DNA from: Anaerolineaceae bacterium
GTDB taxonomy: Bacteria > Chloroflexota > Anaerolineae > Anaerolineales > Anaerolineaceae
Length of the DNA stretch: 64,000 bases
Direction of reading: 5' to 3'
Assembly (NCBI GenBank): GCA_016841525.1
Contig: JAENYZ010000001.1
Location: 1-64,000 of the forward strand
Both the position numbers and the translations under genes were made by a program. Numbering within the stretch: the stretch's first letter is position 1; every line of letters begins with the position of its first letter. Below, piece after piece: positions 1 through 64,000 of the stretch. The notes below the pieces were generated by a model that had not been told where the DNA came from, made no database searches, and was given only the letters and a program-made list of their open reading frames with translations.

Positions 1-21
1 TAGCCGGTGGTTTTTTGTTTC

Positions 22-52
22 GGGCGTTCCGCCCTCAACCCCCTAAAGGGTT
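22..52. terminator. Two small hairpins downstream of the glycosyltransferase gene
   Basis: Two adjacent short inverted repeats are visible: GGGCG/CGCCC at 22-34 and AACCC/GGGTT at 37-52. They lie just beyond the stop of the minus-strand glycosyltransferase gene and could act as its transcription end, or belong to a gene outside the window. Neither is followed by a clean T run on either strand, so the call is weak. Confidence 0.3.
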
Positions 53-60
53 AATAAAAT

Positions 61-1002
61 TTACTTATCTTCATCATAGAAGATTGGTTTTACCGGTCGC
101 TGCTCTGGGAGTTTAACATCGAGAATATTGGGTGGATAGAAAAATTTTCGATGGAGTTGGGCATCAACTTTTCCTGAAAAGCGATAGCCCTTTAATGTGC
201 CCAGGTACTGCATGAGTCGGAACATAAAGATTGATCCAATATTCTTCTTCAAGGTTCTGCTTCGGCGCGCATACATCATGTCTCTGATCGTAGACATATT
301 CCATTTTTTAATAAAATCCCAAAATGAGAAGCTGCTGTTTGGTAGGATTTGTTTCATAGCGATCGCCTCACGCATATAGCGATTATGCACCTGCTTGTAG
401 GTTTCTTTATGTAGATGGATAACCTCAGCTTCTGCAACGTAGGCGATTGAGTAACCCGATTCCATCGCCCAACTGCTCCAGGCGAGGTCTTCAAGACCTG
501 TGAGGTTTTCGTTATAGTGGTGCTGTTCCCATAGAGATTTTCTAATTGCAGCATTGGCATTATGCGAGTAAGGATGCCCTTGCTTCAATACAGAATTTTC
601 CGGGAAATACTTGTGGAATATTTGATGTTCAGAGTAGTGATTGCTTTCACCACCCCGTTGTTTGCCGTAACTTAATGCGTAGTTGTCATCCTTCAACGGG
701 TTTGTAAGCTGCTCCAGCCAATCGGGAAAGACTGGGTAACAATGAGCGCTGATGATAACAACAAACTCCCCAGAGGCAGCTGCGATCCCATGATTCAAAG
801 ACCGTCCAAATGTAAAATCCTTTGGGTGAATGTGGACAATATTAACAGGAAATTGTGAAGCTACTGCAAGCGTTCCATCGGTTGAACCTGAATCCACAAG
901 GATGATTTCAGGGTCTTTGATGGTCTGCTGCATGATGCCAAATAAGAGTTTCCCGATGTGTTCTTCTTCGTTTCTGGCGCGAACGACAATTGATATGGAC
1001 AT
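61..1002 (-). CDS. Glycosyltransferase family 2 protein
   Basis: This 313-residue protein has the GT-A fold start of family 2 enzymes: SISIVVRARNEEEHIGKLL at the N-terminus, then EIILVDSGSTDGT with the nucleotide-sugar-binding Asp, then a central segment ending in GLEDLAWSSWAMESGY, where the ED pair resembles the acceptor-side catalytic acid. It probably transfers a sugar (rhamnosyltransferase-like enzymes share this layout) onto a surface polysaccharide or glycan; the substrate cannot be read from sequence. No membrane segment is evident, so it is likely cytoplasmic. It lies 58 bp downstream of the S10 peptidase gene on the same strand and may be cotranscribed. The ribosome binding site before the ATG is poor. 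Confidence 0.85.
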   Translation of the reverse strand: MSISIVVRARNEEEHIGKLLFGIMQQTIKDPEIILVDSGSTDGTLAVASQFPVNIVHIHPKDFTFGRSLNHGIAAASGEFVVIISAHCYPVFPDWLEQLTNPLKDDNYALSYGKQRGGESNHYSEHQIFHKYFPENSVLKQGHPYSHNANAAIRKSLWEQHHYNENLTGLEDLAWSSWAMESGYSIAYVAEAEVIHLHKETYKQVHNRYMREAIAMKQILPNSSFSFWDFIKKWNMSTIRDMMYARRSRTLKKNIGSIFMFRLMQYLGTLKGYRFSGKVDAQLHRKFFYPPNILDVKLPEQRPVKPIFYDEDK

Positions 1003-1060
1003 ATTTATTTTCTAAGCTTGATCTTTCCTTTATTTTACAGCAATCGGTTGATTGGCAGCT

Positions 1061-2530
1061 TTATATTGCATCCCTAATAAACTCGTGAAGATCTTCCGAC
1101 AGCTTGCCTAAAGACGGTTTGTGCAAATACATCATATGACCTGCTTCATAATAGGCCATCTTGATATTTTTTTGCAGTTCCTCTGGGAGTGGGATATGGT
1201 TGAAAGTATATTCGGTTGCCAAAAATGGTGTTGCAAGATCAAAATACCCATTGCAAACAATCGCTTTTAATCCAGGGTGCAGCTGAAAACCGACACGAAG
1301 ATCTTCTGCAGTGTTCACATATTGATTCTGATAGTTGTCGTACTTCCAGGATTGATAGAGTGATTTCAGGATTTCATAAGGTAAATCGGTTTCATAATTT
1401 AAGTCACGCCGCAGGTAATCGTACATTGTTGCGGTATAAGGACCTAATATCGCAGCGTAACTTGGATCCAGTTCGTGGACTTCACCGACTGTATCCCGAT
1501 CAAACCCCTTATATCGGCTGTCTAAACGTCCGATTGTCTCACCTTCTTCACGCAGGAGTTCTTTGCAAAAGCGGTGGATGTTGATCCGGAGATTCGTCCC
1601 TTCGATATATTTCTGCGACAACCCCGTCAAGCGGGTCAATTGTCGGATGATCCTTTCCCGTTCTTCTCCTGGTAGATTATTACCTTTCATTAATGCCAGG
1701 GTGTATTCATTCAAAGCAAATTCTCGGGCTTCTTTCAAGGCCAATTTAAGATCTGATTGCAGATCCTCGGGCAGCTTACCATGATACCAGGCAGAGGCAG
1801 TATAGCTGGGAAGGAACAATATAAAAGGCAGGTCATTTCCTTCGTTAAACCGGGCAGTGATGAAATTGAGAATAGAGGAAATAAACATGATCCCATTTAA
1901 GTACATGCCATGTTTTTGGTGCAAGTAACCTGCAAGACCGCCGGCTCGGGTGGTGCCATAGCTTTCCCCAATGATGAATTTTGGAGAGGTCCAGCGTTTA
2001 TTGCGTGTGGTCCAAACTCGGATGAATTCACCCACAGTCTCAATATCTTTTTTAACATTATGAAATTGTTCAGGCTTTTCTTTGGGTACAGGTCGGCTGT
2101 AACCTGTACTGACCGGGTCAACAAAGACCAGGTCAGACTCATCAAACAGAGAAAATTCGTTATCGACCAGTTGATAAGGCGGACCAATGGGGAGGCCTTC
2201 ATCATCCATTTTTACCCGTTTTGGACCCAATAAACCTAAATGCATCCATACTGAGGAAGAACCAGGCCCACCGTTGAAAGAAAAGGTGACAGGACGATTA
2301 ATATCACCATCATCTTTAATGTAAGCGATATAAAAAATGCTTGCCTTTTGCTTTTCGCCTTCCTCGACATCCTCTTCTTTTAGCACGATGGTACCGGTCG
2401 TAACCGTGTAATTGATCTTTTCTCCATGTAACTCAATGCTGTGTTTGGTCTGTGAAGTGGTTTCTTCCACAGGGGTTTTGGAAGCATTTTCCTCTTCCGC
2501 TTTTTCAGTCACTTTTTTTTCTTCCGGCAT
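1061..2530 (-). CDS. S10 family serine carboxypeptidase-like peptidase
   Basis: The 489-residue product matches serine carboxypeptidases of family S10. The oxyanion motif NGGPGSSS lies near residue 87, the nucleophile motif GESYG has Ser at about residue 190, and the acid and base of the triad appear as NGYFDLATPF and EAGHMMYLH near the C-terminus. These enzymes remove C-terminal residues from peptides. There is no signal peptide; instead the first 30 residues are Lys/Glu/Thr-rich, so the protein is predicted to be cytoplasmic, unlike the secreted or lysosomal eukaryotic relatives. GGAG lies upstream of the ATG. Length is normal for bacterial S10 proteins. Confidence 0.9.
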   Translation of the reverse strand: MPEEKKVTEKAEEENASKTPVEETTSQTKHSIELHGEKINYTVTTGTIVLKEEDVEEGEKQKASIFYIAYIKDDGDINRPVTFSFNGGPGSSSVWMHLGLLGPKRVKMDDEGLPIGPPYQLVDNEFSLFDESDLVFVDPVSTGYSRPVPKEKPEQFHNVKKDIETVGEFIRVWTTRNKRWTSPKFIIGESYGTTRAGGLAGYLHQKHGMYLNGIMFISSILNFITARFNEGNDLPFILFLPSYTASAWYHGKLPEDLQSDLKLALKEAREFALNEYTLALMKGNNLPGEERERIIRQLTRLTGLSQKYIEGTNLRINIHRFCKELLREEGETIGRLDSRYKGFDRDTVGEVHELDPSYAAILGPYTATMYDYLRRDLNYETDLPYEILKSLYQSWKYDNYQNQYVNTAEDLRVGFQLHPGLKAIVCNGYFDLATPFLATEYTFNHIPLPEELQKNIKMAYYEAGHMMYLHKPSLGKLSEDLHEFIRDAI

Positions 2531-2588
2531 GGTTTATATTCTCCAGTCATTGTTTGGTGGAAGTAATTGTAATATGGAAACAAATAAT

Positions 2589-2990
2589 TTACAGAGAATC
2601 CCAGCAGATTTGATTTAAATTTTCAACAATGATATCAGCATGTGTTTCTAAAGCCTCAATCTTGATCGGGTTGTTCGAAATACCGACACACAATAAATCT
2701 AAATTGAAACCCTGGACATGTTATAAATCCACAACCCGACTGGGAGAAATCAAGCCTTTAGCAGAATCTTCAAAATTAAAAATTTTGTCATTGCCAAATT
2801 GGTGCCAGTTATTTCGATCTAGGATATTATTTAAAAGTACAACCGCAATTTTGATAGCCTCAAAAGGCTCAAGTCCAAGTCATATTCGCAGTAGTGCCAA
2901 ACTGTGGGTTTCAGAAAGGTGTGAGCTTCATTACCTAGAAAGTTTTCAGAATACCACCTTAAGGTCCCGGAGCCTAAGACTAGAACAGGA
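2589..2990 (-). pseudogene. Decayed HAD-superfamily phosphatase gene (C-terminal half)
   Basis: Reading the minus strand gives pieces of a HAD hydrolase C-terminus in more than one frame. PFEAIKIAVVLLNN leads to FEDSAKGLIS, the motif III/IV region with the catalytic acidic residues. A frame change and an in-frame TAA near 2725 follow, then CVGISNNPIKIEALETHADI and a stop at 2589-2591. The N-terminal half with the DxD nucleophile is not recognisable and the upstream limit is uncertain. The reading frame is broken at least twice, so this is a relic of a beta-phosphoglucomutase-like phosphatase gene. The apparent plus-strand frame over 2629-3003 is only its antisense shadow. Confidence 0.6.
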
Positions 2991-3011
2991 AAGTGACTTG
3001 TAACTTTATTG

Positions 3012-3045
3012 AAAAAAAGCTGCTGGGATATGCCAGCAGCTTTTT
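3012..3045. terminator. Bidirectional rho-independent terminator
   Basis: An 8-bp perfect stem, GCTGCTGG (3019-3026) pairing with CCAGCAGC (3033-3040), is flanked by a run of seven A on the left and five T on the right. On the minus strand it ends the carD transcript 20 bp after its stop codon; on the plus strand it could also stop read-through. Confidence 0.85.
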
Positions 3046-3065
3046 GTGATCATTTGATTTTCAAA

Positions 3066-3605
3066 TTATTCTTTTTCTTTCTTCCGTTCTTTTTTCGCTT
3101 TTTTCACACCCAATTTCAAAGCTTTGCGTATTTTCTTTTTTGCGTGGGATTTCGTTAAATTTTCATCAACGATGATCCATTCATTGATAAAGTACTTGCG
3201 CACTTTTTCCAGCATACTTTTTTCACTAAAACTTAATTTTTCAAGCTTCAAGCGGCCGTTGAGATCTCGCATTAATTTCGCTCGAGAGAGTAAATTACCA
3301 TCCATCCAGCGATCATGAATTTTTTTCTTCCTGGATTTGTGATGCTGTGCAATCGGCTTGGGCTTTGATGAAAGTATTTCTAAAGCATCATCAAAATCTT
3401 GCTTTGATCGAACTGGTTCTAAGTGTTCAGAATCTGCATCTTCGATAGGGATCCAGTAATCAATCTCCCTTGTAGTGACTTTATAAAAGGTCTTCTCGTT
3501 CCCGTCCAAACCTTTTTCTACAATATCTTTCACCTGGCCAACACCATGATAGTAGTGAACGATCCAATCGCCAATATTGAATCGTAAGCTTTCCTTAGCG
3601 ACCAT
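3066..3605 (-). CDS. carD: CarD/CdnL-type transcriptional regulator
   Basis: This 179-residue protein opens with the CarD/TRCF RNA-polymerase-interacting fold: FNIGDWIVHYYHGVGQVKDI, then YKVTTREIDYWIPIEDADSE. A helical C-terminal domain follows (about residues 70-150), as in CarD proteins that bind the RNA polymerase beta subunit and stabilise the open promoter complex. The tail is very basic (KKIRKALKLGVKKAKKERKK) and longer than in many relatives, which suggests extra nonspecific DNA binding. The start is supported by AGGAGG spaced before the ATG. It is a single-gene unit ended by the hairpin at 3012-3045. Confidence 0.9.
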   Translation of the reverse strand: MVAKESLRFNIGDWIVHYYHGVGQVKDIVEKGLDGNEKTFYKVTTREIDYWIPIEDADSEHLEPVRSKQDFDDALEILSSKPKPIAQHHKSRKKKIHDRWMDGNLLSRAKLMRDLNGRLKLEKLSFSEKSMLEKVRKYFINEWIIVDENLTKSHAKKKIRKALKLGVKKAKKERKKEKE

Positions 3606-3933
3606 AATCCTCCTGTAAGTTTTGGGTAATGACTTTAAAAAAGAATTTCTGTGAAAATATATTTACACTTAGGTAATTTAAATTTTTATAAAACCCAAGA
3701 TTTTAGTTAAACCTTTGACAAAACGATATTTGTATAATGATTGTACCGGATGAAGGTGCATTTGTTAAGAAAACCATAAGAAGCGAATATCAGGAATATT
3801 TTCGGACCTTATCATTCAAAACTTGTATTTGGGTATTTTTTCTTTTCTTGATACTATTGGTAAAGTGCTCTGCGCATCCTTACTTTTTTATTGAATTATT
3901 TGTATATTCTCGAGCTAATACATTTGAAGAGCC
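3606..3933. other. Intergenic region between divergent genes; no gene supported
   Basis: This AT-rich gap separates carD (minus) from the SH3-type lipoprotein gene (plus) and should hold both promoters. A TTGACA (3715-3720) and a TATAAT (3733-3738) occur together but only 12 bp apart, too close for a normal sigma-70 promoter. A 66-codon open frame from 3737 has no recognisable protein features or ribosome binding site and is not called. Confidence 0.4.
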
Positions 3934-4776
3934 ATGATTAAATTTAAGAGATTTGTATTGATAGCAGCTTTTTCCATAATAGCCATTACCTTGGTTAGTT
4001 TTCTTCTAAGCTGTAAGGCTAATTTTGGGATTGAGAAAGAAATTGACGAATATTTAGCTGCCATCACTTCATCCGCGTCAACATTTACCCCAGAGAGTGA
4101 AATATTAACACCTGAGCCAACCCGGACAAATGCAGAAACATCGATTCCAAGCATAACCTCAAGCTCAACGACAACGATAACATCGACGGTCACAACAACG
4201 CCAAGCATTACATTGACCCCAACCTTTACTTTCCCTGATGTGGTCGTTAATGCGGCTGCAGCACATTGCCGATACGGCCCATCAAAAGCATATCTGCATG
4301 CTGCTGACCTTTATGAAGGTGATCACGGTGTCGTTCAGGGGCGTTTTCGTTACAGTGATTGGCTGTATGTCAAATGGGACAAAATTAATTATCGCTGCTG
4401 GGTATCGCGTTATGTCATTGACATTATAGGCGAAATTTCGACTATTGGATATGCGGAAATCGGTTTAGAGCGTATCCCATCGACGCTCTATAACCCACCT
4501 CAAAATGTACGGACAACTCGTGAGGGAGACAGGGTTACCATCACATGGGATCGGGTGAGCATGACAGACGATGATGATCGCGGGTATTTAATCGAAGCCT
4601 GGGTGTGTCAGAATGGCTCATATATCTGGTGGACTTTTTCGGTTCCCGACCAGTTTACGACAAGTTATTCAGTTATTGACGAGGCTGGCTGTCATTCTCC
4701 ATCGTCAGGAAGAATTTTTACCGTTGAGAAACACGGTTACACACAGCCCACCGAAATTTCATGGCCGCAGCCTTAG
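3934..4776 (+). CDS. Lipoprotein with Thr-rich tether and SH3-like domain
   Basis: The 280-residue product begins with a signal peptide and lipobox ending FLLSC, with the lipidated Cys at residue 27. A low-complexity Thr/Ser/Pro tether spans about residues 45-105, typical of surface-anchored Chloroflexota lipoproteins. Next comes an SH3-like segment (NAAAAHCRYGPSKAYL to YRCWVSRYV), and then a C-terminal stretch with fibronectin-III-like character (PPQNVRTTREGDRVTITWDR). It is predicted to sit outside the cell and bind cell wall or ligand; no enzymatic motif is seen. It ends 3 bp from the convergent glutamine synthetase gene with no terminator between them. Confidence 0.75.
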   Translation: MIKFKRFVLIAAFSIIAITLVSFLLSCKANFGIEKEIDEYLAAITSSASTFTPESEILTPEPTRTNAETSIPSITSSSTTTITSTVTTTPSITLTPTFTFPDVVVNAAAAHCRYGPSKAYLHAADLYEGDHGVVQGRFRYSDWLYVKWDKINYRCWVSRYVIDIIGEISTIGYAEIGLERIPSTLYNPPQNVRTTREGDRVTITWDRVSMTDDDDRGYLIEAWVCQNGSYIWWTFSVPDQFTTSYSVIDEAGCHSPSSGRIFTVEKHGYTQPTEISWPQP

Positions 4777-4779
4777 GCT

Positions 4780-6204
4780 TTAAATGTCGCTGTATAATTC
4801 GATCTCATAAGGGTGGGGTCTTGATCGAACTGTTTTGTCCTCTTTATATTTCTTTATTAGCCATTGCTCAATCAGCGAAGTGGGGAAGATATTCTCCACC
4901 AGCAGGTAATCCATATCTTTTTCAAGGGCATTAAGCGCATCATGAAGCGATGTCGGCAGGCTCTTGATCGATTTCTGCTTTTGTAACGGCCAGGAGAAAA
5001 TATCCTCATTAATCGGTCCAAATCCAGCTTCTGTAGGATCAATTTCCTTTTTTATTCCGTCCAATCCAGCAAGGAGCATTGCAGCCATGGCTAAATATGG
5101 ATTACAGGTGGCATCGGGTGGGCGAAACTCAAAGCGCACCTGGTCAGGCTGTGTCGCGTATTTTGGAATGCGAATTGCAGCGCTGCGGTTTCCGCTCGAG
5201 AAAAATGCATTCACAGGCGCTTCAAAACCTGGTATAAGCCGGCGATATGAATTTGTACTTGGGTTTGTAAACGCTAATACAGATGCTGCATGCGTTAGTA
5301 AACCGCCGATGTAGTGGCGTGCAGTTTTGCTTAATAAAATTGGATCCGCTGCATCATAAAATACATTTTCGCCTTTCAATGTGAGTTGTTGGTGAAAATG
5401 CATTCCATTTCCTGCTTCTCCAAATAGCGGTTTTGGCAGAAAAGTGGCTATTTGCCCGTGCGCCTGGGCTGTCATGCGGGTGAAATATTTAATAAGCATG
5501 ATTGAATCTGCGGCTTGCTGCAGTGGCATCATTGGTGTTTCGATTTCACATTGTCCAGGCCCGCCAACCTCATGGTGATGATATTTAACAGGAATACCAG
5601 CATTCTCAATGTTTAACGAAATCTCAGAGCGCAGGTTGTATAGTTTATCATTCGGAGGTATTGCATGATAGCCGCCCTGAAGGGGAAGGGTGTAGCCATT
5701 TCCATCAATGCCGCTGTTCCAATTTGCTTCAAAAGAATTGACATGATAACTGCTGGTGTTAATTTCATTGTGGAAACCAAGTTGATCAAAGACATAAAAC
5801 TCAAATTCAGGACCCCACAAACTCTCATCCGCAAATTGGCTTTCTTTGAGATATTGATCCGCATTTTTCAAGATTTGCCGTGGGTCGCCCTCAAAAAGCA
5901 CCCTCGTATCCGCCTCCACCGTGTTACAAATAAAACTCAGGGATGATTCCTGCCAGAAGGGGTCGATGAATGCGGTTGACAAATCAGGAATAAGGACCAT
6001 GTCCCCGGAATGAACACTTTTAAAGCCGACACTAGAACCGTCAAAACCAATACCTTGCTCAAGAACTGCTTCATCAAAATGACTTGAAGGAACAGTAACA
6101 TGACGCCAGTGCCCCCATAGATCACTGAATTTCAAATCAATCATGAGAATATGTTTCTGATTTATTAAGGTTTTAATATCCCCAAAATTAGAATATTTCT
6201 TCAT
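4780..6204 (-). CDS. glnA: Glutamine synthetase, type I
   Basis: At 474 residues this is a full-length GSI enzyme, making glutamine from glutamate, ammonia and ATP in the cytoplasm. Visible signatures are GIGFDGSSVGFK near the N-terminus, the metal-binding GPEFEFYVF, KPLFGEAGNGMHFHQ in the ATP-binding region, the glutamate-flap region NSYRRLIPGFEAP, and NRSAAIRIP. The adenylylation site region, NLYDLP in E. coli, reads DIFSWP here with Phe403 in place of the modified Tyr, so control by GlnE-type adenylylation is not expected. GAGGT precedes the ATG. No PII or amt gene is adjacent. Confidence 0.95.
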   Translation of the reverse strand: MKKYSNFGDIKTLINQKHILMIDLKFSDLWGHWRHVTVPSSHFDEAVLEQGIGFDGSSVGFKSVHSGDMVLIPDLSTAFIDPFWQESSLSFICNTVEADTRVLFEGDPRQILKNADQYLKESQFADESLWGPEFEFYVFDQLGFHNEINTSSYHVNSFEANWNSGIDGNGYTLPLQGGYHAIPPNDKLYNLRSEISLNIENAGIPVKYHHHEVGGPGQCEIETPMMPLQQAADSIMLIKYFTRMTAQAHGQIATFLPKPLFGEAGNGMHFHQQLTLKGENVFYDAADPILLSKTARHYIGGLLTHAASVLAFTNPSTNSYRRLIPGFEAPVNAFFSSGNRSAAIRIPKYATQPDQVRFEFRPPDATCNPYLAMAAMLLAGLDGIKKEIDPTEAGFGPINEDIFSWPLQKQKSIKSLPTSLHDALNALEKDMDYLLVENIFPTSLIEQWLIKKYKEDKTVRSRPHPYEIELYSDI

Positions 6205-6243
6205 TACACCTCGGTTTTTTAGTGAAATTATTATCCAAAAACG

Positions 6244-6273
6244 ATTATACTATGAAGCTCACAAAGCACTTTG
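6244..6273 (-). promoter_or_regulatory. Possible glnA promoter with small palindrome
   Basis: On the minus strand a TATAAT (6249 to 6244) lies about 40 bp before the glnA start. Just upstream, where a -35 box would be, is a 12-bp palindrome, CAAAG-CA-CTTTG (6262-6273). No good -35 hexamer is visible, so the promoter may need an activator or be blocked by a repressor at the palindrome. This rests on motif inspection only. Confidence 0.3.
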
Positions 6274-6295
6274 GGCTTTTATTTTTACTGTAAAC

Positions 6296-6991
6296 TTACG
6301 CCTTTTCCCCCCACGCGAGATAAATCAATTGCAAAGGCGTTTCCTCTTCGTTCCAGAGGACATGGTCTGAATCGGGAGGAATGAAATATGCCTTTCCTGC
6401 ACCAACCTCTTGAGTAATTTCGCGTTTTTTCGCATAGCCGTGACCCTGAATAATCACAAAAGCTTGCGAAAATGGGTTGGTATCACCTTCATTGTTTAAT
6501 TTCTCGCCCTTATCTATTTGATACCAGCCGCTGCGAAAGCCTGTATGGTAGAACATTGGAATAGCATGCGCACCATGAACCTGGCGAGAATGAGATTTAT
6601 CCAGGGTAATCGTTTCAGGGATTGTAGGATTGAAAAATTGCTGAATAAAGCCACACATTTTATCCATAAATGCTTCTGTCATTTGTGCTCCGGGAGCTAG
6701 TTCAAAATCCAAAGGTGTTTTGTCGCTGATGTTTTCCCGGCCAATTGCAGTAAAACCAGTCATTTTGCCTGAATAAATATCAAACAAAGTATTTTTTGTG
6801 AACGTGAAGACGATTTGTGGATCTTCTGCGCTTGTCTTTGTCAGCCTAGCAGTTTGACCGGTTTTCGAAGAGATGTACCAGCTCTTGTTTTGAGTTGTTT
6901 CGGTAAGCTTGAAAAGGAAACTTTGATTGTGACCAGCTTTTTCTGAGTATATTTTTGTCATTTCCTCTAAAATTTCCTCAACGTTTTTCAT
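6296..6991 (-). CDS. SCP2 sterol-carrier domain fused to cupin domain
   Basis: This 231-residue protein has two parts. Residues 1-105 resemble the SCP2 lipid-binding fold (DPQIVFTFTKNTLFDIYSGK, then FTAIGRENISD). Residues 130-230 form a cupin beta-barrel (FVIIQGHGYAKKR, then EVGAGKAYFIPPDSDHVLWN). SCP2 domains hold hydrophobic ligands, and cupins bind metals or small molecules. The second cupin motif has only one clear metal-ligand candidate (His in DSDHVLW), so metal-dependent catalysis is doubtful. It may sense or carry a lipid-like molecule. AGGAG precedes the ATG. It lies 91 bp upstream of glnA on the same strand. Confidence 0.7.
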   Translation of the reverse strand: MKNVEEILEEMTKIYSEKAGHNQSFLFKLTETTQNKSWYISSKTGQTARLTKTSAEDPQIVFTFTKNTLFDIYSGKMTGFTAIGRENISDKTPLDFELAPGAQMTEAFMDKMCGFIQQFFNPTIPETITLDKSHSRQVHGAHAIPMFYHTGFRSGWYQIDKGEKLNNEGDTNPFSQAFVIIQGHGYAKKREITQEVGAGKAYFIPPDSDHVLWNEEETPLQLIYLAWGEKA

Positions 6992-7074
6992 TTTGTTCTC
7001 CTGTACCTGAAATGGACGGATGATAATGGATATCGATACTAAATTTTATACCATCTTCACGCCAAAGATTATTG

Positions 7075-7080
7075 TATACT
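7075..7080 (+). promoter_or_regulatory. -10 box placed for a leaderless recD2 transcript
   Basis: TATACT ends seven bases before the recD2 ATG, so transcription would begin at or next to the start codon. No Shine-Dalgarno sequence is present. No convincing -35 box is seen. Confidence 0.4.
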
Positions 7081-7087
7081 TTTAATC

Positions 7088-9316
7088 ATGACACAAATTG
7101 AAGGAAGCGTTGAAAGAATTACTTACTACAACAAAGAAAATGGTTATACCGTTATCAGGATGCGCCCAAAATCGGGTCAAAATAAGAGAATACCTGGTTT
7201 GAACTTAGACGGTTTGCTAACGGTTGTTGGTAATTTACCTGAACTGTCACCAGGAGAAAACATTCGCCTTGAAGGGGACTATACAACCCACGCTAAACAT
7301 GGACTGCAATTTAAGGCACTAAATTGTGAAAAGCTAACACCAGTTACCAGTACGGCTATCGAAAGATACCTTGGTTCGGGTCTTATCAAAGGGATTGGCC
7401 CCAAGCTGGCAAAACGGATTGTCGATGTTTTCCAGGAACAGACATTGGAAATCATCGAAAATGAGCCGCAAAGATTGAGTGATATTCCAGGGATCGGCGA
7501 GGACAGAACCGCAAAAATTAAATCAGCATGGGATGAACAGCAGAGGGTCAAGGAAATCATGCTTTTTCTGCATGGGCATGGTGTCAGCACAAATTTAGCA
7601 GTAAAGATTTTCAAAACTTATGGAGACCAATCCCTGGATATTCTCAAGGAAAATCCCTATCAACTTGAAGAAGATATCTACGGAGTCGGATTCAAAACAG
7701 CTGACAAATTAGCACAGGATCTGGGATTACCCCAGGATCATCCTTCAAGAATTGAAGCAGGCATCGTTTACGCGATAAACGAATCACTCAATGAGGGACA
7801 TGTCTACCTGCCAGTTGATTTATTGACCCAGAGAGCCTCAGAATTACTCGAGGTGCCCTCAGATTTAGTTGGTTCTGGTTTGGACCGACTTTCAAAGGGG
7901 GATCGGATCAGATCAATCATTAATTTCCATGCTGGAGCAGAACGATCTGCCGGCGGTCCTGTTATTGCCGAGAATTCTATTGAATATGGCGACCAGATTG
8001 TTTATCTTACGCCCTTTTATCACAGTGAAAAAGGTGTGGCAGAAAAAATTAGCGAATTAAACGCCTATTCAGCCGGTCCAAGACAGGGCCAGCTGATTAT
8101 TGAAGGAGAACACCTGTCAGACGAGCAGAAAAAAGCACTCCAAACATCTCTCGTCAACCCTGTTAGCGTAATCACTGGGGGACCGGGCACCGGCAAAACG
8201 ACCTGCTTGAAGGCATTAATTCAATGTATAGAGCGTCAAAATATTCGGTATGCTTTAGCTTCACCTACAGGACGAGCTGCCAAACGCCTTTCAGAAGCCA
8301 CAAGTAGACCTGCCAGCACGATTCACCGGCTGTTAGCTTACGCGCCGGGAACTGGGTACAAGTATCATAAAAAGAACCCCTTAAAAATCGATTTTCTGGT
8401 CATTGACGAAGCTTCAATGCTGGATATCTTGCTGGCACATCATCTTCTGCAAGCGCTGCGTCCAGGAACCCAACTTGTTTTTGTTGGTGATGTGGATCAA
8501 CTACCACCTGTCGGTGCTGGCAATTTGTTAAGAGATATTATAGATAGTAATGCTGTTCCGATTTCTCGATTGACAAAAATCTATCGACAGGCTGAAGATT
8601 CAAAGATCATAACCAATGCGCACCGCATCAACAAAGGTGATTTACCTTCATTTTCTAAAACGACAGCAGGAGATTTTTTCATTTTCCCAGCAGAGAATGA
8701 CGAGGAAGCAGCGGATTGGATCGTTGACCTGCTTTCCGCTCGTATCCCAAACCAATTTAATATGGACCCGGTTGATGATATTCAAGTGTTATCACCTATG
8801 TACAGGGGTAGGGCAGGGGTGAGTTCCCTCAATGAACTTTTACAAAATGCATTGAATCCTGTAGATAAACAAAAATCAGACGTCAAGTTGTTCGGCCAAA
8901 CTTTCAGAGTTGGCGACAAAGTTATGCAGGTTAGAAATAATTATGATAAAGATGTTTTCAATGGTGATATTGGGCAGGTTAGTCAGATCAATAAAATTGA
9001 CCAAAGCTTGTCGATTATTTTTGATAGTGTAAGAAAAGTAAGCTATGATTTTTCAGAACTTGATGAGGTTGTCCTTGCGTATGCAGTATCGGTCCACAAG
9101 TCGCAAGGTTCTGAATTCCCTGCAGTGGTTATGCCTGTGATTACGCAGCACTACATCATGCTGCAGCGGAATTTGATTTACACAGCAATTACCCGCGCTG
9201 AACAACTCTGCATCCTCGTTGGCAATTACAAAGCCCTTAGTATCGCCGTCAGGAACAATAAAATTACGCAAAGAAATTCAAAACTTGCTGAAAGATTAAA
9301 GATGCCGTATCTATAA
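7088..9316 (+). CDS. recD2: RecD2-type ATP-dependent DNA helicase
   Basis: The 742-residue product is a superfamily 1B 5'-3' DNA helicase of the RecD2 type, acting in DNA repair without RecBC. The N-terminal region (GSVERITYYNKENGYTVIRM) is the RecD2-specific OB-like domain. Helix-hairpin-helix segments follow (GIGPKLAKRIVDVF, DIPGIGEDRTAKI, YGVGFKTADKLA). Walker A, GGPGTGKTT, lies near residue 364; motif II is FLVIDEASML; C-terminal motifs include AYAVSVHKSQGSEFP and LIYTAITRAE. Length is normal. The start lacks a ribosome binding site and may be leaderless. Confidence 0.93.
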   Translation: MTQIEGSVERITYYNKENGYTVIRMRPKSGQNKRIPGLNLDGLLTVVGNLPELSPGENIRLEGDYTTHAKHGLQFKALNCEKLTPVTSTAIERYLGSGLIKGIGPKLAKRIVDVFQEQTLEIIENEPQRLSDIPGIGEDRTAKIKSAWDEQQRVKEIMLFLHGHGVSTNLAVKIFKTYGDQSLDILKENPYQLEEDIYGVGFKTADKLAQDLGLPQDHPSRIEAGIVYAINESLNEGHVYLPVDLLTQRASELLEVPSDLVGSGLDRLSKGDRIRSIINFHAGAERSAGGPVIAENSIEYGDQIVYLTPFYHSEKGVAEKISELNAYSAGPRQGQLIIEGEHLSDEQKKALQTSLVNPVSVITGGPGTGKTTCLKALIQCIERQNIRYALASPTGRAAKRLSEATSRPASTIHRLLAYAPGTGYKYHKKNPLKIDFLVIDEASMLDILLAHHLLQALRPGTQLVFVGDVDQLPPVGAGNLLRDIIDSNAVPISRLTKIYRQAEDSKIITNAHRINKGDLPSFSKTTAGDFFIFPAENDEEAADWIVDLLSARIPNQFNMDPVDDIQVLSPMYRGRAGVSSLNELLQNALNPVDKQKSDVKLFGQTFRVGDKVMQVRNNYDKDVFNGDIGQVSQINKIDQSLSIIFDSVRKVSYDFSELDEVVLAYAVSVHKSQGSEFPAVVMPVITQHYIMLQRNLIYTAITRAEQLCILVGNYKALSIAVRNNKITQRNSKLAERLKMPYL

Positions 9317-9433
9317 TGGCGGTTTATTGATTATCAAATTTTCCCCATTATAATTACTCCTGTTCCATATGGATGCAAAGGGTACATGGTAAATTCTATT
9401 CTGTAACGAGCCTGGAATCTAATAATTTTATTT

Positions 9434-12400
9434 ATGTCAATACGTCATCTAATCATTTTAAGTCAGTTAAATCCTCCGGCACCAAACGTCAGGATTCTCC
9501 ATCGGGACCGGATTGAAACGCGTTTGGATCAGGCTTTTAACTACCCATTGACAATCCTGCATGCGGGTACAGGCTATGGTAAAAGTACAGCAGTTATATC
9601 GTTCCTACAAACTCAAGAATCTCCTATTTATTGGTTTACAACCTCGGGTACCGATCGTGATCCAAAATTATTCCTGGCGAAATTGTTTACTGCCTTTAAC
9701 CAGCTTGATAAACCATTAGGAGATGAGGCCCTCCGAATTTTGGATATGCCTGATGCAACTTATCAGGAAGCTCTGATTGCCTTGCTCAATCAAATCTCAA
9801 GGAATATCAAATCGCATACACTTTTTATCCTCGATGATTTTCATCAAGTTAGCGATGTTGAAGAAATAATTGGGTTCATTGATTGGATGATTGAGCGCCT
9901 CCCCCCTGAACTACACATCATTATTTCTTCTCGCTATTATCCAAGCTTTCCGTCGATAAACAAATGGGTAATAAAAGGAAAAGTTCTGGAAATAGATAAA
10001 AGCGACTTAATGTTTACCGAGAAAGAGATCAGGCAGCTGTTCGAGGGTCTATACGGTATTGTTTTGCATGATGAAAGTGTTTCATTGCTGCAAAAAAAGA
10101 CAGAAGGGTGGGCAATTGGACTGCAAGTTGTGTGGAAAACACTGCAAAATCAGCCAAATATCAGCATCGCAAGAATTTTCGATGAAAGCCAACAGTCAAA
10201 AACCGCCTTATTTGAGTACCTTGCAGATGAAATCTTAAGTGGTTTGGACCCGAAAATTCAAAACTTCCTCATTCAAACCTCAATTCTTTCCAAACTCGAT
10301 AGTTCAACCTGTGACTTTCTTTTGAATATCGACAACAGCGATAAATTGCTCACTCAAATTCAGAATGCAGGTCTCTTTATTGAAGAATTAAGGCCCGGTT
10401 TATGGCGTTATCATGAATTATTCCGTGAATTCTTAAACAATCACCTTCAAAGAAGTGAGATTTCTGTAAAAGATTTGCACTTGAAAATTGCCAGTTATTT
10501 CCGTGCACATGAATATTGGGAAGAAGCCATTTTTCATTTACTGATGGCATCAGAATTTCGCCAAGTTAACCAAATCTTGGAAAATATCGGTGAAAAATTG
10601 ATCAATGATGGGCGTCACGAATCGATAAATTACTGGATTTGTGAAATTCCCGAATCAGTCAGAAAAGAATTTCCATACCTGGCGTTCCTACTGGGAGAAG
10701 TCAATCGTTATTTGGAAAAATTTGATGATGCTCTTGAATACTATCACATGGCAGAGCGACTTTATCGCCAAAACAATAATAAACCTGGAATATCGATGGC
10801 GCTTAAAGGACAGGCGCAGGTATTTTTAGATACGATCCGACCGATTAATGCTGATCAACTACTGCAAGATGCGCTGAAATTATTAGATCCAAAAGAGATG
10901 GGGGCTGAAGTATCAGATTTACTGGTACTTATTGCTGAGAATCAACTTAATTTAGGTTTTCCAGATCGTGCGCAAGCTTTTTTGGCGGAAGCAAAGCAAT
11001 TTCGATCAGAATTTGATAGAGAAACCGACTTGATACAGGCTCGGATTCTCCTCAGATCGGGCTGCTTGCAGGAGGGGATCGATTTGTTGAACGCACGTGA
11101 AGCAAATAATCCCAGGTTACCAATTTCACGTCCTCAAAGATTTCATCGGGAAAGTACACTATTACTATCGTTGTTTTATGCCATTATTGGTGAAATCGAT
11201 AAAGCTGAGCAATTTGCTAAACAGGGGATTGAGATCGGAAAAATTCTCCAATCAAAATTTGTCCAATCTGTTGGTTTTATGCGCTTGGGACATGCGATTT
11301 TGCTTCGATCGCAGCAGCCCTTTACACAAGATGGCTTTGAGCTTGCTATGGAGCACTTTCAAACTTCGATTGAGAATGTGGATGTTGTTCGCATTCATGT
11401 GGAACCATTGTGGGGTATGTGCCGTGCATTGGGTTATACCGGTCAAATTGAAAAAGCAGAAGATTTAGCACTCAAGTCACTGGCAATAGCCGAAAAAGCA
11501 GGCGATGAATGGATTGGCATCCTTATACGTCTGTCCCTCGGTGCAGGAGCGGTGCTTGGAGAAAAATTTGACGCGGCACAGGAATATTTAACAACAGCGG
11601 AGGTCACAGCACAAAAGGTAAAGGATCCTTTTACCTTATGTGTTGCAAGAATGTGGTTAGCGGTGAAAGCCTGGAAACAAGGTTACTCAAACACAGCATT
11701 CGGATATCTGGAAAAAATCCTTCCAATTCTCGAAAGTAAAAATTACGATTTCTTATTTGAACGTGAAACATTGTTGGGTTTGAAAGATCCTGAAATGATC
11801 TACCCCTTGTTACTGGCGGCACACGAGAATGGGATTGGAGGGAAGTATATCGAATCCTTGTTAAAGACAAGGAACCTCACCAAAAATTCATACCATCCAG
11901 GGTACACCATCTGGATTCGCACTCTTGGCGGATTCCGAGTTTGGCGTGGTGATCAAGTAATTGACCAACAATCATGGAAACGCGAGAAGGCGCGAGAGCT
12001 GCTTGAATTGCTGGTTCTAAATCGCGAAAGATGGCTCCACCGAGATCAGATAAATGCAATTTTATGGGCTGATACACCTGTGGAAAATGCGGCTAATTAT
12101 CTCAAGGTTGTCTTTAACTCTTTGAATCAGGTTCTAGAGCCCAATAGACCTCGAGGAGCTCAAACTTTCTTTGTGGAGAGACGACAGGAAAGATACAGAT
12201 TAAACCCAAAAGCAAGAATCATCATTGATACAGATCAATTTGTAGAAGCAATTAAAAGCGAGACACTTTCAGCCCTTGAATACGCCCTAAATCTTTACCA
12301 GGGAAAATATTTTGCAGATTGTTTTATCCAGGAATGGTGTGCGATTGAAGAACAATATTACCACCAGCAATATCTGCTTGCTTCAGAAAAATTAATTTCT

Positions 12401-12652
12401 ATTTTATTGGATCAAAAAGCACTTGATAAAGCACTGGATATTACATACCAGGTTTTAAATAAGGATAACCTGTGGGAACCTGCATACCGATCTCAGATGA
12501 AAATATTTCACGAAATGGGGGAATACGCAATGATCCACAAGGTCTTCAGGCAGTGTCAGGAAGTATTCAAACAGCAGTTGGACAGTTTGGTGTCACCATC
12601 GACATTGGCGCTCTACGAAAAAATCACTTCTGGGTTTGAAATAAGTCATTAA
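9434..12652 (+). CDS. MalT-like STAND ATPase with TPRs and C-terminal BTAD (SARP-like) output
   Basis: This 1072-residue protein is a large transcriptional regulator. The N-terminus carries a MalT-type NTPase: Walker A GTGYGKST near residue 48 and Walker B LFILDDFHQV near residue 133. A winged-helix region and a long TPR-like helical array (about residues 370-800) follow. The C-terminus is not a LuxR helix-turn-helix but a SARP-type output: an OmpR-like DNA-binding part (TLGGFRVWRGDQVI to RERWLHRDQINAILW, about residues 825-935) and a BTAD helical domain to the end. Such proteins couple ligand and ATP binding to activation. It lies just upstream of the 12772-24566 block and its direct repeats, and is probably the block's activator. 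Confidence 0.88.
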   Translation: MSIRHLIILSQLNPPAPNVRILHRDRIETRLDQAFNYPLTILHAGTGYGKSTAVISFLQTQESPIYWFTTSGTDRDPKLFLAKLFTAFNQLDKPLGDEALRILDMPDATYQEALIALLNQISRNIKSHTLFILDDFHQVSDVEEIIGFIDWMIERLPPELHIIISSRYYPSFPSINKWVIKGKVLEIDKSDLMFTEKEIRQLFEGLYGIVLHDESVSLLQKKTEGWAIGLQVVWKTLQNQPNISIARIFDESQQSKTALFEYLADEILSGLDPKIQNFLIQTSILSKLDSSTCDFLLNIDNSDKLLTQIQNAGLFIEELRPGLWRYHELFREFLNNHLQRSEISVKDLHLKIASYFRAHEYWEEAIFHLLMASEFRQVNQILENIGEKLINDGRHESINYWICEIPESVRKEFPYLAFLLGEVNRYLEKFDDALEYYHMAERLYRQNNNKPGISMALKGQAQVFLDTIRPINADQLLQDALKLLDPKEMGAEVSDLLVLIAENQLNLGFPDRAQAFLAEAKQFRSEFDRETDLIQARILLRSGCLQEGIDLLNAREANNPRLPISRPQRFHRESTLLLSLFYAIIGEIDKAEQFAKQGIEIGKILQSKFVQSVGFMRLGHAILLRSQQPFTQDGFELAMEHFQTSIENVDVVRIHVEPLWGMCRALGYTGQIEKAEDLALKSLAIAEKAGDEWIGILIRLSLGAGAVLGEKFDAAQEYLTTAEVTAQKVKDPFTLCVARMWLAVKAWKQGYSNTAFGYLEKILPILESKNYDFLFERETLLGLKDPEMIYPLLLAAHENGIGGKYIESLLKTRNLTKNSYHPGYTIWIRTLGGFRVWRGDQVIDQQSWKREKARELLELLVLNRERWLHRDQINAILWADTPVENAANYLKVVFNSLNQVLEPNRPRGAQTFFVERRQERYRLNPKARIIIDTDQFVEAIKSETLSALEYALNLYQGKYFADCFIQEWCAIEEQYYHQQYLLASEKLISILLDQKALDKALDITYQVLNKDNLWEPAYRSQMKIFHEMGEYAMIHKVFRQCQEVFKQQLDSLVSPSTLALYEKITSGFEISH

Positions 12653-12657
12653 ATTTC

Positions 12658-12705
12658 CATTTGTAACCCATTTGTAACGCATTTGTAATTTCCTATTGTT
12701 ATACT
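12658..12705 (+). promoter_or_regulatory. Three 11-bp-period direct repeats and -10 box: candidate SARP/BTAD operator
   Basis: CATTTGTAAC occurs at 12658-12667 and 12669-12678, and CATTTGTAAT at 12680-12689, giving an exact 11-bp period (one helical turn). TATACT follows at 12700-12705. The third repeat sits where a -35 box would be, and no sigma-70 -35 hexamer is present. SARP regulators are known to bind heptamer direct repeats with 11-bp spacing just upstream of the -10. The neighbouring gene encodes a BTAD/SARP-type output domain. The expected transcript start is about 60 bp before the SDR start codon. Confidence 0.65.
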
Positions 12706-12771
12706 GAATTTGTAATTGTTTAAATTTTGTTAACAATAGTATTTGTTCATGCAGAACCAAGGAGAGGAAAA

Positions 12772-13536
12772 ATGCGATTAAAGGATAAGGTTTGTCTGAT
12801 AACTGGTGGCGCGTCTGGTATAGGTAAGGCGACTGCGATTAAATTTGCTTCCGAAGGTGCAAAAGTGATCATTTGCGACGTGGACAAAACAGCCGGACAG
12901 GCATTTGTCGAAGATTTGGGCAATGATTCAGTATTTTATAAAATCAATGTTGTGGATCGGGATGAAGTCCAGGGTTGGATAGATGACGTTGTTAAAAAAT
13001 TCGGACGCATTGATGTGCTTGTCAATAATGCTGGCATTACAAGGGATGGGTTATTTGTAAAATATAAGAACGGCGAATTGGTCAGTCAAATGGACGAGAA
13101 AGATTTCGACCTTGTCATTGCCGTTAATCTCAAAGGTGTTTTCAATTGTACCCAGGCAGTCACCCCTAAGATGATCGAGCAGAGCGGCGGCGTTATTCTT
13201 AATGCCTCCTCAATCGTCGGGCTTTATGGAAATTTTGGCCAGACCAATTATGCTGCTACCAAATTCGGGGTGATCGGCATGACGAAAACCTGGTCACGAG
13301 AATTAGGCAAATTCAACATTAGGGTTAATGCCGTCTGTCCAGGTTTTATTCTGACCGAGATGGTCAAAAAGATGCCCGAAAAAATTCTTGAAGGACTGGC
13401 AGCCAAAACACCATTAGGGCGTATGGGTACCCCTGAAGATGTTGCAAATTTATATGCCTGGCTTGCAAGTGATGAAGCTGCGTATATTCACGGTGCTGCT
13501 ATCAGTATTGATGGTGGAATGGTCCTTGGCACCTGA
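12772..13536 (+). CDS. SDR family oxidoreductase, FabG-like 3-ketoacyl reductase
   Basis: The 254-residue product is a classical short-chain dehydrogenase. The cofactor motif TGGASGIG lies near residue 12, with VLVNNAGIT and the catalytic Asn-Ser-Tyr-Lys set in the middle (NASSIVGLYGNFGQTNYAATK). The C-terminus is IHGAAISIDGGMVLGT. Acidic Asp in VIICDVDKT after beta-strand 2 suggests NAD(H) preference. It likely interconverts 3-hydroxyacyl and 3-oxoacyl thioesters for the neighbouring KAS III-like enzyme and thiolase. The ATG at 12772 is chosen over an earlier in-frame start because AAGGAGAGG lies directly before it. First gene of the block after the direct repeats. Confidence 0.88.
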   Translation: MRLKDKVCLITGGASGIGKATAIKFASEGAKVIICDVDKTAGQAFVEDLGNDSVFYKINVVDRDEVQGWIDDVVKKFGRIDVLVNNAGITRDGLFVKYKNGELVSQMDEKDFDLVIAVNLKGVFNCTQAVTPKMIEQSGGVILNASSIVGLYGNFGQTNYAATKFGVIGMTKTWSRELGKFNIRVNAVCPGFILTEMVKKMPEKILEGLAAKTPLGRMGTPEDVANLYAWLASDEAAYIHGAAISIDGGMVLGT

Positions 13537-13585
13537 TATTTTGTAATAAGTAATTTGACAGAGTAAACAAAGGATTGAGGCATAT

Positions 13586-14593
13586 ATGGAACGACATGCA
13601 AATATTATTGGAACAGGGCGATATGTACCTGAAAATGAAATTTCAAATGAAAAATTTTCTGAGTGGATGGGTGCGATCAGCCCAAAATTAGCAGAGGTTG
13701 TTGGGAAATTTGAAGACAGTTCAAATATCAAGACTCGCTTTTATGCTAATGAAGATACGACGACTTCGGATCTGGCTGTAGAAGCTGCCAAAGATGCAAT
13801 GAAAGATGCGGGAATAACTGCTGATGACGTCGATTTGATCATCCTTGGAACGGATTCCCCGGATTATATTACTCCTGCTACATCTGTTGTTGTTCAGGAA
13901 AAATTAGGCGCGAAAAACGCCGGGACATTTGATGTCGGATGCGCCTGTGCAAGCTTTCCCACTGGTTTAGCACTGGCAGCGGGCTTGATTAAAACCAACC
14001 CTCACCTAAAGAATATTTTAGTCATCGGTGCTTACATGATGCATCGTTTTGCCGACTACAAACACGATGTTATTAGCTTTTTCTATGGCGACGGTGCAGG
14101 TGCAGCAGTTGTTGCTCCAGGTGATGAACCAGGCTTTATTTCTTCAACATTCTTTGCGGATGGCTCCTACTATAAACATTGGGGGATCTATGCGGGTGGT
14201 GCTGCTGAGCCAGCCACGGTCGAAAACGTCAAAAGTGGAAAGACCCAAGTCAAACTTGTGACAGCATTCCCTCCGGAAGTTAATAATGAAGGCTGGCCAA
14301 AACGCATTCGAGAAGTTGCCAGAAACGGCAATTTTGATATTCAAGATATCGATTTTGTAATTTTTACACAGGTTCGCCTGAACAGCATTAAATTGGTGAT
14401 GGAAGAAATTGGTTTGCCCCTGGAAAAGGCTCACTGGATCATGGACAAATGGGGTTACACCGGTTCGGCTTGTTTACCCATGGCTTTTGATGATGCTCGT
14501 AAACTTGGAAAGATTAAATCAGGGGACCTGGTTGTTTTCATAGGATCTGGTGTTGGTTATAACCAGGCTGGTGTCGCCTTCAGAATGCCATAA
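13586..14593 (+). CDS. Divergent KAS III-like (FabH/HMG-CoA synthase superfamily) enzyme lacking His and Asn
   Basis: This 335-residue protein has the FabH thiolase fold, with Cys121 (GCACASF) aligning to the acyl-accepting nucleophile in FDISAACAGF of FabH. Two catalytic residues are changed: HQAN of FabH aligns to TQVR (Thr261 for His), and GNTSAAS aligns to GYTGSAC (Tyr291 for Asn). The C-terminal GSGVGYNQAGVAF glycine region is kept. Without His/Asn, decarboxylative condensation as in FabH is unlikely; acyl transfer, hydrolysis, or a non-decarboxylative Claisen or retro-Claisen reaction are options. It is encoded with a thiolase and a DUF35 protein, as archaeal HMG-CoA synthases can be. 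AGGATTGAGG precedes the ATG. Confidence 0.8.
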   Translation: MERHANIIGTGRYVPENEISNEKFSEWMGAISPKLAEVVGKFEDSSNIKTRFYANEDTTTSDLAVEAAKDAMKDAGITADDVDLIILGTDSPDYITPATSVVVQEKLGAKNAGTFDVGCACASFPTGLALAAGLIKTNPHLKNILVIGAYMMHRFADYKHDVISFFYGDGAGAAVVAPGDEPGFISSTFFADGSYYKHWGIYAGGAAEPATVENVKSGKTQVKLVTAFPPEVNNEGWPKRIREVARNGNFDIQDIDFVIFTQVRLNSIKLVMEEIGLPLEKAHWIMDKWGYTGSACLPMAFDDARKLGKIKSGDLVVFIGSGVGYNQAGVAFRMP

Positions 14594-14613
14594 GAGGGCA
14601 GAGAGAGAATGAT

Positions 14614-15930
14614 ATGGAAATAAAACAAAAATTTGGTGAGAAATACATCACAGCACAAGAAGCAGTTTCGAAAATAAAATCAAACCAAACGATCGGGGTT
14701 GGTATTGCGGGTGCTGAGCCCATTGGTTTATTGACTGCAATGGCTGATGCTGCCAAAAATGTTGAAGATGTACATTTTTGGACCTGTTTGCCCATGCGTG
14801 CATACGATATATTTGAAAAAGCTGAAATGGCTGGTCACATTTTCAATGAAAACTGGTTCTACAGCTACACAGATCGTCAAGTCCACAACGAGGGCAGGGT
14901 ATCCTACATACCCAACAACCTGCATCGTGCTTCCACTGATAAGCTTTATTCCACCAATAATCACCTTGATGTCTTTTGGGGAACAGCAACACCGCCAAAC
15001 AAAGACGGCTATATGTCTCTCTCAATCGGTCTCATTGTACAAAAAGACTTATTGGAATCAGCGGATCTTAAGATCCTGGAAATTAATGAAAACTTGCCAT
15101 TTACATTTGGCGACACCTTAGTACATATATCAGAAGTTGATTATGTCGTTGAAAATCACGTTCCTCTCGTAGAGCTGCCGTCCTCACCTCCAAGCGAAAT
15201 TGAACAACAAATTGGCGGTTACATTGCAGAGCTGATCGAAGATGGATCAACCATTCAATTAGGTATCGGCGGAATACCCAACGCGATTACAGCATTCATC
15301 ATGGAACGAAAAGATTTGGGCATCCATACTGAAATGGTCATCGATGGGATGGTTGATCTCATCAATGCTGGTGTGGTCACCAACCGAAAGAAGACATTAC
15401 ATCCGGGAAAAACAATTGGCGCATTTGCACTGGGAACAAAAAAATTATACGACTACCTCGATAATAACAAAGATGTTGAAATGTACCGTGGGCATTACAC
15501 CAATGATCCTTATATTATCGCTAAGAACAATAAGATGATCAGCGTCAATACGGCACTACAGGTGGATGTGATGGGGCAGGTATGTTCGCAAAGCATTGGC
15601 ACCCGGCAGTTCAGCGGGACTGGTGGTCAGCTTGACACCCACAGAGGTGCGCAAATGTCACTGGGGGGCAGAGGCATCATTGCCCTGAGGTCGACAGCAA
15701 AAAATGGGAGCATTTCTACAATTGTCCCGACTTTAGCACCAGGTGCTGGCGTGACAGTGCCAAGCCAGGATGTTGACACCATCATCACGGAATACGGCGT
15801 GGCAGAATTACGAGGTCGGTGCATTAAAGATCGTATGGAGGCATTAATCCGTATTGCCCATCCAAATTTCCGTGAATGGATTCGCGATGAAGCACATCGA
15901 TTGGGAATTGTCCCAAAAATGCAGTTTTAA
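14614..15930 (+). CDS. Acetyl-CoA hydrolase/transferase family CoA-transferase (4-hydroxybutyrate-type)
   Basis: The 438-residue product belongs to the family of 4-hydroxybutyrate, butyrate and acetate CoA-transferases. Features are GVGIAGAEPIGLL at the start, QLGIGGIPNAITAF in the middle, the segment IHTEMVIDGMVDLINAG carrying the likely catalytic Glu that forms the glutamyl-CoA intermediate, and the C-terminal TEYGVAELRGRC. It would move CoA from acetyl-CoA or another donor to a carboxylic acid, activating the imported substrate. It begins 20 bp after the KAS III-like gene. The exact acid cannot be predicted. Confidence 0.88.
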   Translation: MEIKQKFGEKYITAQEAVSKIKSNQTIGVGIAGAEPIGLLTAMADAAKNVEDVHFWTCLPMRAYDIFEKAEMAGHIFNENWFYSYTDRQVHNEGRVSYIPNNLHRASTDKLYSTNNHLDVFWGTATPPNKDGYMSLSIGLIVQKDLLESADLKILEINENLPFTFGDTLVHISEVDYVVENHVPLVELPSSPPSEIEQQIGGYIAELIEDGSTIQLGIGGIPNAITAFIMERKDLGIHTEMVIDGMVDLINAGVVTNRKKTLHPGKTIGAFALGTKKLYDYLDNNKDVEMYRGHYTNDPYIIAKNNKMISVNTALQVDVMGQVCSQSIGTRQFSGTGGQLDTHRGAQMSLGGRGIIALRSTAKNGSISTIVPTLAPGAGVTVPSQDVDTIITEYGVAELRGRCIKDRMEALIRIAHPNFREWIRDEAHRLGIVPKMQF

Positions 15931-15944
15931 TTTTGGAGGTTGAT

Positions 15945-16259
15945 ATGAGCATTATCACAGGCAAATGGGTACAGGAAAAAGGGCAAGCCTTTGAAGGATT
16001 GTGGTTTGAATTCGAGTCAGACGGCACCTTCGAAGCCGCATATGATCCCATGGTTATTGAATCAGGCGGGACTTATCAGATTGATGGGAACCATATTGAT
16101 ATGGACCAAACTGCACATACCCTTGGCATGATTGGCTTCTTTAGAGGTTTATTTGAAATAAAGAATGAAAAATTATTCATGGCTTTATCTTCTGCCCCTG
16201 GTGGTGATCGCCCTGAAGATTTATCTGATGCCCGTGTCTATATTAAAGAAGAGAATTAA
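15945..16259 (+). CDS. Small beta-rich (lipocalin-like) protein of unknown function
   Basis: I do not recognise a named family for this 104-residue protein. Its pattern (ITGKWVQEKG, LWFEFESDGTFEAAY, GGTYQIDGNHIDMD, LFEIKNEKLFMAL) alternates short beta-strands and turns, as in small lipocalin-like sheets that report fitness of a ligand pocket. The ATG at 15945 is preferred over an upstream TTG because GGAGG lies 5-9 bp before it. It sits between the CoA-transferase and thiolase genes with gaps of 14 and 9 bp, so it is part of the operon and may bind an intermediate or stabilise an enzyme complex. Confidence 0.65.
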   Translation: MSIITGKWVQEKGQAFEGLWFEFESDGTFEAAYDPMVIESGGTYQIDGNHIDMDQTAHTLGMIGFFRGLFEIKNEKLFMALSSAPGGDRPEDLSDARVYIKEEN

Positions 16260-16268
16260 GGAATATTA

Positions 16269-17534
16269 ATGACTGAAAAAAAGTGGTCAAGAAACGTCGC
16301 ACTCGTAGGTACTGGGATGAGCAAATTCGGGGCATTTTCCGATAAAACATCTCGGGACCTCTTCGTTGAAGCATTTTGCGACTTAAAGAATTATGTGGAT
16401 AAAGGCTTTGATCCCAAAAGAATAGAAGCACTTTATTTGGGCAATTTCAGCAGTGATCAATTTGAGAAGCAAGCACATTTAGCGCCAATCCTTGCAAGTT
16501 GGATTGGGATATCGCCTGTGCCAACCATGCGCATTGAGGACGCCTGCGCCAGCGGGGGCGTAGCACTACGTCAAGCAGCTCTAGCAATTGCTTCAGGTGA
16601 ATATGATGTTGTTCTGGTGGGCGGCGTGGAGAAAATGACAGACCTTCATATTGCACAGGTTACAGAAGCCTTGGGGACCGCTGCGGATTCCCAGTTTGAA
16701 ATTCCAGCAGGGTTTACTTTCCCAGGATTTTATGCGGCGATGGCTACCGCTTACATGGCAAAATATGATGCACCAAAAGAAGCCTTTTACCATGTCAGTA
16801 TTAAAAATCACAAGAATGGTGCATTGAACGATAATGCCCAATATCAACTAACTATTCGCCAGATTATGGAGAGTAAAAAAGAACGGGCTGCGATAAAAGG
16901 CCGACCAGTCCCTGAGTGGGAAGATGAAATGGAATTTCTCAGTGACCCAAAAGGGAATCCAAATATTGCCTGGCCGATGGCTTTGTTTGATTGTTCACCA
17001 GTTTCTGACGGCGCTGCAGTAGCGCTGTTGGTTGCTGAAGATTTAGCACAAGAATTTACAGACAAACCGCTGTACCTTATTGGGAGCGGTCAGGCAAGCG
17101 ATGGCGCATTACCTGATCGTGAGACCCTTGCATCCATTCCTGCGGCAAAATTGGCAGGCGCGCAAGCTTATCGTATGGCTGGCATTAATCCAGAAGATAT
17201 TGATCTGGCTGAAGTACATGATTGTTTTACAATCGCTGAAATTATGGCTTCAGAGGACCTGGGTTTCTTCCCACACGGCGAGGGTTGGAAAGCTGCAATG
17301 CAAGGTAAAACCGCTAGAAATGGCGATCGTCCCATAAATACATCCGGTGGTTTGAAGGCAAAAGGACACCCGGTTGGTGCATCAGGAGTGGGGCAGGTGG
17401 TTGAAATTTGGAAACAATTACATGGTATTGCTGGAGAAAGGCAGATCGAAGGAGAGCCAAGGATTGGATTAACCCACAATGTTGGAGGATCTGGCCAAAC
17501 ATGTGTTGTGAATATTTTTGAGCGGAGGGATTAA
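16269..17534 (+). CDS. Thiolase family protein (SCP2/archaeal type)
   Basis: The 421-residue product is a thiolase of the SCP2-like branch. The nucleophile is in EDACASGG near residue 94; EVHDCFTIAE, GHPVGASGVGQ with the catalytic His, and the C-terminal GGSGQTCVVNIF with the second Cys are all present. It should make or split 3-oxoacyl-CoA. Thiolases of this branch usually work with a DUF35 partner, which is encoded immediately downstream. The retained Cys argues against the Ltp2-type aldolases of steroid degradation, which are related but use other residues. Confidence 0.88.
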   Translation: MTEKKWSRNVALVGTGMSKFGAFSDKTSRDLFVEAFCDLKNYVDKGFDPKRIEALYLGNFSSDQFEKQAHLAPILASWIGISPVPTMRIEDACASGGVALRQAALAIASGEYDVVLVGGVEKMTDLHIAQVTEALGTAADSQFEIPAGFTFPGFYAAMATAYMAKYDAPKEAFYHVSIKNHKNGALNDNAQYQLTIRQIMESKKERAAIKGRPVPEWEDEMEFLSDPKGNPNIAWPMALFDCSPVSDGAAVALLVAEDLAQEFTDKPLYLIGSGQASDGALPDRETLASIPAAKLAGAQAYRMAGINPEDIDLAEVHDCFTIAEIMASEDLGFFPHGEGWKAAMQGKTARNGDRPINTSGGLKAKGHPVGASGVGQVVEIWKQLHGIAGERQIEGEPRIGLTHNVGGSGQTCVVNIFERRD

Positions 17535-17535
17535 A

Positions 17536-17952
17536 ATGAGTGATTATACAATGAACAGTAAAGATTTTTACAAAGCTTTAGCTGACCAGAAACTCATCGG
17601 TTCACACTGCAAATTTTGCGATGCCTATGCTATCCCACAAAAATCGATTTGTCCTAAATGTCACCAACAAGAAAGCGAAATCATTGAATTTTCAGGTGAT
17701 GGCAAACTTGTTGCCTATACTGTGATCAGCGTACCCCCGGTGATGATGGCTGAGGCGGGGTATGATGCAAAAAATCCTTATTGTGTTGGGATTGTTGAAC
17801 TTGTAGAAGGCCCAAGAATATCAGCACAAATTCTGGATGTTGATATGCACCATCCGGAAAACATTAAGATTGGAACACAATTGAGGATGACTACAATCAC
17901 TCGCGGTGAAGATGAGAAAAAAGTCACTTATTTAGCCTTTAGACCTATTTGA
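17536..17952 (+). CDS. DUF35 zinc-ribbon/OB-fold protein, thiolase partner
   Basis: This protein of 138 residues has the DUF35 layout: an N-terminal helix, a zinc ribbon with CKFC and CPKC, and an OB-fold (GKLVAYTVISVPPVM, then YCVGIVELVEGPRI). In archaea such proteins bridge acetoacetyl-CoA thiolase and HMG-CoA synthase and provide a shared CoA-pantetheine path; in actinobacteria they pair with thiolase-like aldolases. The ATG at 17536 begins one base after the thiolase stop codon, with GGAGG upstream inside the thiolase gene. Translational coupling with the thiolase is likely. Confidence 0.88.
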   Translation: MSDYTMNSKDFYKALADQKLIGSHCKFCDAYAIPQKSICPKCHQQESEIIEFSGDGKLVAYTVISVPPVMMAEAGYDAKNPYCVGIVELVEGPRISAQILDVDMHHPENIKIGTQLRMTTITRGEDEKKVTYLAFRPI

Positions 17953-17969
17953 AACGAAGATAAAGTATA

Positions 17970-18764
17970 ATGCCATACATTCACATCAAGGATACCAATA
18001 TCTATTACGAAATTTCAGGACCAGAAAATGCCCCGGTTTTGGTTTTGTCCAATGGCATCATGATGAGCACAGCAAGTTGGGCGTTTCAAAATTCAGTCCT
18101 CAATCAGCAGCTGAGGGTTTTGTTATATGATTGCAGGGGCATGGGAAAATCCGATCATCCTGCTGGTCCTTATTCTATGGAACTGCATGCTGATGACCTT
18201 GCAGCGTTGTTGAAATCTCTTGATATCTCTACGGCACATATCGCTGGAATATCCTATGGTGCTGAAATTAGTATGGCTTTTGCAATTAGATATCCTGAAC
18301 TGACAAAGTCTCTCATTGTAATAGATGGTGTCAGTGAAATTCATCCGCTTTTAAGAGCACAAACATATCCCTGGTTAATTGCTGCTGAAAGAAATGACCC
18401 AAAATTACTGTTAGAAACTTCATATCACATGAATTTCTCAGAGGAATGGATAAAAACAAATAAGATTTTTATTGACAGTGCTGTTGACCGATTTGCGCAA
18501 TTGGATTTGAGGGCTTTTGCTGAACTGATGGCGGCTTTTTATCAAGTAAATCTAACCAGGGATCTTTCAAAAATATCATCGCCAACACTCGTCATTGTGG
18601 GGGAGAAAGATATTATTAAAGGACGAGAGTATGCTGAAATAATTGCGCGCGAAATTCCAGGCAGTGAATTTGCCCTTGTCCCAGGCGCTGGGCATGCGCT
18701 TTCACTGGAAAAACCAGCTTTGCTAAATACCTTGATGCTGGGTTTTGTGATAAAAAATCGATAA
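17970..18764 (+). CDS. Alpha/beta hydrolase
   Basis: The 264-residue protein is an alpha/beta-hydrolase fold enzyme resembling 3-oxoadipate enol-lactonases and small esterases. The nucleophile elbow is GISYGAE with Ser near residue 94, the acid is probably in IVGEKDIIKG, and the His is in GAGHALSLEKP. The oxyanion region reads LSNGIMMST instead of the usual HG motif. It could hydrolyse a lactone, ester or thioester in the pathway of the surrounding block. It follows the DUF35 gene by 17 bp and lacks a clear ribosome binding site. Confidence 0.8.
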   Translation: MPYIHIKDTNIYYEISGPENAPVLVLSNGIMMSTASWAFQNSVLNQQLRVLLYDCRGMGKSDHPAGPYSMELHADDLAALLKSLDISTAHIAGISYGAEISMAFAIRYPELTKSLIVIDGVSEIHPLLRAQTYPWLIAAERNDPKLLLETSYHMNFSEEWIKTNKIFIDSAVDRFAQLDLRAFAELMAAFYQVNLTRDLSKISSPTLVIVGEKDIIKGREYAEIIAREIPGSEFALVPGAGHALSLEKPALLNTLMLGFVIKNR

Positions 18765-18853
18765 GCAACCATGAAGGAGGTATTTCTATCAGAGAGATAA
18801 TCTTATTCAATATCACAACCACAATTTTCTAAACATTTAGAAGGAGTAATAGA

Positions 18854-20284
18854 ATGAAAAAGTTTAAATTGATTATTGTTACTATGATGGTGATTATTCC
18901 ATTACTGGTAACATCCTGTGTCCAGCAGGTCACCGAAGTTCCTGAAACTGAAGAACCTGTTGTCGAAGAAACTGAAGAAGTTGTAGAGGAACCAACAGAA
19001 GTAGTCGCTGAAGAAACCGAAGAAGAGGTTGTTGAGGAAGAAACCGAAGAATTAGGTCCAGTTCTCAAAATTGGGCAAATCGGAATGATGTCCGGTTCAA
19101 TGGCTCTTTATGGTCTGCAGCAGCAGCGCGGTTTTGAGATGGGTCTCAAATATATGTCTGGCGGCGAAACAGATGACCAGGGACGCTATATCATAGCAAA
19201 TCGTCCCGTGGAAGTTATCGTAAAAGACGATGAAGGTGATCCTGAAAAGGCTGTTGCTTTAGCACTCGAACTCATCGAAAAAGACGGCGTCGAATTAATC
19301 CAGGGTCCTGTATCTTCTGCAAGCGCGATTGCGTTGACGAATGTTGCTCTTGAGAATGAGATCATCTTGATGATTGATCCCGCAGCTTCTTATTTTATGA
19401 CGGGTTTGTATTTCAATCCCTACGTCTTCCGAACATCACGCACCAGCTTTGATGACACACTCATCATTGCAAAGTATTTAGTTGAGAATGTCGGTCCTAG
19501 CTTTGCGCACATTGGTATTGACAACGCTTTTGGACAGGGCTCTGGCGCAGCGCTCAAGTATTCTGTTGAGCAATTTGGCGGCGAACTCGTTGCCGATATT
19601 TATGCACCTTTCGAAACAACGGACTTCACCCCCTACATCCAGCAAGCAATGGATTCAGGTGCTGAGAACCTTTTCCTTACATGGGCGGGTACTGGTTACA
19701 TCACGCTTTTCCAGGCTCTTTCTGATATGGGCGCTCTTGAAACGATGACAGTCGGAACTGGCTTTGGCGATAATGCCTCCTTCACAGCGGTTTTTGGCGA
19801 AGATGTCGTAGGCCAGGTTGGTTTGAATGTTTATCATTACACTGTGCCTGAGAATGAAGTCAACGATTGGCTGGTTGAGAATCACTTCGAAGCTTATAAA
19901 GACGAAGCTGATGCTGCTATCAATGCCTATCCAGATCTCTTCACTGCCGGCGGCATGGCTTCAGCTATTGCCTTAGCCACGGCTCTTGAAGCAACAGGCG
20001 GCGACACCAGCGGTGATGCCATGATTCCCGCACTTGAGGGTTTGATCTTTGAAGGACCAAAGGGAACCTATCACATTCGCCCCGAAGATCATGTCTGTGA
20101 ACAGCCAATGAACATCTTACGCCTGGTCAATCTTGATCCAGACCTTGACGATGACGGCATTAATGAATATGAGTTCTTTGAAACTGTTTACGTATCTGAA
20201 TACGACGAATTGGGTGTCCCCTGCACCCTGGCCGGCGACTACGCAGAGCGATGCGGTGATCTGCCAACAGTTCCAGTTGAGTAA
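18854..20284 (+). CDS. LIV-type ABC transporter substrate-binding lipoprotein
   Basis: This 476-residue protein is a periplasmic-binding-protein type I receptor (LivJ/LivK and amide/urea-binding family). A signal peptide ends in the lipobox LLVTSC (Cys22). A Glu/Val/Thr-rich acidic tether covers about residues 28-68, then the binding domain starts at LKIGQIGMMSGSMALYG and continues through VIVKDDEGDPEKAVALALEL and QGPVSSASAIALTN. It would capture an amino acid, amide or aromatic/organic acid outside the cell for the permeases encoded downstream. AGAAGGAG precedes the ATG. A strong hairpin follows the stop codon. Confidence 0.9.
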   Translation: MKKFKLIIVTMMVIIPLLVTSCVQQVTEVPETEEPVVEETEEVVEEPTEVVAEETEEEVVEEETEELGPVLKIGQIGMMSGSMALYGLQQQRGFEMGLKYMSGGETDDQGRYIIANRPVEVIVKDDEGDPEKAVALALELIEKDGVELIQGPVSSASAIALTNVALENEIILMIDPAASYFMTGLYFNPYVFRTSRTSFDDTLIIAKYLVENVGPSFAHIGIDNAFGQGSGAALKYSVEQFGGELVADIYAPFETTDFTPYIQQAMDSGAENLFLTWAGTGYITLFQALSDMGALETMTVGTGFGDNASFTAVFGEDVVGQVGLNVYHYTVPENEVNDWLVENHFEAYKDEADAAINAYPDLFTAGGMASAIALATALEATGGDTSGDAMIPALEGLIFEGPKGTYHIRPEDHVCEQPMNILRLVNLDPDLDDDGINEYEFFETVYVSEYDELGVPCTLAGDYAERCGDLPTVPVE

Positions 20285-20302
20285 TAAATAGCATTAAAAC
20301 GC

Positions 20303-20329
20303 ATGAGGAGAGGCTGAGCCTCTCCTCAT
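20303..20329 (+). terminator. Strong hairpin after binding-protein gene (attenuator or mRNA stabiliser)
   Basis: ATGAGGAGAGGC (20303-20314) pairs perfectly with GCCTCTCCTCAT (20318-20329), a 12-bp stem with a 3-base loop. No T run follows, so full termination is unlikely. It lies between the binding-protein gene and the LivG-type ATPase gene, where it would protect the upstream mRNA or reduce downstream transcription. Confidence 0.65.
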
Positions 20330-20434
20330 AGATATCATCTGATTGAATATAAAATTAATCATTTTATAATTTAGATTTAATTATGTTAATATGGAATCAT
20401 TCATTTTATTTTTATCCTATTAAGGAAATTATTT

Positions 20435-21205
20435 ATGACTCAGGAAACTATTCTTGAAGCAAGAAATTTGTCCAAAGCTTTTGGCGGTTTAGTCGCTGTT
20501 GATAATGTTAACATTCAGATCCGCAAAGAAACCATGCATGCGATTATTGGGCCAAATGGGGCAGGGAAGACAACCCTTTTTAATTTATTGAGCGGTGTTA
20601 TGCCCGTCACCCAGGGTAGGGTTCTATTCAAAGGTGAGGACATCACGAGCTTACCACCGCATAAGAGAGCTCATCTTGGCATTGGGCGCTCTTACCAAAT
20701 TACAAATATTTTCCCCAATCTGAGTGTTTTAGAAAACATCAGGCTTGCTGCCCAGGCAAAAGGAAAAGATAATTTCAAGTTATTTTCTAAAGCAGATGAC
20801 TTTCAGCAATACATTGATAAATCCGTTGAAGTAATCGACACGGTTGGGTTATCCGGAAGAGAATTTTTCCTGGCAAGGGATTTACCACATGGAGAAAAGC
20901 GTAAATTGGAACTGGGAATCATGCTTGCTTGTGACCCCGAGCTCCTGCTTTTTGATGAGCCAACCGCTGGCATGTCTTCCGAGCAGGTACCTGAATTAAT
21001 CAATATTATCAGAAAAGTTGTCCAGCAAAAATCAAGGACGGCTATCCTGGTGGAACATCGTATGGATATGGTTATGTCTATTTCAGATGTCATCACTGTT
21101 ATGAACCAGGGGCGTGTATTAGCTGAAGGTAGCCCACATGAAATCGCCAAAAATGAACAGGTTCAAATCGCATATCTTGGCGATTTGTATGGAGAGCTTA
21201 CATGA
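20435..21205 (+). CDS. livG: LIV-type ABC transporter ATP-binding protein (LivG)
   Basis: The 256-residue protein is an ABC ATPase of the LivG type: Walker A GPNGAGKTTL near residue 37, the Q-loop followed by the LivG-typical IGRSYQITNIFPNLSVLEN, the signature LPHGEKRKLELGI (a divergent form of LSGGQ), and Walker B LLLFDEPTAGMS. It powers import with LivF. AAGGAAA lies upstream of the ATG. Its stop overlaps the livF start by four bases (ATGA), indicating tight coupling. Confidence 0.92.
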   Translation: MTQETILEARNLSKAFGGLVAVDNVNIQIRKETMHAIIGPNGAGKTTLFNLLSGVMPVTQGRVLFKGEDITSLPPHKRAHLGIGRSYQITNIFPNLSVLENIRLAAQAKGKDNFKLFSKADDFQQYIDKSVEVIDTVGLSGREFFLARDLPHGEKRKLELGIMLACDPELLLFDEPTAGMSSEQVPELINIIRKVVQQKSRTAILVEHRMDMVMSISDVITVMNQGRVLAEGSPHEIAKNEQVQIAYLGDLYGELT

Positions 21206-21963
21206 ATAATCAAAACACAGATGACAATATTCTAATTGTTGATAACATTCATACCTTTATTGGTCAATTCCACATTCTTGAAGGCGTCTCGGTGAAGGTC
21301 CCAAGGGGTTCAATCACTGTCTTATTGGGAAGAAATGGTGCCGGTAAAACAACAACTTTGAAATCAATATTAGGTCTGACGCCGCCGCAAGAAGGCAAAG
21401 TAATCTTTGATGGCATGGAAATCCAGGGAAAGCGTGCGTTCAATATTGCCTCGTTGGGCATTGGTTATGTACCTGAAAACCGCGCAATTTTTCGCGCACT
21501 TTCCGTCATGGAGAATCTAAAATTGGCGGAAAGGAAAAAGGGAGACTTTGCTCGAAATGAAGAATTTATCTTCAACCTTTTCCCGGACTTGAAACGCCTT
21601 TATAAGCTTCCTGGAAATCACCTTTCTGGCGGTCAGCAGCAAATGCTGGCTGTTGCACGAGCACTTGTTCCGGACAACAAATTACTGTTGATTGATGAAC
21701 CAAGCGAAGGGTTAGCACCGATATTGATCCAGCAAATGATGGAGGCGATCCGATCATTGAGCGAAAAGACGACCATTCTCCTCGTCGAACAAAATTTCTT
21801 GATGGCAAGCCAGTTAGCACAACGTTTCACAATCATTGATGATGGTAAAAGCGTTGAAAATGGATTGATGAAAGACCTGACAAACAACGAAGAAATGATC
21901 CACCAATACCTGGGTGCATCCATCAAAACTCGAAAAGAATTGGAGCGACAGCATGAAAACTAA
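21202..21963 (+). CDS. livF: LIV-type ABC transporter ATP-binding protein (LivF)
   Basis: The 253-residue product is the second ABC ATPase of the importer. It has Walker A GRNGAGKTTTLK, the LivF-typical segment GIGYVPENRAIFRALSVMENL, signature LSGGQQQMLAVARAL and Walker B LLLIDEPSEGLAP. It forms a heterodimer with LivG. The ATG overlaps the livG stop, and the gene's own end overlaps the permease start at 21953. Confidence 0.92.
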   Translation: MNNQNTDDNILIVDNIHTFIGQFHILEGVSVKVPRGSITVLLGRNGAGKTTTLKSILGLTPPQEGKVIFDGMEIQGKRAFNIASLGIGYVPENRAIFRALSVMENLKLAERKKGDFARNEEFIFNLFPDLKRLYKLPGNHLSGGQQQMLAVARALVPDNKLLLIDEPSEGLAPILIQQMMEAIRSLSEKTTILLVEQNFLMASQLAQRFTIIDDGKSVENGLMKDLTNNEEMIHQYLGASIKTRKELERQHEN

Positions 21964-23446
21964 GAAAAACAAAGCAATTACGATTGCCATATGGGTTGTG
22001 ATTAGTATCGTCGTTGTTGCAGGGCTTTATCTATATGCTGGTAAAGAACCCTTTATTAGGACAACATTATCAGGGTTAACGCTCGGTTCTTTATTCTTTA
22101 TGGTTGCAGCCGGCTTAACCCTCATTTTTGGGCTGATGGATGTGCTGAATTTTGCTCACGGTACAATGTTCATGTTGGGGGCATATATGGGCTGGCAGCT
22201 TTATACTAACCCTACCTTCATATTTGGCTTGATGCCTTTTATCCTGGCTTTCTCGACGGGAATAATGATGACATCAGCCATTAAGCCCTACCTGATACGG
22301 TGGAAATTGCCAGTCAAATGGATTGAAATATTACCCAGGATTGGATATGCATTGGCGCTCATTGCTGCGTTCATTGGTTTTGCTGGCATCGATATTTTGG
22401 AATTGGCTGACACAGCGATGGTAGCTGCTTCAGTCGCAACAGCAAACAACCCCCTGGCTGAAATCAGTCCCCAGTTACCATTCCCACTCTTCTGGTATCG
22501 TCCGATATTATTGTTTTTGTCTGGTTTTTTCATCGCTTTTGCTTCTTCAAAACCAGGGGTCAAAACAGAATTTGCACTGAAAGATAATCTTATCAAAAAG
22601 CTTTTGGTGCCAGTAGGCTTATTTGTTTTGACAATCATCGCAATCATCGTTCGTGAATCTGCACCAGAAGCCATTTTGCTCATGAATGGGAATTGGCGGT
22701 TTCTGATCTCCATGCTTGTTGCCGTTGCATTTGGTTTTCTATTTGGAGCTGTTATTGAGATTGCCTTCATCCGGCCGCTTTACGAACGTGCATTTTTTAT
22801 AGTGTTGATGACGCTTGGACTCAGTTTTGCAATAACGGAATTAGTTCAACTATTATGGGATCCACTTGCGTACCAGATGGTAAGACCGCCGCTTTTTGCC
22901 CAACCCGGGAAAGCGGCTAATCTACTTGAATGGCTTAGAAATGGTAATTCAACGATTGACATTTACGGTGTTACCTTTCCAACATATCGCTTGTTTGTCA
23001 TCCTTTTAGGTTTGATTATGTTCACATTTATTACCCTTTTGATGACCAAAACTCGACTCGGCATGATCATTCGCGCAGGTGTACAGGACCCGCAAATGGT
23101 TGAAGCGCTTGGGATTAATGTGAAAAGGGTCTTCACTTTTGTCTTTGCCCTGGGAGTAGCAATGGCGGCTCTCGGTGGGATCGGCGCTGGGCCCTTTCTT
23201 CCCATTCAGCCGTTAATGGGTGATCAATTTCAAATGCAAGGATTTATCACCGTAGTGATCGGCGGCATGGGCAGTTATGTGGGTGCTTTTGTAGGCGCAA
23301 TAATTTTAGGGATGGGACGCGCTTTTGGAGATTATTTTGCGCTTAAATTATCCCTCTCACCAGCAATTGCTGAGGCATCAACCGTCATTATCATGGTCAT
23401 CGTCCTTCTCATCCGACCGCAAGGTCTTTTTGGGAAGAAGGAGTAA
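21953..23446 (+). CDS. livH: LIV-type ABC transporter permease (LivH) with large insertion
   Basis: The product is a branched-chain-type inner-membrane permease. The family core is plain: TLSGLTLGSLFFMVAAGLTL, GLMDVLNFAHGTMFMLGAY, then GAVIEIAFIRPLYERAFFIV and the C-terminal FALGVAMAALGGIGAGPFLP and VIGGMGSYVGAFVGAII. At 497 residues it is much longer than the usual 290-310: roughly residues 95-260 are an insertion with about four extra hydrophobic segments between the LNFAHG helix and the IRPLYER loop. The ATG at 21953 is chosen because TTGGAGCG precedes it and the gene overlaps livF by 11 bp; an earlier in-frame start would lie inside livF. Confidence 0.88.
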   Translation: MKTKKNKAITIAIWVVISIVVVAGLYLYAGKEPFIRTTLSGLTLGSLFFMVAAGLTLIFGLMDVLNFAHGTMFMLGAYMGWQLYTNPTFIFGLMPFILAFSTGIMMTSAIKPYLIRWKLPVKWIEILPRIGYALALIAAFIGFAGIDILELADTAMVAASVATANNPLAEISPQLPFPLFWYRPILLFLSGFFIAFASSKPGVKTEFALKDNLIKKLLVPVGLFVLTIIAIIVRESAPEAILLMNGNWRFLISMLVAVAFGFLFGAVIEIAFIRPLYERAFFIVLMTLGLSFAITELVQLLWDPLAYQMVRPPLFAQPGKAANLLEWLRNGNSTIDIYGVTFPTYRLFVILLGLIMFTFITLLMTKTRLGMIIRAGVQDPQMVEALGINVKRVFTFVFALGVAMAALGGIGAGPFLPIQPLMGDQFQMQGFITVVIGGMGSYVGAFVGAIILGMGRAFGDYFALKLSLSPAIAEASTVIIMVIVLLIRPQGLFGKKE

Positions 23447-23453
23447 GAAGAAT

Positions 23454-24566
23454 ATGACAGAAAATATCAATCCAAAAAAGAATCGGTTCCTAACGAATTT
23501 TCAAGACGAACGTATTATTCTGGTTTTCCTGGTTTTGTTAATTGCCTTTCCCTTTGTGATGAATCTTATCACCGGGACCGGTTTGAACGAAGGCGTTACA
23601 AAATTTTGGCAAGGTCAGTTTATTGTCTTTTTTATTATGGCTGTCTTTGCAATGAGTTATGATCTCTTGATGGGGTATGGCGGCATTCTCTCCTTTGGAC
23701 ACGCTGCAAGTTTTGGTGGGGGGGCATACACATTTGCGCTATTGATGAAGCATTGGGCGCCAAATTTTATGAGTAATTATCGCATCATGGTGGGGAGCAT
23801 CAATATCACGGAAGCCATTGTGCTAATTTTTGTATTTCTGGCAGTCCTTCTGATCTCAATTTTGATTGGCTTGCTCTTTAGCGCAACATCTGTCCGCTTA
23901 AAAGGCGCTTATTTTGCCATGCTCACCCTTGCTTTGGGATCAGCCTTGTATATCCTGGTCAAGGCGACGGACTTCCATCAATGGACTGGGGCAGACGAAG
24001 GCTTACACGGCGTGCCTGTACCTTTATGGTTAAATCCAACACAAAATCGTCTGACGATATATTTTATTTCGCTCATTTTTATGTTTGTGTGTTACATGGT
24101 AATGAAACGCATGGTCAATTCTCCGACAGGGCGAGTGATTATTGCAAACCGGGAAAATGAAGACCGCATGCGTATGATTGGTTACAACCCGGTTGTTTAC
24201 CGAACGATCGCATTTGTTTCCTCTTCAATATTTGCTGGGCTTGCTGGTGCTTTGTATTCTATTTGGAACACAAGCGCATCGCCGACAATGATATCCGCAG
24301 TTATGACAATAAATGCCCTCATCATGACCATTTTAGGTGGAATAGGCACATTGATAGGTCCTATCCTCGGGGCAGCTATTATGCAGACAATCAGCCAATT
24401 TTTCTACACATGGTTTGGCGCAAGGTGGCCTTTAGTGTTCGGCATACTGTTCATCCTTATCGTTATGTTCCTGCCTTATGGGATTGTCGGCACATGGCGT
24501 CTGAAACGTCTTGATGTGAAGAATGGATGGAAGAGAATTACAGGGATGCTCTCAAGAAAAGAGTGA
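23454..24566 (+). CDS. livM: LIV-type ABC transporter permease (LivM)
   Basis: This 370-residue permease pairs with LivH. Motifs are AMSYDLLMGYGGILSFGHAA, VRLKGAYFAMLTLALGSALY, TDEG-like GADEGLHGVPVPL, and the C-terminal ALIMTILGGIGTLIGPILGA. About nine transmembrane helices are expected. The ATG at 23454 follows the livH stop by 7 bp and is preceded by AAGAAGGAG; the longer in-frame extension would run back inside livH. Last gene of the importer. Confidence 0.9.
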   Translation: MTENINPKKNRFLTNFQDERIILVFLVLLIAFPFVMNLITGTGLNEGVTKFWQGQFIVFFIMAVFAMSYDLLMGYGGILSFGHAASFGGGAYTFALLMKHWAPNFMSNYRIMVGSINITEAIVLIFVFLAVLLISILIGLLFSATSVRLKGAYFAMLTLALGSALYILVKATDFHQWTGADEGLHGVPVPLWLNPTQNRLTIYFISLIFMFVCYMVMKRMVNSPTGRVIIANRENEDRMRMIGYNPVVYRTIAFVSSSIFAGLAGALYSIWNTSASPTMISAVMTINALIMTILGGIGTLIGPILGAAIMQTISQFFYTWFGARWPLVFGILFILIVMFLPYGIVGTWRLKRLDVKNGWKRITGMLSRKE

Positions 24567-25652
24567 AATATTTTTCAACCTGTTAATCTAAGCCAGGTCA
24601 CCTAACGACCAATCAAAAACTTAATAATATAAACATATTTACTATAATATTCAAGTATTATTCTGAAAACAGAATATATTTTAGTGTTTCGCATAGAATA
24701 TCCAAGATTATTGTGGGAAATATGCAAAATTACCTTGTGATTTCGTGTAGTATATACTTGGGGGATTTTGTCTGATTGCCACCCAAGAGTCGGTAAATGT
24801 AAACCGCTGGTTGCGCATAAAGAGAGGGCGGGGTGTACGGTATTGTTGTGCTGCCGAGTAAGGATCAGATGTAGTTCTTATTTTGTCGCTTATGGAATAA
24901 TTGATTGCGCTGTCTCCTGAGATAATCAAACGGAAAGAGTCGTGCAGCTCTATATTGCATCTGATATCATTCTGCAAAAATTATATATTCGCATATACGG
25001 TGGGAACCAGGCTGTCTTGTTAGGCAAGAATTATCCAAATTCTTGTCAGATCGCAAGTGAAATTATAGTAAGTGAATACGATGGATCATCTCGCAGATGT
25101 ATTGATGTATTAGGGTAGAGCGTTAAATTGTGAAGATGCATAATCTATATGAATAAGAACCAACAGAACAAGGGTGACAGCCTGGAAAGGAAGAGAAAAA
25201 AGGATATTTTAGAGTAATAATAGTTTATGAGAATGCATATTTTCAAAAACTATGAATCGTTAACTGTGCCTAAAGGGATTTGTACAGAAATTTTTCCAGT
25301 TGTTCGCGCAAAAAGCAATCCTATACACACATCATCTCTGGTAGTTGTGTATCATCCCTTGAGCTGCTCGTCCTTATTAACTTGCAGGGTTTTAAGTTGC
25401 GATATTGTTGTCACACATATTATGGCCTTACTTATTCGCTTGTTGATTATTAGACATCTATCCCCTGTGCTCCTAAAAAGCTTTGGAAAAATTCTCACCA
25501 AAAATCAGTGTATAATATTCAAATTGTTTGATTGAATTGGTATATTTTATAATTTATATTTCAATTTGTGAATAAAATCTATTTATTCTACACCTAGGAG
25601 CCGTTAGATTCCTGGTTTATAGTAAAATTGGTTCATTATTCCATTTTAAAAA
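24567..25652. other. Long AT-rich intergenic region without a recognisable gene
   Basis: This stretch separates the LIV block from the nucleoside-transport block. I see no RNA gene or conserved protein. An 89-codon minus-strand frame (24708-24977) and a 102-codon plus-strand frame (25227-25535) exist, but neither has a ribosome binding site or a motif I recognise; the first, with RPLFMRNQRFTFTDSWVAIR, has a vaguely protein-like composition and could be a gene remnant. An 8-bp inverted repeat, CAAGAATT/AATTCTTG, lies at 25025-25045. Confidence 0.5.
24659..24682 (+). terminator. Weak terminator after livM
   Basis: TATTCTG (24659-24665) and CAGAATA (24670-24676) form a 7-bp stem with an AAAA loop, followed by TATTTT. 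It lies about 90 bp after the last LIV gene and could end that transcript. The stem is AT-rich and weak. Confidence 0.4.
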
Positions 25653-25680
25653 GTTTATAATTTCTGTTATGATTATAAAC
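25653..25680. promoter_or_regulatory. 9-bp inverted repeat upstream of nucleoside-transport operon
   Basis: GTTTATAAT (25653-25661) and ATTATAAAC (25672-25680) are exact inverted repeats separated by 10 bp, so their centres are 19 bp apart, about two helical turns. The left arm contains TATAAT and the spacer contains TATGAT, either of which could be the -10 box. The site ends 49 bp before the first start codon of the operon and fits a dimeric repressor operator. Confidence 0.5.
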
Positions 25681-25729
25681 TGACGTTTGATTGCAACCCA
25701 TTTATTAGTGAGTGGAGATTAGTTTTTTG

Positions 25730-26869
25730 ATGAAATCCAGATTAAACGCCATACTCGATGCCTTACTTCCCCTTTTTGCAACATTAGCGGCACTATTAGT
25801 TGGTGCCATCATGTTAATCATTTTGGATGTCAACCCACTTGTGGCATACGGCGCCCTCCTTAATGGTGCTTTTGGCAGTTCGAATGCATTAGCTGAAACT
25901 CTGGTAAAAGCAACCCCCCTCCTGCTCGTAGGTTTAGGTATATGTATCGCTTATCGCGGAAACGTGATCAATATCGGCGGTGAAGGGCAGATGATTGTGG
26001 GGGCAATTGTAGCCACTTGGTTTGGACTCAGGTACACAAATATGCCCGGATGGTTGATGATAACCCTTGCAATGATGCTGGGTGCATTAGCTGGTGCCGT
26101 TTGGGGCGGCATCCCCGGTGTTTTGAAGGCATATTTTAATGTCAATGAAATATTGAGTACGGTGATGATGAACGCTATCGCAGTGCAGTTGCTCAATTTT
26201 GTGCTTACAGGACCAATGATTGATCCCATTCAATCGGAGAAAGCCTCACAGATCCCTCAAACAGCCCGTCTTGAAGAAGCATATCGTTTACCACGTCTGG
26301 TGCCCACACGTTTGCACCTGGGAGCGTTAATAGCAGTAGGTTTGGCAATACTGGTTTACTTCTTATTGTGGCGCACGACCCTGGGTTATCGGATTCGATC
26401 GGTTGGGCAAAATAAATTTGCCTCCCGCTATGCAGGTATCAAGGTTGAGCGATACATAATTATTGCGTTGATGCTAAGCGGAGCGCTTGCTGGCCTGGCA
26501 GGTGTCACCCAGGTATACGGGGTGAATTTTCGAATGATCACAGATGGTTCGACATCCGGATTTACAGGGAGGGCTGGCTACAACGGCATTGTTGCAGCTT
26601 TGTTCGGGTCACTGCACCCGATTATAACCATACCTGCATCAATTCTCTTTGGTGCTTTGCTGGTAGGTGCAAACACCATGCAAAGGGTTACACAAGTACC
26701 TTCTGCGTTAATTACAGCGCTAAATGGGCTCGTGGTGGTTTTCGTTGTCAGCAGTGAAATTTGGCGGAAGAAAAGGCAGCAAAAACGGCTCACAATTGCC
26801 ATTGAAGATCAAGAATTTGATGAATTTTCTAATGAAATACCAGGTCATTCTGTGGAGGAAGCATCATGA
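25730..26869 (+). CDS. BMP/nucleoside-type ABC transporter permease 1 (NupP/YufP-like)
   Basis: The 379-residue membrane protein matches the first permease of nucleoside ABC importers. Features are a cytoplasmic-side start, ETLVKATPLLLVGLGICIAY, NVINIGGEGQMIVGAIVAT, and the C-terminal LAGVTQVYGVNFRM and GRAGYNGIVAALFG. About eight to ten helices are expected. The ATG at 25730 is chosen over a GTG 18 bp upstream because GTGGAG then serves as the ribosome binding site. Its end overlaps the next permease gene (ATGA). Confidence 0.88.
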   Translation: MKSRLNAILDALLPLFATLAALLVGAIMLIILDVNPLVAYGALLNGAFGSSNALAETLVKATPLLLVGLGICIAYRGNVINIGGEGQMIVGAIVATWFGLRYTNMPGWLMITLAMMLGALAGAVWGGIPGVLKAYFNVNEILSTVMMNAIAVQLLNFVLTGPMIDPIQSEKASQIPQTARLEEAYRLPRLVPTRLHLGALIAVGLAILVYFLLWRTTLGYRIRSVGQNKFASRYAGIKVERYIIIALMLSGALAGLAGVTQVYGVNFRMITDGSTSGFTGRAGYNGIVAALFGSLHPIITIPASILFGALLVGANTMQRVTQVPSALITALNGLVVVFVVSSEIWRKKRQQKRLTIAIEDQEFDEFSNEIPGHSVEEAS

Positions 26870-27798
26870 TTTCAGATCTTTTCAGCCTCACAGTACTCTT
26901 AGGTATTATCTCATCGGGTATCCGCCTGGCAACGCCCTACCTTTTTGCATCCATTGGTGAAGCCTTTAGCCAGCGAAGCGGTGTACTGAATTTAGGTGTA
27001 GAAGGACAGATGATCCTGGGTGCTTTCACAGCATTTTACGTTGTTATGAACACTGAGAATCTACTCTTAGGCGTTCTTGCTGCCATGGGTGTTGGCGCGT
27101 TAATGGGTTTAGCAATGGGGTTTGTTTCAATCACTTTACAGGCTCAACAGGGTATCAGCGGGATAGGTTTTTATCTCTTTGGTTTAGGGATGAGCAATCT
27201 GCTGTTTCAATTACTGGTTGGTACAGTTGAAACTGTAAGTGGTTTTCCAAAAGTACCCCTTCCAATTCTAAGTGACATACCGGTTATTGGAGAACTATTT
27301 TTTGATCATAACATTCTCGTTTATCTTGCATTTTTAATTGTTCCAATTGCTTCATTTGTATTAAATAAAACCAATCTTGGGTTAAAGATCCGTTCTGTTG
27401 GTGAAAATCCTGAAGCTGCTGATTCTCTCGGTGTGAGTGTATCTAAAGTTCGTTATTTCACAACAATTTTTGGCGGGGCAATGTCTGGCTTGAGCGGCGC
27501 ATCTCTTTCTATCGCCTTGTTAAATGTGTTTCAATTAGGTATGACGGCGGGTCAGGGCTTTATCGCCGTGGCACTGGTCTATTTTGGCGCTTGGCGTCCA
27601 TGGGGCGTCTTGGCTGGTGCGCTTCTATTCAGCCTGGTCAACGGCCTTCAGCTTTGGATTCAAGTCTTGGGAATAAATATACCCTCCGAGTTCGCAGTAA
27701 TGATGCCTTATATTTTGACAATATTTGTTCTCACATTATCGAGGTCTAAATATGGCGCACCTTCAGCTCTTACAAAGCCCTTTGAACGTGAGGGATAA
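26866..27798 (+). CDS. BMP/nucleoside-type ABC transporter permease 2 (NupQ/YufQ-like)
   Basis: This 310-residue permease is the partner of the preceding gene. Landmarks are IRLATPYLFASIGEAFSQRS, VLNLGVEGQMILGAFTAFY, and VGENPEAADSLGVSVSKVRY, the cytoplasmic loop that contacts the ATPase. The final helices include FGAWRPWGVLAGALLFSLVN. Start and end are normal for the family. The start overlaps the previous gene by four bases, showing translational coupling. Confidence 0.88.
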   Translation: MISDLFSLTVLLGIISSGIRLATPYLFASIGEAFSQRSGVLNLGVEGQMILGAFTAFYVVMNTENLLLGVLAAMGVGALMGLAMGFVSITLQAQQGISGIGFYLFGLGMSNLLFQLLVGTVETVSGFPKVPLPILSDIPVIGELFFDHNILVYLAFLIVPIASFVLNKTNLGLKIRSVGENPEAADSLGVSVSKVRYFTTIFGGAMSGLSGASLSIALLNVFQLGMTAGQGFIAVALVYFGAWRPWGVLAGALLFSLVNGLQLWIQVLGINIPSEFAVMMPYILTIFVLTLSRSKYGAPSALTKPFEREG

Positions 27799-27921
27799 AG
27801 TAATTAACTTTTCTTTGTAATCGATCAAAAATTTAAAGGAGGTTGGAAATTCAATTTTGTTGTCAAGTTGTATAACGGAAGAGAAGTCGTCAATAACCAA
27901 CTTATTAAAAATGGAGAAAAC

Positions 27922-29868
27922 ATGAAAAAGACAAAAATAATCCTAATATTTGCATTAATGCTGATGCTTATTTTTACAGCCTGCGCACAACAAACGCCTG
28001 TAGAAGAGCCTGATGTTGAAGAACCATCATCTGAGGAACCAGTTGAAGAACCTGAAGAAATAGAAAAATTAAGCATTGCTATTGTTTCACCAAGTTCAAT
28101 CAATGACTTTGCTTTTACTCAAAGCATTTATGATGCAATGCTAGCATTGCAAGAAGAGTATGGTGAGGATACGATTGAATTTGTCTACTCTGAAAATATG
28201 TTCATCGTTGATGATGCAGCAGCTGCTATTCGTGATTATGCTGCCAGCGGTTATGATTTGGTCATTGCACATGGGTCGCAATATGGTTCTTCATTGCAAG
28301 AAATTGCTCCAGACTTTCCTGAAGTTAGCTTTGCTTGGGGAACAACAGTTGATACGTTTGGCCAGGATAACATTTTTGCATATGAAGCAGCCTCAGATGA
28401 AGGTGGTTATGTCAATGGTGTGATGGCTGCTATGCTTACGGAAAGTAAGGTAATCGGTGTGGTTGGTCCGGTGGAAACTGGTGATGCCAAATTATACGTT
28501 GACGGATTTGTCGAAGGTGTCAAAGCAACGGACCCTGAAATTGAAGTCCTCGTTACATATATCAACAATTTTTCAGATGTCGCTTTAGCCGCTGAAACCG
28601 CAGAGACACAAATCGCTGCTGGCGCTGATGTTATGACGGGAACCGCACAAATGGTCGTTGGTGCAATTGGAAAGATCCAGGAAAATGGTGGCTATTGGTT
28701 TGGAACGCAAGCAGACCAGGCAAATTTTGCTCCTGATACGGTTGTCGCAAGCCAGGTTTATCATTGGGAAGTCATTCTCAAAGAGATAATCGAGCTTCGC
28801 TCTCAGGGAATTCTTGGCGGACGCTCTTTTGTTGCCAATTTAGCAAATGGTGGCGAGGTTATGGCATTCAATCCTGAAATTGAAATTCCAGATGATGTCA
28901 AGGCAGCCGCAGACCAAACAATTGCTGAAATTAAAGCTGGTGGAGTCAGTGAATCACCTGAGATTGAACCGCTGGACATTGCCATTGTATCGCCAAGTTC
29001 AATTAATGATTTCGCTTTTACTCAAAGCATATACGACGCAATGCTCGCATTACAAGATGAATATGGGGAAGATACGATCAACTTTGTTTACTCTGAAAAT
29101 ATGTTCATTGTTGATGACGCAGCAGCAGCAATTCGAGATTATGCTGCCAGTGGATACAATATGGTGATTGCTCATGGTTCACAGTACGGCTCCTCATTGC
29201 AAGAAATTGCGCCAGATTTTCCTGAGGTTAGCTTTGCCTGGGGAACAACTGTAGATACGTTTGGACAGGATAATATTTACGCTTATGAGGCAGCGTCGCA
29301 CGAAGGTGGTTATGTCAATGGCGTGATGGCTGCCATGTTGACGGAGAGTAAAGTGATTGGTGTTGTTGGTCCTGTAGAGACGGGTGATGCTAAGCTGTAT
29401 GTTGATGGCTTTGTTGCCGGTGTGAAAGCAACTGACCCGGATATTGAAGTCCTTGTGACTTATATCAACAATTTTTCGGATGTTGCTTTAGCAGCTGAAA
29501 CAGCAGAAACACAAATCGCTGCAGGTGCTGATGTAATGACGGGTACAGCCCAGATGGTGGTTGGTGCAATCGGAAAAATCCAGGAAAATGGCGGCTATTG
29601 GTTTGGAACGCAAGCAGACCAGGCAGATTTTGCTCCTGATACGGTTGTCGCAAGCCAGGTTTATCATTGGGAAGTCATCCTTAAAGAGATGATTGGATTG
29701 AGATCCGAAGGCACTTTAGGTGGACAATCTTTTGTTGCGAATTTAGCCAATGGCGGTCAGGTAATGGCCTTTAATCCAAACATTGATATTCCTGAGGAAG
29801 TGATGGAAGCTGCTCAAGCGACCATTCAAGGGATAATCGATGGCACAATTACAATCGAATTACCATAA
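27922..29868 (+). CDS. BMP-family substrate-binding lipoprotein with two tandem binding domains
   Basis: The 648-residue protein is about twice the normal length of PnrA/BMP nucleoside receptors. A signal peptide ends in LIFTAC (Cys21), followed by a short Glu/Pro tether. Two consecutive BMP domains follow, beginning at LSIAIVSPSSINDFAF and LDIAIVSPSSINDFAF. Corresponding positions are exactly 903 bp apart over the whole repeat, with no length differences. Each copy keeps HGSQYGSSLQEIAPDFPEVS and GTAQMVVGAIGKIQ. It should bind nucleosides or related ligands for the adjacent permeases, perhaps two per polypeptide. The ATG at 27922 is chosen for GGAGAA just upstream and the immediate signal peptide. 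Confidence 0.92.
   Translation: MKKTKIILIFALMLMLIFTACAQQTPVEEPDVEEPSSEEPVEEPEEIEKLSIAIVSPSSINDFAFTQSIYDAMLALQEEYGEDTIEFVYSENMFIVDDAAAAIRDYAASGYDLVIAHGSQYGSSLQEIAPDFPEVSFAWGTTVDTFGQDNIFAYEAASDEGGYVNGVMAAMLTESKVIGVVGPVETGDAKLYVDGFVEGVKATDPEIEVLVTYINNFSDVALAAETAETQIAAGADVMTGTAQMVVGAIGKIQENGGYWFGTQADQANFAPDTVVASQVYHWEVILKEIIELRSQGILGGRSFVANLANGGEVMAFNPEIEIPDDVKAAADQTIAEIKAGGVSESPEIEPLDIAIVSPSSINDFAFTQSIYDAMLALQDEYGEDTINFVYSENMFIVDDAAAAIRDYAASGYNMVIAHGSQYGSSLQEIAPDFPEVSFAWGTTVDTFGQDNIYAYEAASHEGGYVNGVMAAMLTESKVIGVVGPVETGDAKLYVDGFVAGVKATDPDIEVLVTYINNFSDVALAAETAETQIAAGADVMTGTAQMVVGAIGKIQENGGYWFGTQADQADFAPDTVVASQVYHWEVILKEMIGLRSEGTLGGQSFVANLANGGQVMAFNPNIDIPEEVMEAAQATIQGIIDGTITIELP
28069..29868 (+). 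repeat. Direct 903-bp tandem duplication within one gene
   Basis: Copy 1 runs from 28069 to 28971 and copy 2 from 28972 to about 29868. The alignment has a constant 903-bp offset (301 codons). Many synonymous sites differ, but 28675-28778 and 29578-29681 differ at only two bases. The duplication is therefore old enough to have diverged, with one patch made alike more recently. Confidence 0.9.
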
Positions 29869-29882
29869 TAAGTTTAACTTAC

Positions 29883-29918
29883 GTAATTTCGGAGGTTCAA
29901 TTGAACCTCCGAAATTAC
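29883..29918 (+). terminator. Perfect 36-bp palindrome after binding-protein gene
   Basis: GTAATTTCGGAGGTTCAA is followed directly by its exact reverse complement, giving a perfect 36-bp palindrome able to form a very stable hairpin in mRNA. It starts 14 bp after the binding-protein stop and lies 34 bp before the ATPase start. No T run follows it directly (AATATTCTTT). It may attenuate downstream expression or protect the upstream message. Confidence 0.75.
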
Positions 29919-29952
29919 AATATTCTTTAATTATTTGTGACCAGGTAAAAAC

Positions 29953-31509
29953 ATGACAGATCTGGAATTAAATTCAGGAAAGAAAGTTCGAATCGAATCA
30001 GTGACGATGCAAGGGATTACAAAGCGTTTTCCTGGCGTTCTTGCGAATGATCGTGTGGATTTTGATGTCAAGGCTTCCGAGGTTCACGCATTACTGGGTG
30101 AAAATGGCGCTGGGAAAAGCACTTTGATGAAAATTCTTTATGGTCTTTATCATCAAGACAGCGGTGAAATTTATATCAATGATGAACTTGTAAAAATCAA
30201 CTCCCCCACTGATGCCATAAACCTGGGCATCGGAATGATACACCAGCATTTCATGCTTGTTCCCACACTCACTGTCACTGAAAATGTTGCTCTTGGTTTA
30301 CCTTCTTCTCGTGGTCCCCTGACTGACCTAGACAGAGTTTCCAAACGGATTTTAGAATTGGCTGATCTTTATGGCCTGAGGATAGATCCAAATGCTTATA
30401 TTTGGCAGTTGTCTGTTGGTCAGCAGCAGCGTGTAGAAATTATAAAAGCATTGTATCGCGGTGCTGATTTGCTCATACTGGATGAGCCAACAGCCGTCCT
30501 CACCCCACAGGAAGTGGATGAACTCTTTGGAATTATGCGGCAAATGGTGAACGATGGCTTTGGACTGATATTCATCTCCCATAAACTACACGAAGTTATT
30601 GAAATTAGTCATCGCGTGACCGTCTTGCGTAATGGAAAAAAGGTCGGCACCCGTCCCACATCTGAAGTTGACAAAAGTGAACTAGCCAAATGGATGGTTG
30701 GTCATGCCATCGATTTCATCACAACAACTGATCAAATTCAATGCGGTGAGGTTCGCTTGAAATTGGAAAATGTTTCTTGTGAAAGTGATCGGGGGGCAAA
30801 AGGATTGAAGGATATAAACCTTGAGCTGTGTTCTGGCGAAATCCTTGGCCTGGCTGGTGTCTCAGGTAACGGCCAGCGAGATTTAGCAGAGGTGATTGTG
30901 GGATTAAGAAAGGTTTCATCTGGCAAGATTTTTCTTGAAGATGAGGATATCACCGGCGCTGATGTCGATGTGCTGATCAAAAAGATGCTGTCTTATATTC
31001 CCGAAGAAAGAATGCGGGATGGCATGATTAAAGATTTTACTGTGGCAGAAAACTTGATACTTCGTGAGCATGATCAGCCAAAATATTCCGATAATGGATT
31101 TTTAAAGTTAAAATCCATAGAGAACCATGCAAAGGAATTGATCAAACTTTTTCAAATAAAAACACCATCTCACAAAACCATGGCGAAAAGCCTATCCGGA
31201 GGAAATATCCAAAAGATTGTTCTTGCACGTGAGTTGTCAAGAAAGCCTCGAACCATCATTGCCGCCCAACCCACTCGAGGTCTTGATATTGGAGCAGCAG
31301 AATATGTAAGAGAACAATTGATCATCCAGAGGAATAATGGAACAGCAGTATTATTGATCTCAGAAGACCTTGATGAAATTTTTGCATTGTCCGATCGAAT
31401 TGCGGTGATCTACGAAGGAAAAATCATGGGTATCTTGTCCAGAGAAGATGCCACTAAAGAAAAAATTGGTTTATTGATGGCTGGTGTTCTGCCAGCGGAA
31501 CAGGCATAA
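29953..31509 (+). CDS. BMP/nucleoside-type ABC transporter ATP-binding protein (two ATPase domains)
   Basis: The 518-residue protein carries two ABC ATPase domains, as in NupO/YufO and sugar importers. The first has Walker A GENGAGKSTLMK near residue 53, signature LSVGQQQRVEIIKAL and Walker B LLILDEPTAVL. The second is degenerate in Walker A (GVSGNGQRDLAEVI) but has signature LSGGNIQKIVLAREL and the switch AAQPTRGLDIGA in place of a clean Walker B. This asymmetry is normal for the family. It energises the permeases encoded upstream. Confidence 0.9.
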   Translation: MTDLELNSGKKVRIESVTMQGITKRFPGVLANDRVDFDVKASEVHALLGENGAGKSTLMKILYGLYHQDSGEIYINDELVKINSPTDAINLGIGMIHQHFMLVPTLTVTENVALGLPSSRGPLTDLDRVSKRILELADLYGLRIDPNAYIWQLSVGQQQRVEIIKALYRGADLLILDEPTAVLTPQEVDELFGIMRQMVNDGFGLIFISHKLHEVIEISHRVTVLRNGKKVGTRPTSEVDKSELAKWMVGHAIDFITTTDQIQCGEVRLKLENVSCESDRGAKGLKDINLELCSGEILGLAGVSGNGQRDLAEVIVGLRKVSSGKIFLEDEDITGADVDVLIKKMLSYIPEERMRDGMIKDFTVAENLILREHDQPKYSDNGFLKLKSIENHAKELIKLFQIKTPSHKTMAKSLSGGNIQKIVLARELSRKPRTIIAAQPTRGLDIGAAEYVREQLIIQRNNGTAVLLISEDLDEIFALSDRIAVIYEGKIMGILSREDATKEKIGLLMAGVLPAEQA

Positions 31510-31645
31510 TTCTCTTTATTATTGAATTTAACGATGGTAAGATAAAGTTATTCCATTGGTCAGGTGGTCGCTGAAGTATTTCTTCAGCGGCGTTGGGAAA
31601 ACCCATCGAAAAGTACCGCCACTTAAGTTGAAAAGGAAACCACCT

Positions 31646-32524
31646 ATGCACCTTTGGCAAGAATTTCGACAACCCATTTCCATTTCTGAAGCAATCGAAG
31701 ACCTAATAAATGCTCCTTCCCCAGTTGTGCCTATAGCAGGCGGCACAGATCTCCTTTTAGAGATGCGGCAGGGTCGCCACGAAGCTGCAAACACCCTGAT
31801 TGACCTTACAAGCGTTCCTGAAATGAATGTAATAGAGAAGCGAGGCGATTCTCTTTACATTGGGGCTTGCGTCCCTGTCAGTCAAATACTTGCAAGTACC
31901 CTTGTCAATAATAACGCGGAAGCACTCATCGAAGCATGTGATTTGATTGCAGGTCCACAGGTGCGCAATACAGCAACTTTGGGTGGCAACGTTGCCCATG
32001 CGCTTCCAGCAGCAGATGGCACCATCGCCCTGGCTGCCCTTGGTGCAAGTGCTGAAATCGCCAACCCGGATGGATTGCGAAAACTGCCCTTTCTTGAGCT
32101 TTTTTTAGGACCCGGGAAATCTGCAATCGACAAGACTTCCGAATTGATTGCCGGATTTTACATCCCACTTTCACATAAAGGACAGGCATCAGCATTTAAG
32201 AGAATCATGCGTCCTCAAGGTGTCGCCCTGCCAATATTAAATTGTGCTGTGTGGCTTGATGGTGATGAAAGAACGGTTAAAGATATTCGAATTGCGATCG
32301 GTCCCGGCGGACCAACACCTTTCCGTGCCACTGTTGCTGAATTATTGATGAAAAATAAAAAATTAGATGAAGAATTGATAAGAGAAGCAGTAAAAAAGGT
32401 ATTGGAACAGGGCAGCTTCCGAACCAGTCCCCGTAGAGCGACATCCGAATATCGAAAACATGTCGTGGCTGGGCTTTTTAGCGACACCTTTAACCAGGCA
32501 TGGGAACGATCGAATAATTCATAA
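31646..32524 (+). CDS. FAD-binding subunit of a xanthine dehydrogenase-family molybdenum hydroxylase
   Basis: This 292-residue protein is the medium flavoprotein subunit (CoxM/XdhB-like). PIAGGTDLLLEMRQGR is the first FAD-pyrophosphate-binding loop, and LIAGPQVRNTATLGGNVAHA is the second; a CO dehydrogenase flavoprotein C-terminal domain follows. It passes electrons from the iron-sulphur clusters to NAD or another acceptor. The ATG at 31646 is chosen because AAAGGAAA lies upstream and the protein starts directly at the family's usual N-terminus; an earlier in-frame ATG would add 30 basic residues. It follows the ATPase gene by 136 bp. Confidence 0.87.
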   Translation: MHLWQEFRQPISISEAIEDLINAPSPVVPIAGGTDLLLEMRQGRHEAANTLIDLTSVPEMNVIEKRGDSLYIGACVPVSQILASTLVNNNAEALIEACDLIAGPQVRNTATLGGNVAHALPAADGTIALAALGASAEIANPDGLRKLPFLELFLGPGKSAIDKTSELIAGFYIPLSHKGQASAFKRIMRPQGVALPILNCAVWLDGDERTVKDIRIAIGPGGPTPFRATVAELLMKNKKLDEELIREAVKKVLEQGSFRTSPRRATSEYRKHVVAGLFSDTFNQAWERSNNS

Positions 32525-32578
32525 ATTAAATATTTTATCCGTGTGCAGTCAGACCTATAGAAGATTTCGTGGTGAATA

Positions 32579-35371
32579 ATGAAAAAAACAGAAATAACAT
32601 TTACTGTTAATAACAAAACCTACACATTGCCCGTTAAACCCAGTGAAACGCTTGCCAGCCTTCTCAGGGAACGCCTGAATTTAACAGGCACTAAAATCGG
32701 TTGTGATGAGGCTGAATGCGGCGCCTGCACTGTCCTTGTTAACGATCAACCTGTTTTATCATGTGTTTATCCTGCAGCCAGGGCTGACGGCAAGAAAATC
32801 ATTACAGTTGAAGGCCTTGCGAAGATGGTTCATGATGTGATGAAATTACATCCCATTCAAGAAGCATTTGTCGAACATGGTGCAGTTCAATGCGGTTTTT
32901 GTATCCCCGGTCAAATCATGACTGCATTTGCATTATTAAAACGCAATCCAGATCCGACCCAGGAAGAAGTGCGGTACGCATTAAAAGATACCCTGTGCCG
33001 TTGTGCTGGTTATCCGATGATTGAAAATGCAATTCTTGCTGCTGCTCACACATTACGCACAGGTGACCCCCTACCCCTGCCCGAGATCTTCGAATCAATT
33101 CACAAGCAAGAGGTTGTCGGTCGCAAGCATTTACGCCCTGATGCCGTTGACAAGGTGACAGGGAATGCAGTATTCACTGATGACCTCAAGTTTGACGATA
33201 TGCTCTACGCAAAAGTACGTCGAGCCATGGTACCGCATGCGATTTTGAAGAAATTGGATATCTCAAAAGCCAGGCAGCTTGAAGGCGTCAGTGCCGTTTT
33301 AACTGCAGAAGATATCCCAGGTGAACAAAACCATGGGCTTGTTATTCTTGACTGGCCAGCACTTATCGGTGTAGGCCAGCGTGTGCGTTATGTTGGTGAT
33401 GCAATTGCAATTGTTGCCGCTGAGACACAAGAAATTGCAACACGAGCCGTTCAACTAATTGATGCTAAATTCGAATTATTACCGGTCATTACCAATCCTG
33501 TACAAGCGCTTGAAGAGGGGCAGCCGCAAATCCACGATAGTGGAAATTTGCTCAAACATATCAAGGTTCGCAAAGGCGATGTTTCTCAAGGATTTGAAGA
33601 ATCAGACATCATCCTGGAGCACACTTTTCATACACAAACAACCGATCACGCCTTTATGGAACCAGAGTGCAGTATTGCTGTACCTCTGCCAGACGGTCGT
33701 ATGGAGGTTTATGTAGGCTCCCAGATCCCGTACCAGGACCGCAGTCAAATCGCCCGGATCATGGGCTGGGATGAAAAACGTATTCGTATTGTTGGCCAGA
33801 AAATGGGCGGTGGATTTGGCGGCAAAGAGGATATCGCAGGTCAAATCCACGCGACATTGCTTGCTGATGCAACCCAGCGTCCGGTAAAACTCCTGTATGA
33901 TCGACATGAGAGCTTGATCGCGCATCCCAAACGCCATGCAACACAAATACGTGTAAAAATGGGCGCAAAGAAGGATGGCAGGTTTGTAGCAGTAGAAACT
34001 GAGCTCTATGGCGATACGGGTGCATATGCATCATTGGGTGAAAAGGTGATGACACGAGCAACAACGCATTCTGCAGGACCCTATGATGTACCGCATGTCC
34101 GTAATGATTGCTACGCCATGTACACCAACAACCCACCTGCAGGTGCCTTTCGTGGATTTGGGGTGACCCAATCCGCCTTTGCAGTTGAATCGATGATGGA
34201 CATGCTCGCAGAAAAACTTGACATCGACCCGATCAAACTGCGAGAACTAAACGCCTTACATGTTGGCAGTGTCACTAACACCGGGCAGGAATTGGATGAA
34301 TCTGTTGGTTTGCTTGAATGTTTTGAGCGATTGGACGCTGAAATCAAGAAAAACAATCCAACACCTTTCAAGCCTGTCGTTAATCCAGATAAACCTCATC
34401 TCGTAAGATCCTGGGGGATCGCAGCGGCTTATAAAAATACAGGCTTAGGCGGCGGTGCACCTGACTTCTCAAATGCAGATATTGAGTTGTTTGAGGATGG
34501 GTCATTTGAAATCCGCAGTTCTGCTGCAGAACTGGGGCAGGGTCTGGTAGCTGTGATGCAAATGATTGTTGCTGAAGAAATGTCCGTTTCACCCGATTTG
34601 GTTCGTGTTTTAGTCATGGATACGGACTTATCACCAGACGGTGGTCCAACAACAGCATCACGCCAAACATATATCACAGGGAACGCTTCTCGATATGCGG
34701 CAAAGACTTTACGTACAGCAATTACATCCTTTATTGCTGAAAAATTCGACATCGAGCCGAGCAAGATAAAATTTAAGGATGGAACTGCATACGTAAATGG
34801 ACACCGGTTATCTTATGCGTTAATCGCCAGAGAAATGAAAGCCTCAGGACAGGAGCCCCGGGTAGTATATAAATATAATGCGCCAAAAACACAAGCCCTG
34901 GGTACAGGTGGCGATATGCATTTCGCTTACTCTTATGCCGTTCAAGCTGCTGAAGTCGAAGTGAACACCTTCACTGGTGAGGTCAGTGTTTTGAACGTGA
35001 TTTCAGCAAACGATGTCGGCATGGCGATCAACCCGCTTGGTTTACAAGGACAGATCGAAGGCGGCGTTATGATGGGCCTGGGCCATTGTTTAACGGAAGA
35101 ATTTATAATGGAAGAAGGCCAAGTGGTCACAGATCAGCTAGCGCGGTATCGCATACCAGGCATTATGCTCACGCCAAATATAAAATCAATCATCATTGAA
35201 CAACCAACAGCAGATGGCCCTTATGGTGCAAAGGGTGTCGGTGAAATCAGCAGTATCCCTACAACGCCCGCAATCACAAATGCAATCTACAATGCAATCG
35301 GCGTGAGAATCGATAGAACACCAGTCGATCAGGAAGTGATTTCTAAGGTCTTGCGCGAGAAGATCGTTTAG
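32579..35371 (+). CDS. Fused iron-sulphur and molybdopterin subunits of a xanthine dehydrogenase-family enzyme
   Basis: The 930-residue protein joins the small and large subunits. Residues 1-75 are a plant-type [2Fe-2S] ferredoxin fold with Cys42, 47, 50 and 62. Residues 85-160 hold the second cluster with CGFC (105-108) and CRC (140-142). The molybdopterin part follows, with MGGGFGGKED, GAFRGFG and the catalytic Glu in PYGAKGVGE near residue 885. The FRGFG form, not the CO dehydrogenase CSFR loop, points to purine, aldehyde or other heterocycle hydroxylation. With nucleoside import upstream, purine oxidation is the leading idea. No cofactor maturation gene (xdhC) is nearby. Confidence 0.9.
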   Translation: MKKTEITFTVNNKTYTLPVKPSETLASLLRERLNLTGTKIGCDEAECGACTVLVNDQPVLSCVYPAARADGKKIITVEGLAKMVHDVMKLHPIQEAFVEHGAVQCGFCIPGQIMTAFALLKRNPDPTQEEVRYALKDTLCRCAGYPMIENAILAAAHTLRTGDPLPLPEIFESIHKQEVVGRKHLRPDAVDKVTGNAVFTDDLKFDDMLYAKVRRAMVPHAILKKLDISKARQLEGVSAVLTAEDIPGEQNHGLVILDWPALIGVGQRVRYVGDAIAIVAAETQEIATRAVQLIDAKFELLPVITNPVQALEEGQPQIHDSGNLLKHIKVRKGDVSQGFEESDIILEHTFHTQTTDHAFMEPECSIAVPLPDGRMEVYVGSQIPYQDRSQIARIMGWDEKRIRIVGQKMGGGFGGKEDIAGQIHATLLADATQRPVKLLYDRHESLIAHPKRHATQIRVKMGAKKDGRFVAVETELYGDTGAYASLGEKVMTRATTHSAGPYDVPHVRNDCYAMYTNNPPAGAFRGFGVTQSAFAVESMMDMLAEKLDIDPIKLRELNALHVGSVTNTGQELDESVGLLECFERLDAEIKKNNPTPFKPVVNPDKPHLVRSWGIAAAYKNTGLGGGAPDFSNADIELFEDGSFEIRSSAAELGQGLVAVMQMIVAEEMSVSPDLVRVLVMDTDLSPDGGPTTASRQTYITGNASRYAAKTLRTAITSFIAEKFDIEPSKIKFKDGTAYVNGHRLSYALIAREMKASGQEPRVVYKYNAPKTQALGTGGDMHFAYSYAVQAAEVEVNTFTGEVSVLNVISANDVGMAINPLGLQGQIEGGVMMGLGHCLTEEFIMEEGQVVTDQLARYRIPGIMLTPNIKSIIIEQPTADGPYGAKGVGEISSIPTTPAITNAIYNAIGVRIDRTPVDQEVISKVLREKIV

Positions 35372-35383
35372 ATCATAAATGCC

Positions 35384-35516
35384 AAATACGGAGTGAGGGG
35401 CTTTAGCCCGAATAGCTTTGGATTAGATAATAATCCTGCAATCTTCAAATTATTCAATGACCAGAAATATTTTCCTTAGATTTGAAGTATCGGCCTGAAG
35501 GCCTCGCTCCAATACT
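35384..35516. repeat. Inverted-repeat intergenic element
   Basis: The arm at 35390-35411 (GGAGTGAGGGGCTTTAGCCC) is an imperfect reverse complement of the arm at 35490-35510 (CGGCCTGAAGGCCTCGCTCC), with about 75 bp between. Each arm also contains its own small palindrome (GGGCTTTAGCCC; GGCCTGAAGGCC). It lies right after the molybdenum hydroxylase gene and looks like a short dispersed repeat or a long-range hairpin. Confidence 0.5.
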
Positions 35517-35711
35517 TTTTTTGATTAAGGTATATATTAAGTTCATTGCATATTCAAAATTTATTACTCCCCTCCCCCGGAAATTTTCATTTATCTTCTG
35601 CACACGTTTGAGAATATTAATACTATACGAAATTATGGGATATATTAATTATTGCTTACACTTAAGTAGGCACTTCACCAATTATTCCAACTTCCTTTTT
35701 TGCTAATGGAC

Positions 35712-35750
35712 AAAAACACCACAATCTGCAAATCATGGCAGATTGTGGTG
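35712..35750 (-). terminator. Rho-independent terminator for the minus-strand sigma-factor operon
   Basis: CACCACAATCTGC (35717-35729) pairs perfectly with GCAGATTGTGGTG (35738-35750), a 13-bp stem. On the minus strand it is followed by TTTTT (35716-35712). It lies 30 bp beyond the stop of the 35780-36283 gene. Confidence 0.88.
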
Positions 35751-35779
35751 ATGTTAAAAGAAATTTGTTTTATATGCGC

Positions 35780-36283
35780 TTATGTTTTGTCTTTGCGCGG
35801 CCATTTGATCAGCACGATCACCCCGATCACCATACCAATCCAGGTTATCCAGTAATCCAACGGCCCAGCAAAAACGCCTGGAACGTCAGCGCTCTTCTGT
35901 CGTTCGAGCAAGGTCTCAATGAATTGAGCTGCGGCATCAGGATTGTCAACATTGCCCATAGCGATAGTTATTGGCGCCACTCGCAGACCAGCTAATCGTT
36001 TCCAAAGCGTAAGTTTAAATTGCCCATCGTCTAATGAAGGACTGACATCATTGATATGCACCGGACCTGATAGACGCTCAATTGCTTTGTAAAGAGCAGA
36101 AACAGACTGGTTAGCCAGGAACGATTTAATCGCTGCCTTCTGTTCATCTTCTTCCATAACATCCGTTACATTGTCTAAAAGACCGGTTAAATTCACCTTG
36201 AGATAATTATCATAGACGGTAAAGGTAATCACCTTCTCTGGATTTCGTGCATTTCTTGCTGTGTAAGTATATGTGAATGGCAT
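35780..36283 (-). CDS. Unknown protein with C-terminal membrane anchor
   Basis: I do not recognise this 167-residue protein. It starts with a beta-rich segment (MPFTYTYTARNARNPEKVIT, YLKVNLTGLL), has a helical middle (EEDEQKAAIKSFLANQ) and ends in one hydrophobic segment, ITWIGMVIGVIVLIKW, followed by the basic tail PRKDKT. This predicts a single-pass protein with its bulk on one side of the membrane. GAGGAG precedes the ATG. It lies 31 bp downstream of the sigma-factor gene and shares its terminator, so the two are probably cotranscribed; a role linked to that sigma factor is possible but unproven. Confidence 0.65.
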   Translation of the reverse strand: MPFTYTYTARNARNPEKVITFTVYDNYLKVNLTGLLDNVTDVMEEDEQKAAIKSFLANQSVSALYKAIERLSGPVHINDVSPSLDDGQFKLTLWKRLAGLRVAPITIAMGNVDNPDAAAQFIETLLERQKSADVPGVFAGPLDYWITWIGMVIGVIVLIKWPRKDKT

Positions 36284-36314
36284 GTAAGAAACTCCTCTTC
36301 AATAAAAAACGAAT

Positions 36315-37292
36315 TTAGTAGTAGTTCCGCAGTTTTTGCCTCACGTTTGGATGGCGCAATTTTCGCAGCGCTCCCTTTTGTATTTGGCGGATCCTTTCCC
36401 TTGTGATCCCAAAAATCTCGCCAAGCTCCTTTAAAGTGTGTTTTTGGGAACCATTCAATCCATAACGCAGGATAAGTATTTTTGCTTCTCGTTCGGTTAA
36501 TTCGTTGAGCGCGTTGATGACATCTTCAGCAAGCAAATTTTGACGAACTTCAACAAAAGGATTAGGGGCATCCTTGTTTTCGATATAACTTTGTAAATCA
36601 GAATCCCCATCCTCCCCCACTGGCTGGTCCAATGAAATCGCTCTTTGTGCATACTCCAGTAATTTTCCCACTTCATCAGCGGACATATCCAGTTGTTTGG
36701 CAACTTCTTCATTTGTTGGTGTTCGTGAGAGGTCTGATGTCAACTCTTTTCGCACCCGATGTACCTTTCTTATTTTTGTTGAAAGATAATTTGGCAGCCT
36801 TATTGTCCGTTCTTTTTGGTTCAAATGGCGCAGGACGGATCTCCGTATCCACCACGTCGCATATGTGCTAAAACGGTTTCCCCGGGTGTAATCAAATTTA
36901 TCAACTGCCCTGATCAAGCCTACATTGCCTGCTTGAATTAAATCAAGAAAAGACGAGCTGTACCGTCGATATTTTTTCGCAATATTTACAACTAAACGGA
37001 TATTCGCTTTGATCAAATGGTCTCTTGCGTCTCGCCCCTTCTCCACTGCTTGTTTCAAAGTTTCGAATTCTTTGCTGTTATCATCATAGTCCAGCATCTT
37101 TTCCCGTGCTATCCGCCCTGTCTCCATTTGTTTTGCTAATTCAACTTCCTCTTCTTTCGTCAGCAGGGGCACCCGGTCCATTTCGTTCAGGTACAGGCTT
37201 ACGGAATCATCTGGAATGATGCCGGTTTGGTCTGAAATTTTCTCGTAATACTTCAGGTCTTTTGTTTCAATTGTTTTTGTTCTGATAACCAT
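36315..37292 (-). CDS. Sigma-70 family RNA polymerase sigma factor (primary/group 2 type)
   Basis: The 325-residue protein contains region 1.2 (DDSVSLYLNEMDRVPLLT), region 2 with the -10-binding helix (RFSTYATWWIRRSVLRHL), region 3, and region 4.2 (ITRERIRQIQKGALRKLRHP). It lacks the long acidic region 1.1 of RpoD, so it resembles group 2 or short primary sigma factors. It directs core RNA polymerase to promoters of the TTGACA/TATAAT kind. AAGGAAC lies before the ATG. Upstream by 58 bp is the hibernation-factor-like gene, suggesting a stress or stationary-phase link. Confidence 0.92.
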   Translation of the reverse strand: MVIRTKTIETKDLKYYEKISDQTGIIPDDSVSLYLNEMDRVPLLTKEEEVELAKQMETGRIAREKMLDYDDNSKEFETLKQAVEKGRDARDHLIKANIRLVVNIAKKYRRYSSSFLDLIQAGNVGLIRAVDKFDYTRGNRFSTYATWWIRRSVLRHLNQKERTIRLPNYLSTKIRKVHRVRKELTSDLSRTPTNEEVAKQLDMSADEVGKLLEYAQRAISLDQPVGEDGDSDLQSYIENKDAPNPFVEVRQNLLAEDVINALNELTEREAKILILRYGLNGSQKHTLKELGEIFGITRERIRQIQKGALRKLRHPNVRQKLRNYY

Positions 37293-37350
37293 TTTTTGTT
37301 CCTTTTTTTGTCGTTCTTTTATTCCATTATTGCAAAAATTGATCTATTAA

Positions 37351-37677
37351 TCAATGGTTGCTCAGTTGTTCTCTTTTTTTTCGCACCTGCTTGATTACAG
37401 CGTTAAGAGCATTTTGCAGAGAATCACGAGCCGAAGTCATCACTTCAGTGGCAACCAGGTTATTTGGTCTTACATAAAGCACAACACGCGCCTGATATGC
37501 ATGCGGGGTTTCATCAGAACTCAATTCCTCCAATGAGATTGAAGCACCTGTTATATCGGAGTGACCTTCAGCCGCATCCATAATTAGGGTATAGGCTGTG
37601 TCATAAAAATCCGCATCCGGTAAACTGGTTTTGTTGAAAAATGCGAAATCAAATGGGAAATCCTTGTTATTAGGCAT
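37351..37677 (-). CDS. HPF/RaiA-like ribosome hibernation factor homologue
   Basis: This protein of 108 residues resembles the S30AE ribosome-binding fold: an N-terminal strand (FPFDFAFFNKT), helix (FYDTAYTLIMDAAEGHSDIT), strands (GASISLEEL, AYQARVVLYVRPNNLVAT) and a C-terminal helix (LQNALNAVIKQVRKKRE). Such proteins sit in the decoding site of idle ribosomes. The ATG at 37677 is favoured over one 33 bp upstream because AGAAAGGA stands before it. Sequence similarity is modest, so the function is inferred. First gene of the probable operon with the sigma factor. Confidence 0.65.
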   Translation of the reverse strand: MPNNKDFPFDFAFFNKTSLPDADFYDTAYTLIMDAAEGHSDITGASISLEELSSDETPHAYQARVVLYVRPNNLVATEVMTSARDSLQNALNAVIKQVRKKREQLSNH

Positions 37678-37925
37678 AAAATCCTTTCTAATTATTGTTG
37701 ACTTCTCCATGGATTTTGAATTTGATATTCTTAATCATTGTTTTTCATATAATTTTGATGCACTCTCCTTGATCCAGGTTACAAATTTGTACTGATAAGC
37801 AGTTTTTGTTCAATTAATTATTAGGGTCATAAAAATCAACTTGTACCTAAATTTCATGATCTAAATAATCAACTTCAATCGAGAAGAGAAACGCCTGCTT
37901 GCAATTTAACTATTTCTGACAATTT

Positions 37926-38768
37926 TCAACATTTAGTATCGCAGGATTGCTGCTGCGTTAGCTTTGTCTGGGACTTCTTCTTTTTAAGCATTAGGACATT
38001 TCCGCCATTTAATAAGGTATGGATGGCTGCATTATTCAAGAACCAACCAATTAAAATCAGCCAAACGCCATCGATAAGCCCTTGTCCAAAAAATGGTATT
38101 CGGATGCCAAAGATCATCGCCATCCCTGCCATTATCATTATCCATGCAATGGCTTGACCGATGTATGAAGCCCATTGAGTAGCTTTGCGTAAGTTGCCAA
38201 TCATTCTCCATATGAGGGATCGCAAGACTCGTCCGCCATCCAATGGGAAACCAGGCACTAAGTTAAACAAGCCTAGAATAACGTTGACTGATCCAATCCA
38301 CACCATTATTGTTCTAAATGCCCCAAGCTCTTCCAGGAACTGCATGATTTGAAGATCCCTCAAATTCTTCACTCTTAAACCAATACCTGAAAGCACTAAT
38401 AATGAAAAACCAATCACCAGGCTGGCTACAGGACCCATGACTGCCATCGCGAACTCAGACCCAGGGGATTTTGGTTCCTCGCGGATATTTGAAACACCGC
38501 CAAAAAGAAACAAGGTGATGTCACTCACCGGAATGCCTTGAGATTTGGCAACCAGTGAATGCGCTAATTCATGTAATAACACAGATAAAAAGAACAGGAT
38601 TGAAGCAATTAAGCCCATGCCAACTGAGAAAAGCATTTCCCACTCTGGATGAGCCTGTGAAAAAGCTGATGTCAGATTCCACACAATCAGCAAAAGAATT
38701 AATAACCAGCTCCAATCAATCCTAATATCGATACCAAAGAGCCTGGCAATCCGAATTCCTTTATTCAT
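37926..38768 (-). CDS. Site-2 protease family M50 metalloprotease
   Basis: The 280-residue integral membrane protein has the zinc motif HELAH at residues 66-70 and the second active-site motif NLVPGFPLDGGRVLRS, with Asp as third zinc ligand. About six membrane helices are expected. It is the short M50 form without PDZ or CBS domains (the C-terminus is only a basic tail). These proteases cut transmembrane helices, often of anti-sigma factors or lipoproteins. AGGAG precedes the ATG. It follows the GAPDH gene by 36 bp and may share its transcript. Confidence 0.88.
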   Translation of the reverse strand: MNKGIRIARLFGIDIRIDWSWLLILLLIVWNLTSAFSQAHPEWEMLFSVGMGLIASILFFLSVLLHELAHSLVAKSQGIPVSDITLFLFGGVSNIREEPKSPGSEFAMAVMGPVASLVIGFSLLVLSGIGLRVKNLRDLQIMQFLEELGAFRTIMVWIGSVNVILGLFNLVPGFPLDGGRVLRSLIWRMIGNLRKATQWASYIGQAIAWIMIMAGMAMIFGIRIPFFGQGLIDGVWLILIGWFLNNAAIHTLLNGGNVLMLKKKKSQTKLTQQQSCDTKC

Positions 38769-38804
38769 TGGCCGCTCCTGTTCTTTTTATTTAATATATT
38801 TCCC

Positions 38805-39809
38805 TTATCCTCTTGCTATATATTCAGCTAAATCAACACATCGGAGTGCGTAGCCCCATTCATTGTCATACCAAGCCAAAACCTTGACGGCTTGATCACC
38901 AACAGCCATAGTGGATTTTAAATCTACCAAAGCTGAATATTCTGAACCAATGATGTCGATGGAAACCAGCTCCTCTTCAGTAACGCCAAGAATACCCTTC
39001 ATTCCCTCAGATTCTGCCGCGTCACGAAATGCCTGGTTCACACTTTCGACACTGATCGGTTTCTCAGTTTGGACAACAAAATCGATGATTGACCCCGCTG
39101 GGATAGGCACACGAATAGCCATGCCATCCATTTTTCCTTTGAGCTGAGGTAGAACAATTGTTGTTGCAATTGCGGCACCGGTGGTCGTTGGCACAATCGA
39201 TTCTGAAGCAGCCCGACCCCTGCGCCATTTTTTACTTGGCGAATCCACTAATGCCTGGGAGCTTGTAAAAGCATGGATTGTCGTTAATAATCCAGATTCA
39301 ATGCCAAAGTTCTCATCCAGGACCTTTGCAACTGGCGATAAACAATTTGTTGTACATGAGGCATTTGAAATGAGGAAATCCGTATCCGGATTGTACTTTT
39401 CCTCATTCACACCCATGCAAATTGTCTTATCAACTTCTTTGCCAGGCGCAGAAACAATCACACGTTTTGCGCCAGCTTTGATATGCTTCGAAGCGCCCTC
39501 CCGATCCCTGAAGAATCCGGTTGATTCAATGACAATTTCAACACCCAGTTCCTTCCAAGGCAGATCTGCTGGATCTCTCTCGCTTGTGAAAACAATCTCT
39601 TTACCCCCGAATTTAAAACCATTTTCCGCTTGTTTGATTGTCTCATTGGGGTTCGCTTGAACCGAATCGTACTTTAGTAGGTAAAGAAGATTATCCAGTG
39701 GTGCGATATCATTGACTGCAACCACATCTAATTCTTTATTTTCAATAAGATGGCGAAAAACAAGCCTTCCTATTCGGCCAAATCCGTTTATTGCAACTTT
39801 TGTCGTCAT
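38805..39809 (-). CDS. gap: Glyceraldehyde-3-phosphate dehydrogenase, type I
   Basis: The 334-residue product is a canonical phosphorylating GAPDH converting glyceraldehyde-3-phosphate to 1,3-bisphosphoglycerate in glycolysis. It has the NAD-binding start KVAINGFGRIGRLVFRHL, the catalytic SNASCTTNCLSP with Cys near residue 152, the catalytic His in TTIHAFT, and AWYDNEWGYALRCVDL at the C-terminus. Asp in VVAVNDIAPLDNL indicates NAD preference. GAAAGGA precedes the ATG. Other glycolytic genes are not adjacent. Confidence 0.96.
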   Translation of the reverse strand: MTTKVAINGFGRIGRLVFRHLIENKELDVVAVNDIAPLDNLLYLLKYDSVQANPNETIKQAENGFKFGGKEIVFTSERDPADLPWKELGVEIVIESTGFFRDREGASKHIKAGAKRVIVSAPGKEVDKTICMGVNEEKYNPDTDFLISNASCTTNCLSPVAKVLDENFGIESGLLTTIHAFTSSQALVDSPSKKWRRGRAASESIVPTTTGAAIATTIVLPQLKGKMDGMAIRVPIPAGSIIDFVVQTEKPISVESVNQAFRDAAESEGMKGILGVTEEELVSIDIIGSEYSALVDLKSTMAVGDQAVKVLAWYDNEWGYALRCVDLAEYIARG

Positions 39810-39951
39810 GTGCTTTCCTTTCTTTTCTGTTGAACATATTCATCAATTTAACATTAATGTAGATTGTCATAATTTACGCATGGGGAGTGTTTTGTAATGA
39901 ATTGATATTCGTTGGTAAAGTTTGAAATTGGTTGGATAATTCATTGTTGTT

Positions 39952-40341
39952 TTATTTATCTAGCAACCTTTCCATTTCCAGTGCTTTTATCACATCGCGC
40001 CTGAAAAAATTAATTTCCAAAGGTTTCTCAATACAGTGGATATTTCCTAACTCTTCTTTTAGTTCCCTGAAAACATCACACCCCAGAACAGTTATCCAAA
40101 TGATTTTTATTCCTGGCTTCGCATCTCTGGCATAGCGAGAGATCTCAAGACCAGCGGAGTTAAGACTATTCAATTCGGTAATTAACAAATCAACTTCGTT
40201 TTGATCAATGAATTTTTTAGCTTCTTTTTTCCAATGTGAGGATAGAATATTTACATAACGGTGATATTTCAAAAGGCTTCGCTCTAAAACAAACCTGACG
40301 CCATCATAATGTTCGAATAGAACAATGTTTTTTGCTTCCAT
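39952..40341 (-). CDS. Degenerate response-regulator receiver domain
   Basis: This 129-residue single-domain protein has the receiver fold order, but key residues are changed. The acidic pair of LVVDDE is LFEHYD, and the phosphoacceptor position lies in DLLITELN with Glu56 in place of Asp. The T/S (WITVLG) and Lys (IEKPLE) positions are kept. Phosphorylation in the normal way is therefore not expected; Glu may mimic the phosphorylated state. No output domain is present. It lies 177 bp downstream of the response-regulator gene on the same strand and may act with that pair. Confidence 0.7.
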   Translation of the reverse strand: MEAKNIVLFEHYDGVRFVLERSLLKYHRYVNILSSHWKKEAKKFIDQNEVDLLITELNSLNSAGLEISRYARDAKPGIKIIWITVLGCDVFRELKEELGNIHCIEKPLEINFFRRDVIKALEMERLLDK

Positions 40342-40518
40342 GTGAAGAACCGTGCTTTCCTATTTTGGGAATGAGCACAAATAATTGAACAATCAATAAT
40401 TATGATAAATCATCAACCCCATCAATCATGTTCGATTAACGCATGAATTTGGTTTGGACTATTGAAGGAAAGTTAGATTTTGGTTTGTGGTCATTAGTAA
40501 TATGGAAAATAAGGGAAA

Positions 40519-41238
40519 TTAAGGCGCAACCTTTATCCGATAACCAACACCCCTGACATTGATAATATATTTAGGATTTGATGAGTCTTGCTCAATTTTT
40601 TTTCGCAACCTGTGAATGTACCACTTGATGATCTGCCTTGCTTCAATCACATCTTCAGGTTTATAGCCCCTTACAGTTTCTACCAGTTCCTGAGGTGAAA
40701 TAACACGATCGTCATTTCGTAATAAATGAAGAAGAAGGTCAAATTCACTGTTTGTCAGGTCAAGTCTTTCTCCTGACAATACAGCCTTGTGGAGCCCTTC
40801 ATCAATCTGAAAGTCTCCTTTGCGAAATATTTTATTTTGGGAATTTTGCGCAATAATTTGTTCTGAAGATCGCTCACCAAGGACCTCATTGACAACCTCT
40901 CTTAATTCTTGCGGTGACAGCGGTTTTTGAACATATTTATTAACACCATAATCAATAGCTTTTACTGCGCTGTCCAGGCTGCCGTGAGCTGTAAATATGA
41001 TCACAGTAGTATTTGGCCAACGCCATCGAATTGCCTCTAATACTTTGATCCCGTTCGTTTTTCCCCCCAATTTGAGATCCAAAATCACAAGATCAAAGGG
41101 TGTATTCCGCAGCAGTACTAGTGCATCTTCTCCCGATTTTGCTGTTGTTACATCATGTCCACTACGATGTAAAGTCTCTTCGACAAAAAACCGAATGCCA
41201 GGTTCGTCATCGACAACCAATGTATGCACCTTATCCAT
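40519..41238 (-). CDS. Response regulator, receiver plus OmpR-type winged helix
   Basis: The 239-residue protein has a normal receiver (LVVDDEPGIRFFVEETL; phosphoacceptor Asp in LVILDLKLGG; FTAHGS; Lys in YVQKPLSPQEL). It also has an OmpR/PhoB DNA-binding domain (LDLTNSEFDLLLHLLRN to IKWYIHRLRKKIEQDSSNPK, ending YIINVRGVGYRIK). It should activate or repress genes once phosphorylated by the kinase encoded 5 bp upstream. The tight spacing indicates one transcript. Confidence 0.92.
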   Translation of the reverse strand: MDKVHTLVVDDEPGIRFFVEETLHRSGHDVTTAKSGEDALVLLRNTPFDLVILDLKLGGKTNGIKVLEAIRWRWPNTTVIIFTAHGSLDSAVKAIDYGVNKYVQKPLSPQELREVVNEVLGERSSEQIIAQNSQNKIFRKGDFQIDEGLHKAVLSGERLDLTNSEFDLLLHLLRNDDRVISPQELVETVRGYKPEDVIEARQIIKWYIHRLRKKIEQDSSNPKYIINVRGVGYRIKVAP

Positions 41239-41243
41239 TCAAC

Positions 41244-42758
41244 TCACTCCTCATTTAGTTCTTTTGGCATCCAAATAGTAAATGTTGTGCCCTGCCCTAC
41301 CTGGCTGTTCATTTTAAGTGTGCCGTGATGATCTTCGATTATTTCTTTGCATATAAACAAGCCCAACCCCAAACCATCATCTTTCGTTGTAAAAAATGGA
41401 TCAAACAGCTGGTTCATAACGTCTTTGCTCATGCCGTGCCCAGAATCTTTTACAGCGATTTCGATACCTTGTGGTTTTTCTGTGTGGTGAAGATCAATAA
41501 AAATTTTACCGCCTTCTGGCATTGCATCTATAGCATTCATCACCAGGTTCAATAGAACCTGCTGTAACTGATCTTTTGAAGCTAAGACAAGCGGCTCTTT
41601 ATCAGCAAATTGAATTATCGGGATGATATTTTTATCCTCAAGTTGGTTCTTTGTTAACATCAAGACGCTTTCAACAACTTCCTTTAGATTAACGCATGTT
41701 TTTTCTGATAGATCCGTTCTCCTATTTAGATCACGTAATTTTTTTACGATTCTGGCGCTTCTTTTCAACTCGTCCATGGCTAATGAAATGTAAACGCCAA
41801 GGTCATCCTTTCTATCATGATCATTCAACATTTCATCTACAAGTCCCAGGCAGCCAATGGACGTTTGTAAAGGATTGTTTATCTCGTGCGCTAAAGATGC
41901 CGCCAATCTGCCAGTCAGTGCTAATTTCTCAGACCGGATTAAAGCTGCATGCGTGTCTGTTTGTTCTGTTATATCTTCGGAAATCATCAAGGTTTTATCA
42001 AAGTGCACCCCCGAATTCTTAAACTGGGAAAGAGAAATCTCGAACATCTGGTGACCAACTTCTTCGTTTCCAATTGATACAACATCTTTTACCAGTTGGT
42101 GTTTGCTTTTTTGAACCAACTCAAACAGTGTTTGAACTTTGTGTAATAATTCATCAGAAAAAATGTCCTGTATTAATTTCCCTGCCACATTCTCTTTGAC
42201 TAACCCCATTTGATCAAGAATAGCCTGGTTAATCTCTTCGACACGCCCATGTCTATCAAAAAGGATCATGCCCATGATTGCATTGTCAAAAACTACCTGA
42301 TATTTATTTGTATTAACTCCCTCCCTATCAATATTCTTAGGTGTGTCGTGTAAGGCCTTATTAAAAATAATTTCATCTACAGGAATTCCCACAATTATTG
42401 CTTGTGAAGTATTTTCAGAATTTAGGGTGTGGTGATCGAAGCTAAGCAGCAATCGCTTATTCGTGTCCTTGATAGTTATGAAGTCAAAAACCTGCCATTC
42501 TCTTTTATCACTGGACTTTTTGGTATCTTTGTAAAAGCTAATAAATTTATCCCACTCTGATTTAGATAAGAATCTTTTTAAGGAAATGACTGGATTCAAG
42601 TCATTAAGTGAAATTTTTAAAAATTCCGCCAGTTGGGGATTGAGGTATTCCAGTTCGAAATTATTATTCACAATCCCACAGGCAAGATGTAACATGTTAA
42701 TGTTTGTGAAAATTTCTTCTTTTTCCGTCATATCATCCAAATCTATCTGTCTCTTCAA
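41244..42758 (-). CDS. Soluble PAS-domain sensor histidine kinase
   Basis: The 504-residue kinase has two N-terminal PAS-like regions (about residues 20-140 and 150-270) and then a HisKA dimerisation helix with the phosphorylated His in LAASLAHEINNPLQ. The ATPase has the N box NLVMNAIDAMPEGG and G boxes DSGHGMS and GLGLGLFICKEI. No transmembrane segment is visible, so it senses an internal signal or one relayed by a partner. It starts with TTG at 42758, or possibly with the ATG at 42731. It begins 4 bp after the NBR1-Ig lipoprotein gene and is followed by its response regulator. Confidence 0.9.
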   Translation of the reverse strand: MKRQIDLDDMTEKEEIFTNINMLHLACGIVNNNFELEYLNPQLAEFLKISLNDLNPVISLKRFLSKSEWDKFISFYKDTKKSSDKREWQVFDFITIKDTNKRLLLSFDHHTLNSENTSQAIIVGIPVDEIIFNKALHDTPKNIDREGVNTNKYQVVFDNAIMGMILFDRHGRVEEINQAILDQMGLVKENVAGKLIQDIFSDELLHKVQTLFELVQKSKHQLVKDVVSIGNEEVGHQMFEISLSQFKNSGVHFDKTLMISEDITEQTDTHAALIRSEKLALTGRLAASLAHEINNPLQTSIGCLGLVDEMLNDHDRKDDLGVYISLAMDELKRSARIVKKLRDLNRRTDLSEKTCVNLKEVVESVLMLTKNQLEDKNIIPIIQFADKEPLVLASKDQLQQVLLNLVMNAIDAMPEGGKIFIDLHHTEKPQGIEIAVKDSGHGMSKDVMNQLFDPFFTTKDDGLGLGLFICKEIIEDHHGTLKMNSQVGQGTTFTIWMPKELNEE

Positions 42759-42762
42759 ATTC

Positions 42763-43935
42763 TTAACGCATTACTCTGGGGGCAATCCATACGCCGCGGC
42801 TGTTTTCTGAGGATCCATTATTACCGACATAGAGAATGAGGTTAACCGTGTATCCAGCCAGGTCTGAGAGGTCTGTGGAAACAGAATGGTATATCCCATC
42901 ATAATCTTCCTCCCAGGATTTAATGGTTCGCATTGCTTCTCCCTGAATAAGGTACCGTAATTCAAAGGTTACATCACAGCCAGGGCTGTCGAAACTGCAT
43001 CCAATAACACTTCTGAACAAATCGCCCTTTCGGATCGTAATGCTGGGATAGATGCCGTAGATAAACCCATAATTTGTGCTGTCAGGTTTTGTTATTAATG
43101 CAGGCTCATTTTCAACGGAACCATCTTCACGAATAGGATTTTCTTGAAAAGAAATAAATCCGGTATCTACAGCGGTCTCGTTTCCGGGACAGGGCAAATC
43201 ACCCTCAACACTGCTTTTCCAATCTGCCCTGCAAAAATTTTCGGTAAAATCGTAGAGAATCTCATCAGGCGTTTTTACGAAGATATCCACCCACAAGCGT
43301 CCGTCTGCATCAGCACCCGTGCCAAACCGCTCGCCTTGTCGATCAGCAAGCATAAAATAACCTCTGTAATTTCCTGGATATACAGGCGCTTCCATCAGTA
43401 TTGTTATATCAACCATTTCACCTGGACCCACAAACGTGGGCATGCCAATTCGATTTGGTGCATTAAATGATTCGCCCCCGACAAAGACAATATTGTAATC
43501 TGTCGTCCAGGGGCACTCACCAATATTTCTCAACCGCCAGGTTTTCGAGAATGTTGCCCCACCGTTTAACTCGGTACCATCCGGGATGCTTATGTCTCTG
43601 ACAAATTCAGCCCAATTGCAATTACGAAGGGTTGGTGTCATCCTGGGAGTCGGCACGGTTGTTGGTGGAATGGGCGTTACGGTTGATGTAGAGGTTACTG
43701 AAGGTTCAGGTGTGTATCCTGCAGTTTGAGTTAAGCCTGCCAATTGCGTTTCATAGGCAGCTATTGTTAAGCCCTGGTCTGGCGATGGTGATACTACTAT
43801 TGAAGGTACTTGATCTGTAGGTCGTGAGGGAGGTAAATCAGAGTTACAGCCCTGGTTTAAAATAATAACAAAAGCAGTAATAAGAAAAGCAGGAATAATT
43901 TTAGCGATTCTTGACTTGCAAAAATTGGATTTCAT
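42763..43935 (-). CDS. Lipoprotein with NBR1-type Ig-like domain
   Basis: The 390-residue protein has a signal peptide with lipobox LNQGC (Cys30) and a Thr/Pro-rich tether (about residues 75-105). An NBR1-like Ig domain follows: FVRDISIPDGTELNGGATFS, TWRLRNIGECPWTTDYN and YPGNYRGYFMLADRQGERFG. The C-terminal 160 residues are beta-rich and look like a carbohydrate-binding jelly roll, but I cannot place the family. NBR1-type domains occur widely in Chloroflexota surface proteins. It is the first gene of an apparent operon with a histidine kinase and response regulator, so it may be an outside sensor or a target. Confidence 0.8.
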   Translation of the reverse strand: MKSNFCKSRIAKIIPAFLITAFVIILNQGCNSDLPPSRPTDQVPSIVVSPSPDQGLTIAAYETQLAGLTQTAGYTPEPSVTSTSTVTPIPPTTVPTPRMTPTLRNCNWAEFVRDISIPDGTELNGGATFSKTWRLRNIGECPWTTDYNIVFVGGESFNAPNRIGMPTFVGPGEMVDITILMEAPVYPGNYRGYFMLADRQGERFGTGADADGRLWVDIFVKTPDEILYDFTENFCRADWKSSVEGDLPCPGNETAVDTGFISFQENPIREDGSVENEPALITKPDSTNYGFIYGIYPSITIRKGDLFRSVIGCSFDSPGCDVTFELRYLIQGEAMRTIKSWEEDYDGIYHSVSTDLSDLAGYTVNLILYVGNNGSSENSRGVWIAPRVMR

Positions 43936-44165
43936 TGATCATCCCTGTTTTTTTGGTTCCATAATTCCAAACGTCCTTCATCAAGCAAAATATTATTTCA
44001 ATAGTTTTAAAGTCTTTCATCCTGGTTTTGTTTAATGAGCGTGTTCGCAATATAATAATTATACAAGGTATTATCATTACCTGCGAAATCAAGGCATCCT
44101 ACATTAAGCCAACAAGTGGATTTAATGAAAATTAAAAATCAATCACTCATTGAGGAGCATTAATT

Positions 44166-45125
44166 ATGTTCGAGCATATTTTACTACCTCTTGACGGATC
44201 TTCTCTGGCAGAGCTTGTCCTACCGCATGCGGTTGCTTTGTCAGAAGCATTCAATTCTAAATTAACCTTGCTGCGTGTGATTTATAAAGATAATGATGAA
44301 GAGCAGAATAATATTGTCAATCCCATGGCATGGCAGATAAAGAAATCAGAAGCTGAAGCTTATCTGAAATCTGTTCATAATCACCTTGCAGAGGTTAATG
44401 TAGACAGCAAAATAAAAATTATGGAAGGCAAACCAGCCCAGCAAATTATTGATTTTGCTCAAAACGAGGGCGTTGAATTAATAATTATGTCCAGTCATGG
44501 GAGCAGCGGGGTTTCTGCCTGGAACATCAATAGCAATGTTCAAAAAGTACTATTACGGGCTTTTGTGCCCGTAATGATTATTCGAGCTTACCAGGAACAA
44601 GCTGGTTCATTAACTGGATTAAAATATCAACGCTTATTCCTGCCTCTAGACGGTTCAAAGCGCGCAGAGTGCATACTGCCAATGGTGAAATCCATTTGCA
44701 GTGCACAGGACTCAAAGGTGTTCCTGACGCATATCATTGAAGAACCAAGGTTGCCTCGTCAAACACCCGTAAGTGATGAAGTTAAAAACATCATCGAACA
44801 ATTGAAAGATCTCAATTTTAAAGAAGCGAAAACTTATCTCGCACAACTAAAAGAACAATTTGAACCTGATAGGGTGGAAACGATTATCGAATCATCTGAA
44901 AAACCTTCAATTACCATGCATAACATTATCGATCGGGAACAGATCGATCTTGTTATGTTGAGTGCACACGGTTATTCAGGTGAAAGCCGTTGGCCATATG
45001 GAAATATTGCGCTAAGCTTCATTGTCTATGGAACAACACCTTTGATCATAATGCAGGATCTTTCAATTGAAGAAGTAGGAAAAACTTTGGCAGAAAAGTT
45101 TGCAGAACAGTTAAAAGGCCATTAA
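44166..45125 (+). CDS. Tandem universal stress protein (two UspA domains)
   Basis: The 319-residue protein contains two UspA folds, about residues 1-145 (FEHILLPLDGSSLAELVLPH to IIMSSHGSSGV) and 155-305 (YQRLFLPLDGSKRAECILPM to VMLSAHGYSGES). The ATP-loop glycines are partly kept in each half. Such proteins bind ATP or AMP and help cells survive starvation or oxidants. TGAGGAG lies before the ATG. It is 39 bp upstream of the giant glucan-synthase gene, so both may be expressed together under stress. Confidence 0.9.
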   Translation: MFEHILLPLDGSSLAELVLPHAVALSEAFNSKLTLLRVIYKDNDEEQNNIVNPMAWQIKKSEAEAYLKSVHNHLAEVNVDSKIKIMEGKPAQQIIDFAQNEGVELIIMSSHGSSGVSAWNINSNVQKVLLRAFVPVMIIRAYQEQAGSLTGLKYQRLFLPLDGSKRAECILPMVKSICSAQDSKVFLTHIIEEPRLPRQTPVSDEVKNIIEQLKDLNFKEAKTYLAQLKEQFEPDRVETIIESSEKPSITMHNIIDREQIDLVMLSAHGYSGESRWPYGNIALSFIVYGTTPLIIMQDLSIEEVGKTLAEKFAEQLKGH

Positions 45126-45164
45126 GGCAAACCAGCTTTTTCATACAAGGAGCAGACCTCTCAT

Positions 45165-48100
45165 ATGAATTTTGAAAATTTTATTCGCCATGTAATCGAA
45201 GAGACAAAGATTACTCAGGAAAGATCCAATGATTACCAAATAATTGAAAACACACATAAACAATTTGAAAACTTAAAAAAAGCTTTTCTTTACCTGAGCA
45301 GCTCAGCTGGTGCGAAAAAAATTGCATCAAACGGCGTGGAATGGTTCCTTGATAATTATCATGTGATCCAGGAAGCCATCGAGATCATTCAAGATGACTT
45401 GCCAGAAAATTATTTCAATAAATTGCCGTCAGTTGGCGGGGCTCCGAACACCCCACGAATATATAATGTTGCTCGGCGCATGGTGGAATTTTATGAGATA
45501 GAACTTGTTCAAAATGACCTCCAAGAATTTCTGGAAGCATATCAAGAAGAAGTCCCATTAAAGATGAGTGAGTTGTGGGCTTTCCCGCTGATGCTTCGAT
45601 TAAGCCTGATTGAAATCTTGTCCGGGACAATTTTCGACCTCATCGAAAATCAAAAGGCTGTTCACAGCACCAATAATATGACGTTTTCACAATTGAATCC
45701 GAGTGAAATCGTTGCGCGTTCCTTGAGAACGCTGATCCTACTGGACCATATTGAATGGAAATCTTTTTTTGAGATCCATTCTTTGGTCGAAAGAATTCTG
45801 AGCAAAGATCCTGCTGGCGTCTATTCTTCGATGGATTTCGAGTCGCGCGACCTCTATCGAAAAAAGGTTGAGCATTTTTCAGAACGGTCAAATTATGATG
45901 AGGAAGAAATTGCACAAACTGTTGTAAGTTTTGCAAAAGCTGCCAAGGATAAAAGTGAAAAATCCAGGCACATCGGGTGCTATCTCATCAGTGATGGTGA
46001 GCTCGAATTAAAAAAAGAAATTGACTATAAATACACAACTGCTGGGAGAATTCAGGCATTCTTTTTTAAGCATCGAACGGGTTTTTATCTGGGTTCAATT
46101 GCCATAACAACATTAATGGTAATGGCAGGTTTGCTTTATTTTAGCAGCAGTCTGACAAATCATTTGTGGCTGTTGATGATCATTGCTCTGGTTAGTTTTG
46201 TACCCACCTCAAGCGTGGCGACAAACCTGATCAATTCTATTCTTACAACGATACTTCCGCCCCGTATCTTACCCAAAATGGATTACAAGAACAAAATACC
46301 ACGCAAATATCGATCAGTGGTTACAATACCTGCCATGTTGTCAGATTCAGAAGAAATTCAGTTTTTACTTGAGCAACTCGAACTACATTACCTTGCGAAT
46401 AAAGAGCGAAATATTAGTTTTGTTTTGCTTTCTGATTTTAGCGATGCACCTGAGAAAACAATGCCTGAAGATGAAACTTTGCTTGAGGAAGCCATTGAAG
46501 GGATTAATCGCTTAAATAATCAATATCTTGGAGACCACGGGCAACGCCCATTTTACATTTTCCACCGCCGAAGACAATGGAACGCCAAAGAGGATTCATG
46601 GATCGGATGGGAAAGAAAGCGCGGGAAACTGGCTGACTTCAACAGGTATCTGCTGGAAGGTTTTAAGGATAGCTTCGACACCATAATTGGTGATCTCAAA
46701 TTTTTAGAGGATGCAGCCTTTGTGATAACCGTTGATGCGGACACAGTCTTGCCACGTGATAGCGCAAAAGACTTGATTGCAACCCTGGCTCACCCTTTGA
46801 ACCGCGCCGAATTTGATGAGGATACAGGAGAGCTTATCAGCGGCTACACAATTTTGCAGCCTCGTACAGAAGTAAAGCCCACCTCCGTTAACCGGTCTTT
46901 GTTTACGCGTGTGTTTGCCGGCGATTTAGGATTGGATTTATATACTCGTGCTGTTTCAGATATTTACATGGATTTATTTGGTGAAGGCATTTATGTGGGA
47001 AAGGGTATTTATGATGTCAAAGCCTTCCACCGAAGCCTTGAAGGAAAAGTACCGGACAATGCCTTATTGAGCCATGATTTATTTGAAGGCATTCAAGGCC
47101 GTGCAGCTTTAGTGACTGATATTGTCTTTTTTGAAGAATACCCTCCAAATTACGCAAGCCAGGTTCAACGCATGCACCGCTGGGTCCGTGGTGACTGGCA
47201 ATTGCTGCCATGGTTATTTCCAAAAGTTCCAATGCGAGACGGGGATTTTAGCGAAAATCCCTTTTCTATCATTGATCTTTGGAAGATTTTTGATAATTTA
47301 CGAAGAAGCCTTTTTTCTCCCATGACCTTGCTCCTTCTAACCATCGGCTGGCTCGTTTTTAAGGGATATGCTTGGTCTTGGACATTGATCGTTTTAACCA
47401 TCTCGGCCTTTCCTCTTTTAAATAACATTGTAACTTCTCTTTCCTCTGGATTCATATCTGGTGCAAAGTTGAATCTTTTTAGAAACATTAGAATTGCCTT
47501 TTACCGTTGGTTATTATGGCTTATCTTCTTGCCTTATGAAGCAATTATTATGTTGGATGCAATTCTCACAACACTTACCAGGGTATTTATAAGCCATAAA
47601 AGATTATTACAATGGCAGACTGCTGCCCACACAATCCGAATGTTTGGGAAACAGCACAAAATCTCTATCATTTGGCAGCGAATGCTGGGTGCACCATTAC
47701 TCAGCCTTGCTATTGGATTACTCGTTTACTTAATCCAACCCGGGTGCTTATTAACCTGTTTTCCGATATTATTCTTGTGGTTTTTCTCACCACAAGTTGC
47801 CTATTGGATAAGCTTGGAACGCAGCACATCTAAAATTGCGCCTCTAAAAACAGATGAAATTCGGAAACTCCGGATGCTTGCGCGAAAAACCTGGTTGTAT
47901 TTTGAGCGGTTTATCGGACCGGAAGATCACTGGCTGCCGCCAGATCATTTTCAAGAAGATCCAAAAGGGATGGTTGCTCATAGAACGTCACCGACAAACA
48001 TTGGGTTGATGATGCTCTCAACGTGTTCAGCCTATGACATGGGATACATTGCTATTCTCGATTTTGTTTATAGGATGACTTATACCTTTGAAACCCTGGA

Positions 48101-51100
48101 CGGGATAGAGAAATATCGCGGTCACCTGCTTAACTGGTACGACACCGTAACACTTGATACCCTTTCACCAAGATATGTATCGACCGTTGACAGTGGAAAT
48201 TATGCAACCAGTTTGATCGGCTTGTACCAAACTTTGGAAGATTTACCGGGGCACCAAATCAGCCACAGGAATCTATTCCAGGGCACGATTGATGGTTTGG
48301 ATGTCTTTTGCTCTGTGGTCAATTCAATTGTTGAACCAAACCTTCAAAATACAGCAGAATCTCTGCGGGCACATTGTCGGAAAATTCAAAGCGACATCAA
48401 TGAAGGTTCGCTATCAGATTCTAGGCAAATGGAACTTTTAGCAAGTTTTGAAAAGCGCCTGACAGAACCGATGAATTTACTTCTCAAAGAGATCTCCTTC
48501 ATGGAAAACATGATTGATGCGGATATCATGAAGGACCTGCGTTATTGGTCAAATGTAAATTACCAACACCTGGTCAATATGCGCAGCCAGATTAATTTGC
48601 TGGCACCATGGATGGAAACCTGGCAAGAACGGCCAGAATTCCTGAACGGAATTGAAGATAAATTATGGTTTGACATTTTTCAACCTTGGGTTGATGGTAA
48701 GGCTTTGAAAACAGGCATTTCAGAAGTTCCTCCCTTGTGCGATAGAACAAGAGATGCGCTCTCAAATCTATTTCCAATTGAAGATAATGAGATTTTTACT
48801 GATTGTGATTTAATTCAAAGACAAAGAATTACAAAATGGATTAAAAAATTTATTAGCGATTTGGAGGATTCAAAATCACATGCACAGGAAACATTAGATC
48901 TCATAAAAAGTTTGCAAGAAAAAATTTCTTTTTACCTGGAAAGAATGGATTTTGATTTCCTGTTCGATGAGAGTAGAGAAGTGTTTTATCTAGGATACCA
49001 GGTTGGTTCCGGTCGCCTTGACAATAATCATTATGATTTACTAGCGTCTGAAGCACGTACCGCAAGTCTGTATGCGATCGCACAAAATGAAGTGCCGCGT
49101 TCTCACTGGCTTCATATGGGCAAACCTTTCACAACAGTCGATGGTATTCCAACTTTACTGTCCTGGAATGGCAGCATGTTTGAATACCTGATGCCAAACC
49201 TCTTCACAAAAATTTATCCTGAAACTTTACTGGAGCAAACCAGCAAAGGCGTGGTAAAGGCACAAATCAAATATGGAAACAAAAAAGCTGTTCCCTGGGG
49301 TATTTCCGAATCCAGTTATTATCGCTTTGATCAGGCAAAGAATTATCAATACCAGGGATTTGGTGTCCCAGGCTTGGGTCGCAAGAGAGGCTTAGAAAAA
49401 GATTTGGTAATTGCACCTTATGCGTCGCTTATGGCAGTTGGCATCGACCCACATGCTGTATTGAAGAATATTGACAACCTCGTAGATCAAGGCGCAATGG
49501 GACATTTTGGTTTCTATGAATCGATTGATTACACTCGATCACGACTGCCAGTTGGTCAGGACAAAGCTGTCATAAAATCCTACATGGCACATCACCAGGG
49601 GATGATTATGGTGGCTCTGGCTAATTTTCTTGCTTCAAATAACATTGTTGATCGAATCCACAAAGATCCTCGAATCAAAACTACCGAGTTGCTTTTACAG
49701 GAACAAATACCACAAACAAAACCCGTTCAAAAACCTGATCAACTGCAAGTTTCAACCCGCAGTAAGGACGCAACCGGCGTGATGGTCATTCCATGGCAGG
49801 TCAATGCAGAACCTTCGAAAAAAAGTGTGAATGTGATCTCTAACGGCAATCTAAGAATGATGATAACTGAATCAGGAAGCGGTTATCTTGAATGGGGAAA
49901 AACGGCACTCACTCGTTGGCGAAATGACGCTGCACTTGACCCCTGGGGATTATGGTACTTTATTCAGGATTTGGAAAAAGGCACAATGTGGTCAATAGGA
50001 CGCGAGCCCGCCAAGACAGACACACAGGAATATCGTGTAATTTTCGGTCCGCACATGACTGAGATTCGCCGTGCAACGGATGATATTCGGGTGATATTGC
50101 AAACCACAATTACACCAAAAGATGATATTTGTGTTCAAAAGGTTTCAATTACAAATCAGTCTAATAAAAGGAGAATAATTCGCGTTCTCAGTTACGGCGA
50201 AGTTGTGTTGGCACCTCAAGCAACAGACCAGCAGCATCCAGCTTTTAACAAAATGTTTATTGAGAGCAGTTTCCACTCAGACTTAAATATGCTGCACTTC
50301 CAGAGAAGAAAGCGTTCGTCAGATGAAAAATCTCTGGGCATGGCACATTTGTTTGTTGGTGAGAGCAACAGTGATATTGAATATGAAACTGATCGCGAAA
50401 AATTTATTGGGCGAGGGCATGACATTTCAGAACCTATTGTGTTAATAAATCAATCAAACCTTGGCAAGAACACCGGGATTACGTTTGACCCAATATTCTC
50501 TTTGGGGAAGCATTTAGAATTGAAACCAAACGAAACGATACACCTTCATTTCTTAACAATAGCAGCAGAAAATCTCGAAGAAACAACACGTCTCGCTCAA
50601 AGCTATCGGAATCCTATCAAGGTTGAAAACGCTTTCTCTTCATCAGAGTCCAATTCTGAAAAACTATTGAGAGCAATGGATATTAACAACAATCAACTGT
50701 CGAAATATCAAAAGCTGCTGTCAAATTTGATATACCTGAACCCAAATTTGCGTCCTGATGCTTCTATTCTCAACACCAATTCGCTTGACCAATCTGGACT
50801 ATGGCCTTTCAGTATTTCAGGTGATTATCCCATTTTGCTGGTCATGATTGATCACCAGAAAGAGCTGGAAGCCCTCCAGGAATGTCTCCTTGCCCATGCC
50901 TACTGGCTAAAATTAGGTTTAATGATTGATTTGGTTTTGCTAAATACAAAAGACACAGGTTATGAACATGAGTTAAATGAAAAAATTCAACGAGCGATTA
51001 ATCAAATGGGCGGTCAAGATAAGCTGAATTTGCGAGGTGGGATATTTGTCCTGACTGCAAGCCAAATGAACAAAGAGTCCGTTAATTTGCTAAAAACCGC

Positions 51101-53672
51101 TGCGAATGTTGCAATCGATTTGAAATCAGCAAATCTTGAAACCCACCTGACAATGGCTGATCAAATCGAACCTCTTCTTCCATTTTTCATGTCAACCACA
51201 AGCGATGAAAAATTTCAAATTGATCAGTCTGTCGAGCGACCAGAAAACTTAATTTTTGACAACGGCATTGGTGGATTTTCTGATGATGGGAAAGAATACA
51301 AGATTTTTTTAGAAAAATATCCGAAATCTTCAATGGGAATAGGACAGCATACACCCGCACCCTGGATAAATGTTATTGCCAACAAAAACTTTGGTTTCCT
51401 TGTCACAGAAGCCGGCGGCGGGTACACCTGGTCTGAAAACAGCGGTGAAAACAGGCTCACACCCTGGACAAACGATCCGGTAACAGACTCATCTGGAGAA
51501 AGCCTGTATCTCAGGGATGAAATTACAGGAAGTGTCTGGTCACCAACACCTTTCCCATCAGGAAAGGACGTAAGTTACCTTGTCACGCATGGTCAGGGAT
51601 ACACCAAATTTAAATCTTTCAACAATGGATTTGAACAAGTACTAAAACTCTATGTTGATCCCACAGCACCTGTAAAATTCATTGAACTTAAACTAACCAA
51701 TCACACCCAAGAAAACCGCAGAATAACTGCAACCTATTTTGCAGAGTGGGTCCTTGGACCAAATCGCGATAAATCGAAAAACTTTATTGTTCCTGGTTTT
51801 GACAATGAGAGTGGTGCATTGATTGCCCGTAACTCCTACAGCACTGAATTCTCAAGTCACACCGCTTTTCTTGTCTCTGACAAACCTGTACATGGGTTGA
51901 CTACAGACCGGCAGGAATTTTTAGGCATGCCTGGCAGTCGATCCCACCCGGCCGGCTTGAAACGCATCGGTTTATCAGGAACGGTAAAATCAGGCGTAGA
52001 CCCTTGTGCTGCATTGCAGTCGCATCACAATTTTGCGCCTGGTGAATCGCAAACAATTACTTTCGTTTTGGGACAAGGAGAAACGGAAGACAATGCAATG
52101 GATTTGATCCTTCGTTTCAGCAATAGGAAAGAAATTGAGCAAAGCTGGGAAGGATCAGTAGAAAAATGGGATTCTCTGCTGAACAAATTGCAGGTTTCAA
52201 GCCCGAACCCTATGATAGACGTTATTTTAAATCGATGGCTTCCCTATCAAGCTCTCAGCTGCCGAATTTGGGGACGCTCGGCTTTTTATCAGTCAAGCGG
52301 TGCATATGGATTTCGTGATCAATTGCAAGATGTGACCTCAATATTGGGAATTGATCCCCAGGAAAGTCGTGAGCATATTTTGCGTGCGGCAGAGCATCAA
52401 TTTGAAGAAGGGGATGTACTTCACTGGTGGCATCCACCTTCTGGTCGAGGCGTTCGAACCCGAATTTCTGATGATTTACTTTGGCTTGTCTATGTAACCG
52501 CAGAATATATCGAAAAAACTGGTGACAAAACCATCCTTGATGAGCAAATACCCTTCAAATTAGGACAGCCCTTAGGCAGAGATGAAGAAGAAAGATATGA
52601 CCATTATGAAACCAGCGGAGATAAATTCAGCTTGTTCGAACACTGCCGTCGAGCGCTGGCGCATGCAGATACCAGCGGTTCCCACGGTTTACCATTAATG
52701 GGCAGTGGGGATTGGAACGATGGTATGAACCGGGTCGGTATTGGTAGGAAAGGTGAAAGTGTTTGGCTCGGATGGTTCTTATACGAGAATCACAAACGAT
52801 TTGCCTATTTGTGTGATCTTAAAGGAGAAGAAGGTCTTTCTGAGCAGCACAGGCAAAGGGCAGAAAAAATTAGAGAGATTGTTGATCAAGTTGCCTGGGA
52901 TGGAGATTGGTATTTGAGAGCATTTTATGATGATGGCAGTCCTTTGGGTTCTCATCGAAACAAGGAATGCCAAATTGATTCTTTACCACAATCCTGGTCG
53001 ATAATCACAGGCGGCGCACCTAAAGAAAGGCAATTCAAGGCTATTGACGCTGTCGATGAACATCTTGTCCAAAAAGAAGACAGGTTAATCCAGCTATTTA
53101 CACCGCCCTTTGACAAAACCGAAAAGGACCCGGGCTATATCAAAGGTTATCCGCCTGGGATTCGGGAAAATGGCGGACAATATACCCATGCAGCGATATG
53201 GGCAGTCTGGGCTTTGACTGAACTTGGCATGGGATACAAGGCTTTCGAACAATTCAAACTGTTAAATCCCATAACTCACAGTCTAACAAATGAAGACGCT
53301 AACCGGTACGCTGTTGAACCTTATGTGGTCGCTGCGGATATTTACAGTAAAGCGCCCTACGTCGGTCGAGGCGGTTGGACGTGGTACACGGGTTCTTCTG
53401 GATGGCTGTACCGCCTCGGTATGGAAGCTATTCTGGGCTTCAAACTAAAAGGAGACCATTTTACAATTGACCCCTGCATTCCAGATAATTGGGATGGCTT
53501 TAATTTGACTTATAAAAATGGCAGTTCTGTTTTTCATATTGAAGTGAAAAATCCTGGCCACATTGAAAAAGGCGTCAAAGAAATGATATTGGATGGTGAG
53601 AAAATGCAAGATAATATAATTCCTTTTTTGCAGGACTCTAAAGATCACCATGTCATCGTACGAATGGGTTGA
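45165..53672 (+). CDS. Cyclic beta-1,2-glucan synthase-like giant protein (NdvB/ChvB family)
   Basis: This 2835-residue membrane protein has the NdvB/ChvB order. The N-terminal helical region (1-300) is followed by two membrane segments (about 308-350) and a GT84-type glycosyltransferase with DADTVLP near residue 522 and HRWVRGDWQLLPW near 670. More membrane segments follow (710-880), then a glycoamylase-like domain (HWLHMGKPFTTVDGIPTLLS to SSYYRFDQAKNYQYQGFGVP, and AHHQGMIMVALANF). Last come repeated GH94-type beta-sandwich parts and a C-terminal (alpha/alpha)6 catalytic domain with GDWNDGMN near 2515. It would polymerise and cyclise beta-1,2-glucose for osmotic protection or the cell surface. 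AAGGAG precedes the ATG. Confidence 0.92.
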   Translation: MNFENFIRHVIEETKITQERSNDYQIIENTHKQFENLKKAFLYLSSSAGAKKIASNGVEWFLDNYHVIQEAIEIIQDDLPENYFNKLPSVGGAPNTPRIYNVARRMVEFYEIELVQNDLQEFLEAYQEEVPLKMSELWAFPLMLRLSLIEILSGTIFDLIENQKAVHSTNNMTFSQLNPSEIVARSLRTLILLDHIEWKSFFEIHSLVERILSKDPAGVYSSMDFESRDLYRKKVEHFSERSNYDEEEIAQTVVSFAKAAKDKSEKSRHIGCYLISDGELELKKEIDYKYTTAGRIQAFFFKHRTGFYLGSIAITTLMVMAGLLYFSSSLTNHLWLLMIIALVSFVPTSSVATNLINSILTTILPPRILPKMDYKNKIPRKYRSVVTIPAMLSDSEEIQFLLEQLELHYLANKERNISFVLLSDFSDAPEKTMPEDETLLEEAIEGINRLNNQYLGDHGQRPFYIFHRRRQWNAKEDSWIGWERKRGKLADFNRYLLEGFKDSFDTIIGDLKFLEDAAFVITVDADTVLPRDSAKDLIATLAHPLNRAEFDEDTGELISGYTILQPRTEVKPTSVNRSLFTRVFAGDLGLDLYTRAVSDIYMDLFGEGIYVGKGIYDVKAFHRSLEGKVPDNALLSHDLFEGIQGRAALVTDIVFFEEYPPNYASQVQRMHRWVRGDWQLLPWLFPKVPMRDGDFSENPFSIIDLWKIFDNLRRSLFSPMTLLLLTIGWLVFKGYAWSWTLIVLTISAFPLLNNIVTSLSSGFISGAKLNLFRNIRIAFYRWLLWLIFLPYEAIIMLDAILTTLTRVFISHKRLLQWQTAAHTIRMFGKQHKISIIWQRMLGAPLLSLAIGLLVYLIQPGCLLTCFPILFLWFFSPQVAYWISLERSTSKIAPLKTDEIRKLRMLARKTWLYFERFIGPEDHWLPPDHFQEDPKGMVAHRTSPTNIGLMMLSTCSAYDMGYIAILDFVYRMTYTFETLDGIEKYRGHLLNWYDTVTLDTLSPRYVSTVDSGNYATSLIGLYQTLEDLPGHQISHRNLFQGTIDGLDVFCSVVNSIVEPNLQNTAESLRAHCRKIQSDINEGSLSDSRQMELLASFEKRLTEPMNLLLKEISFMENMIDADIMKDLRYWSNVNYQHLVNMRSQINLLAPWMETWQERPEFLNGIEDKLWFDIFQPWVDGKALKTGISEVPPLCDRTRDALSNLFPIEDNEIFTDCDLIQRQRITKWIKKFISDLEDSKSHAQETLDLIKSLQEKISFYLERMDFDFLFDESREVFYLGYQVGSGRLDNNHYDLLASEARTASLYAIAQNEVPRSHWLHMGKPFTTVDGIPTLLSWNGSMFEYLMPNLFTKIYPETLLEQTSKGVVKAQIKYGNKKAVPWGISESSYYRFDQAKNYQYQGFGVPGLGRKRGLEKDLVIAPYASLMAVGIDPHAVLKNIDNLVDQGAMGHFGFYESIDYTRSRLPVGQDKAVIKSYMAHHQGMIMVALANFLASNNIVDRIHKDPRIKTTELLLQEQIPQTKPVQKPDQLQVSTRSKDATGVMVIPWQVNAEPSKKSVNVISNGNLRMMITESGSGYLEWGKTALTRWRNDAALDPWGLWYFIQDLEKGTMWSIGREPAKTDTQEYRVIFGPHMTEIRRATDDIRVILQTTITPKDDICVQKVSITNQSNKRRIIRVLSYGEVVLAPQATDQQHPAFNKMFIESSFHSDLNMLHFQRRKRSSDEKSLGMAHLFVGESNSDIEYETDREKFIGRGHDISEPIVLINQSNLGKNTGITFDPIFSLGKHLELKPNETIHLHFLTIAAENLEETTRLAQSYRNPIKVENAFSSSESNSEKLLRAMDINNNQLSKYQKLLSNLIYLNPNLRPDASILNTNSLDQSGLWPFSISGDYPILLVMIDHQKELEALQECLLAHAYWLKLGLMIDLVLLNTKDTGYEHELNEKIQRAINQMGGQDKLNLRGGIFVLTASQMNKESVNLLKTAANVAIDLKSANLETHLTMADQIEPLLPFFMSTTSDEKFQIDQSVERPENLIFDNGIGGFSDDGKEYKIFLEKYPKSSMGIGQHTPAPWINVIANKNFGFLVTEAGGGYTWSENSGENRLTPWTNDPVTDSSGESLYLRDEITGSVWSPTPFPSGKDVSYLVTHGQGYTKFKSFNNGFEQVLKLYVDPTAPVKFIELKLTNHTQENRRITATYFAEWVLGPNRDKSKNFIVPGFDNESGALIARNSYSTEFSSHTAFLVSDKPVHGLTTDRQEFLGMPGSRSHPAGLKRIGLSGTVKSGVDPCAALQSHHNFAPGESQTITFVLGQGETEDNAMDLILRFSNRKEIEQSWEGSVEKWDSLLNKLQVSSPNPMIDVILNRWLPYQALSCRIWGRSAFYQSSGAYGFRDQLQDVTSILGIDPQESREHILRAAEHQFEEGDVLHWWHPPSGRGVRTRISDDLLWLVYVTAEYIEKTGDKTILDEQIPFKLGQPLGRDEEERYDHYETSGDKFSLFEHCRRALAHADTSGSHGLPLMGSGDWNDGMNRVGIGRKGESVWLGWFLYENHKRFAYLCDLKGEEGLSEQHRQRAEKIREIVDQVAWDGDWYLRAFYDDGSPLGSHRNKECQIDSLPQSWSIITGGAPKERQFKAIDAVDEHLVQKEDRLIQLFTPPFDKTEKDPGYIKGYPPGIRENGGQYTHAAIWAVWALTELGMGYKAFEQFKLLNPITHSLTNEDANRYAVEPYVVAADIYSKAPYVGRGGWTWYTGSSGWLYRLGMEAILGFKLKGDHFTIDPCIPDNWDGFNLTYKNGSSVFHIEVKNPGHIEKGVKEMILDGEKMQDNIIPFLQDSKDHHVIVRMG

Positions 53673-53690
53673 TTGAATTGTTTTTCAATA

Positions 53691-53721
53691 TTGCCCAAAA
53701 ATTTACCATTCCTGATATGAT
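53691..53721 (+). promoter_or_regulatory. Promoter for a possibly leaderless ECF ATPase transcript
   Basis: TTGCCC (53691-53696) and TATGAT (53716-53721) are spaced by 19 bp. The -10 box ends six bases before the GTG start at 53728, so the transcript would start at or next to the start codon. No Shine-Dalgarno sequence is present. Confidence 0.4.
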
Positions 53722-53727
53722 TAGCCC

Positions 53728-55455
53728 GTGAAAAAACTGATTTCAATTAAGAATTTATCCTACCGCCCAACACCTTACCCGGTTGAGAAACCGGATATCC
53801 TGCAAACGATTAACCTTGAAATCGAGGATGGTGCATTTATTGGAATCATTGGTCGAAATGGCTCGGGTAAAACCACATTAATAAAGCACATCAACGGCTT
53901 ATTAAGCCCAACAAGGGGAAGTGTTGAGGTTGCAGGCTTGAATACCAGCAAGCTGGAAAATCTTCTAGAATTACGCGCTTTGGTAGGGATGGTTTTTCAA
54001 AATCCTGCAGATCAAATCGTGGCATCCACAGTTGAAGAAGACATCGCTTTCGGGCTGGAGAACCTGAATTTGCCATCGAAGGAAATTCAAGAACGGGTTT
54101 ACGAGCAATTAGAAAAAGCAGACCTTTTAGATGAGGCAAAACGACCCCCCCATCTTCTTTCGGGAGGTCAAATACAGCGCTTGGCATTAGCTGGCGTATT
54201 AGCTCGCAAGCCAAAGATCATCTTGTTTGATGAACCCACATCCATGTTAGACCCTTTGACACGGGACGCATTCCTGGATCGCATTTGCAGGCTTCACCGC
54301 GCTGGAATGACAATCCTGTACATCACCCACCATATGGAAGAAGCCTTTTTCGCGGATAAAATTGTCGTAATTGATCAGGGTAAAATTTTGTTGAGCGGAA
54401 AACCTGAGGAAATTTTTAGTCAAAGAAAGTTACTACACGAAATAGGTTTAGATATTCCCGATGCAGCAAAATATTCACAGTCATTCCTCGATCTTGGACT
54501 GTCAATTCCCGCAAATATTTATACATCAGAGGACTTATTAGCGGCTTTGCCAGAGTATCATGGTGAAAAACAGCGTAATAAGTCAAAATCATCGAATGGC
54601 AGACGGGAAAAAATTCTGATTGATATGCAGAATGTTCACTATACTTACCTGGCAAGATCACCGCTTGCAAAAAAAGCCCTTCAGGGTGCTGATCTAAAAG
54701 TTAATGAGGGCGTTATTCAGGGGCTTGCTGGCACAAACGGTTCGGGAAAATCCACCCTCTTGCAACACATTAATGGCATTTTACGTCCTTCCGAAGGCAA
54801 AGTACGAGTGGGGTCATTTTCAGTTGATAATCCGGATACATCCTTACAGGAAATTGTAAAAAAAGTAGGCCTTGTTTTTCAAAACCCTGAAGCACAATTC
54901 TTTGAAAGCTTTGTTGGCGACGAGATTGCCTTTGGACCAAAACAATTTGAGATGGACAATATTCGAGACCGTGTAAAGAATGCAATGACCCTGGTTGGCC
55001 TTGACTTTGATGATTACAAAGACCGCCGTTTAGAAACCTTGAGCGGGGGAGAAAAACGAAAAGTCGCATTGGCTTCCACATTAATCCTGGAGCAGGAAAT
55101 TCTGTTATTTGACGAACCCACGGCCGGCATGGACCCAAAATCTCGTGACGAACTTTTAGCATTGTTCAAGGAATTGCAGAGGCAGGGCAAAACCATTCTC
55201 ATCGCAAGTCATAGACTTGATGAGATTGCTGAAATCACGCAAGCACTCACTGTAATGAAATCTGGTCGAGCTGTGAGAACAGAGCCAACCCACGATCTTC
55301 TATTCAACAAGCAATTAATCAAAGACGCAGGCTTGTCCGTTCCTTTGATCATTGAAATTGTTCAAAAATTACAGAATAATGGCTGGCCGATTGATGAATG
55401 TGAATGCTTGGGGATTGATCGATTAATGGATGCCATGAAAGAGTGGATCCAATGA
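53728..55455 (+). CDS. ecfA: Fused energy-coupling-factor ATPase (EcfA-EcfA')
   Basis: The 575-residue protein joins both ATPases of an ECF vitamin or metal importer. Domain 1 has Walker A GRNGSGKTTL near residue 44, signature LSGGQIQRLALAG and Walker B IILFDEPTSML. Domain 2 has GTNGSGKSTLLQ, LSGGEKRKVALAS and ILLFDEPTAGMD. Both are intact, so two active ATP sites are expected. In many bacteria these are separate proteins EcfA1 and EcfA2. It starts with GTG. The stop overlaps the EcfT start by four bases (ATGA). Confidence 0.92.
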   Translation: MKKLISIKNLSYRPTPYPVEKPDILQTINLEIEDGAFIGIIGRNGSGKTTLIKHINGLLSPTRGSVEVAGLNTSKLENLLELRALVGMVFQNPADQIVASTVEEDIAFGLENLNLPSKEIQERVYEQLEKADLLDEAKRPPHLLSGGQIQRLALAGVLARKPKIILFDEPTSMLDPLTRDAFLDRICRLHRAGMTILYITHHMEEAFFADKIVVIDQGKILLSGKPEEIFSQRKLLHEIGLDIPDAAKYSQSFLDLGLSIPANIYTSEDLLAALPEYHGEKQRNKSKSSNGRREKILIDMQNVHYTYLARSPLAKKALQGADLKVNEGVIQGLAGTNGSGKSTLLQHINGILRPSEGKVRVGSFSVDNPDTSLQEIVKKVGLVFQNPEAQFFESFVGDEIAFGPKQFEMDNIRDRVKNAMTLVGLDFDDYKDRRLETLSGGEKRKVALASTLILEQEILLFDEPTAGMDPKSRDELLALFKELQRQGKTILIASHRLDEIAEITQALTVMKSGRAVRTEPTHDLLFNKQLIKDAGLSVPLIIEIVQKLQNNGWPIDECECLGIDRLMDAMKEWIQ

Positions 55456-56288
55456 GCAGTCGATTTGAATTCCTTGGAAGTACAAGCCTCGGTCAATTTA
55501 TCCCCAGGGATTCCTGGTTTCACGCCAGGGACCCAAGAGCCCGTCTGATCAGTTTTGTGATCGTCTTCACTGCGCTGATCTTCACACCTGAGATATGGGG
55601 CTTGGCATTAGGTATCGTCTTTGTCATTGGGCTTTATTTTCTTGCACAATTGCCAGTCAAATCAACTTTACAAGGGATCAAAAAAGCGCTGCCCTTTATT
55701 TTAATCCTCGCGGTCTTGCAAATCTTTTTTTATCAAAGGCCAGAAAACGCCAGGGTTATGATGGAAGTTTTTGGCTTTACCATAACAAGCGCAGCTGTAT
55801 ACAGTGCATTAAACTTAATCTTCAGATTTTTGGTTTTGATAATGCTGTTAAACGCATTTGTCATGAGCCTTTCGACTTCTCAGCTCACCGCTGCCCTATT
55901 TCACCTGTTGAAACCCTTTGAAAAAATCGGTTTGCCGGTCAATGATTTGACAATGGTGGTCCAGGTCACAATGCGTTATTTGCCCTTAATTGCACAAACT
56001 GCTGAAAAGACAGCGAAAGCTCAAGCTGCACGAGGTGCTGATTGGGAACAAAAGGGCTTTAACCCTATTAAACAAGCAAAACGAGTCATTCCATTGATTG
56101 TGCCGCTGATTGTCACCAGCCTCAAACGCGCTGAAACAATGGCTGTAGCAATGGAATCACGGGGTTTCAATGCTGCTCACAAGCGCAGCAGCTTCCACAG
56201 CCTTCACTATTCATGGCAGGACGGCGTATTAATTTTTGTTAGCCTTTTATTGAGCAGCCTGATGCTATTTTCCGGTGTGATTTTCTAA
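55452..56288 (+). CDS. ecfT: ECF transporter transmembrane protein EcfT
   Basis: The 278-residue protein is the scaffold that links the ATPases to S components. It has the N-terminal LDPRAR-like segment (HARDPRARLISFVIVFTAL), several membrane helices and the coupling-helix motifs AQAARGADWE and AMAVAMESRGF, the two ARG-type signatures of EcfT. The ATG at 55452 is chosen over one 9 bp upstream because it makes the ATGA overlap with ecfA. Its stop codon overlaps the stop of the convergent S-component gene. Confidence 0.9.
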   Translation: MSSRFEFLGSTSLGQFIPRDSWFHARDPRARLISFVIVFTALIFTPEIWGLALGIVFVIGLYFLAQLPVKSTLQGIKKALPFILILAVLQIFFYQRPENARVMMEVFGFTITSAAVYSALNLIFRFLVLIMLLNAFVMSLSTSQLTAALFHLLKPFEKIGLPVNDLTMVVQVTMRYLPLIAQTAEKTAKAQAARGADWEQKGFNPIKQAKRVIPLIVPLIVTSLKRAETMAVAMESRGFNAAHKRSSFHSLHYSWQDGVLIFVSLLLSSLMLFSGVIF

Positions 56289-56845
56289 AAATCTGAGCCA
56301 GATTTTTCACCTTTTTTCCCAATTTGCTTCCAAATGCTGACAACCGCTACAACCAGCACCGCTGAAACAATGGATTCTGGTATGCCATTTGCCAAAATAA
56401 TGGGCGGAATTGCTCCCCAAGGAACCAGCTGTAAGACACCAACCATTCCCAAGACAAGAACCGTGTTCGTCAGGCTTCCTCCAATACCGGCAGCGATCAA
56501 TGCTGGAATCTCCCATCGTTTTATTCCCCGATAAATCAACCAGGCGACCGGTCCAATGAACAATCTTGGCAAAATTGATAATAAGGGGTTGGTGAACCAT
56601 ACATCTGCAGGACCTGTCGGTGCCACCGCTGCCTGGATCAGGCTGAATACACCAAATACGAGCCCAATCACAAAGCCCACAACTGGACCTTCAAGAACAG
56701 CGCCAATGATAACTGGAACTTGCATGATGGTGAGCGATGCACCACTCACCCAGGGAATAAATCCCAACCGGGTCATACCTAAAAAGATTGAAATTGCGCT
56801 AAGCATACCAATTATGACAATTTTTCGTGTTCTCTCTTGAACCAT
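56285..56845 (-). CDS. ECF transporter S component (substrate-binding membrane protein)
   Basis: This 186-residue protein has about six hydrophobic helices and the S-component pattern: MLSAISIFLGMTRLGFIPW with the coupling alanine-rich first helix, TIMQVPVIIGAVLEGPVVGF, and LFIGPVAWLIYRGIKR. It resembles pantothenate/folate-type S components, but the vitamin cannot be fixed from sequence. It should dock on the EcfA/EcfT module encoded on the opposite strand. The two genes converge and their stop codons overlap (56285-56288). No riboswitch-like element is evident in the 216 bp upstream. Confidence 0.85.
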   Translation of the reverse strand: MVQERTRKIVIIGMLSAISIFLGMTRLGFIPWVSGASLTIMQVPVIIGAVLEGPVVGFVIGLVFGVFSLIQAAVAPTGPADVWFTNPLLSILPRLFIGPVAWLIYRGIKRWEIPALIAAGIGGSLTNTVLVLGMVGVLQLVPWGAIPPIILANGIPESIVSAVLVVAVVSIWKQIGKKGEKSGSDF

Positions 56846-57061
56846 AATACTCCGTTGATTTTTAGTGATGGTGTTTGATTATACTTGCTTCAGAACAACT
56901 TGTCACAACATCCCACCACCATTTTGTCAAACATTAAAATAGATAACAAGTTATCAGGTAAAATTGCTTATGGATTTTACGATAGAAATCGTTCAACATA
57001 CATAAACATGTTGCAAAGAGCGTAAATAAATTTAATTAATTACAAATCTTGGAGGATTTAC

Positions 57062-57460
57062 ATGAAAATAGCAGTTATTACAGATGACGGGAAAACAATA
57101 AGCCAGCATTTCGGTCGAGCCCGTTATTACCAAATTATTGAAGTTAAAAATGGAGAAGTTGTCGATCGCGAAATGCGTGATAAAGTGGGACACTCAGAAT
57201 TTGCCCATCGAGAGCATCGTCACTCAGATTCAGTCGAGGGGAGCGGTATGGATCCTGCATCTCACAGTAAACACACTCGAATGGCTGAGACAATCAGCGA
57301 CTGCAGTGCGTTGATTTGCGGCGGAATGGGAAGGGGAGCGTATCAAAGTATGGAGACAGTTGGTGTGAAACCCATTGTCACAAAAATTGAAAATATTGAT
57401 GAAGCGATTGACGCGTACCTTAAAGGTGATCTTAAAGACCATATCGAAATGCTTCATTAA
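57062..57460 (+). CDS. NifX/NifB-type dinitrogenase FeMo-cofactor-like protein
   Basis: The 132-residue protein belongs to the Nif11/NifX-NifB C-terminal (Fe-Mo cofactor biosynthesis) fold: MKIAVITDDGKTISQHFGRA at the start and SALICGGMGRGAYQSMETVG in the middle. A His-rich insertion of about 30 residues (EFAHREHRHSDSV and SHSKHTR) suggests metal binding. Small stand-alone members also occur outside nitrogen fixation, as carriers of metal clusters. No nif gene is in the window. GGAGG lies before the ATG, and a hairpin terminator follows. Confidence 0.85.
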   Translation: MKIAVITDDGKTISQHFGRARYYQIIEVKNGEVVDREMRDKVGHSEFAHREHRHSDSVEGSGMDPASHSKHTRMAETISDCSALICGGMGRGAYQSMETVGVKPIVTKIENIDEAIDAYLKGDLKDHIEMLH

Positions 57461-57475
57461 ATACTCGGGTGGACC

Positions 57476-57513
57476 ATTGGAATCAAGGACCATGCGAGAC
57501 TCTTGATTCCAAT
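57476..57513 (+). terminator. Hairpin terminator after the NifX-like gene
   Basis: ATTGGAATCAAG (57476-57487) pairs perfectly with CTTGATTCCAAT (57502-57513), a 12-bp stem with a 14-base loop, followed by TATTATT. It lies 16 bp after the stop codon. Confidence 0.65.
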
Positions 57514-57609
57514 TATTATTCAAAAACATTTAATTATTTATCGATCTAATTTGCTTTGAAAAAACCTTAGTAGATAAGTATTACAACCTTCACCAACATT
57601 GACCAAATT

Positions 57610-58662
57610 ATGTCTCTTGAGATAATTTCACCGGAAGATCGAAAAAAACAAAACCAATTGCAAACGCAGGTACAGCGTTCGCACAACAAAAACCCTGTTG
57701 TCTCCTATTTAGCCAGCCTGGGCAGTAAAGACAGCCGACGTGTACAGAAAACTGCATTAGACCAAATTGCAAATGCCCTATCAAATGGAACGATTACGGA
57801 TTGTTTGGTTTTCCCGTGGGAAAAGTTGGATTATGGGACTGTGAATGCGATTAAAGCCTGGCTCGATGCTAAATACGCTCCCTCAACTGTCAACCGTTAC
57901 CTGTGTGCTGTCAGGCGCGTAATTAAAGAAGCCTGGCGTCACCAATTGATTTCAGCAGAGGAATATCAGCGTGCTACGGATGTCCAATCTGTTTCAGCCC
58001 AACGTCTGCCCACGGGTCGTGAACTTGAAAATAATGAGATACGACGATTAATTGATGCCTGCCTTTCTGACGAAGATAACCCAGTTCTCGGCTTGCGCGA
58101 TGCAGCGATTATCAGCTTGATGTATTCCTCTGGGCTTCGGAGAGCAGAAGTCGTCACACTTGATCTTGAAGATATTGAATTGAATAAGGGTGAGCTTCGA
58201 GTTATTGGCAAAAGGAATAAAGAGCGGAAAGCATACCTGGCAAATGGTGCTGTTCGTGCGATCGAGAAATGGCTTGAAGTTCGCGGTATTGAACCTGGTC
58301 CCCTTTTTTACTCGGTCAATAAGGGAGGCAATATCATCCGGCATCGTAATGAACGTCTATCAAAAGATAAGAAAAAACAGGGTATACAGCCAAAAAAGAT
58401 CGTTGCTCGTCTCAGCGATCAAACGGTATATCATCTGATTAATAAACGCGCGAAACAAGCAGGACTTATCAAGAAAACCACACCTCATGATATGCGCCGT
58501 ACTTTTGTCAGTGATTTATTAGAGGTCGGTGTCGATCTTGCGACGGTGTCAAAAATGGCTGGACACGATGATACGAATACAACAAAAAGGTACGATCGAC
58601 GCTCATCAAAGGTTATGCAGGAAGCGGTTGAAAAATTAGACGTTCCATATCCGGAAGATTAA
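57610..58662 (+). CDS. Tyrosine recombinase (integrase family)
   Basis: The 350-residue recombinase has an N-terminal SAM-like core-binding domain (about 30-130: YGTVNAIKAWLDAKYAPSTV) and a C-terminal catalytic domain. The catalytic set is visible: Arg in SGLRRAEV, Lys in IGKRNKERKAY, H-x-x-R in TPHDMRRTFV, His in MAGHDDTNTT and the nucleophilic Tyr in KRYDRR. It is of XerC/D-like size. No phage, transposon or tRNA gene lies beside it, so it may serve a chromosomal function or be the remnant of an integrated element. No ribosome binding site is evident. Confidence 0.9.
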   Translation: MSLEIISPEDRKKQNQLQTQVQRSHNKNPVVSYLASLGSKDSRRVQKTALDQIANALSNGTITDCLVFPWEKLDYGTVNAIKAWLDAKYAPSTVNRYLCAVRRVIKEAWRHQLISAEEYQRATDVQSVSAQRLPTGRELENNEIRRLIDACLSDEDNPVLGLRDAAIISLMYSSGLRRAEVVTLDLEDIELNKGELRVIGKRNKERKAYLANGAVRAIEKWLEVRGIEPGPLFYSVNKGGNIIRHRNERLSKDKKKQGIQPKKIVARLSDQTVYHLINKRAKQAGLIKKTTPHDMRRTFVSDLLEVGVDLATVSKMAGHDDTNTTKRYDRRSSKVMQEAVEKLDVPYPED

Positions 58663-58774
58663 TGTTTTTGATCAAAAATCCTAAATAAAAGATTGACAGG
58701 CACAGGCATTTATTTTCCTGTAATTTCTCATCAACAACCCAACAAGAATAGCAATGTGAAACGAGTAATCGTCA

Positions 58775-59737
58775 ATGTCATCGGTGAAATTAGAGGTCAA
58801 CAAAGCCAATAGAGGATTTTTTATCGCACTGGCAAGTGCTGTGGTCTTATCATTTACCGGGATCATCATCAAATTAGTATCAGAGGATTACCACCTTCCC
58901 GCACTTATACTTGCCTTTTGGCGAGACTTTTTTGTCGTTTTATGTGCTTTCCCCTTTTTATTTTTTCTTAAACCAGACCTATTAAAAGTCCAAAAGAACA
59001 ACAAAGTTTTCCTGGTAATTTTTGGGATAGCATTGGCATGCTTCAATATTGCGTGGACAATGGCTGTGACCTTATCAGGCGCTTCAATTGCAACAGTCCT
59101 TGTTTATTCTTCGGCAGGTTTCACCGCTTTGCTTGGTCATTTTATTTTTAAAGAATCTTTGGGTCTGAAAAAGATTGCATCGATTACACTCTGTTTAACA
59201 GGATGTGTTCTCGTCTCAGGCGCAACCAATTTAGAATCCTGGCAGCAAAACACCCTTGGTATTGTCTCCGGCATTTTTTCTGGTTTACTTTATGCAATTT
59301 ACAGTCTATTTGGACGACACGCTACACACCGCGGGCTTAACCCCTGGACAACACTATTTTATACCTTCCTCGTAGCTGCTGTAACTTTATTGGCAATCAA
59401 CCTGTTACCAGTCCATTTCATTCCAGAAACTGCAAAATCCTTTAAAGACTTATTTCAATTGGGAGAACAATGGCGAGCCTGGACTCTTCTTTTGTTATTA
59501 GCCGGCGGACCAACTTTGATCGGCTTTGGTCTTTACAATATTAGCCTGGGATTATTAGCATCCAGTACCGCCAATTTGATCCTGACCTTTGAACCCGTTC
59601 TGACGACAATTACCGCCTACTTTCTACTCGGTGAGCGTTTGACAATCACTGAATTAATTGGAAGCGGAATGATCATTGGAGCACTTATTCTGCTGCGGTA
59701 TAGAAATAAAAACAAGGGAAGGATAAACAGAACATAA
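58775..59737 (+). CDS. DMT superfamily (EamA) transporter
   Basis: The 320-residue protein shows two EamA repeats with about ten helices: the first from GFFIALASAVVLSFTGIIIK to ALLGHFIFKESLGLKKI, the second from TLGIVSGIFSGLLYAIYSLF to TITAYFLLGERLTITELIGS. Such carriers export amino acids or other metabolites; the substrate is unknown. The N-terminus is short and cytoplasmic. There is no strong ribosome binding site. Confidence 0.88.
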   Translation: MSSVKLEVNKANRGFFIALASAVVLSFTGIIIKLVSEDYHLPALILAFWRDFFVVLCAFPFLFFLKPDLLKVQKNNKVFLVIFGIALACFNIAWTMAVTLSGASIATVLVYSSAGFTALLGHFIFKESLGLKKIASITLCLTGCVLVSGATNLESWQQNTLGIVSGIFSGLLYAIYSLFGRHATHRGLNPWTTLFYTFLVAAVTLLAINLLPVHFIPETAKSFKDLFQLGEQWRAWTLLLLLAGGPTLIGFGLYNISLGLLASSTANLILTFEPVLTTITAYFLLGERLTITELIGSGMIIGALILLRYRNKNKGRINRT

Positions 59738-59747
59738 AAAACATCTC

Positions 59748-59776
59748 TTGACCTGGTTTAAGAAATTGACTAAGAT
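59748..59776 (+). promoter_or_regulatory. Sigma-70-type promoter for the CopG-type regulator
   Basis: TTGACC (59748-59753) and TAAGAT (59771-59776) are separated by 17 bp, the optimal spacing. The predicted start is near 59783, leaving a leader of about 50 bases before the ATG at 59832. Confidence 0.6.
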
Positions 59777-59790
59777 AGAACCATCTATTC

Positions 59791-59808
59791 ACCATCCAAC
59801 CGGATGGT
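59791..59808. promoter_or_regulatory. Palindrome in the regulator's leader, candidate autoregulatory operator
   Basis: ACCATCC (59791-59797) and GGATGGT (59802-59808) form a perfect inverted repeat with a 4-bp spacer, just after the predicted transcript start. Ribbon-helix-helix proteins bind short symmetric sites as dimers and often repress their own genes. Confidence 0.5.
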
Positions 59809-59831
59809 TATTACACACTTGGGAGCCTGAA

Positions 59832-60218
59832 ATGTCAGAAACTGAAAAAATTACAGTGAATATTGGAAGTGTTGATCTCGGAAGAATTGACCTTCTCGTT
59901 CAGGAAGGTTTTTATTCCAGCCGGGCGGATTTCATAAGAACAGCTATTCGTAATCAACTGGATCGCCAGAAGTCAGCCGTTGACTCAATTTCTTCGCGAA
60001 AATCAATGGTGATCGGAACCCTGGGTTACACAAGAAAGGATCTGGAAAAATTACAATCAAAAGGTGAAATGGTCAATGTAAAGGTGATCGGCTTGTTAAT
60101 TTTAAGCGATGATATCCCTCCCCAATTGGCACTTGAAACCATAAAATCGGTCACTGTGCGAGGTGTGTTCAAAGCACCTGAAGATGTCAAAAAAGCCCTG
60201 GCAGATCGAATCGATTAA
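59832..60218 (+). CDS. CopG-type ribbon-helix-helix transcriptional regulator
   Basis: The 128-residue protein begins with a ribbon-helix-helix domain (KITVNIGSVDLGRIDLLVQE, FYSSRADFIRTAIRNQLDRQ), the DNA-binding fold of CopG, Arc and NikR. The C-terminal 75 residues are beta-rich (VIGTLGYTRKDLEKL, VNVKVIGLLILSDDIPP) and may sense a ligand; the nickel-site His residues of NikR are absent. The ATG at 59832 is preferred over an in-frame TTG at 59748, because the TTG is the -35 box and GGGAG precedes the ATG. It lies 97 bp upstream of pepF. Confidence 0.75.
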   Translation: MSETEKITVNIGSVDLGRIDLLVQEGFYSSRADFIRTAIRNQLDRQKSAVDSISSRKSMVIGTLGYTRKDLEKLQSKGEMVNVKVIGLLILSDDIPPQLALETIKSVTVRGVFKAPEDVKKALADRID

Positions 60219-60315
60219 TGGGTTTAATGAAAATCAGAGAAGATTTCTGGTATGATAATCAGCACATAAATTAGACATTTGTCTAAAAACCAGTTGACCA
60301 GGAGAAATCACATAA

Positions 60316-62133
60316 ATGGAAAAGACAACACTACCACGACGTAACGAGGTCCCTTTGGAAGAAACCTGGAACCTTGAAAACATCTTTAAAAACATTGAGG
60401 AATGGAAAACAACGAAAGATGAGGTTCTTTCAGCAGTTCCTGAGCTTGCCAAATACAAGGGCAAATTGGCGGAAAGTCCAGAAGTCTTAGGGGATTTCTT
60501 AGAACTTTACGAGAAAACATTGCGTCAGGCTTCAAAGGTGATGGTCTATGGTTCATTATCCATGGCAACAGATACCAGCGATCAAGCAGCCCAGGCACGT
60601 GCAGGTCAGGCACAAAGCGTTTTTGTCAAATTAAACGCATCGACTTCGTTTATCAACCCTGAATTAATGGAAATTGGTTTTGATATCCTGCGTGAATGGA
60701 TCAAAAAGGATAGCCGTTTATCCGATATGGGACATATGATTGATGAGTTAGAGCGTGAAAAAGATCATGTTCGGTCCAATGAGATTGAACAGGTCCTGGC
60801 GCTTTCAGGCGAACCAATGAGCAATTTTTTCAAAGCCTACAACGCTTTAACCAACGCAGACCTTCAGTTTAAAAATGCAAGGACAAAAGATAAAAGCAAA
60901 ATCGAAGTTGGTCAAAGCAGCATTGGCTCCATAATTACGCATAAAGACAGAAAGGCGCGCAAAACTGGATTCAATAATTATGCAGATGCCTATTTAGCAA
61001 ACAAGAATACGCTCTCATCTATTCAGATGGGCGCAATCCATCGAGATGTTTTTAACGCTCGCACCAGAAATTACAATTCATCGCTTGAAGCATCGCTCGG
61101 CTCAAATAACATTCCCACGGATGTATTTTATGCGTTTATTGAAACCTTTAAAAAGAATTTACCAACCTGGCATCGTTACTGGCGTGTTAGGAAAAAAGCA
61201 TTAGGGTACCAAAAATTTCATGTTTATGACATAAAAGCCCCTTTATCGAACGATAGTCCTGTCATCCCCTTTGAGCAGGCCGTGGATTGGATCAGTGAAG
61301 GTTTGGCACCGCTTGGTGAAGATTATGTCAACACTTTGAGAAAGGGCGCTTTAGAAGACCGTTGGGTTGATCGGGCGTGCAATAAAGGGAAACGTCAGGG
61401 TGCATTCTCGAGCGGCGTTTATGACACCAATCCTTTTGTGATGATGAGCTATGCTGATGATGTTTTCAGTCTCAGTACTTTAGCGCATGAATTGGGCCAC
61501 TCCATGCACTCTTATATGACATGGAAAACGCAGCCTTTTATCTATGGACGTTATTCGCTTTTTGTCGCAGAAGTTGCCAGCAACTTTAACCAGGCGATGG
61601 TCAGGGATTACTTATTTAACACACAAAAGGATCCCGCATTTCAGCTGGCTTTGATTGAAGAGACAATGTCAAATTTCCATCGTTACTTTTTCATCATGCC
61701 AACCCTTGCCCGTTGGGAATTGGAAGTTCACGAAAGAGCAGAGGCTGGCAAGCCGCTCAGTGCTGATATCATGAGCGAGATCTGCAGCGAATATTTCGCC
61801 GAGGGTTACGGAGATGAAGTTAAATTCGACAAATCACGGGTTGGAATCACCTGGGCGCAATTTCAGCACATGTATATGAATTTCTATGTCTATCAATATG
61901 CTACGGGGATTTCTGCAGCCCACGCCCTTGCAAAGAATATTCAAGAGGGCGATCAAACTGCCGTTGAGCGCTATCTCAATTTTCTTGGCGCTGGAAGCTC
62001 TGTTTATCCATTGGACGCATTAAGAGCAGCCGGGGTTGATATGACCAGCTCTGAACCGGTTGATGCTGCCTTTGAAGTGATGGCTGCTTATGTTGATCGA
62101 CTGGATAAACTGGTCGAAAATGATCTGGTCTGA
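60316..62133 (+). CDS. pepF: Oligoendopeptidase F (M3B peptidase)
   Basis: The 605-residue cytoplasmic zinc peptidase cuts small peptides. The N-terminal F domain begins at LPRRNEVPLEETWNLENIF, and the zinc motif HELGH lies near residue 391 in LSTLAHELGHSMHSYM. The third ligand Glu is in FVAEVASNFNQAM, and the substrate-closing tyrosines are near MYMNFYVYQYATG. Length is normal for PepF. AGGAGAA precedes the ATG. It may be controlled by the CopG-type regulator encoded upstream. Confidence 0.95.
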   Translation: MEKTTLPRRNEVPLEETWNLENIFKNIEEWKTTKDEVLSAVPELAKYKGKLAESPEVLGDFLELYEKTLRQASKVMVYGSLSMATDTSDQAAQARAGQAQSVFVKLNASTSFINPELMEIGFDILREWIKKDSRLSDMGHMIDELEREKDHVRSNEIEQVLALSGEPMSNFFKAYNALTNADLQFKNARTKDKSKIEVGQSSIGSIITHKDRKARKTGFNNYADAYLANKNTLSSIQMGAIHRDVFNARTRNYNSSLEASLGSNNIPTDVFYAFIETFKKNLPTWHRYWRVRKKALGYQKFHVYDIKAPLSNDSPVIPFEQAVDWISEGLAPLGEDYVNTLRKGALEDRWVDRACNKGKRQGAFSSGVYDTNPFVMMSYADDVFSLSTLAHELGHSMHSYMTWKTQPFIYGRYSLFVAEVASNFNQAMVRDYLFNTQKDPAFQLALIEETMSNFHRYFFIMPTLARWELEVHERAEAGKPLSADIMSEICSEYFAEGYGDEVKFDKSRVGITWAQFQHMYMNFYVYQYATGISAAHALAKNIQEGDQTAVERYLNFLGAGSSVYPLDALRAAGVDMTSSEPVDAAFEVMAAYVDRLDKLVENDLV

Positions 62134-62150
62134 GTAATAAATCTGAATCA

Positions 62151-62188
62151 AAAAAAAGCCTGGGTTTTGCAGTTACCCAGGCTTTTTT
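62151..62188. terminator. Bidirectional terminator between pepF and SDR gene
   Basis: AGCCTGGGT (62157-62165) pairs with ACCCAGGCT (62175-62183), flanked by seven A on the left and six T on the right. It ends pepF on the plus strand and the convergent SDR gene on the minus strand. Confidence 0.9.
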
Positions 62189-62199
62189 ATTATTTTGTT

Positions 62200-63084
62200 T
62201 TACCAATTGATATTGGTTAATTCGCATGAGCGCTGCCACAATTTCTCTGCCAGATCTTTTTTTCTCGCATTAATGCTTGGGATTTCTGGTTCACAATTTC
62301 GATAAAAGTAACCGTGAGAGGTATTCACATTTTCAACACCGGCAAGATAGTTAATCGCCTCTGCAGGGATATCTGGTGATTCCCCATCTTTTCGACGTAA
62401 ACGCCAGACCCAATCAGATATCCCGTCGCTTCCTTTAGATGCAATCGATGTGTCCACCAGCCCCGGGTCAAGAGCGATGGCAGTCACTTTGTTATCATAC
62501 CTGCGATTGAATTCGTAAGAGAATAATATATTGCTCAATTTTGAACGTTTATAGGCTAGTAAACCGATATAAGGCCAGGGATTATCCAGTCGATTGACCA
62601 TCAGAGGTGTATTACGATGTGCATATGAGCTTACTGTGATGATCCGCCCCTGGTTTGAGGCTTGTAGCAAAGGCATCAATTCATGACTTAGCAGAAAAGA
62701 TGCCAGATGGTTAACTGCAAATGTCTGTTCAATGCCATCTTTTGTTGTTTGCTTCTTCTCCAGGTAGATGCCAGCATTGTTAACAAGCACATCCACAGCG
62801 TTTATCTCATGTCCTTGAAGTAAGACATTGATATTCTCTGCGAGTTTTTTTACCTGGTCTTGACTTGCCAAATCAGCAAATAAATAATCCACATGAGCCA
62901 TAGGGAACTCGTTTTGAATTGCCTGCTGCGCGTTTTGGTTACGCATTTCAGATCGGCCAACCCCAATAACATAAGCCCCATTTGAGGCGAATTTCTTTGC
63001 AGAGGCAAAGCCTATCCCGGATGTCGCGCCTGTCAGGACAATTGTTTTCTCTGTCAGGACAATCTCTTGTTTACAACAAATCAT
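62200..63084 (-). CDS. SDR family oxidoreductase (retinol dehydrogenase-like)
   Basis: The 294-residue enzyme is a classical SDR with the cofactor motif TGATSGIGFASAK near residue 19, VLVNNAGIY, the catalytic Ser in ITVSSYAH and a Y-x-x-x-K motif in AYKRSKLSNIL. The size and the PGLVDTSIASKGS segment resemble retinol dehydrogenase/WWOX-like members, which act on alcohols and carbonyls of lipids or xenobiotics. The Arg in VGRSEMR after strand 2 suggests NADP(H). AGGAAG precedes the ATG. It has no obvious link to its neighbours. Confidence 0.88.
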   Translation of the reverse strand: MICCKQEIVLTEKTIVLTGATSGIGFASAKKFASNGAYVIGVGRSEMRNQNAQQAIQNEFPMAHVDYLFADLASQDQVKKLAENINVLLQGHEINAVDVLVNNAGIYLEKKQTTKDGIEQTFAVNHLASFLLSHELMPLLQASNQGRIITVSSYAHRNTPLMVNRLDNPWPYIGLLAYKRSKLSNILFSYEFNRRYDNKVTAIALDPGLVDTSIASKGSDGISDWVWRLRRKDGESPDIPAEAINYLAGVENVNTSHGYFYRNCEPEIPSINARKKDLAEKLWQRSCELTNINW

Positions 63085-63287
63085 TTCTACTTCCTAAGTT
63101 TATGATCCAGAACTGCTCAATTATACTCACTAAGGTATTGATGTATCCCAACAAAACATAATTTATACTGGTAAAAATCAAAAAAATGAGCCTTAAAGAG
63201 TTCACAAATAATACAGTGAATATTCCTCATCTCCACAAATCACAATTATAATAACTATTGTTTTGATCACCAATTACATAGGGAATA

Positions 63288-63704
63288 ATGAAAACCAAAA
63301 TATTTAATTACGATAGATTGGTAAAAAGCGAAGATTTAAATCACCACCGCACTTTATTTGCCGGCCGCTGCAGTGAATGGTTTGTCGAGGCTGGTTTTAT
63401 TGCGGTTGCCAGTGTATTACCTGCCAACAATATTGTCTGCGTCAAAATTCATGGGCTCACCTTTACAAGTCCCCTCAAATCAGGAGATATCGCCTGCTTT
63501 GAAAGTAAAATCGTCTATACTGGACGCACTTCTATCATCGTTTACGTTGCTGTTAAAGACCAGAAAAATGGGCGTACGCTTGTCCGCGGCTTCATAACCT
63601 TTGTACATGTAGATCAAAACGGCAAATCATTACCCCATGGCTTATCCCTTGAATTGACAAATCCAGAAGACATTGAGCTGAACAAACAAGCGAAGTTATT
63701 GTAA
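63288..63704 (+). CDS. Hotdog-fold acyl-CoA thioesterase
   Basis: The 138-residue protein has the hotdog thioesterase pattern: LVKSEDLNHHRTLFAGRCSE with a conserved acid/Asn region, WFVEAGFIAVAS for the central helix, and GLTFTSPLKSGDIACFESKI. It would hydrolyse acyl-CoA to free acid and CoA, with a normal length for a single-domain member. TAGGGAA lies upstream of the ATG. The exact acyl chain is unknown. Confidence 0.82.
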   Translation: MKTKIFNYDRLVKSEDLNHHRTLFAGRCSEWFVEAGFIAVASVLPANNIVCVKIHGLTFTSPLKSGDIACFESKIVYTGRTSIIVYVAVKDQKNGRTLVRGFITFVHVDQNGKSLPHGLSLELTNPEDIELNKQAKLL

Positions 63705-63793
63705 TTTCCAATCTCTTATCAATCATAATTTTTTCGAAATGAGCTTCTCTGAGATTGATTCAAAATACACAAATCACACAAAGATTTGAGTAA

Positions 63794-63821
63794 TTGCAAA
63801 TAAATCTATTAAAGATATACT
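63794..63821 (+). promoter_or_regulatory. Promoter for a possibly leaderless transcript of the last gene
   Basis: TTGCAA (63794-63799) and TATACT (63816-63821) have a 16-bp spacer. The -10 box ends seven bases before the ATG at 63829, and no Shine-Dalgarno sequence is present, so a leaderless mRNA is likely. Confidence 0.5.
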
Positions 63822-63828
63822 TAGTCTT

Positions 63829-64000
63829 ATGAAAAAACAAAGCTTGGAAAATATTTTCATTATCTTGATAAGCATTGGTGCTTTATGTTTTGTTCTTATC
63901 GGTGGATTATCAATTTGGGCTGATTTCGAAGCTTCGCTGTTCAATTCTGCGAGAAGAACAAATGAACGCTTATCGACATTCAACTGCCCATCATTTATCG
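63829..64000 (+). CDS. Start of a membrane-anchored or secreted protein, truncated by the window end
   Basis: The frame is open from the ATG to the last base (57 codons seen). The N-terminus has a basic start (MKKQSLEN) and a hydrophobic segment (IFIILISIGALCFVLIGGLS), predicting a signal anchor or signal peptide, followed by a polar region (WADFEASLFNSARRTNER). The family cannot be named from this part. Confidence 0.6.
   Translation, partial: MKKQSLENIFIILISIGALCFVLIGGLSIWADFEASLFNSARRTNERLSTFNCPSFI

Follow-up and report, generated by a model that had tools for sequence, protein, structure and literature searches.

Regulators of the SARP type are defined by an OmpR-type DNA-binding domain contiguous with a BTAD (PF00486 plus PF03704; PMC10663231), and a passage of a 2024 review calls them exclusively actinobacterial (PMC10972967). 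Their operators are heptamer direct repeats with a period of 11 or 22 bp, in which the 3' repeat lies about 8 bp from the -10 element (PMC10936776) and the -35 element is poor or overlapped. In AfsR of Streptomyces coelicolor, a large SARP with NTPase and TPR parts that acts through 11-bp-period direct repeats at promoters with a poor or absent -35, the SARP domain is N-terminal, the operator has been given as CGTT(T/C)ATCGNN (PMC10972967), and T88 and R92 read bases (PMC10936776). PimR and other SARP-LAL proteins join a SARP output and a LAL-type NTPase in one chain; as far as the sections of PMC5930380 drawn on here describe it, PimR recognizes three heptamers with 4-nt spacers, carries its SARP domain at the N-terminus, uses an operator that does not overlap the -35, and controls an antifungal pathway. 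With regard to Chloroflexota, a literature search that covered few subscription papers gave no SARP-type operator among the matches listed, and the main text of the paper on RegPrecise 3.0, which has a Chloroflexi collection, names neither SARP nor AfsR.

The locus described here lies in a 64-kb stretch of Anaerolineaceae DNA (hereafter, the window) and centers on a gene (9434-12652, forward strand) for a 1072-aa STAND regulator, which Pfam, NCBIfam and PDB matches divide into a MalT-like NTPase (approximately residues 1-420), a TPR-type sensor and a C-terminal OmpR-type winged helix with BTAD. Like the STAND/LAL activator MalT, it has an NTPase part of this kind, a TPR-type sensor and an output part at the C-terminus; residues 6-416 match MalT (PDB 8bob) with an E value of 4e-64, and AAA_22 (27.6 bits; cut-off 27) and TPR_12 score above their cut-offs, with TPR_MalT below. 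However, the NCBIfam MalT score is 239 against a cut-off of 537, and the C-terminus gives no Pfam match to a LuxR-type HTH at E 0.01; an OmpR-type domain (approximately residues 826-935; 11909-12238) and a BTAD (residues 943-1064; 12260-12625) are found there instead. The BTAD is well above threshold (PF03704, 43.8 bits; cut-off 22.1), whereas Trans_reg_C (PF00486) reaches 22.3 bits against a cut-off of 26.2. AfsR (PDB 8k60) matches residues 833-1066 with an E value of 5.5e-12, and a model of the C-terminal 255 residues (pLDDT 96) matches two known proteins over both domains, AfsR (PDB 8hvr, 8k60, 8jke; Z 19.3, rmsd 3.2, 233 aligned) and EmbR of Mycobacterium tuberculosis (PDB 2fez, 2ff4; Z 18.0, rmsd 3.1, 240 aligned), the next fold scoring 10.7. 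The C-terminus thus models as a complete SARP domain, in agreement with the preliminary description, which had assigned the protein a DNA-binding plus BTAD output of this kind.

The architecture nevertheless departs from each described system. EmbR, unlike the protein studied here, has a C-terminal FHA domain and no STAND part. Large SARPs and SARP-LALs in the strict sense have an N-terminal SARP domain and, according to PMC10972967, an exclusively actinobacterial origin; here, by contrast, the SARP part occupies approximately residues 826-1064 of 1072, follows a MalT-like NTPase, and has named relatives in Chloroflexota groups. The modeled recognition helix (residues 883-901, VENAANYLKVVFNSLNQVL; 12080-12136) contains a lysine, K891, that is invariant in alignments of 17 and 64 sequences; the former covers 17 of 19 orthologues (G043 and G049 were left out), and the latter combines the window with 63 of the 80 loci. 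Two loci with one internal stop each (L135 and L149) were left out before counting. Since the AfsR residues T88 and R92 (PMC10936776) correspond to V892 and S896, DNA specificity cannot be transferred from AfsR.

Between the regulator gene and an SDR gene that starts at 12772, the sequence CATTTGTAAY occurs three times with a period of exactly 11 bp (CATTTGTAAC at 12658-12667, CATTTGTAAC at 12669-12678 and CATTTGTAAT at 12680-12689), and 10 bases separate the third copy from a TATACT at 12700-12705. These are the only copies in the window (0.57 expected), and a search of the 3.2-Mb genome with CATTTGTAACNCATTTGTAA, allowing up to 3 mismatches, returned two overlapping exact matches here and one match elsewhere with 3 mismatches. 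Read as heptamers on the forward strand, the repeats are TGTAACC (12662-12668), TGTAACG (12673-12679) and, proximal to the promoter, TGTAATT (12684-12690), followed by an extended -10 (TGT-TATACT, 12697-12705). We describe this promoter as lacking a -35 because the single sigma-70 match in a scan of 12500-12900 is on the opposite strand (12559-12530) and not at the promoter; an Rfam scan of the same interval returned nothing at E 1. A fourth look-alike repeat (AATTTGTAAT, 12707-12716) was not counted because it is out of phase and was not seen in the relatives inspected. The arrangement given in the preliminary description (three copies in an exact 11-bp period, a TATACT ten bases further on and no -35) is borne out by these coordinates and the scan; of the repeat unit it proposed, the copies are real, but the CATT part does not belong to the conserved core, as relatives keep TGTAACY and leave most spacer letters free.

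The conserved core reads TGTAACY-N4-TGTAAC-N10-TAnnnT with an extended -10. Homologues of the regulator mark 80 loci in Chloroflexota (relatives titled as Chloroflexota groups), of which 76 had enough downstream sequence for a search with this pattern (L140, L143, L175 and L180, with less than 150 nt, were left out). At up to 2 mismatches, 52 of the 76 have a site in the 500 nt that follow the regulator; at up to 3, 57 have one and 19 do not. At up to 3 mismatches, none of 1520 Markov sequences (12 at 4) and none of the 72 stretches upstream of the regulator (1 at 4) had a site, the latter giving no sign of autoregulation through it; reverse-complemented sequence gave 0/76 even at up to 4. The signal holds for loci that do not repeat those of a set of 61 genomes (43/65 at up to 2 mismatches) and after clustering of regulators at 70% identity (at least one member with a site in 31 of 46 clusters). 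The SARP geometry is kept as well: a repeat period of 11 was found in 50/76 loci, and no other period between 8 and 24 exceeded 10 loci, the next best being 22 (10 loci), a value that triplets also yield. The spacing from TGTAAC to the -10 is 10 in 52/76 loci (next-best spacing, 10 loci), i.e., 9 nt after TGTAACY as compared to 8 bp at SARP promoters. Among 53 aligned sites (53 of the 57; L127, L128, L137 and L194, taken as near-duplicates, and loci too short around the site were left out), bases outside the motif carry a mean of 0.04-0.10 bit of information each. Position 7, which was not used for site finding, is a pyrimidine in all 53; the G at this position in the window's second repeat is a deviation that we count against our preferred explanation. 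The extended -10 keeps its T in 47 and its G in 49 of these sites, TG having been part of the search pattern.

Presence of the site largely follows that of the regulator. A full-length orthologue was found in 19 of the 61 genomes, all of which also have the SDR, and in each of the 19 the locus of the SDR or of the regulator has a site with no more than 2 mismatches (no more than 1 in 16 of them); relatives with both genes but without the repeats, the outcome singled out earlier as fatal to the proposal, were thus looked for and not found. At up to 1 mismatch, 19 of the 21 places in the 61 genomes are tied to the operon or the regulator, and 40 of the 42 genomes that lack an orthologue are free of sites, most of them also lacking the SDR. 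The other two are G024, an 88% complete genome with a perfect site before the SDR and no orthologue detected, and G039, with two sites that we took as chance (one within an ORF, one near genes unlike the window's operon). The site can also be separated from the regulator; it lies 52 nt before the SDR in G061 and G062, where the regulator is 67 and 74 kb distant on contigs of equal length, and before the SDR on a contig other than the regulator's in G065 (same assembly positions as G023). Sites precede various regulon genes, some loci have two, and a site is found just downstream of the regulator even at loci where no SDR was detected. G041 encodes a 293-aa BTAD protein that stands alone and has a similar helix; its gene is located 64 nt ahead of a similar site, approximately 5 kb before the SDR. 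Sites with two mismatches were counted only by position because the background of the pattern alone is high (52 places in the 61 genomes versus 34 for a reversed control, with at least one site in 13 of the 42 orthologue-free genomes). In 17 genomes selected because no site was near the regulator or the contig end was reached, this background was 17 versus 12; five had no site anywhere at up to 2 mismatches, and in three (G070, G071 and G074) none of the sites detected is followed by a known regulon gene.

Downstream of the site, all on the forward strand and with assignments from Pfam or NCBIfam, follow genes for a FabG-like 3-oxoacyl reductase (the SDR, 12772-13536, first gene of the putative operon), a KAS III-like synthase (13586-14593), an acetyl-CoA hydrolase/CoA-transferase family protein (14614-15930), a 108-aa ORF kept in related operons (15933-16259; without a Pfam match and far under the cut-off of NCBIfam TIGR03066), a thiolase of the thiolase-domain/lipid-transfer type (16269-17534), a ChsH2-type (DUF35) zinc ribbon plus OB fold (17518-17952), an alpha/beta hydrolase (17970-18764) and a periplasmic binding protein (Peripla_BP_6, 18854-20284). 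A branched-chain/urea-type ABC transporter (20435-24566) follows, with two ATPases (20435-21205 and 21202-21963) and permeases at 21914-23446 (named by position) and 23325-24566. Genes from 12772 to 24566 would form a single transcript. The families in the window and related operons (SDR, KAS III, CoA-transferase or AMP ligase, thiolase, DUF35, MaoC, hydrolases) leave the direction of the pathway undecided; an HMG-CoA-synthase/DUF35 complex and reverse beta-oxidation were both considered, and catabolism, as put forward in the preliminary description, is one candidate direction.

We consider it most likely (probability of roughly 0.87) that this CoA-thioester/uptake operon is subject to STAND-gated, SARP-type activation through the tandem TGTAACY repeats, and the interpretation given in the preliminary description is supported in this respect. 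Linkage, co-occurrence and fold predict that the regulator binds the repeats. As a ligand-gated activator, it would use its MalT-like NTPase and TPR region to sense an inducer, for which the acid taken up or the corresponding CoA thioester is the probable candidate; once activated, it would place its C-terminal winged helix and BTAD on the repeats side by side, the 11-bp period placing bound domains on one DNA face. With the promoter-proximal repeat held ten bases from the extended -10, bound protein would replace the missing -35, as AfsR does, and turn on the SDR/KAS III/CoA-transferase/thiolase/DUF35/hydrolase operon together with the branched-chain-type importer.

OmpR-class response regulators also use 11-bp direct repeats, and the STAND protein could be merely the neighbour of a site bound by a two-component response regulator or a BTAD paralogue. 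PhoP and AfsR have a binding site in common, according to part of PMC10972967; seven further ORFs in the genome studied here match the DBD-BTAD part, and G024 has the site with no orthologue detected. We nevertheless regard another OmpR-type binder as unlikely, given the ties of one-mismatch sites to this operon or regulator, the absence of sites from nearly all genomes without the regulator (tempered by the SDR being absent from most), the position of sites next to the regulator where no SDR is found, and the lack of any second regulator recognized, from cluster representatives, among gene clusters present in at least 4 of 66 loci (66 of the 80, longer than 9 kb; L127, L128 and L137 left out).

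A promoter with an extended -10 can be active even if it has no -35, and the TG is largely kept here, so that the regulator might bind and only repress or tune a self-sufficient promoter; yet the repeats are upstream of the -10 at a fixed 10-nt spacing, the place of a SARP site, and not over the start, and family relatives with data are activators as described in parts of PMC10936776 and PMC5930380, which makes this reading very improbable. A chance origin of the repeats by tandem duplication might be argued from the shortness of the pattern and from shuffling of the window, which gave at least three CATTTGTAAY in 2 of 100 cases. This explanation is refuted by the conservation of the site and the strict period and spacing counts, distant genomes keeping core and spacing while the flanks vary freely.

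The proposed SARP-type activation of the operon differs from AfsR in phylum, target and operator (TGTAACY rather than the AfsR sequence); many Chloroflexota loci share the output domain, repeat period and -10 distance but have another repeat sequence, which enables comparison of the AfsR and Chloroflexota recognition codes. While SARP wiring is known from Streptomyces antibiotic regulators, the Chloroflexota target resembles primary metabolism. The 33-base pattern, combined with gene position, provides a pointer to regulon members in uncultured Anaerolineae, and Bellilinea caldifistulae GOMI-1 (locus L133) is a named strain in which pathway and inducer are testable. More broadly, and here we see about even odds, SARP-type activation, with side-by-side OmpR/BTAD domains replacing the -35 beside an extended -10, may be an older mechanism and not an actinobacterial antibiotic device; Anaerolineae would have kept it for the pathway-specific regulation of acid import and CoA-thioester metabolism, with a MalT-type sensor responding to an acyl ligand.

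Three copies of CATTTGTAAY (starts at 12658, 12669 and 12680) occupy the gap between the stop of the regulator gene (9434-12652, forward strand) and the start of the SDR gene (12772), with TATACT ten bases further on, at 12700; sequence inspection thus bore out the 11-bp-period copies reported in the preliminary description. A promoter scan found no sigma-70 promoter with a -35 at the repeat region, in line with the absence of a -35 hexamer stated there. When the whole genome was searched with the pair pattern at up to three mismatches, a single other occurrence, with three mismatches, was found.

With regard to the 1072-aa regulator, Pfam placed AAA_22 and TPR_12 above cut-offs, TPR_MalT more weakly, and BTAD at residues 943-1064, while sequence profiles matched residues 6-416 to MalT (8bob, E 4e-64) and residues 833-1066 to AfsR in polymerase complexes (8k60, E 5.5e-12). 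Structure prediction of residues 818-1072 from 64 aligned sequences gave a model (pLDDT 96, pTM 0.90) whose six top Foldseek matches were all AfsR or EmbR chains; VIA-align gave Z 19.3 (rmsd 3.2, 233 aligned) against AfsR and Z 18.0 (rmsd 3.1, 240 aligned) against EmbR, and the next-ranked match (Z 10.7, 130 residues) covered the TPR-like part. These profile and fold matches identify the output end as a complete SARP-type domain, located C-terminally in a MalT-type STAND protein, and agree with the SARP-like DNA-binding plus BTAD output initially proposed. Seven more ORFs of this genome match regulator residues 819-1067 (L037-L043); six lie in open frames 1181-1224 aa long and the seventh in one of 255 aa, and they constitute a BTAD regulator family. 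Genome G041 (contig C717, L202:963-1841) encodes a stand-alone 293-aa OmpR-DBD/BTAD protein with the helix RDFRVALNAL, which resembles a small SARP in having this output domain but no STAND part; its gene lies 64 nt before a one-mismatch site (TGCAAC/TGTAAC) on a contig that carries an SDR/KAS III operon, with the SDR gene approximately 5 kb beyond.

Among 61 genomes, full-length regulator orthologues (E at most 2.1e-185) were found in 19 and the SDR (E at most 1e-80) in 22, which include all 19. Two of the 23 SDR places (G046, G056) are at the end of a contig; at 16 of the other 21, inspection found repeats within 250 nt upstream of the SDR gene. In G042, G043, G041 and G055 the site follows the regulator, with extra sequence and then the SDR gene or the contig end, and the remaining place without repeats upstream is a second, 52%-identical SDR of G049. 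All eight genomes of the same genus that have the regulator-SDR pair carry three repeat copies. The pattern TGTAACN5TGTAAYN7TGNTANNNT occurred at up to one mismatch at 21 places, 19 of them at the SDR/regulator locus or on an operon-bearing contig and two away from the operon, both in G039. At up to two mismatches it was noisy by itself (52 places versus 34 for the reversed control, with a place in 13 of the 42 genomes that lack an orthologue); in G009, G018 and G043, three of the 19 genomes with an orthologue, the locus site has two mismatches and was counted by position. G024 (L198), 88% complete, carries a perfect site before the SDR operon, and a full-length regulator orthologue was not found in it.

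A profile search with one genome per species provided further relatives; the best 80 loci of a longer list, titled Anaerolineaceae, Anaerolineales, Thermoflexia, Ardenticatenales, Promineifilum, Chloroflexus and other Chloroflexi, were used. In the 500 nt that follow the regulator, 52 of 76 loci have a site at up to two mismatches and 57 at up to three. The opposite strand of these stretches gave 0/76 (up to four mismatches), the 500 nt upstream of the regulator 0/72 and Markov control sequences 0/1520 (both up to three). Loci outside the 61-genome set had a site at up to two mismatches in 43 of 65 cases, and when regulators were clustered at 70% identity, 31 of the 46 clusters had at least one member with a site. 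The repeat period was 11 in 50/76 loci (runner-up 22, 10 loci), the spacing from repeat to -10 was 10 in 52/76 (runner-up, 10 loci), and 13 of 57 sites had an in-phase third copy upstream. Across 53 aligned sites the hexamers carried 1.86 and 1.38 bit per base, as against a mean of 0.04-0.10 bit outside the motif; position 7, unused in the search, was a pyrimidine in 53/53, and the T and G of the extended -10, which belonged to the search pattern, were kept in 47 and 49. The information profile and this pyrimidine indicate that the repeat unit is the heptamer TGTAACY followed by a 4-nt spacer. The repeats are hence kept in relatives that keep the gene pair, a strong phylogenetic footprint that supports the earlier interpretation of a putative SARP-like operator through which the regulator would drive the SDR operon.

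The site goes with the regulon genes as well as with the regulator. The first window-type gene past it is SDR in some named loci, KAS III in others (including L152, L153, L155, L159, L188 and L189) and a CoA-transferase in L193; in L156 and L186, KAS III comes first and SDR carries its own site. Second sites precede the ABC binding-protein gene at L161:17845, L182:20636 and L189:20656, so that the importer looks like a separate regulon unit in some species. A harder test used 17 genomes with no site near the regulator or with a contig ending too early. In nine, a site with up to two mismatches precedes a regulon-type gene: SDR in G061, G062, G063, G064, G065 (a duplicate of G023 of the 61-genome set) and G068, KAS and AMP ligase in G067 and G069, and KAS (26% identity) and a hydrolase in G077. 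Contig breaks account for G063 and G064, where a regulator end adjoins the site. In G061 and G062, 52 nt separate the site from the SDR that follows it, with the regulator approximately 67 and 74 kb off, respectively, on a contig of equal size. Sites in G070, G071 and G074 precede no known regulon gene, and G066, G072, G073, G075 and G076 have none at up to two mismatches. Since the background was 17 places versus 12 for the reversed control, the argument in this set rests on site position.

ORFs of 66 loci were clustered at 35% identity, which may split families, and clusters were named by resemblance to annotated genes. The regulator was present in 64 loci, KAS in 35, SDR in 34, AMP ligase in 30, hydrolases in 26 and 23, binding protein in 24, ATPase in 22 and 17, DUF35 and thiolase in 22 each, CoA-transferase in 21 and MaoC in 9, with further smaller groups; no second regulator was recognised among the clusters listed. 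Because no rival was recognised and low-mismatch sites are tied to the locus, the STAND protein is the best candidate binder, consistent with the predicted action of the regulator on this site.

According to PMC10936776, the direct repeats of SARP sites recur every 11 or 22 bp, and 8 bp separate the 3' repeat from the -10; the PimR operator is described as three heptamers with 4-nt spacers (PMC5930380). Here the distance after TGTAACY is 9, and the extended -10 is an additional feature. With alignment positions counted manually, the AfsR base contacts T88 and R92 (PMC10936776) align with V892 and S896 of the regulator, and the phosphate contacts R87, S91, R94 and K95 described in the same source align with K891, N895, N898 and Q899; K891 (K74 in alignment numbering) is invariant in sets of 17 and 64 sequences. 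The differing base-reading residues would be consistent with the differing heptamer. As far as anatomy shows, the regulator works like a SARP and is SARP-type by output domain and operator; however, domain order and phylum place it outside the large SARPs in the strict sense, and it is not a MalT, as it lacks the LuxR HTH.

The target genes (12772-24566) form a single putative operon on the basis of gene spacing; a 108-aa ORF between CoA-transferase and thiolase (15933-16259), without a Pfam match, is kept in several related operons. The target families comprise SDR, KAS III, a CoA-transferase or else an AMP ligase, thiolase together with DUF35, MaoC, hydrolases and an ABC importer of branched-chain/urea type. 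They point to an organic acid that is taken up and metabolised as its CoA thioester, by either degradation or elongation.
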